Shown piece by piece: positions 1-24,613 of a stretch of 24,613 nucleotides of DNA (positions are counted from its first letter, which is position 1; each line of letters begins with the position of its first letter). The position numbers were made by a program, and so were the translations under genes. The notes under the pieces are model-generated. The model was not told the origin of the DNA. It was given only the letters and a program-made list of their open reading frames with translations, and made no database searches. This DNA comes from a virus. The stretch spans positions 1 through 24,613 of the IMG/VR virus record IMGVR_UViG_3300033153_001741. One strand, written 5' to 3'.

Positions 1-1584
1 GTTGCCCCCCATGTCTGTTCTATGCTGTCCTTGTGGATTGTTTGCATTACTTTGTGGTGGTGTTCCTCCAAACATAGAAGGATCACCCCCAAATATTGAC
101 ATCATTGGATGCGCCTTAGTAGATGCCCCCATACGCTCTGGAGAGCCTTCAGGCGCAAGCATAGTTGTTCCTGCCCAATCCTCTTGTTCTATACCACCAA
201 TAACCTGACCTAGCTTATGACCTATTTTTTGATTAGCCATTTCCATAGCGAATGGATCTAATGTAAGAGGTATAGCTACGGTTATTCTCCAGCTATCATT
301 AAATCCCAATTCATCCCTTTTTTCTGATGCTTGATTTCCTTCCCATCCCTTAGTCGAACCATGAAACCAATGCTCCACACCCTTATCTTCTGCCATATCT
401 TCAGAGATACGTACATCTGCAAGAGCATAAGCGTGAACCTGACCTCCTTCTTTTTCCTGTACGTACTTAATTCCACTATGCATGCCCTCAAACTCATATT
501 CATTCTGGTTTAAGGTGATGGCACTACCATCATTTAGATTAAGAAACCCAGACTGATTAAATTTGCCACGCCAATTTCCTTGAGCATCCTGATTTATTCC
601 TAACGTATGCCAAAGAGCATCTTGCATTTCTCTACTACCACCACCTTCTGCTATATTAACCCTGTGCCGTTCTCCATTCTGCCTTGTCCACGTAGCATGA
701 CTAAAATCAGATGTTACTAGACTATCACCCTCTAACCAAGGTTTCATAACATTGGCAATATCTGCGTGGGTTTTTTTTCCTTTATTGTTAGCCGTGGCGT
801 ATTTATGTATGTTAGCATAATCAAAATCATCAACACCCCACATTAAGCTAGTATTACCATCACCACGATCCATTCTACGTGCTTCTTGCCAAGCAATATC
901 TGATGATTGACCTAATGACATTGCTGTTGCTGCATATTCTTCAACACTAACCATAGTTCCGGGCGTATATCTAGCTCTTGGACTGCCTTGCTTTAGGAAC
1001 ATGGCAGGAGTGACCTTTACCTTATCCTCTGCACCACCCCAAGTAAGCTTATTGATCTTGCCTTCCGAAAATAGTTTTTTCATTTCTTGAGCAGAAACCT
1101 GTTTTGTGACATCTTTACCACCTTTTTTAAGATCAACCGTGACATTATGTAGCAATTTACCATCGCCAAGTGCTTCTTGAATCCTATTGTGGACACTTAA
1201 GTTTTGTGTTGCCTGAACAGCAGCATCTGAATTAACTATATCCTTTCTATATTGTCTTAGAGTAGTTGCCCCACCTGTGAGGAAAAAGTTCTTCATATCA
1301 CCGCCAGCTTCTCGTATTCCTGCCATAACATTTTCTTTAGCAGAAGCTTCTACAGCCCTTAGTCTATCAACATCTTGAGGCAGAGCACCTTTAATCTGCT
1401 CCCCAATTTTCTCCATGTAGGCATTAGCAGCTTCATTTTGGAGCATCTGTTCTTGAGAGCGCTTCTCTGCCCTTTGCTCTAGCTCTCCTACATACTGCAT
1501 TTCCCTCTGCTTCATAGCAGACTTCTGGGCATATCCAGAATCCTGAGCTATAGCATTAAAGAGATTGTAGTCTAAATATCCCAT
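1..1584 (-). CDS. Large internal/ejected virion (cargo-type) protein, 3' end cut by window edge
   Basis: The frame stays open for 528 codons from ATG at 1584 to the first base of the window, so the C-terminus is missing. It begins MGYLDYNLFNAIAQDSGYAQ, followed by a charged, probably helical segment (about residues 20-75) rich in Gln, Glu and Lys. A mixed middle region includes GVDDFDYANIHKYATANN. The visible end is rich in Gly, Pro, Asn and Met. There is no signal peptide or clear membrane segment. It starts 5 nt after the stop of the 1,629-aa internal protein, so the two are probably co-translated. No catalytic motif is recognised. Its place after the muzzle-like and hydrolase-bearing genes suggests a second internal protein packaged in the head and ejected into the host. 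That role is inferred from gene order, not from a domain match. Confidence 0.8.
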   Translation of the reverse strand, partial: MGYLDYNLFNAIAQDSGYAQKSAMKQREMQYVGELEQRAEKRSQEQMLQNEAANAYMEKIGEQIKGALPQDVDRLRAVEASAKENVMAGIREAGGDMKNFFLTGGATTLRQYRKDIVNSDAAVQATQNLSVHNRIQEALGDGKLLHNVTVDLKKGGKDVTKQVSAQEMKKLFSEGKINKLTWGGAEDKVKVTPAMFLKQGSPRARYTPGTMVSVEEYAATAMSLGQSSDIAWQEARRMDRGDGNTSLMWGVDDFDYANIHKYATANNKGKKTHADIANVMKPWLEGDSLVTSDFSHATWTRQNGERHRVNIAEGGGSREMQDALWHTLGINQDAQGNWRGKFNQSGFLNLNDGSAITLNQNEYEFEGMHSGIKYVQEKEGGQVHAYALADVRISEDMAEDKGVEHWFHGSTKGWEGNQASEKRDELGFNDSWRITVAIPLTLDPFAMEMANQKIGHKLGQVIGGIEQEDWAGTTMLAPEGSPERMGASTKAHPMMSIFGGDPSMFGGTPPQSNANNPQGQHRTDMGGN

Positions 1585-1589
1585 AAATT

Positions 1590-4500
1590 TTATCCGTAAT
1601 TTGGCTCATTACCTGTTACCAAGTCATAAGAATCATCCCTCAATGGCTCACCTCTACTTCTATTTCTCGCTCCATATCTCCTATGATCTACATTTCGACT
1701 TCTTTCATGTCCATAACCCATACCGGGTATTTTTTTACTATAGGGATCTGGTTTTTGGTACTTAACTGGATCAACTGGATCACCATTTTCATCTACGTTA
1801 TCAAATTCTTCTGTATTTACGGTAATTGGTCTTCCGTATATAAAAGAAAGAATAGCAGACTCATCTTTCGGATTAACAGCACCAGCCTCCTTTAATGCAT
1901 TATATCGGGCAACCTTACTTGTTATATTGGCGTTTTCATACGCCTCTATCTTAGAGTCCATAAGTTGATGATACCAACTACCTTTGCCATATTCTTCCTT
2001 GTATCTAGCATCTTCACGTAAATTCTTAGTAGCCTGACCAAGAAGACCAGCCTTCATTTCACGATTTCTAGCAGCCTCATCATAGACATTTTTAGTCCAC
2101 ATCTGCTGAGTCATGCCCTCATCCCTTGCTAAGGCAGAGCCATACTCTCTAAAATGCTGCTCTCTTGCCTGATCATCCATCGCTCCCATTTGTAGATCCT
2201 TGTCATACTTGGATAATGCAGCAGCACCCATAGCACCAATAGCTGCTTGTCCTGATGTAGCATACTGTCCAATCTGACGTACTTGCATGTGATAGGTTCT
2301 TTCAGCTTGTCTTTGGTATAATGTTTTAGCTTCAGCAGACATGCCATAATTCTGACGAGCTTTAAGAACATCCATGTGCCTGTTCCAAGCTTCGCTTTTT
2401 GCTTGTTGTGGCAAAGGTGCAGTGGCAGATTTATATGCTGCATACATACCCGTTAGCTCTAAAGCCTTATCTACACCACCGAGCTTATCAAACACACCCT
2501 TAAGACCTGTTGCCTCGATTTCTTCTTCTTCATCCTTAAATGCAGCAATAAGGTCTTCCTGACTCATATAGTCCGACATGCCACCACTTTTCTCTGTTAA
2601 AGCAGCACTAGCTTCCACTTTCTCTCCATCTGCATCATCAAATCCTTTTGCTTCAATATCTATATTCTTAACTTCTTCTGCTCGTTTTCTAGCTTCTTCT
2701 TTTGTAACGACTGCTACTTCTTTTTCTATAATTTCACCACCCGTTATGATATCCTGATCCTTCAAGTAATTGTTATCACTTACTACAGGTTCATCCGACT
2801 TAAACTTAACCCCAAAATCTATATTGGAAAATTCTCGATTAGCATTAGCCTCAGCATCTTGAAAACGATTATAATGTGTGGCTACACCTGAACGCCCTTC
2901 AGCTTGAGTTTTAATAGATTGAGTCACTTCTTCCTTATAAGCCTCGTAGGAAGCTAGCATATCTTCTTTTGTCCAATCTTTGTTTGTCTTCCTTTGCTTA
3001 TTACCGTATTCTCCAGCAGGTCTGTACTCTTGTCGCCAATATTGACCACCCCTGCCCTCTGTCATTTTTTTTGTCGAATATTCCTTAAATGTCATACCCC
3101 CACTAGCAACTCTTAAGGTCTGTTCTTTTTCAGTTTTATCTGCAACATAAGCATTAATATTTCCTTCGTACTTTTCTATCTGACTCATCATAGTTTCATA
3201 CTCAGCATCACTTATTTCTTCTTTGTCAAGCAACTTTCCAACAGCATCTTTTGCATCAGATATTGAACCTTTAGTCCTTTTGTCAATCTTGTCAGCCCAA
3301 CTTTTTTCTTTCTTTGCTAGCTCTGAAATCTTAGTCCTATACAAACTATTAAGACCACTTGTACCTATAACCTTCCCATTATCATCATACGTGAAGTACT
3401 TCTTAAATTCTGGTTGAATACGAAGCTTAGTAGCATCTATTGATAACTTTTGCCTCGTTTTCCCTTGTAGATCTTTGTGATACCATGAGACATCATCTAT
3501 ATCCTGAGTAGCTTCTTTGACATTATCCATCTGCCTCTTTAGCTTTTTTAATTCTGAAGAAAGCTCTGTTTTGCCACCTTCCTGAACCCAACGTAAATCC
3601 TTGTCTAATTTTTGTAAAGCAGGATCAGAGTATCTGTTTCCAGTTTCCTGATAATCCTTTGTCCTCTCATAAGCCTTAAGATCCTCCCCCTCTAAACGAC
3701 TTGCAGCTTCTGTTTCAATCCCCGTTTTATGGCTTTCCACAGCACTATAATCAGGATTAGGAGCCATGGCTGCTGTACTTTCTTCAATATCTTTTGGTAT
3801 AATATCCATTATAGTCTGTACATAATCTTCTTTTTCCGCATACCCTCCGTATGCTTTTCCATCTATAATCTTATTTTCCCAAATTTGTTGAATATAATCT
3901 GCTGCATTATCAGCTTCCATAGCTTTACTATACCTTCTGTTTGTGTCAATAAATGACTGATAAGCAATAAATGCATCTTTTGGACTTGCGAACTCCATAT
4001 AAGGATCTTTAGATCCTGTTTGCTTATCCTTTACAACTTTTCCTTTAGTAACCTCAATACCCTTATCTCGCATTCTTTGAGCAGCAGCTTCAGTGTACTT
4101 AATGCCGAAATAATTATACTTAGTACCAGCCGTCTTTTTACCCCAACCAGACTCTAATGCCCATTGAGCAGCAACTGCAGCAGGAAATTTAACACCAGCT
4201 TCTACTGCATAATCATACGCTTCATAGTAGTTTGTAGGTGCATCACCTACCTCAGTCTTAATCCCCGGTGCTCCCTTGCCAGAAGTGTTCTTTTCCCAAA
4301 CAGCTAATTGTCCTTTTACTATTGAAGCTATTTCTTTATCGCTTTTAGCATTCTCTAAGGCTTTGGTGTTTTTTACAGAGAAGACACCTTCTCCCCCTTC
4401 TAGTTCAGCAACTTGTTCACCATCGACCATGGCTGCAACACCACCTTGTTCGTGCGAAGGGGCATCATCAGATATTTTCCCTCCGGCAGCTAAGGTGTTA

Positions 4501-6479
4501 GCCAGAGCAGCATCCCATTTACCTTTGTCTAAATGTCCTTGCCCCTTATATGTTTTATCCTCCCCAGAACCACCATGCATATTAGCCAATCCACTTTTTA
4601 TTCCTAATTGTGGTTCACCTAGACCAGATGGTAGTCCTTGTAATGGCATTTTCTGAAGCTTCTTGTCCTTCTGTTTATTTTGGAGCATTCTTATTTCTGG
4701 AGTAGTACCCTCTATGGCATCCGTAATTTCTGGATACGGTATGTGAGCCTCATTGCCCCATTTGTCACCAGCATAATACGACTTCCCTGATTCGTCTTTA
4801 GGCAAACCAGCCCATTCTTTGGATATATTATTGGCAAATTTATTTGTATCTACCTTTAATTTCCCCTTCGCATCTAATGCACCCGTGATATAATCATTAA
4901 ATCCTCGCCTTTCTAATAATGTCGTGCCAAGCAAATCTTGATTTTCTTTGGTTAATGTGAATGTTTTTGGATCTATACCAAGTTTTTTTATCAACTGATC
5001 TTCTGTTCCCGGCTCTCCTTTTTCACCCTTGTTATTGGTAATCTGATATCTTCCTATTGCTATATTTGGGTATTTTTTTCTAGCTTCTGCTATGGTCATA
5101 CCCGTTAAATCAGGATCACCCGTTTTGCTGTGAACTACAGCACTATAACCTCCTGCTGCATCAGATTCTGCTCTAGCTATGGTATTTAATATATTTTTAG
5201 CTGCTGCAGCATATTCATCAGGATCAATATCCTTTTCGCTACCCCCCAAAATCTCTGCATGTTCTTTAGGTGATTTTTCTTTAACCTTACGAACCTTTTT
5301 ATCGCCATCACCCGTTTTTATCCCCTTACGACCATAAGGGATCTTCGTTCCCCTGCGCCCATATACAACATTAGAAGCACCTACATAATTTACTGTTGGT
5401 GCTACATTTTTGCTTGCAGGAGCTTCACCCTCACCCTTACTTTTAAGATATGACTTGACCATCTTTAATCCCTCTGCTGACATCCCTTGAATATTTTTAG
5501 GATCACTCATAAACTGACCAACATATTTGGTGAATGACTGATCTGCTGGCTTGTTAAGAAGACCATGTGTAAATTTACCAGCAATACTATCTTCTCCTTC
5601 AAATACACTCTTTACTACATTTTTAGTGCTTTCTTTCCATCGAGCACCATACTTCTGTATAACTTCAGAGCTTACGTTACTGGCATCAGGAGTAGTAGTA
5701 GTAGGAGCACTCGTAGTAGTAGTAGTAGCAGGATATCCTTGTTCTTTTGCCCACTTCACAACTTCTTCTTTAGTTCCAGAATGTGCATTTTCTGTAGCAA
5801 AATCCTTGAAAGGATCTCCTGTACGAGTGTAGCTCTTTCCTGTTGCAGTTAAAGAATCTGAACTATAAGAAGTAGTAGGAGCATTAGACAATACAGTACC
5901 TGTTCCTGTAGGAGCAGTTCCTGTAGTAGCAGGAGCAGAAGCACCGGGAACAACGCTAGCAGTGGGATTAACAGCAGCAGGAGCAAGACCAGTAGCAGCT
6001 TTAACAGCAGTAGGAGCAAGACTAGCAGTAGTATTAGCAGCAGCAGAAGTTCCCCCAAGAGCACTCGGCATAACACTTGACACCATTGTACTAGCACCAC
6101 TAACAGCAGCACCAGCAGTACCAGTACCACCAGCCAATACGGTTCCAGAGCCAACGGCAGTACTACCAGCAGCCCAACCTCCGGCAGGCATAGCAGTTAC
6201 AGTTCCTATTCCTGCCCCTGCTGTTCCTGCTGCCCCTCCACCAAAAGCAGCACCCAAAGCACCACCGCTAAGTACAGTAGCTGCTACAGCGCCAACTGCC
6301 TTAATTCCTTTTTGGAGATTATCAATGTTCTTATTCTTCTGGTTTTGACCATATTTGTCTTTCCCTGAAAAGAACCTTCCTACACGCAAAAAAGCGTTTC
6401 CTGCAGTATATTTCTTTCCACGGACAGAGAGCCCTGAAGATCCTTCTTGTAGTTGTCTTGTATCACTATATAATGGCAT
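1590..6479 (-). CDS. Giant internal virion/ejection protein with two peptidoglycan hydrolase domains (GH104-like and GH73-like)
   Basis: This 1,629-residue protein follows the muzzle-like gene by 30 nt. Residues ~58-270 are low-complexity Ala/Gly/Thr/Pro. Residues 371-390 hold a tandem YGRRGTKIP/YGRKGIKTG motif. Residues ~425-590 resemble phage lambda R lytic transglycosylase (GH104): a candidate catalytic Glu in ARAESD (E438), GRYQI (476-480), QDLL (514-517), ERRG (523-526) and SKEWAGLP (553-560). Residues ~745-898 resemble FlgJ/GH73 glucosaminidase: AAQWALESGWG with probable catalytic E776, YNYFGIK (788-794) and GGYAEKEDYVQTI (878-890). Between them sits HEQGGVAAMVDGEQ...ELEGGEGVFS (676-701), a Gly/Glu motif I associate with Bacteroidota phage structural proteins. 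The C-terminal ~700 residues look helical and charged. The likely role is a head-packaged ejection protein that cuts peptidoglycan during DNA entry. Domain calls are by eye, and the virion location is inferred. Confidence 0.85.
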   Translation of the reverse strand: MPLYSDTRQLQEGSSGLSVRGKKYTAGNAFLRVGRFFSGKDKYGQNQKNKNIDNLQKGIKAVGAVAATVLSGGALGAAFGGGAAGTAGAGIGTVTAMPAGGWAAGSTAVGSGTVLAGGTGTAGAAVSGASTMVSSVMPSALGGTSAAANTTASLAPTAVKAATGLAPAAVNPTASVVPGASAPATTGTAPTGTGTVLSNAPTTSYSSDSLTATGKSYTRTGDPFKDFATENAHSGTKEEVVKWAKEQGYPATTTTTSAPTTTTPDASNVSSEVIQKYGARWKESTKNVVKSVFEGEDSIAGKFTHGLLNKPADQSFTKYVGQFMSDPKNIQGMSAEGLKMVKSYLKSKGEGEAPASKNVAPTVNYVGASNVVYGRRGTKIPYGRKGIKTGDGDKKVRKVKEKSPKEHAEILGGSEKDIDPDEYAAAAKNILNTIARAESDAAGGYSAVVHSKTGDPDLTGMTIAEARKKYPNIAIGRYQITNNKGEKGEPGTEDQLIKKLGIDPKTFTLTKENQDLLGTTLLERRGFNDYITGALDAKGKLKVDTNKFANNISKEWAGLPKDESGKSYYAGDKWGNEAHIPYPEITDAIEGTTPEIRMLQNKQKDKKLQKMPLQGLPSGLGEPQLGIKSGLANMHGGSGEDKTYKGQGHLDKGKWDAALANTLAAGGKISDDAPSHEQGGVAAMVDGEQVAELEGGEGVFSVKNTKALENAKSDKEIASIVKGQLAVWEKNTSGKGAPGIKTEVGDAPTNYYEAYDYAVEAGVKFPAAVAAQWALESGWGKKTAGTKYNYFGIKYTEAAAQRMRDKGIEVTKGKVVKDKQTGSKDPYMEFASPKDAFIAYQSFIDTNRRYSKAMEADNAADYIQQIWENKIIDGKAYGGYAEKEDYVQTIMDIIPKDIEESTAAMAPNPDYSAVESHKTGIETEAASRLEGEDLKAYERTKDYQETGNRYSDPALQKLDKDLRWVQEGGKTELSSELKKLKRQMDNVKEATQDIDDVSWYHKDLQGKTRQKLSIDATKLRIQPEFKKYFTYDDNGKVIGTSGLNSLYRTKISELAKKEKSWADKIDKRTKGSISDAKDAVGKLLDKEEISDAEYETMMSQIEKYEGNINAYVADKTEKEQTLRVASGGMTFKEYSTKKMTEGRGGQYWRQEYRPAGEYGNKQRKTNKDWTKEDMLASYEAYKEEVTQSIKTQAEGRSGVATHYNRFQDAEANANREFSNIDFGVKFKSDEPVVSDNNYLKDQDIITGGEIIEKEVAVVTKEEARKRAEEVKNIDIEAKGFDDADGEKVEASAALTEKSGGMSDYMSQEDLIAAFKDEEEEIEATGLKGVFDKLGGVDKALELTGMYAAYKSATAPLPQQAKSEAWNRHMDVLKARQNYGMSAEAKTLYQRQAERTYHMQVRQIGQYATSGQAAIGAMGAAALSKYDKDLQMGAMDDQAREQHFREYGSALARDEGMTQQMWTKNVYDEAARNREMKAGLLGQATKNLREDARYKEEYGKGSWYHQLMDSKIEAYENANITSKVARYNALKEAGAVNPKDESAILSFIYGRPITVNTEEFDNVDENGDPVDPVKYQKPDPYSKKIPGMGYGHERSRNVDHRRYGARNRSRGEPLRDDSYDLVTGNEPNYG
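5691..5727. repeat. Trinucleotide repeat encoding poly-Thr in the internal protein
   Basis: Two AGT/GTA-type triplet runs (5691-5703 and 5713-5727 on the plus strand) are separated by a short GAGCACTC-type spacer. On the coding strand they are ACT repeats giving Thr runs around an S-A-P interruption at residues ~252-264. They lie at the end of the Ala/Gly/Thr/Pro-rich linker. Changes by whole triplets would alter linker length without a frameshift. Confidence 0.7.
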
Positions 6480-6509
6480 GATGGCTTTCTTGTTTTGCTA
6501 AATTACGCA

Positions 6510-9500
6510 TTATACTCTATTTTGAAACCTTACAGAGCTATCAACACTTGTTAGGCTAAATTTAGTATCATTTATATTTTGAACATGGTATATTGTTTCC
6601 ATGTATTTCCCAACCAATCTTTTTGATTCATTCCTGCCTCTAGTTGGGAAACGATACAACCCACTCCTAAACTTAGCCCTTCGGCTAGGAGCATAACCTC
6701 CCTGTACGTTCACACTCTCTGCTGATACGTTAACTAACTGAGTTTGTTCTTCGGTTAGATATCTGGCTGTACTGAGGATCTGAACACCATCCTTGTTAAC
6801 ACTCAAATAATTTGAATCAAACTTCTTAACCGAAGCTCCGAACTTATTTACTACAAACAAAAGAGCAGAAAAATAGTAAGTGCTGTAATAGTTGCCTCTC
6901 TCTCCTATGTTATGCTGCCAGATATATGTTTGGGTAGCAGCAAAATTATCAACACTGTACAGGTGCTTCCCTTTATGGAAATAAAGAATTGGGTAAAATG
7001 TGTATTCACTTACAAATGAAGCTATGTTTTCATTATAGCTAAAGGTTAAAGAGCGTTTGCTACCATCTGGATCATTAGCACCCGAATATGTAGTTTCTAA
7101 GTTACCACCCTTTGAAATTGTTGGAATACCAAAAAGAGCAGTAACTTCAACAGGATCACCATCCAACAAATTGCTCCCATTAAAATAACCACCATCATTT
7201 ATTTCTATAGATGAACTTCCGAGCCCTGTTATTGTGAATGTTTGTGTTGCAGTATTTCCAATATCCCTATCGAAAAAACTCCATGTTACAGTATCACCTA
7301 CAGTAAGGGCAGATAGGTCTTCAGCCCCCATGTCCACCGAAGTATAATAAGTCAATACATCTAGTTCATAGCGAAATATCCCAGATTTTGTTTGTGTCTC
7401 ATTAATGAACACAGCCCACTCCTGCTCAGGATTACCTAAAGTTCTCCTGATGGTAAACAAGACATCATTATTCTCATAATCAATAGTAGATGTTATACCA
7501 CCATCGCCAGCTATTTGCTCTAGTTCTTCTACCTGTTCTAGATATGGTGCTATAAAACTATGTATTCCCTTGGAGTCTGAAATAACATCTGTGCCATCCT
7601 GACCAAACTTGATGATCTTACGCATGCGAGCATCAGCCCAATAGATATTGTGATCTGTATATGCGATAGAATCTCTATGCTGTGTTCCATAGGTCTTAGA
7701 TACATAGTCAATACCCTCCATTATGCCAGCTTCTCCTAGTGTTATACTTCCCAAATCTGACGGCAATACAGCCCTGTCCTTTATCCTAAGCCTTCCAAAC
7801 CCCGACTCCTGAAAAGAATACATATAATTAAACAACAAACCATTACCATTGATTTCACCATATTCTGCATTAAGGTCGAAATTGGAGATTTCCTCAAACT
7901 GACGGAACCTATCTATCACCTCTCCATAGGGTTTCTTTTCATTACTCCAATGCCATCTGGTAGGATGATCATAGCTTTTAATAAAGTCTGAAGGCTTACT
8001 GACAAAGGGCATAACCTTATCCCGATAAGTAACAACACTATGTAATTCCCATTTTTCATGAAAAAGATCAGCATCACAGTTACCAGTAGGATCATGTTGA
8101 AACTGGTAAAGACTACCACTTGTATTCCAATCATTTGCATGTCTGCTCCCGTGATGCGCCCACATGGGAGTACCATTAGCATCGCCCGTAGAACGCCTTA
8201 ATGTTAAATTATACTTACTTTCTAAAGGAAAACAAATACCCGATGCATAATCTGGATGATCCTTGTATTGATTGTTATTTGGTTGTTGATCTGGAGCACA
8301 CCCATCGCCATCATTTACTATTCTTGGGTATAGTCGTAGATAGCCAAAATATTGCATGTAGCAATCCCCACCCCATATCTCTATATTGTCAAATTGCCTT
8401 TGACTACCATTGGATATGTCATTTAGCTCCTTTGTTGTAACGGGCTGAAAATGATTAGTTGTATGATAGATGTTGGCTTCTAGTCCTTCTAATGTAGCTC
8501 CACCATATTGTCCTGAAGCATTCTCTACACGATAATTAAATAAATTAGCACCAAAATGTTTGTTAGCTATTGCTTGTCCAGCCCATGTATGATACCCCGG
8601 AGCAGAACCATTTGTTTTAATAACGACACCCTTGGGATGATGAAAGCATCTTAAAAATTCTTTTTTTTTGCCAGTACCATCTGCATTCCAATCATCATGG
8701 TCGGGAGTAAACTTAGAATCATCTGATAATCCCCTCAAACTAAGTCCGAGTCCAATACCCCCATCTGGTTCAAAATCCTTACCATTAGCAAATCCTCCTT
8801 GAGAACCAGTAGTCATAGAAAATGTTCCAACTGCTTCTATTCCATGAGTTATACGATACTTATGATATAGTGTTTGTGTACCCAAAGTTGGATTCGTCTG
8901 ATTCAACCATGAGTTAGGGATAGAGTCAGGGAAAAAATATTGACTCATAGAGTCACTAAATTTTTGAATCCACGCATGCCTAAATGGCTTAAACAAATTT
9001 CCATAAACAGGATTAGTCGGTCTTTCAAAGCCATGCTCTAAAGATGCCACAAAGTTCATAGTACCAGCCCCATCAGGGCTAGGAGCGACTCCCCTAAGCA
9101 TGTAGTCAGGAGAATCAAAAGTATATACGTGTGGCTCTGCATGCATAGCTACATCATCCCTAACCCCCTGCCATCCTTGCCAATCTGTTTTGCCTTCCTT
9201 AAAGATGCTATTCTTCGGTGGATCTTGAGAGTTTGTAGGATTTACTCCATTGTTTTCATTAATTACTATCCCTGCATCATCAACCCAATAATTAGCTATA
9301 CCATGAAAAGGGCGTATTATAGGCTCTCCTTCTCCATGACATGCCTGAAACATTAAGCCTTGTTGCTTGACCATTTCATCATCCCCTTCTCTTGGCACTC
9401 TTACTATTGAAAAACCACCTATAAACTTATGCAACGGCTCATTTCCCAACTCAGGTACAGGAGTGTTCATTTCAATACCACTAAAACTTAACCCTACAAT

Positions 9501-11264
9501 TCTAAGTGCTGATTGCGCCACATTTTCGGGTTCACGGTTAGCGACATACTCATCATCACTAAATAACTTGCCAAGATAGCTTACATCCTCTTTTTGATAT
9601 ACCAATTCAGTATTTTTTGTAGCCACTGAAGACAAAACACCAGTTATCTTATCAAGATCAAGAGCAACATTACCTATTTGATTTGATCCTGTTAAAGCTG
9701 TATAATGATCAGGGCTTTCTTCAAAAGCTGGTATCGTGTGTATAGTGCCATTATTTCTAACTCTGCGTGCCGTCATTCTAGATCGAGGTTCGCCCAGCAA
9801 ACCTGTTGAAGGATCGCTTCCTGTTGTATTTGTATAATCTGTTGCATTTTGAGGCGGTATCTCTACATCGGCAAGATGCTTGGTAAATAAGGGATTGCCC
9901 TTCTTGTCAAAAAATGTAATGCCAAACCTGTATTGCTCATCCCTAAAATAGCCAACTCTATCATGCGCCATATATGCGCCCTTATAGCTGGTATAATCAT
10001 AAAGAGCACCCCCCTTATTTGTCTCAGATACAATCTTTTTACCTTCTAAAGGAAGACCACTAGGATAACTATATGCATTTTTGACATACGACACAAGTCT
10101 ACTCGAATCATAATACACAGGATAACCATCTTCACCAGCATCAGTTCCTGTCCAAGCTGGTTGTTGATCTTCATTATAACACCTAATCTCTGGCTTTACA
10201 GTTAATAATGCCAAGGTATCATCTGGTATGTCAAACCCGGCAACACCCGACTCTGTATTGCCCACCCATAGCCTGTTGTCTTTTACCTGTATCGTTTTTG
10301 CCCTAAAAATAAATTCCTTCCTGTCTGTTATTTCAGTAAGCTCTATAGGTATCCCCTCTATGGTGGTATGCTTAAAGTACATATCTGCACCCGTTTTGTC
10401 CACATTGCCTACAAAGAATATCGTGGCTTCTTTTGCACCCGAACTAACAATAGAATAAACAGCAGCTACCTCTATAGTGTCATACCCGGTATCCAAATCA
10501 CTAAGCCTAAGCATGTTTGCCTTGGAACCCGAGCTATCTGCATTGTCAAAATCATATAAATGATACTCTGAAGGAGTATATTTATCTGGTATATTAGCAG
10601 ATACTATTACTGGTGTCGATATAGGATACCAAGGCGTTTTATAGCCATCTACCGTAACCATTCGATAGGTGTATTGGTATGCTCCTGTCTTAAGACTTCC
10701 CTGAACTTGCTGTACAAAATTAAAATAGCCCATTTCCCAATTAGGAGAAAGGTTTATGCCATTTACACTAGGAGTAACACCCTCGTATGTGTTTGCTCCA
10801 GTTTTTTTGAACGTATAAGATCTGGGCTCACTTAAATCATCAACCCAATAGACTCTGTATAAGTCCTTACTCTCGTAGAACGTCACTACCTGTGGTAGGT
10901 TAAGCTCAGAAAACCCCAAGACGTTTCCATCAGGATCATCTGTAGAATCCCTGAATAGCTTCTGATATACTGAAGAACCATCTGGCTGACAGATCAGTAT
11001 GCCTATTTCACTATAACTTAGAGCATCTGACTTAGAGAGTACTACTATTACCTCATTTAAGTCTCTTGCCCCAACAACAAAGCTATTTGAATCCCAACCA
11101 GAAACGGTATTTAGCGTACCCTTGGCATTCTCCCAAGACATCGTGCCATCTACATTAAAGATAAGCCTGCCGTTAATGGAACGTGTATATGTATTAGCTG
11201 CCCTTGCTGTTTTGGTAATATCTCTATTCCAACCACCCTCGAAGCTGTTGGTAATACGCTCCAT
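6510..11264 (-). CDS. Muzzle/tail stabilisation-type protein (P22 gp10-like role) of a crAss-like short tail
   Basis: This 1,584-residue, mostly beta-rich protein has no membrane segment. The N-terminus holds RSINGRLIFNVDGTMSWEN (28-46), typical of the stabilisation/muzzle proteins of crAss-like and related Bacteroidota podoviruses. Further recognisable stretches are TGAYQYTYRMVTVDGYKTPW (193-212) and YFRDEQYRFGITFFDKKG (439-456). In this family the protein closes the distal end of the short tail and retains DNA and cargo before ejection. The start ATG overlaps the upstream stop by 1 nt (TAATG), which fixes the start and suggests coupled translation with the ring-like protein. The next gene is the large hydrolase-bearing internal protein, the order remembered for phage crAss001 (ring protein, muzzle, cargo). 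Family assignment is strong; detailed function is by analogy. Confidence 0.85.
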   Translation of the reverse strand: MERITNSFEGGWNRDITKTARAANTYTRSINGRLIFNVDGTMSWENAKGTLNTVSGWDSNSFVVGARDLNEVIVVLSKSDALSYSEIGILICQPDGSSVYQKLFRDSTDDPDGNVLGFSELNLPQVVTFYESKDLYRVYWVDDLSEPRSYTFKKTGANTYEGVTPSVNGINLSPNWEMGYFNFVQQVQGSLKTGAYQYTYRMVTVDGYKTPWYPISTPVIVSANIPDKYTPSEYHLYDFDNADSSGSKANMLRLSDLDTGYDTIEVAAVYSIVSSGAKEATIFFVGNVDKTGADMYFKHTTIEGIPIELTEITDRKEFIFRAKTIQVKDNRLWVGNTESGVAGFDIPDDTLALLTVKPEIRCYNEDQQPAWTGTDAGEDGYPVYYDSSRLVSYVKNAYSYPSGLPLEGKKIVSETNKGGALYDYTSYKGAYMAHDRVGYFRDEQYRFGITFFDKKGNPLFTKHLADVEIPPQNATDYTNTTGSDPSTGLLGEPRSRMTARRVRNNGTIHTIPAFEESPDHYTALTGSNQIGNVALDLDKITGVLSSVATKNTELVYQKEDVSYLGKLFSDDEYVANREPENVAQSALRIVGLSFSGIEMNTPVPELGNEPLHKFIGGFSIVRVPREGDDEMVKQQGLMFQACHGEGEPIIRPFHGIANYWVDDAGIVINENNGVNPTNSQDPPKNSIFKEGKTDWQGWQGVRDDVAMHAEPHVYTFDSPDYMLRGVAPSPDGAGTMNFVASLEHGFERPTNPVYGNLFKPFRHAWIQKFSDSMSQYFFPDSIPNSWLNQTNPTLGTQTLYHKYRITHGIEAVGTFSMTTGSQGGFANGKDFEPDGGIGLGLSLRGLSDDSKFTPDHDDWNADGTGKKKEFLRCFHHPKGVVIKTNGSAPGYHTWAGQAIANKHFGANLFNYRVENASGQYGGATLEGLEANIYHTTNHFQPVTTKELNDISNGSQRQFDNIEIWGGDCYMQYFGYLRLYPRIVNDGDGCAPDQQPNNNQYKDHPDYASGICFPLESKYNLTLRRSTGDANGTPMWAHHGSRHANDWNTSGSLYQFQHDPTGNCDADLFHEKWELHSVVTYRDKVMPFVSKPSDFIKSYDHPTRWHWSNEKKPYGEVIDRFRQFEEISNFDLNAEYGEINGNGLLFNYMYSFQESGFGRLRIKDRAVLPSDLGSITLGEAGIMEGIDYVSKTYGTQHRDSIAYTDHNIYWADARMRKIIKFGQDGTDVISDSKGIHSFIAPYLEQVEELEQIAGDGGITSTIDYENNDVLFTIRRTLGNPEQEWAVFINETQTKSGIFRYELDVLTYYTSVDMGAEDLSALTVGDTVTWSFFDRDIGNTATQTFTITGLGSSSIEINDGGYFNGSNLLDGDPVEVTALFGIPTISKGGNLETTYSGANDPDGSKRSLTFSYNENIASFVSEYTFYPILYFHKGKHLYSVDNFAATQTYIWQHNIGERGNYYSTYYFSALLFVVNKFGASVKKFDSNYLSVNKDGVQILSTARYLTEEQTQLVNVSAESVNVQGGYAPSRRAKFRSGLYRFPTRGRNESKRLVGKYMETIYHVQNINDTKFSLTSVDSSVRFQNRV

Positions 11265-11956
11265 TAGAAAAAGTTTTTAGAAGCTAGCGGTAGTAGCTGA
11301 TGATACAATGAAGCGATATATTCAAGTTGTTTGGGATCTGGCATTTCATCATCCCCCCTAGCCTGACCACACAGCCAATACCACCTACGCTCCAAGCTCG
11401 CATAGACATGATGTGGCACTGTGCCTTCCACATACGGTGCGGTCTTGTATTTCCACATAATATAAGCGGTAACAGCCTTTTCATGACCATCCTTGATAAG
11501 GGGAAACCCTTTATCGTCTAAATCAAATGCCATGTATGCCAATCCTGCTGTTGTTTCCTGCTGGATACCCGATACATGAATCCAACCTCCCTCCATAGCC
11601 ATCTTAGAGGTTCTTGTCTCTGAACCGTTAATGCGGAGTCCTGAACCCGATGAATTAGTAGCCAAATTGGGTGAGTCCTTGTAGAATAACCTGAAATCAC
11701 GAAATGTAATCTCTGGATAAGTACCTCCAACTTTAAGAGAGACAAACTGGTAGAGGTCAGCCGGGAGCCTGATCCTATTGTTCTCTATCTTGAGTTCACA
11801 TTCTTTTCTTACAAAGGTATCATACGATCCTATGGCTGTTTCAGCCTCATAAGCCCATTCAATCATATAATCTATGACATCGTTAACACTAGAGAGTTGA
11901 AGATCCCTTACGACATTGGCTATGATTGTCTCTACCTTTATTCTACCTTGTGGCAT
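11264..11956 (-). CDS. Tail ring/adaptor-type protein directly upstream of the muzzle
   Basis: This 230-residue soluble protein starts with a helical segment (VETIIANVVRDLQLSSVNDVIDYMIEWAYEAETAIG). A beta-rich region with RLPADLYQFVSLKVGG follows, then a helical end that includes YIMWKYKTAPYVEG. A helical N-terminus plus an LPADL-type strand is common in head-tail adaptor and tubular proteins of podoviruses. Its immediate upstream position to the muzzle-like gene is where the proximal ring protein lies in crAss-like phages. Its stop shares 1 nt with the muzzle start, and its own start lies 14 nt inside the upstream Cys-rich small gene. It is probably one of the stacked rings joining portal and muzzle. 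The exact ring identity cannot be set without comparison. Confidence 0.75.
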   Translation of the reverse strand: MPQGRIKVETIIANVVRDLQLSSVNDVIDYMIEWAYEAETAIGSYDTFVRKECELKIENNRIRLPADLYQFVSLKVGGTYPEITFRDFRLFYKDSPNLATNSSGSGLRINGSETRTSKMAMEGGWIHVSGIQQETTAGLAYMAFDLDDKGFPLIKDGHEKAVTAYIMWKYKTAPYVEGTVPHHVYASLERRWYWLCGQARGDDEMPDPKQLEYIASLYHQLLPLASKNFF

Positions 11957-12116
11957 ACCATTTTCCTTTAGGACACTTAGAAACGGACAATGCTGTTTTT
12001 ACGTTCATAAAACACATACACACCTTACATTGTGAAGTGGTTTTAATATACCTATCGCACGCACCGCAAATCTCAAGTCTTTTGTTTTTTTCTTCTTTAC
12101 TTACAATCAAGGACAT
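11943..12116 (-). CDS. 57-aa six-cysteine zinc-ribbon-like microprotein in the tail-ring gene cluster
   Basis: This short gene fills an otherwise unexplained 150-nt gap. It begins MSLIVSKEEKNKRLEI and then carries CGAC (C17, C20), CKVCVC (C30, C33, C35) and CPKGKW (C48 onward), ending at TAG. The spacing C-x2-C-x9-C-x2-C-x-C-x12-C with a terminal CPxGKW is a plausible metal-binding ribbon and resembles small Cys-rich proteins I recall beside phage structural genes. It overlaps the upstream 150-aa gene by 10 nt and the downstream ring-like gene by 14 nt, so it is locked into a chain of coupled genes. Six cysteines in 57 residues are very unlikely by chance. Its function is unknown; an assembly factor or small structural zinc protein in the tail connector is possible. 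Confidence 0.8.
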   Translation of the reverse strand: MSLIVSKEEKNKRLEICGACDRYIKTTSQCKVCMCFMNVKTALSVSKCPKGKWYATR

Positions 12117-12559
12117 AGTTCTGGATAATCCGATCCATCTACAACATTCTTATATATAAACCTTCTCCATTTAATAGCAGCCTTAAACCTGTACATATTA
12201 AACCATCTGGGGTATTTCCATGCTATAAAAAAGAAGTACCCATCATCTTTCATGATATTTACGCTCACCTTCTTTAGCACCTTTTTGCCATTTTCTTTAT
12301 GAAAATGATTCTTGTAAGGGTTAAACTTGGTGCATAATATTTTTGTTCCAAACAAAGTACCCATCCTGCTGTATAGATCTACTGGCTGGTTCTTATAGAT
12401 AACTCTCTCCAGTACTACATCTAGGTAAGTCCTTACTATCCTAGAGAAGCGTTCATACTTAATCCTCTCGCCTGTTTTCTCAGCCAGCTTTTGCTTAACT
12501 ATAGTCCAGATACCATAAAGGCTATAGTACAGGTTTTTATCTTGCTCTTGTCTGCTCAA
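12107..12559 (-). CDS. Conserved basic 150-aa protein of the ring-protein cluster, TTG start
   Basis: This Lys/Arg/Tyr/Trp-rich protein contains RIKYERFSRIVRTYLDVVLE, the central IYKNQPVDLYSRMGTLFG, and an aromatic, basic end (YFFFIAWKYPRWFNMYRFK). The start is TTG at 12559, which lies 23 nt inside the upstream 237-aa gene. A TAA closes the frame a few codons further up and no ATG or GTG lies between, so TTG with coupled translation is the best choice. The stop is TGA, overlapping the Cys-rich gene by 10 nt. In crAss001, as I remember it, two small genes lie between two ring proteins, the same arrangement as here. I recognise the type as conserved in Bacteroidota phages but know no function. 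The basic, aromatic surface could suit contact with DNA or with a tail partner. Confidence 0.8.
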   Translation of the reverse strand: MSRQEQDKNLYYSLYGIWTIVKQKLAEKTGERIKYERFSRIVRTYLDVVLERVIYKNQPVDLYSRMGTLFGTKILCTKFNPYKNHFHKENGKKVLKKVSVNIMKDDGYFFFIAWKYPRWFNMYRFKAAIKWRRFIYKNVVDGSDYPELCP

Positions 12560-13250
12560 CTTGTGTTTCTCTACTATCGTTTATCTCATCATTGGGACTC
12601 CTGATAAGCATGTTCAGTTCTATGGATAAAATTCTTTGGACTATGTCAGATACGTAATATTCCGGCATCGGATACTGGTCTTCGTCAGTAATGCATGAGA
12701 CAACCCCATCAGCACCTGTCACTTCAACATCCAAAGGCTTATCAAATATGCCCCTGACGTTTATATAACAAATATCCTCGTTAAAAGGATCGGTAACGTA
12801 TAGGTAGCCACCAATAAAGTATGCCCTACGCATATTACCTGTAAAGCGAAGATTTTTACGTATCCCCACTATATTAGAAGGCGTGAGAATAATAGGTGTT
12901 TGCTTGTCAGCCAATCCTACCCACACCAATCCCTTATTATTGGGGAGATCAACTAACTTAGGTATTGCTACACGCTTTACAGTGCAATTCCAATCTATTA
13001 CATTAGAATCAGCTTTATCAACTTCTTCAAGAGTTAACAATCCTAAATCCTGAACAAGTTGAGGATCTATTGTTGTTGACTCAGCCTTATGCCGACTTAC
13101 TGCCTGCTGTGAATATTCATATATGAGCTTAGCACGATAGTACTCTATCCAGAATTTAATCTGCCTGAGATTAAGCCTATCATCATCAGAAGACAAACCA
13201 CCCCTTGCTATGTTCAGTACGTTGTAAGAAAGTTCATTGAGAGTCGCCAT
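12537..13250 (-). CDS. Tail ring/connector-type protein (crAss-like ring protein candidate)
   Basis: This 237-residue soluble protein has an N-terminus (MATLNELSYNVLNIARGGLS, then SDDDRLNLRQIKFWIEYYRA) of the RGG-xS-DD-xx-L-xx-RQI-x-x-WI type that I associate with structural proteins between MCP and muzzle in crAss-like phages. A beta-rich middle (WVGLADKQTPIILTPSNIVG) follows, then a helical end (YVSDIVQRILSIELNMLI). A terminator-like hairpin lies just upstream, so this is the first gene of the ring-muzzle-cargo transcript if that hairpin acts. It ends TAA inside the following TTG-started gene. The likely role is one of the rings stacked below the portal. It lacks enzymatic motifs. Confidence 0.75.
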   Translation of the reverse strand: MATLNELSYNVLNIARGGLSSDDDRLNLRQIKFWIEYYRAKLIYEYSQQAVSRHKAESTTIDPQLVQDLGLLTLEEVDKADSNVIDWNCTVKRVAIPKLVDLPNNKGLVWVGLADKQTPIILTPSNIVGIRKNLRFTGNMRRAYFIGGYLYVTDPFNEDICYINVRGIFDKPLDVEVTGADGVVSCITDEDQYPMPEYYVSDIVQRILSIELNMLIRSPNDEINDSRETQVEQTRAR

Positions 13251-13262
13251 TGTACAAATAAT

Positions 13263-13297
13263 AAAAAAGCCAGAGCAGGGTACACCCCACCCTGACT
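13263..13297 (-). terminator. Terminator- or attenuator-like hairpin between decoration and ring-protein genes
   Basis: On the minus strand, an inner perfect 6-bp stem CAGGGT/ACCCTG with a 7-nt loop sits inside outer arms AGTCAG/CTGGCT (one G-T pair, asymmetric internal bulge). Six T residues follow (13263-13268). It lies 26 nt after the decoration-gene stop, with the T-run only 12 nt from the next start. It looks like an intrinsic terminator. The next gene has no obvious promoter of its own, so partial read-through or processing is likely. On the plus strand the same hairpin ends in TTTT and could work weakly. Confidence 0.6.
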
Positions 13298-13322
13298 TTT
13301 CTGATTCAAACGCAGTACTTGC

Positions 13323-14138
13323 TTAAGATACGGTTCCGATACCCTTATCGTGAAGCCTCTGGAGTCCTGCGACTTCAGTACCAGCATAAGCTGTAGGATT
13401 AGCTAAATCCACATAATTAGCTGATAAGATATCTGCAAGAGTAGTTCCTCCTGATGGAGAAGCACCACCTGTAGTATCATACGTACCAATGTTGGCAACA
13501 AGAGTATATACCCTGCTAATAGCCTTAGTAAGCTCTATGGTCTTCTTGTTAGTTCCAGATGGAACATCTACATAATGCTCAATCTCGAATACATCATACG
13601 TATTAGCAGCACCATAACCCGACAAACCATCAGCAGTCAAATCAGCAGAAGTGCCAACTGCTTCTACATGAGCAGCAGAAGATGCAACTGTTAATCCTGC
13701 AGAAACAACTATGGTAAAAGGATCTCCTGAACCTAAAGTTATTTGAACATCATTTGTAGCAGCAACCGCAGTAAACACTCCATGAGTATTTATAGAAGCT
13801 TCGAACTTAAGAGCTAGTGAAGGAAGCGTATCACCAGTAGCTACATAAACAGTGAACGAATGTCTGGTCAGTTGCCGACTGTCAGGATAAACGACTGTAA
13901 TGATCAATTTATCACCTACCGTAGTAGAAGCCATCGTTACATCATCCCTTTGGTCAGTTCCAGCAGCATACGAGCTAAAAGAAGCAGAAACAATATCCGA
14001 ATACTTAAGTACAAAGTCCGGACTTACTACGCCCCCAGAGCCATCATCACCCTGAATTGTTAATTTGCCACCAGCTACTGCTGGCGAATTTGCAGTTGCA
14101 TCATAAAATGAAGCAAACCTTGCTTTTGTGTTTTTCAT
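13323..14138 (-). CDS. Probable capsid decoration/auxiliary head protein
   Basis: This 271-residue protein is rich in Ala, Thr, Gly, Ser and Val with few charges and no predicted membrane span. It looks beta-rich throughout (for example KLIITVVYPDSRQLTRHSFT and DVQITLGSGDPFTIVVSAGL). It ends in a short segment, VAGLQRLHDKGIGTVS. Composition and size suit a virion surface protein: an auxiliary capsid protein or head-fibre base. Its place between the MCP region and the ring proteins fits a highly expressed structural gene with its own terminator, which follows directly. The 34-nt A/T-rich leader ends in AATAAAAATG. No enzymatic motif is visible. A minor tail protein is an alternative. Confidence 0.6.
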   Translation of the reverse strand: MKNTKARFASFYDATANSPAVAGGKLTIQGDDGSGGVVSPDFVLKYSDIVSASFSSYAAGTDQRDDVTMASTTVGDKLIITVVYPDSRQLTRHSFTVYVATGDTLPSLALKFEASINTHGVFTAVAATNDVQITLGSGDPFTIVVSAGLTVASSAAHVEAVGTSADLTADGLSGYGAANTYDVFEIEHYVDVPSGTNKKTIELTKAISRVYTLVANIGTYDTTGGASPSGGTTLADILSANYVDLANPTAYAGTEVAGLQRLHDKGIGTVS

Positions 14139-14172
14139 TTTTATTGTGTATTAAATGAATTATTAATTTAGT

Positions 14173-14400
14173 TTATTTCCACTCGTATCGGTGAAGCATA
14201 GCGTTAAAAACCCTACGCCTCGCAGGGCGAGCAGCAGCCGTTTGAGTAACCTTCTTAACAGGTTTTTCTTCTGAAGCTTTACGAGCTTTCTCAATAGCCT
14301 TGATTAGAACAGACTTCGCATCACCTGACTTAAAATCTATTCCTAATTTAGTAGCTTCTGCTTGAAGCTCCCTCTTTAACATGTCTTTAAGATCTTTCAT
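14173..14400 (-). CDS. 75-aa SAP/HeH-like basic protein
   Basis: The preferred start is ATG at 14400, 1 nt after the TAA of the upstream gene. It gives MKDLKDMLKRELQAEATKLG, then IDFKSGDAKSVLIKAIEKA and a Lys/Arg/Ala-rich tail (KKVTQTAAARPARRRVFN). A longer frame from ATG at 14457 would overlap the upstream gene by 56 nt and add 19 residues with no domain. The helix-turn-helix pattern (helix, LGIDF, extended turn, LIKAIEKA) resembles SAP/HeH/LEM-like folds found in small phage proteins. The tail is strongly basic, so DNA or RNA binding, or a structural anchor, is possible. It sits among head-tail connector genes. The fold call is by eye. Confidence 0.65.
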   Translation of the reverse strand: MKDLKDMLKRELQAEATKLGIDFKSGDAKSVLIKAIEKARKASEEKPVKKVTQTAAARPARRRVFNAMLHRYEWK

Positions 14401-14401
14401 A

Positions 14402-15019
14402 TTATTCTTGATTTTGTATTTCGTTGGTTTGTAACGAATAGGATTGCTGCTTGTCAAGAGTAGCCAAAATCTTCCTAATCGCTAAATTAACAATTTCTTC
14501 ATGAGTATAGTCAGGTAAATCTGAACTTACTGTTGGATTGTTTGTTCCGTCTATAGCAAGAGGTATTTTCAAATACGTCAACGACCAAGATACCGGGGCA
14601 TTATCACTCCTGACATCATAGCCTGTAGATGTAGAAACATATACAGGATGGGTATTGGTAGGCTTGTTGAAAGGATCATTAGCCACCTTGTTTATATCAT
14701 CATGCTGGAAAGGTCGTATAAAATGCTCTTGGTTTACAGGAACACCACACGACACCACCTGAAACAATCCCTTGAGTGATAAGGCAAAAAGAAAATCAGA
14801 AGGCAACGTCACCGTTGATGTACTTCCCGTAGCAGATGATATAAGAGTCCTTATGTCCTCTCTACGCTTTTCATTTACCTCAAACTCTGTATGCCTGTCT
14901 TTAACATACTCATTAAGCGCAAAATTCAAAAAGATATCCTTTTCCTCCGGCTCATGCCATGCAATGTCATGCTTGTCCAGAATAACATCAATATCCTCAT
15001 GCATCTTAGCAAACGTCAT
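14402..15019 (-). CDS. Head-tail adaptor/ring-type protein (tail tubular-like)
   Basis: This 205-residue protein starts with a helical segment (MTFAKMHEDIDVILDKHDIA, then ALNEYVKDR...EVNEKRREDIRTLI). A beta-strand block follows with the signature TVTLPSDFLFALSLKGLFQV, then a helical C-terminal part (THEEIVNLAIRKILATLDKQ). Helices plus an LPSDF strand are typical of podovirus adaptor/tail tubular proteins of the P22 gp4/T7 gp11 type, which bind under the portal. Its start overlaps the previous stop by 1 nt (TAATG). The role is most likely the first adaptor or a ring protein between portal and tail. The family-level call is inferred from pattern and position. Confidence 0.65.
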   Translation of the reverse strand: MTFAKMHEDIDVILDKHDIAWHEPEEKDIFLNFALNEYVKDRHTEFEVNEKRREDIRTLISSATGSTSTVTLPSDFLFALSLKGLFQVVSCGVPVNQEHFIRPFQHDDINKVANDPFNKPTNTHPVYVSTSTGYDVRSDNAPVSWSLTYLKIPLAIDGTNNPTVSSDLPDYTHEEIVNLAIRKILATLDKQQSYSLQTNEIQNQE

Positions 15020-15714
15020 TACTTCACGCTATTAATTTCTTTGCGTATAGAAGGCAGCAAATCTTCGTTGTCATTAAGCCAAACTATGACCTCGTCAATA
15101 TTAGCACCCATCAATACATCCCTGTAGTACCAGACCTTATTCCGGATACTGAATACTTTTGCATTCTTACCCTTGTATGCTACTTGCTTGAATGGTCTGT
15201 TAGGATCATTCCAAGCAGACATAAACTCCTTGGGCTTTGTCTCGGCAAAATCATATACCTGACTCTTGATAACCGAATCAATAACATTAGAGGTATTGAC
15301 ACCAAGTATCCTTGAAAAATCAGCCAGCTTCTCACCTCGCAATTCTCTGGCAACAAGCATGGCATCTATTGCCAACTCCTTCTTATCAATATTCTTTTCT
15401 GCCTCATCAATTTTATTGACTAAGACAATCTTTGGACTAGAACCAAGAACATAGATGGGATGATCCTTAAGGTGTACATACTCCAATCTGTCGTTTTTCT
15501 CTTTTAAGTCAAGAAATTTTACAGCATTTGTGTACTTAATAACCCTTGCATCACCATTTTCATCTACAAGTTTCCTGAGCTTTCCAGCCCTATCTGTATA
15601 GTCACGAAGGGTGATGGTTCCGGTTCTTTTTGGATTTTTCATCCGAACCTCGACCATCCCTTTCGTGTCCTTGGGTACATTTACCCCCTTCTTTTCTTTC
15701 ACTTGTGCTTCCAT
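15019..15714 (-). CDS. Conserved 231-aa protein downstream of the MCP, unknown function
   Basis: The soluble, charged protein starts MEAQVKEKKGVNVPKDTKGM. The N-terminal half looks beta-rich (TGTITLRDYTDRAGKLRKLV, then YVHLKDHPIYVLGSSPKIVL). The C-terminal half is mixed, with FSIRNKVWYYRDVLMGANID and VIVWLNDNEDLLPSI at the end. It follows the MCP by 48 nt and is coupled by TAATG to the adaptor-like gene. Position suggests a head-completion, connector or minor capsid role. I do not recognise a named domain. A region LARVELRGEK-like in charge pattern (ARELRGEKLADFSRILGVNT) could be a small helical DNA- or protein-binding unit, but this is not certain. Confidence 0.8.
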   Translation of the reverse strand: MEAQVKEKKGVNVPKDTKGMVEVRMKNPKRTGTITLRDYTDRAGKLRKLVDENGDARVIKYTNAVKFLDLKEKNDRLEYVHLKDHPIYVLGSSPKIVLVNKIDEAEKNIDKKELAIDAMLVARELRGEKLADFSRILGVNTSNVIDSVIKSQVYDFAETKPKEFMSAWNDPNRPFKQVAYKGKNAKVFSIRNKVWYYRDVLMGANIDEVIVWLNDNEDLLPSIRKEINSVK

Positions 15715-15762
15715 AACTAAAACTCTTTCTTAAACATTAAACTTAAATTGAAACTTCGTGAC

Positions 15763-17142
15763 TTACGCCCTAAGCAGTTGACCACATGCCAATGGGTTTC
15801 TGACAATAATTCCAGACTCGGAAAGGACTTCACAAACGAAGCCATCCTTGGAATTAGATGCCACCATTGATTTCTGATCAAATGGGTTAACCATACCGGG
15901 AATATACTTAACGATCATCCCACGATCAACACCACCTGCTCCTTTGACTTTAACCTCGATATTGGCAATACCGTTGGTTACTCCCATGTCCATGAAAACC
16001 ATACGGAATGATTCTTTTGGATAACCTGTTCCCGGATCAATGTCCGTGTGCAAGTTGGGATCGTCAAATAATGGATTGTGAACCAAAGTGATCCTATGAC
16101 CTAACGCATTGTAAGTCGTGTAGTGTACACCTAGTTCAAGGTTTCTTCCAGCATCCATATCATAGATAAGTGAATTGCCTTGGAAAACCAACTCCCTCAT
16201 AGCCTTGTGAAAAGCTACTTTACCGCCAGTTCCAGTAAATACCATCCAGTTATTGTTCTTCTTGCCAGAGTTCAGGCTAAGATTAGCAATAAAATCTACG
16301 ATGATATCCTCTGTAAGATCAACTGTGTAGGTATCCGTATTAGCAGAATCAATCTGCTGAAGCACCCCGTCACCTGTTACCAAGGGGTTTCCATCTACAT
16401 CTGTGACCAAAGAAGAACCGTTAGCATCCATAGTGGATTTTCCATACCACCGGGCTAATTCCATCTGATAAAGATATTCTTCCATTACCAGATTTTGGTC
16501 TGTAAAGAACCATAGTCGCTGACCATTGTTCTCGATCCAAGTAATATCAGTAAGAGCCGATCCTGAAATGGACTTGGACTTACGATTGATACCTAGATAG
16601 TTTACATACCAATCTGGATACACATGGTTTTCGTATCCTCGATCAGAGTTTTCCGGAAATGCTGATCCGATTGTATTGGTCGTAGCACCAACGGCAAAGT
16701 TGGTAGCAGAATCAAAAACTGCAGCAACATCATTTGTCTGTAGCTTTACGGTGAACTCATAGTTGCTTCCCACAGGGGTAGCATCTGAGACTATAATAGC
16801 CTGAGTTCCATCCTTAAACCGGATAACATCATTAGGATTCAAATAATTTTCAAACACCTCAATGGTGAATGATGCTCCAGCAGCCCCTAGCGTAGCACCT
16901 GTCTGTGTGCCTGTAGAAGTTGATGGGCGATTCAAGCGACCTAAAATAGACCACTTAAAGGCATTATCTCCAATTAGCTGCTCCTTCGCAAACCTACCCG
17001 TACCCTCTAGAAAATATGTCAAAGAGTACTGTGGAAACTGACGAATTAAAGCTTTGGAAATTTCTGGATATTTTAGAAGATTAACTACCAAAGAGTTATT
17101 CTCTACGGTATCCTTACCGTACGATCCTGAGTGAAATTTCAT
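15763..17142 (-). CDS. Major capsid protein (HK97-fold, crAss-like type)
   Basis: This 459-residue protein follows the scaffold by 27 nt. The N-terminus (MKFHSGSYGKDTVENNSLVV) leads into LLKYPEISKALIRQFPQYSL and TYFLEGTGRFAKEQLIGDNA, the N-arm pattern of crAss-like MCPs. The middle carries an inserted beta-rich stretch (ENYLNPNDVIRFKDGTQAII). Next comes DWYVNYLGINRKSKSISGSA with an acidic helix ending in ARWYGKSTMD, typical of the spine/P-domain helix region. The end, SKDGFVCEVLSESGIIVRNP, suits the final beta strands. HK97-fold MCPs build the icosahedral shell around scaffold. The A/T-rich leader ends in AATTAAAATG without a Shine-Dalgarno. Identification rests on size, motif pattern and the classic portal-scaffold-MCP order. 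Confidence 0.88.
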   Translation of the reverse strand: MKFHSGSYGKDTVENNSLVVNLLKYPEISKALIRQFPQYSLTYFLEGTGRFAKEQLIGDNAFKWSILGRLNRPSTSTGTQTGATLGAAGASFTIEVFENYLNPNDVIRFKDGTQAIIVSDATPVGSNYEFTVKLQTNDVAAVFDSATNFAVGATTNTIGSAFPENSDRGYENHVYPDWYVNYLGINRKSKSISGSALTDITWIENNGQRLWFFTDQNLVMEEYLYQMELARWYGKSTMDANGSSLVTDVDGNPLVTGDGVLQQIDSANTDTYTVDLTEDIIVDFIANLSLNSGKKNNNWMVFTGTGGKVAFHKAMRELVFQGNSLIYDMDAGRNLELGVHYTTYNALGHRITLVHNPLFDDPNLHTDIDPGTGYPKESFRMVFMDMGVTNGIANIEVKVKGAGGVDRGMIVKYIPGMVNPFDQKSMVASNSKDGFVCEVLSESGIIVRNPLACGQLLRA

Positions 17143-17169
17143 TTTAATTGTTGTTAAATATTATGAATG

Positions 17170-18228
17170 TTACATTTGATCCGACTCTATAAACTTGCCA
17201 GAGTTAAACTCTCCGGTGTCTGGACTCGGTAATTGATTGCTTCGCTGACCCTCTGGGTTTGTCATATTGTCTAAAATAGACGACTTCCCCTTCTCAATAG
17301 CTTTAGTTGTTTCGGCTTTAAGGATCTGATCCTTGTACCGCCACAACCAAGCAGCCTTAGCAACAGACTCTGCATTCTCGGTAATTTCATCAAAGAACTT
17401 ACCTGATTGGATGTACTCATAATGTCCATCCTTCTGCTTATCACTAGCCTTTCCCCCATAGAATTTCTCTGTCTTTGACAGGTATTCTTTAAGTTCCCGG
17501 TTAGATGCATCAATATCTTCTTGAGACATTGTCTCTGATGTTGATGGTTCGACTGTAAGGGCTTGTTGCTCCCTGCCAATTACAGCCTCAATATCTTTGC
17601 GTACGCCTCTGGCTTTAGATCGAATTGTACCATTTTCGATCATGATGTCGATTTCATCTTCAACATCTTCTTCGTTGTAGCCTTTGGCTTTGAATTCTTC
17701 ACGCATGAGCGCCTCATCACCCAACTCGAGAAAACCCTTCATATTGTTGATTTTCTCGTTTGTCTGACCAGCAACCGCTAATTCCTTTTGATTCGATAAA
17801 ATGTTTTTGAAGTCTTGATAATTATCGACATCAATACCCAGATCCTCGGCAACAGCTTGCCAGCCTTCCACCTCATCAGCTTCTTCCCCCTCAGTCTCTG
17901 TCTCTCCTTCAGCTTCTTCTTGCTGATCTTCTTCTGTGGTTTCTGCTTCTTCCTCTATGGTCTGGTAGTCAGTGCTTTCGCCTTGTTCTTCTGCTTCTTG
18001 CTCTGTATCTGCATTCTGATCTTCTGCAGTCTCGGAATCCTTATCATCCTCACTCTTAGTGTCCTCTTTCTTAGATATGGCAGTAGGATCTTCTGCCTCC
18101 ATCTTATCATCATCGGTGAATTTAGATGGATCAAATTCCTCATTTTTCTCTGCAATAGCAGAGCCTTCATCTGGTGTTACGGCAACTTCTTCGCCTTCTT
18201 TAACTTCATCATTTTCTTTATCAGACAT
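17170..18228 (-). CDS. Acidic scaffolding-type protein
   Basis: This 352-residue protein has a very acidic, probably disordered N-terminal third (residues ~1-125 dominated by Glu, Asp, Thr, Gln and Ser). Then come WQAVAEDLGIDVDNYQDFKN, charged helices (about 140-300) and a short hydrophilic tail ending NSGKFIESDQM. The position between portal and MCP, the high acidity and the helical core are the usual marks of a phage head scaffold. A scaffold directs capsid assembly and is then lost or cleaved. No protease motif is visible in it. A candidate Bacteroidota promoter lies just upstream, which would give scaffold and MCP extra transcription. Confidence 0.8.
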   Translation of the reverse strand: MSDKENDEVKEGEEVAVTPDEGSAIAEKNEEFDPSKFTDDDKMEAEDPTAISKKEDTKSEDDKDSETAEDQNADTEQEAEEQGESTDYQTIEEEAETTEEDQQEEAEGETETEGEEADEVEGWQAVAEDLGIDVDNYQDFKNILSNQKELAVAGQTNEKINNMKGFLELGDEALMREEFKAKGYNEEDVEDEIDIMIENGTIRSKARGVRKDIEAVIGREQQALTVEPSTSETMSQEDIDASNRELKEYLSKTEKFYGGKASDKQKDGHYEYIQSGKFFDEITENAESVAKAAWLWRYKDQILKAETTKAIEKGKSSILDNMTNPEGQRSNQLPSPDTGEFNSGKFIESDQM

Positions 18229-18254
18229 AACTTATTGATTTAGATTAGATTTAA

Positions 18255-18288
18255 CAAATATAAAAATAATAATACAACTCTCTACAAA
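18255..18288 (-). promoter_or_regulatory. Candidate Bacteroidota-type promoter for scaffold and MCP
   Basis: In the 81-nt gap between portal and scaffold, the minus strand reads TATATTTG (18255-18262). This is an exact match to the Bacteroidota -7 element TAnnTTTG. A TTTG lies 22 nt upstream (18285-18288), a little beyond the usual ~19-21 nt spacing to the -33 element. The start codon at 18228 lies 26 nt beyond the -7 box, leaving a short leader. The gap is the longest within the TerL-to-MCP part, so a promoter here makes sense for high capsid output. Confidence 0.55.
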
Positions 18289-18309
18289 CACATACTCTTA
18301 CAGATACAC

Positions 18310-20664
18310 TTATCTCTTATCTTCTTTAGATCCAAGCTTTTCTTCAGCCTGATCAATAGCTTTGGAAGACAGGCTTTCTTCTTCTAGCTGTTCTTCTTCG
18401 CTTACAGGTTCAGGAATCTGCTTTTCTGCAGCACTTAAATCTGCCGTTTGTGCATTTTTACCCATTTCATTAGTAGTGTTAAGCATGCTCATGCCTTTAT
18501 CATGCTGCTGCCTGAAGTCCTGAGTCTCCTGACCTCCATCAATCTTAAGTTGCGTAACCTCCAAGGCAGACTCCTTGTTAATTTCAGCAACCCTGATCTT
18601 AGTCTCATTAGCAGCTTGTTCCTTCTGAGCTTCCATCTGTGTCTGTGCCTGTTGAGCTTCTTGCTGCGCCTGTTGAGCTTGCTGCTGTGCCTGTTGTTGA
18701 GCCTCCTGTTGCTTACGGACTTCTTCTAAGCCACTTTCCAAAATCTTCTCAGCCTCTTTAGCGGTATCAGCATTCATGACCTTTATGATGCTTAGCCAAT
18801 CTGTAGCACCAGCAGAGAGGGCTTCCCTGCCCCACTGTAGCATTTTCTCTTTGTCGCCAGCCTCTTTGGTAGAGTGCTCTATGTGAATTGCCACCTCATC
18901 ATTCCACATTGACTTAGACACCTCAAAAAGCTTAGCGCCATGATCACCCATAAATGCCCTGATCTTCTTGCCCTCAAACCAGCAGAACTTCATCACATCA
19001 GCAGCATATTGTAATGCCATGCCTATAGTGCGTTGATGATTTGCCATAAGCGTTTGGGTGATAAGGGTGGATTGAACCACGTTCCTCTCGTTGACACCTA
19101 CTGTATCTGAATTTCCCGTAAGACCTTCCCTTGCAGGAGATATGCCGGAAATAATAACAGTAGTCTGTTCCAGCATAACCTTTAGATTGATAAGCTGCTG
19201 TACTGAATTGGAAAGGGTAAAGTCTATTTGCTGGAACTGGTTAAAGCCACTAGAGATCTGATTTCCCTCCTGCTTGGAATTTATGGGGATTATCCCAGAG
19301 TTCTTTGCATGGTAAAACACATCCTCTAAAGCAAGGTCATTAGGCTTTTGGGATGTATCATATACAACAGCCTTTCCCCCGGCACGTGCCATAGTGAGTT
19401 CTATATGGAACATAACAATGTTATAAAGCAACTGTATGTTCTTTAACGAGTCGACCAGCGAAAGGGTTATACCATCTATGTTATTTTTTATAATTCCCAC
19501 ATAAGGCAAAGGAGCATAAGAGTAATTTTCCTCCTTACGTGGCTGGTTGGGGCTTCTCCTTGCATTTACCAAAATGTCGTGACCTATCATGGTAGTTGTC
19601 CAGATATCGGTAATGGTCTTTGTCTGTACATTATCACCCTTTTTCTTTTTGTAATCATCCTTCATAACCTTTTTGAAAGGAACATCAGGATCATACTTGT
19701 TTGGTGACATCTTAAAATTCATTCTTCTTAAAGACTTCCATACGGCTGTTACTACACGAATACGCATAGGAGTAACAGAGTCGTCTTTGTAATACCACTG
19801 GTAGGGCTTGTTATATCGCTGGAGGGAGTCCTGCCCCTCATAGCGCATCTTCTCCACCTTCCTCACCTCATCTTCTGTAAGGTAATCTCCATATTCATCT
19901 ATGATCTCGTTAACCTGTAAAAACCTTTCCTCTGCCACCCATGAAGAATCCTGCAGCGTTTCAGACTCTGAGTTGATGTCATATATCAACGCCCTTGGAT
20001 CAACCCTTCGTATGTAGGGATCGTTATTTTTAATGCCTACAGCATAAAATTCCTTTGCCGTAATAGCCTGATCATACAACCCCTGCTTAAAGGTGTGCTT
20101 AAGCTGGTACTTTTTTATAAGCTCCAAAAGACCATAATGGGTGATTTCCTCAATGGCTTCCCTCATATTCATCTTCTCCCACTTAGCTGCTTCAGGAGGA
20201 AGCTGGAAGTCCACTTCTTCTTCCTCAAAGCTGATACCCATTTCTGCCTCTATCTGCTTTCTTACAGGAGCTATTATTTCCTCAGTAACCCTAGACACCA
20301 ACTGGTCTATCTTCCTTACCACTGCATCTTCGTTAACAGCCTCTACGGTGAAGTTCATGGGATTTATCATAAACTCTCCCACCAAGACCTCTATCTTAGG
20401 AGTGATCATCGGATAGTTTACCAAACGTGCAGGAGAAGATATGCCGTATGTATTGGTCACATATTCAAACGTCTTGGTATCAAACACCCCATTGAAGATA
20501 AGGTAGTTCTCATAATCCTTTTTCCTTTCACGATTAAACTTGGTAGTATAGTTCTGATAAGCTAAAATAGCCTCCACATTTCTTTTACACCATTCCTTGT
20601 CTTTTTTCCCTTCGGGTATATTCTGCTTAGGGAAAACTCCCTGAGAGGTAGCGTTATTAGCCAT
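18310..20664 (-). CDS. Portal protein (crAss-like type)
   Basis: This 784-residue protein lies directly after TerL, overlapping by 1 nt (TAATG). The N-terminal region has LVNYPMITPKIEVLVGEFMI followed by NPMNFTVEAVNEDAVVRKID (residues 81-120). The clip/stem region includes LVDSLKNIQLLYNIVMFHIE (403-422) and ARAGGKAVVYD (426-436). The motif SGISPAREGLTGNSDTVGV (506-524) matches the loop pattern seen in portals of Bacteroidota phages. Residues 647-687 are an almost pure Gln/Ala/Glu coiled-coil segment, and the last 95 residues are charged and helical. Portals form the dodecameric DNA gate at one capsid vertex. The length fits the large portals of crAss-like phages. Confidence 0.88.
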   Translation of the reverse strand: MANNATSQGVFPKQNIPEGKKDKEWCKRNVEAILAYQNYTTKFNRERKKDYENYLIFNGVFDTKTFEYVTNTYGISSPARLVNYPMITPKIEVLVGEFMINPMNFTVEAVNEDAVVRKIDQLVSRVTEEIIAPVRKQIEAEMGISFEEEEVDFQLPPEAAKWEKMNMREAIEEITHYGLLELIKKYQLKHTFKQGLYDQAITAKEFYAVGIKNNDPYIRRVDPRALIYDINSESETLQDSSWVAEERFLQVNEIIDEYGDYLTEDEVRKVEKMRYEGQDSLQRYNKPYQWYYKDDSVTPMRIRVVTAVWKSLRRMNFKMSPNKYDPDVPFKKVMKDDYKKKKGDNVQTKTITDIWTTTMIGHDILVNARRSPNQPRKEENYSYAPLPYVGIIKNNIDGITLSLVDSLKNIQLLYNIVMFHIELTMARAGGKAVVYDTSQKPNDLALEDVFYHAKNSGIIPINSKQEGNQISSGFNQFQQIDFTLSNSVQQLINLKVMLEQTTVIISGISPAREGLTGNSDTVGVNERNVVQSTLITQTLMANHQRTIGMALQYAADVMKFCWFEGKKIRAFMGDHGAKLFEVSKSMWNDEVAIHIEHSTKEAGDKEKMLQWGREALSAGATDWLSIIKVMNADTAKEAEKILESGLEEVRKQQEAQQQAQQQAQQAQQEAQQAQTQMEAQKEQAANETKIRVAEINKESALEVTQLKIDGGQETQDFRQQHDKGMSMLNTTNEMGKNAQTADLSAAEKQIPEPVSEEEQLEEESLSSKAIDQAEEKLGSKEDKR

Positions 20665-22520
20665 TATATTCTTCGTTTAAGTAAATTAAGAGGATCATTG
20701 CTCTTTGAGCCATACTTCTCATAATTTGTACTGTTTACAACTTGTAGTATGCCATCTATGGTCTTATATGTCGGCAAAAAATAATTATTCTTACTTTCCA
20801 GATCCTTTCGGTTCATAACCCGTATGTTGGAGTTATCAGTGTCATGCAAAAGGACAATGCCAAAGGTCATAGCCATGTCAGTATTCTTAATGCCAAAATT
20901 AGCTAAGTCCTGCAGCAACTCCAAAAAATAGATATTCTCCACATGCTTTTTGATATAATCATCAAGCAAGTCAACTATAAGGTTTTTCTGGTATGACTTC
21001 ATGTGTACACCATAGCGGTTGGCAACCTTACCCCAAGGGGCATCGGCAGCACGTGGTCTTTCCTTTAGTAGCTTGGAATGATTGTTATTGATGTAGTAGT
21101 TAAAGAACCCTTCGTCTGTGTACTCTGTAAGAGTCTTAGCTCCGTAATAGGTAAATAGCTTAACGGTATTCTCATACCACTGATCTTTGGTATATGGGCG
21201 ATCTACATACATGGCTATAGGCAAATACGAAGGCTCATCCTCATTCATTGTCCACCTTCTAAACACCATAGCACAGCCCTTAGACTCTGAGTTAGGAGCT
21301 TCCTCTTGGGTGTAGGAGTCAACAGCACCTATGTCTAAATTGAGCATATCTTTTTTAGGATGGTATAATATTCTCATCTTACCCTCTGGGTTAAGCACCC
21401 ACTCCACCTCTGTCTTTGTCCTGTTCCAAACCAGATCCCCGGTGCTTATCATGCCCTGCAAGGACTTGTTAGCCAAAATCTTGCCTATCTGCTCGTTGAG
21501 CTTGTCAAGGTCAAAAGGACTTCTGTTGGACTGTACAAAGGCATCTTCTGGAACAAGGGGATGTTCTTGTATGTGCAGATAATAAGCAGTCTTGTCCTTG
21601 GAGTCATGCAGCTTTTTGCGGATACCCCGGTAGTGCTCAGTGCCTCCCTCAACATCACTAATGCCTGTCTTGCGGTTGAAAAAGCCAAACAGCACCTTTG
21701 AGGCAGGAATAAAAAACTGCTCTAAGTTGTACTTCTCAGGGTTATACCACATTTCCAAATAGTCGTCAGACTTATTCATTATGTTCGCTGTACCCCCAAC
21801 AATAGGGATTCCAAACTGTATAGCACCATCCTTAAAGCATGCCTCGGTAGCCATATACGCCCGTAAGCCATGTTTCATTTCTCCAAATTCCTCGAAGATA
21901 GCCATGGAAAAACGCTCTCCCCTAAAGACCTCCGGATTGTCCATGCACCTAAAATGCATAATGGACTTAATGCCTTTCTCCAGCCACACACCGTTTTCCT
22001 TGATACGGTATCCAGACTTCATCATAAGCTCGTTATCTGCCAGATCCTTTCTATGACGTATCTGTGGAGGAAGCTTGTTCCATGAATTGACAACTTTGTT
22101 CCTGAAAGATGCTACATAAGCAGGGGTGGCAGCACCAACGCCAATCTCATTGTTAGGAAAGAATGTCCACTCATACAAAGCCAAGCCAGCGTTCATAAAT
22201 GAAAACCCCTTATCCCTAGCCTTTAGGACAATTAAGCCCCTGCCCTCTTTCTTACAGGTATAGACTCTCTCAAAGTATTCATGATCCAGATCCCTATACC
22301 ATGGAGACTGTATCCTCTTTCTGTTGGTCTTCTCATCCCTAGCAAGTATCTGAAAGAAGTTTAAGTAGAAGTAGTATGCTCCCGGTATCTTTACACCACC
22401 AGAAGGCTTGTAGCCGTTTTTGCACCTGTCAATCTGTAAGCTCCAATAGCGATTGTAGTCCTTAGAGCCGGGAGCTAACTGAGGAATCCCCTCCTTGACA
22501 ACAGGTGAGTACTTAAGCAT
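20664..22520 (-). CDS. terL: Terminase large subunit (ATPase-nuclease)
   Basis: This 618-residue DNA-packaging motor protein has an ATPase domain with Walker-A-like LKARDKGFS (99-107; the usual GKT is replaced, as in many terminases). A Walker-B-like MAIFEEFGE follows (206-214) with E210/E211. The C-terminal RNase H-like nuclease shows LNLDIGAVDSYTQ (393-405; candidate metal-binding D396 and D401), LTEYTDEG (464-471) and NTDMAMTFGIVLLHDTDN (546-563; D548 and D560 as candidates). It would translocate DNA through the portal encoded next, with which it overlaps by 1 nt. The gene starts 3 nt after the upstream 89-aa gene. The divergent Walker A is typical of crAss-like TerL. Catalytic residue assignment is by eye. 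Confidence 0.92.
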   Translation of the reverse strand: MLKYSPVVKEGIPQLAPGSKDYNRYWSLQIDRCKNGYKPSGGVKIPGAYYFYLNFFQILARDEKTNRKRIQSPWYRDLDHEYFERVYTCKKEGRGLIVLKARDKGFSFMNAGLALYEWTFFPNNEIGVGAATPAYVASFRNKVVNSWNKLPPQIRHRKDLADNELMMKSGYRIKENGVWLEKGIKSIMHFRCMDNPEVFRGERFSMAIFEEFGEMKHGLRAYMATEACFKDGAIQFGIPIVGGTANIMNKSDDYLEMWYNPEKYNLEQFFIPASKVLFGFFNRKTGISDVEGGTEHYRGIRKKLHDSKDKTAYYLHIQEHPLVPEDAFVQSNRSPFDLDKLNEQIGKILANKSLQGMISTGDLVWNRTKTEVEWVLNPEGKMRILYHPKKDMLNLDIGAVDSYTQEEAPNSESKGCAMVFRRWTMNEDEPSYLPIAMYVDRPYTKDQWYENTVKLFTYYGAKTLTEYTDEGFFNYYINNNHSKLLKERPRAADAPWGKVANRYGVHMKSYQKNLIVDLLDDYIKKHVENIYFLELLQDLANFGIKNTDMAMTFGIVLLHDTDNSNIRVMNRKDLESKNNYFLPTYKTIDGILQVVNSTNYEKYGSKSNDPLNLLKRRI

Positions 22521-22523
22521 AGT

Positions 22524-22793
22524 TTATTGGCTATAATTGTCAATACCAGCACCATAAGGAGCATCCGTTGGGCTTATCTTACCCCTGTGCTTTTTCTTAT
22601 TAGCAGAAGGTATCTTGCCACCCTTGCGATGCTTACTTACCTTCTTACTTAGAGGCTTTCTAACCTTCTTACCTTCCGGAGTAGTAATTACATCAACTAC
22701 ATCATTCTTTTTAATCCTATTGTCTCCTTTTAAGCCCTTATTGGCTTCCCTTCTAGCTTTATTCCAAGCTTTATATTCATCACTTTTTGACAT
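22524..22793 (-). CDS. Small basic protein upstream of TerL
   Basis: The 89-residue protein is highly basic: MSKSDEYKAWNKARREANKG, then VVDVITTPEGKKVRKPLSKK, KHRKGGKIPSANKKKHRGKI and a Ser/Tyr-containing end. There is no hydrophobic core to speak of, so it may be disordered and nucleic-acid binding. It starts 2 nt after the TAG of the 56-aa gene and ends 3 nt before TerL, so it is part of the operon. The KHRKGGK motif recurs as KHRKSGK in the 57-aa protein further upstream. Function unknown. Confidence 0.8.
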   Translation of the reverse strand: MSKSDEYKAWNKARREANKGLKGDNRIKKNDVVDVITTPEGKKVRKPLSKKVSKHRKGGKIPSANKKKHRGKISPTDAPYGAGIDNYSQ

Positions 22794-22795
22794 GA

Positions 22796-22966
22796 CTATT
22801 TGTTTTTAGATGATTTGCCGAGATAGTCATACAGCTTATCATGGGTGCTCATTTGCTTATCGACAATCTGTACCTTGCCGTACTTGTTAGTCGCACCATG
22901 ATAATCGGTGACGAGATCAAACTTCTCCTTTTCACTGGAAGTCCGGGTATTTACTTTACGTGCCAT
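22796..22966 (-). CDS. 56-aa hydrophilic protein
   Basis: Too short for standard length cut-offs, but it fits exactly between its neighbours: start ATG at 22966, 5 nt after the 175-aa gene, and TAG stop 2 nt before the 89-aa start. It begins MARKVNTRTSSEKEKFDLVT, continues DYHGATNKYGKVQIVDKQMS and ends in a Lys/Ser-rich tail. It has no cysteines or membrane segment. The charge pattern and tight spacing argue it is real. Function unknown; a small operon-encoded packaging or structural factor is one option. Confidence 0.75.
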   Translation of the reverse strand: MARKVNTRTSSEKEKFDLVTDYHGATNKYGKVQIVDKQMSTHDKLYDYLGKSSKNK

Positions 22967-22971
22967 AGCTC

Positions 22972-23499
22972 TTATGTATTTAATAGTTTCTGCTCTATGA
23001 AGGTGGTATCCCCACCCCCACCAATAACTTCTTCTTCCTTCTTCTTCAAAATCAACTCACGGATAACTTCCCTAGCCTCTACTACCTTCTGCTGACCTAT
23101 CATCACCTTCTGTAAATCCTCAGCATTCTCGTTGGTGACATCCAACTTATCCATGTAGTCGTTGTACTGTGCTATCTTCCTAGTGTAAATAATATACTGC
23201 TCATAGACAGGCTCGTACTGTAAGCTCTTGTACTTAGCTATAGCAGCCTCCATCAAATCACACTCCAAAGCCTTTACGCTCCCCTTGTCATATAAGTCCA
23301 AAGAAACATCCTCCTTGCGCTTGTCCAGCAAAAGCCTGCGGTAGGGTGAACAATAATCACATACCAACACAAGCCACCTAATAGCTTTAGAGCCTAGCTT
23401 CTTGTCCTTGTAAACATCCCGTAACTCCGGAATAAGTAAGAACGTATCATCCTGCAATATGACATCACCCTCAGAGTCTATGTCAAATAACCGGAGCAT
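22972..23499 (-). CDS. 175-aa helical protein; possible small terminase-like or packaging protein
   Basis: The protein starts MLRLFDIDSEGDVILQDDTF and is mostly helical and charged. It carries KAIRWLVLVCDYCSPYRRLL (39-58), a hydrophobic-aromatic helix with two Cys. A long coiled-coil-like half (KYKSLQYEPVYEQYIIYTRK onward) ends in Lys/Glu and a Gly-rich GGGGDTTFIEQ tail. Genes just before TerL often encode the small terminase subunit, and the helical, charged build would suit one. No helix-turn-helix is certain, so the role stays open. It is followed by two small genes, not TerL directly. It starts 5 nt after the 57-aa gene. Confidence 0.8.
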   Translation of the reverse strand: MLRLFDIDSEGDVILQDDTFLLIPELRDVYKDKKLGSKAIRWLVLVCDYCSPYRRLLLDKRKEDVSLDLYDKGSVKALECDLMEAAIAKYKSLQYEPVYEQYIIYTRKIAQYNDYMDKLDVTNENAEDLQKVMIGQQKVVEAREVIRELILKKKEEEVIGGGGDTTFIEQKLLNT

Positions 23500-23504
23500 A
23501 AATA

Positions 23505-23678
23505 CTATACCCCGTAACCCTTATGACCGGGAGGATTCTCATTGTCAATAGATGGCTTTACCTTGCTGTATAAATTGCCAGATCCCGTGCCACCACTAAT
23601 AGATGTAGAATGTATGGTAGTGCCACTAGGTACTCCACCCTTACCACTCTTACGGTGCTTTGCATATCCCTTCTTCAT
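23505..23678 (-). CDS. 57-aa Gly/Ser/Lys-rich small protein
   Basis: It starts with ATG at 23678, 1 nt after the upstream TAA, and ends TAG 5 nt before the next ATG. The N-terminus MKKGYAKHRKSGKGGVPSGT is basic, followed by a Ser/Thr/Gly-rich middle and ENPPGHKGYGV at the end. It is probably unstructured. KHRKSGK resembles KHRKGGK in the 89-aa protein, so the two may share a nucleic-acid or capsid-contact motif. The exact fit between the two flanking genes supports it as real. Function unknown. Confidence 0.75.
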   Translation of the reverse strand: MKKGYAKHRKSGKGGVPSGTTIHSTSISGGTGSGNLYSKVKPSIDNENPPGHKGYGV

Positions 23679-23679
23679 G

Positions 23680-23928
23680 TTATTTGGATTTATAGTTAAA
23701 CAATTCCCCCTCTCGAGGAATTAAGTTCTCGCCCATGTCGGACTTGAAAAACAAAACTAAGAAAAATAATAAACCTTCATCATTGGTCTTGAAACTTATC
23801 TCATGAGAAATTACAAGAATGTCTAACAACGCCAAACGCCTGCGCTCATATCCCAAAACTTCAAACAATATAAAATAATCCTCACTGTAATACTGCTGAG
23901 AATAAATTCCGTCACCAAGATGTTGCAT
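23680..23928 (-). CDS. 82-aa hypothetical protein, first gene of the minus-strand block
   Basis: The protein starts MQHLGDGIYSQQYYSEDYFI and is rich in Leu, Phe, Glu and Tyr. A more hydrophobic stretch (LLFFLVLFFKS) lies around residues 53-63 and is too short for a normal membrane span. It ends TAA, 1 nt before the next ATG, so spacing supports coupling. No other gene lies between it and the right end on this strand, so it heads the visible operon. Its start codon lies within a hairpin (see the leader feature). No homology is recognised. If wrong, the block would begin at 23678. Confidence 0.6.
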   Translation of the reverse strand: MQHLGDGIYSQQYYSEDYFILFEVLGYERRRLALLDILVISHEISFKTNDEGLLFFLVLFFKSDMGENLIPREGELFNYKSK

Positions 23929-23967
23929 ACTCGAAATATCTCGAATGCAGAATATGATGCCATATTC
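23924..23967 (-). promoter_or_regulatory. Tandem hairpin leader, second hairpin occludes the start codon
   Basis: Minus-strand RNA reads GAATATG GCAT CATATTC (perfect 7-bp stem, 4-nt loop, 23950-23967). Directly after it comes TGCATTCGA GATATT TCGA GT ATGCA (9 bp with a 2-nt bulge and 6-nt loop, 23924-23949). The ATG of the 82-aa gene (23926-23928) lies in the 3' arm of the second hairpin. Such a structure could limit translation of the first gene until opened by a protein, by heat or by a ribosome; as DNA, the near-palindrome could be an operator. Upstream, AATTTTTC and T-runs are only a weak match to a promoter. Confidence 0.5.
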
Positions 23968-24187
23968 TTTCTATCACAAATAACGAAAAATTAATTAACA
24001 TAGTTGCATTTGTGGAAAAAAAACACTAACTTCATCCCTCGTTCCGAGCCATCCAAACCTATCAGCTTCTACACAGAGTATAACAGGGCTCCATACCTAG
24101 AAAATAATACTACTAATAATTATAAGCTAGATACAGTAGCTAACAGAACCCTGTAACAGAACCTATAAGCACTACACAGCACTACCT
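23968..24187. other. Upstream intergenic region of the minus-strand block
   Basis: The ~220-nt AT-rich region holds no long frame. On the minus strand it contains TTAATTAATTTTTCG (TAATTTTT near 23985, a 7/8 match to TAnnTTTG) preceded by an eight-T run about 21 nt upstream (24016-24023). This is a weak promoter candidate for the structural operon. On the plus strand, from about 24040, G becomes rare and C/T/A-rich repeats begin. Confidence 0.4.
24141..24185. repeat. Short direct repeats (TAACAGAACC x2, GCACTAC x2)
   Basis: TAACAGAACC occurs at 24141-24150 and 24154-24163 (13-nt period). GCACTAC occurs at 24169-24175 and 24179-24185 (10-nt period). They directly precede the plus-strand microORF. 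They could be iteron-like binding sites for a regulator or replication protein, or simple tandem drift in a G-poor strand. Confidence 0.5.
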
Positions 24188-24289
24188 ATGCCCAAAATAT
24201 ACTACGACACAAACGAAGCCCCTATACTCGCCTCCGTTATAATAGTACTGCTCCTAGTCCTCCTAGTAGTAACTACCCCCTCCATATAA
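24188..24289 (+). CDS. Candidate 33-aa single-span membrane microprotein
   Basis: On the strand opposite to all other genes, ATG at 24188 opens a frame MPKIYYDTNEAP followed by a continuous hydrophobic stretch ILASVIIVLLLVLLVV (residues 13-28) and TTPSI, ending TAA. A polar N-terminus, a single hydrophobic span of about 16-18 residues and a short end make a classic small membrane peptide. No Shine-Dalgarno lies upstream, but phage genes here lack one as well. The codons are C- and A-ending, unlike the surrounding genes, and the segment lies in a G-poor strand where stop codons are not rare, so the open frame is mildly informative only. Roles such as a lysis/spanin-type or superinfection peptide are guesses. 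Confidence 0.4.
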   Translation: MPKIYYDTNEAPILASVIIVLLLVLLVVTTPSI

Positions 24290-24294
24290 AACTA

Positions 24295-24303
24295 CCCCCC
24301 CCC
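24295..24303. repeat. C9 homopolymer
   Basis: Nine C residues follow the microORF stop by 5 nt and precede TAAAAAGG. Such a run is a sequencing and assembly trouble spot and may vary in length. Confidence 0.85.
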
Positions 24304-24613
24304 TAAAAAGGTAACGCACCTCTGTCTCGGAAGACTATTATAGGTGTAATCTAAAAAGATTCCAAAGGTTGGATTACCCCCCTTGTTCTCTGCCACGTGC
24401 TACTCAGAATATGGAACCATGTTGATACTCGGTCACAATGTCGCCTCGTAGCCTTCGCCCTTGCCTTGTGGTGACTTCGCAATGTCGCAAGCTCCTTGCT
24501 CAGTCACGGCATTACAGGTTCTGATTGCTTGGATTACTCTGAGCGTGCCTTGACTCTGCCAGAGCCACGTGCCTAGCAATCACTATCACATTAACGTTCA
24601 GTCCTGTGCGGAT
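24304..24613. other. Compositionally distinct non-coding or foreign region with inverted and direct repeats
   Basis: The region to the window edge holds no convincing gene. From 24361 to 24600 G+C is about 51% by count, against about 40% in a nearby AT-rich line. It has inverted repeats such as AATCT/AGATT, TCCAA/TTGGA and GCAAG/CTTGC (24487-24499), a GTAATC...GATTAC pair, and two direct-repeat pairs (TTGGATTAC...CCACGTGC; CAATGTCGC x2). The density of short complementary arms suits a structured RNA or a degenerate mobile or host-derived repeat. Short open frames exist on both strands but none has a good start or a family look. Confidence 0.45.
24369..24572. repeat. Two-copy degenerate direct repeat: TTGGATTAC-n-CTCTG-n-CCACGTGC
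   Basis: TTGGATTAC (24369-24377) with CTCTG and CCACGTGC (24393-24400) recurs in the same order at 24529-24537 and 24565-24572, offset by 160 and 172 nt. CAATGTCGC (24436-24444 and 24480-24488, 44-nt offset) repeats inside. Order conservation suggests a diverged tandem duplication instead of chance. Confidence 0.5.

Follow-up and report, generated by a model that had tools for sequence, protein, structure and literature searches.

A single 1,629-aa protein of a crass-like phage belongs, by sequence tests, both to the GH104 family of lambda-R-like lytic transglycosylases and to the GH73 family of FlgJ-like N-acetylglucosaminidases. Between them, the two families attack both kinds of glycosidic bond that alternate along the glycan strand. 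The gene lies in the window analyzed here, a stretch of 24,613 nucleotides that corresponds to positions 1 to 24,613 of the IMG/VR record IMGVR_UViG_3300033153_001741. We consider it likely that this ORF codes for the cargo (ejection) protein of the C1 position and that its GH104 and GH73 domains together open the periplasmic glycan mesh at entry. An earlier note on this DNA had placed two different peptidoglycan hydrolases in one chain at positions 3786–5207; both domains were recovered in an uninterrupted ORF, and these coordinates correctly correspond to residues 425–898.

The ORF call and the translation of the window gave a single unbroken reading frame for this protein (Table 1). It directly follows a gene encoding a protein of 1,584 aa, from which it is separated by 30 bases; this neighbor, earlier called muzzle-like, matched the crassvirus muzzle family PF25731. 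Together with the matches to PF24228, PF25702 and PF23898, this identifies a Crassvirales structural module, and a match to ring protein 3/4 was slightly below the family cut-off. The gene order TerL-portal-MCP-rings-muzzle-C1-C2 agrees with that of PhicrAss001, as the suggestion of a crAss-like order had implied. In PhicrAss001 the muzzle gene (gp44) is followed by C1 (gp45) and then by C2 (gp46); therefore the 1,629-aa ORF occupies the C1 position and the ORF at the window's edge the C2 position. The Pfam scan did not detect PF25712 in the latter.

Table 1. Features of the window that bear on the C1-position protein and its genomic context.
Feature	Position	Strand	Evidence and remarks
C2-position cargo protein, truncated by contig end	1..1584	-	homologues at equivalent position in L012/L013
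C1-position cargo/ejection protein gene	1590..6479	-	1,629 aa, ~177 kDa, no cysteine; ORF, translation, mass
C-terminal domain, residues 1285-1503	1971..2627	-	common to muzzle-adjacent proteins of relatives; E 1e-61 to 8e-57, alignment
GH73 / FlgJ-like N-acetylglucosaminidase domain, residues 759-895	3795..4205	-	PF01832; FlgJ profile and fold
E776, predicted catalytic Glu of GH73	4152..4154	-	invariant in GH73 alignment
Conserved motif region GGKI..APSHEQGGV...AELEGGEGVFSVKNTK, residues ~655-720	4320..4517	-	precedes hydrolase slot in relatives
GH104 / lambda-R-like lytic transglycosylase domain, residues 426-594	4698..5204	-	tblastn, profile, alignment, AlphaFold model
E438, predicted catalytic Glu of GH104	5166..5168	-	aligns with lambda R E19
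N-terminal Gly/Ala-rich hydrophobic stretch, residues ~55-130	6090..6317	-	peak at 61-79
Crassvirus muzzle protein	6510..11264	-	PF25731, E=8.8e-83
Crassvirus tail ring protein 1	11264..11956	-	PF24228, 4.2e-26
Crassvirus tail ring protein 2	12537..13250	-	PF25702, 3.4e-31
Crassvirus major capsid protein	15763..17142	-	PF23898, 7.4e-51
Portal protein	18310..20664	-	PF16510, 5.6e-15; phrog_6547, 1.5e-93
Large terminase	20664..22520	-	phrog_6681, 1.7e-72

The best studied counterpart, gp45 of PhicrAss001, is likewise encoded directly after the muzzle and is a virion cargo protein of the capsid and tail, with a predicted TM helix near its N end; N-to-C ejection with formation of a channel was proposed for it (PMC10172136). 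Like gp45, the 1,629-aa protein is a large chain encoded between muzzle and C2 whose N-terminal portion includes a hydrophobic Gly-rich segment, and the hydropathy of this segment is similar in strength (1.71 vs 1.73 in gp45). Unlike it, gp45 is 842 aa long, has no hydrolase domain that we could find and contains PF25725, the portal-bound domain crAss_CARG1. Since the Pfam scan did not detect PF25725 in the 1,629-aa protein, we name it a C1-position protein and do not file it as C1. Compared with the C1 Pfam domain, its conserved motif gave a weak profile match by hhalign (E=0.007, probability 5%) and nothing by hmmsearch, a suggestive resemblance to the start of the portal-bound domain, and the C-terminal domain showed no homology to gp45. 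We infer the virion location and the ejection of the protein, both put forward in the earlier note, from synteny with PhicrAss001. The cargo/ejection role is well supported by this synteny, by homologues at the same position and by the lysozyme domain in a Pfam-proven C1 protein of another phage (see below); the further suggestion of the earlier note, a use against thick or modified Bacteroidota peptidoglycan, is speculative, and the virion-internal location is presumed from gene position.

The GH73 domain was recognized directly: PF01832 matched residues 759–895 with E=5.2e-15 and 56.6 bits (cut-off 30.2 bits). A profile of eight GH73 domains matched FlgJ structures (E=8e-25), and the top fold matches of the AlphaFold model were GH73 structures, FlgJ among them (E=2e-5). 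The predicted catalytic E776 was invariant in all eight aligned domains.

The assignment to GH104 was reached by building a 10-sequence profile after the family and PDB sequence searches had given nothing: residues 426–594 matched no family in Pfam or NCBIfam and no PDB sequence by direct phmmer. Tblastn with this region retrieved T4-like cyanophage proteins, a baseplate lysozyme and, from other phages, lysozyme-like proteins (best match 8e-13), and the profile matched lambda lysozyme (3d3d/1am7) with E=1.7e-4. In the alignment to lambda R the SEG, GRYQ and WAxLP cores are retained, and E438 was invariant across 43 diverse GH104 ORFs. Among viral structure models, the AlphaFold model of the domain (pLDDT 91) matched baseplate lysozymes and a transglycosylase of the SAR endolysin type, down to 4e-10; a fold search of the PDB gave nothing significant, the best match being MltE, itself a lytic transglycosylase (E=0.52). 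Of the Pfam, profile and structural checks that the earlier note had proposed for residues 400–900, those on GH73 gave matches throughout, and those on GH104 gave matches by the profile and among viral models, no Pfam family and no significant PDB fold. Its statement that the key motifs are intact in both domains was borne out. Given the profile and fold matches and the conserved glutamates, both domains are genuine, each retaining its key acid. It should be mentioned that PDB entry 11mn_A ("66 kDa protein") matched the GH104 profile better than lambda lysozyme did (5.5e-7).

Related contigs of uncultured crass-like phages were fetched using the muzzle protein as query. L012/L013, L015 and L018 encode muzzle-adjacent proteins that have the C-terminal domain of the 1,629-aa protein; the contigs L014, L016 and L011 end before this domain is reached. 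The motif APSHxxGGV...EVEGGExVFSV is common to L011–L016, and what follows it varies. In L012/L013, L014 and L015 a GH104 domain stands after the motif, and in the C1-position protein of L016 (6532–9051) this place is taken by a C-terminal muralytic domain like that of T6SS VgrG3 (PF21277, 3e-21). In L018 (14536–18699) two adjacent genes share the C1-position protein between them: the first corresponds to the N-terminal hydrophobic part, and the second starts with a lysozyme-like domain and contains the C-terminal domain as well. By hhalign this lysozyme-like domain is related to GH104 (E=3e-5, probability 73%). Outside this group, the Pfam-proven C1 protein of bajarodcaudo virus 1 carries a phage tail lysozyme domain (PF25725 and PF18013), and no hydrolase domain was found in the C1 proteins of PhicrAss001 or DAC15. 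Judged from these sequences, one exchangeable hydrolase in the C1-position protein is therefore common in this group of relatives and not universal. A search of the relatives' contigs for the endolysin families PF01510, PF13539 and PF05838 revealed a single M15 peptidase, which belongs to the distant record L024; PF05838 matched no control either, so its absence is uninformative. When the profile of the C-terminal domain was run against GTDB contigs in search of a hint to the host, no relatives were found. The contigs L010, L011, L014 and L016 all stop within the C1-position gene, close to the hydrolase slot; strain variation there may be the reason.

In the 1,629-aa protein the domains are ordered GH104–motif–GH73, so that GH73 occupies the slot holding the single hydrolase of the relatives. 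The nearest relative by muzzle (54% identical) that reaches the motif, L011, aligns with the N-terminal part up to VYGRRGTKIP (residue ~381) and then passes straight to the motif; the ~290 residues in between, including GH104, are absent from it. DNA repeats around this insertion were limited to weak two-copy matches. In the tree the GH104 domain falls into one clade with those of L012, L014 and L015 (support 0.98). On this evidence it is the lineage's own enzyme, relocated, and GH73 is probably a newcomer; GH73 was not found in the contigs of seven relatives, all of them fragments.

Such an arrangement could also mean that just one of the domains is used in entry, the other being a remnant, or a module for glycan binding, that a recent swap at the slot left behind. 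The displaced GH104, which carries two short inserts compared with the GH104 of relatives, and the presence of GH73 in the relatives' GH104 slot, as expected shortly after a replacement, would fit this. However, the catalytic glutamate and the surrounding core motifs are retained in both domains and the ORF contains no frameshift or stop, and we regard this explanation as unlikely. An origin of the fusion by chimeric assembly of two phages is very improbable. The fusion does rest on one contig, no second one covering the GH104–GH73 stretch, and the separate contig L010, 99.95% identical, ends at window position 5385, just short of that stretch; but the frame is single and open, there is no break in composition (GC 0.33–0.45 across the hydrolase part), and the N-terminal part (by L011), GH104 (by the tree) and the C-terminal part each match C1-position proteins of crass-like phages.

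Among the best 80 loci of each survey, 77 ORFs contained GH104 only, 81 contained GH73 only, and none of these contained both; a Pfam scan of the 43 GH104 ORFs revealed GH73 solely in the window ORF. Since the surveys covered the best 80 loci each, they support calling the pairing rare, and "unique" would go beyond them. We found no paper on hydrolases of crassvirus cargo proteins or on a GH104–GH73 virion protein, which is weak evidence of novelty given the incomplete coverage of subscription papers and preprints.

Wall enzymes, one or two per protein, are already known from virions; what appears to be new here is the pairing of two glycosidases and the swappable slot. The same two catalytic families are represented by lambda R (GH104) and FlgJ (GH73); unlike the window protein, lambda R is a stand-alone endolysin and FlgJ a bacterial flagellar protein. 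The "tail lysozyme" of bajarodcaudo virus 1 (XHH63386.1), from a crass-like phage, resembles the window protein in its muzzle-adjacent C1 position and its muralytic domain, which stands just before the C1 domain, and differs from it in having one such domain, Phage_lysozyme2 (PF18013), which is neither GH104 nor GH73. HydH5 of the Staphylococcus phage phiIPLA88 is virion-associated and has two wall-degrading domains, one of them LYZ2/glucosaminidase (PMC3150257). It thus shares with the window protein two wall-degrading domains in one chain, one a glucosaminidase, but the partner in HydH5 is CHAP (amidase/peptidase) rather than a second glycosidase, and its host is Gram-positive. T7 gp16, from a different phage group, is similar by description: an internal virion lytic transglycosylase that is part of the extensible tail and has one enzyme activity listed (PMC5380687).

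By likeness to gp45 and T7 gp16, the most likely role of the 1,629-aa protein is to reach the periplasm early and to open the wall there. Before infection it would reside in the head and tail; at infection the chain would pass out through the muzzle with the N-terminus leading, and GH104 would get to the periplasm ahead of GH73. There GH104 would cut MurNAc-GlcNAc bonds by transglycosylation and GH73 GlcNAc-MurNAc bonds, the two jointly making a small opening in the glycan mesh for the ejected channel and the DNA. The order of ejection, the enzyme activities and the cooperation of the two domains are all presumed. The protein is probably an unusual version of a familiar entry tool, injected ahead of the DNA.

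A function as lysis endolysin, or in both lysis and entry, seems quite improbable. Both families do include endolysins (lambda R; phrog_3513 "endolysin") and none other was seen among the window genes scanned, but the window covers a genome only in part, and an endolysin of its own may be encoded elsewhere in that genome. Moreover, the gene sits between those for muzzle and C2, and its product is a multidomain chain of 177 kDa that has its C-terminal domain in common with muzzle-adjacent proteins. A weak LysM match at 13323–14138 was followed up as a candidate endolysin and gave no sign of one.

Returning to the reading of the protein as an entry device, it is quite possible, and we put it forward tentatively, that a branch of crass-like phages has a C1-position cargo protein with a dedicated slot in which unrelated wall-degrading domains are swapped, and that this phage carries a previously undescribed dual-glycosidase ejection device. 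The PhicrAss001 structure paper (PMC10172136) is silent on any step of peptidoglycan degradation: the words peptidoglycan, lysozyme, hydrolase and endolysin never occur in its main text. If muzzle-adjacent cargo proteins have a swappable muralytic slot, it would be a concrete, testable candidate for the way crassviruses cross the wall, with the two-enzyme version as its natural extreme case. The slot is also a place where the structural modules of crass-like phages vary, and it might track host wall chemistry.

Two further observations were made in other phages. GH104-like domains are widespread near the baseplate hub genes of T4-like cyanophages (L003, L004, L045 and others), where several are annotated as hypothetical. 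In Cellulophaga phage phi14:2, the C1-domain protein g070 (PF25725; L027:15672–17453), annotated as detected in virions, had no sequence match in the PDB; after its C1 motif it contains two HExxH metallopeptidase-like motifs (HEFTH and HEFIH), and perhaps it too is a two-enzyme cargo protein.
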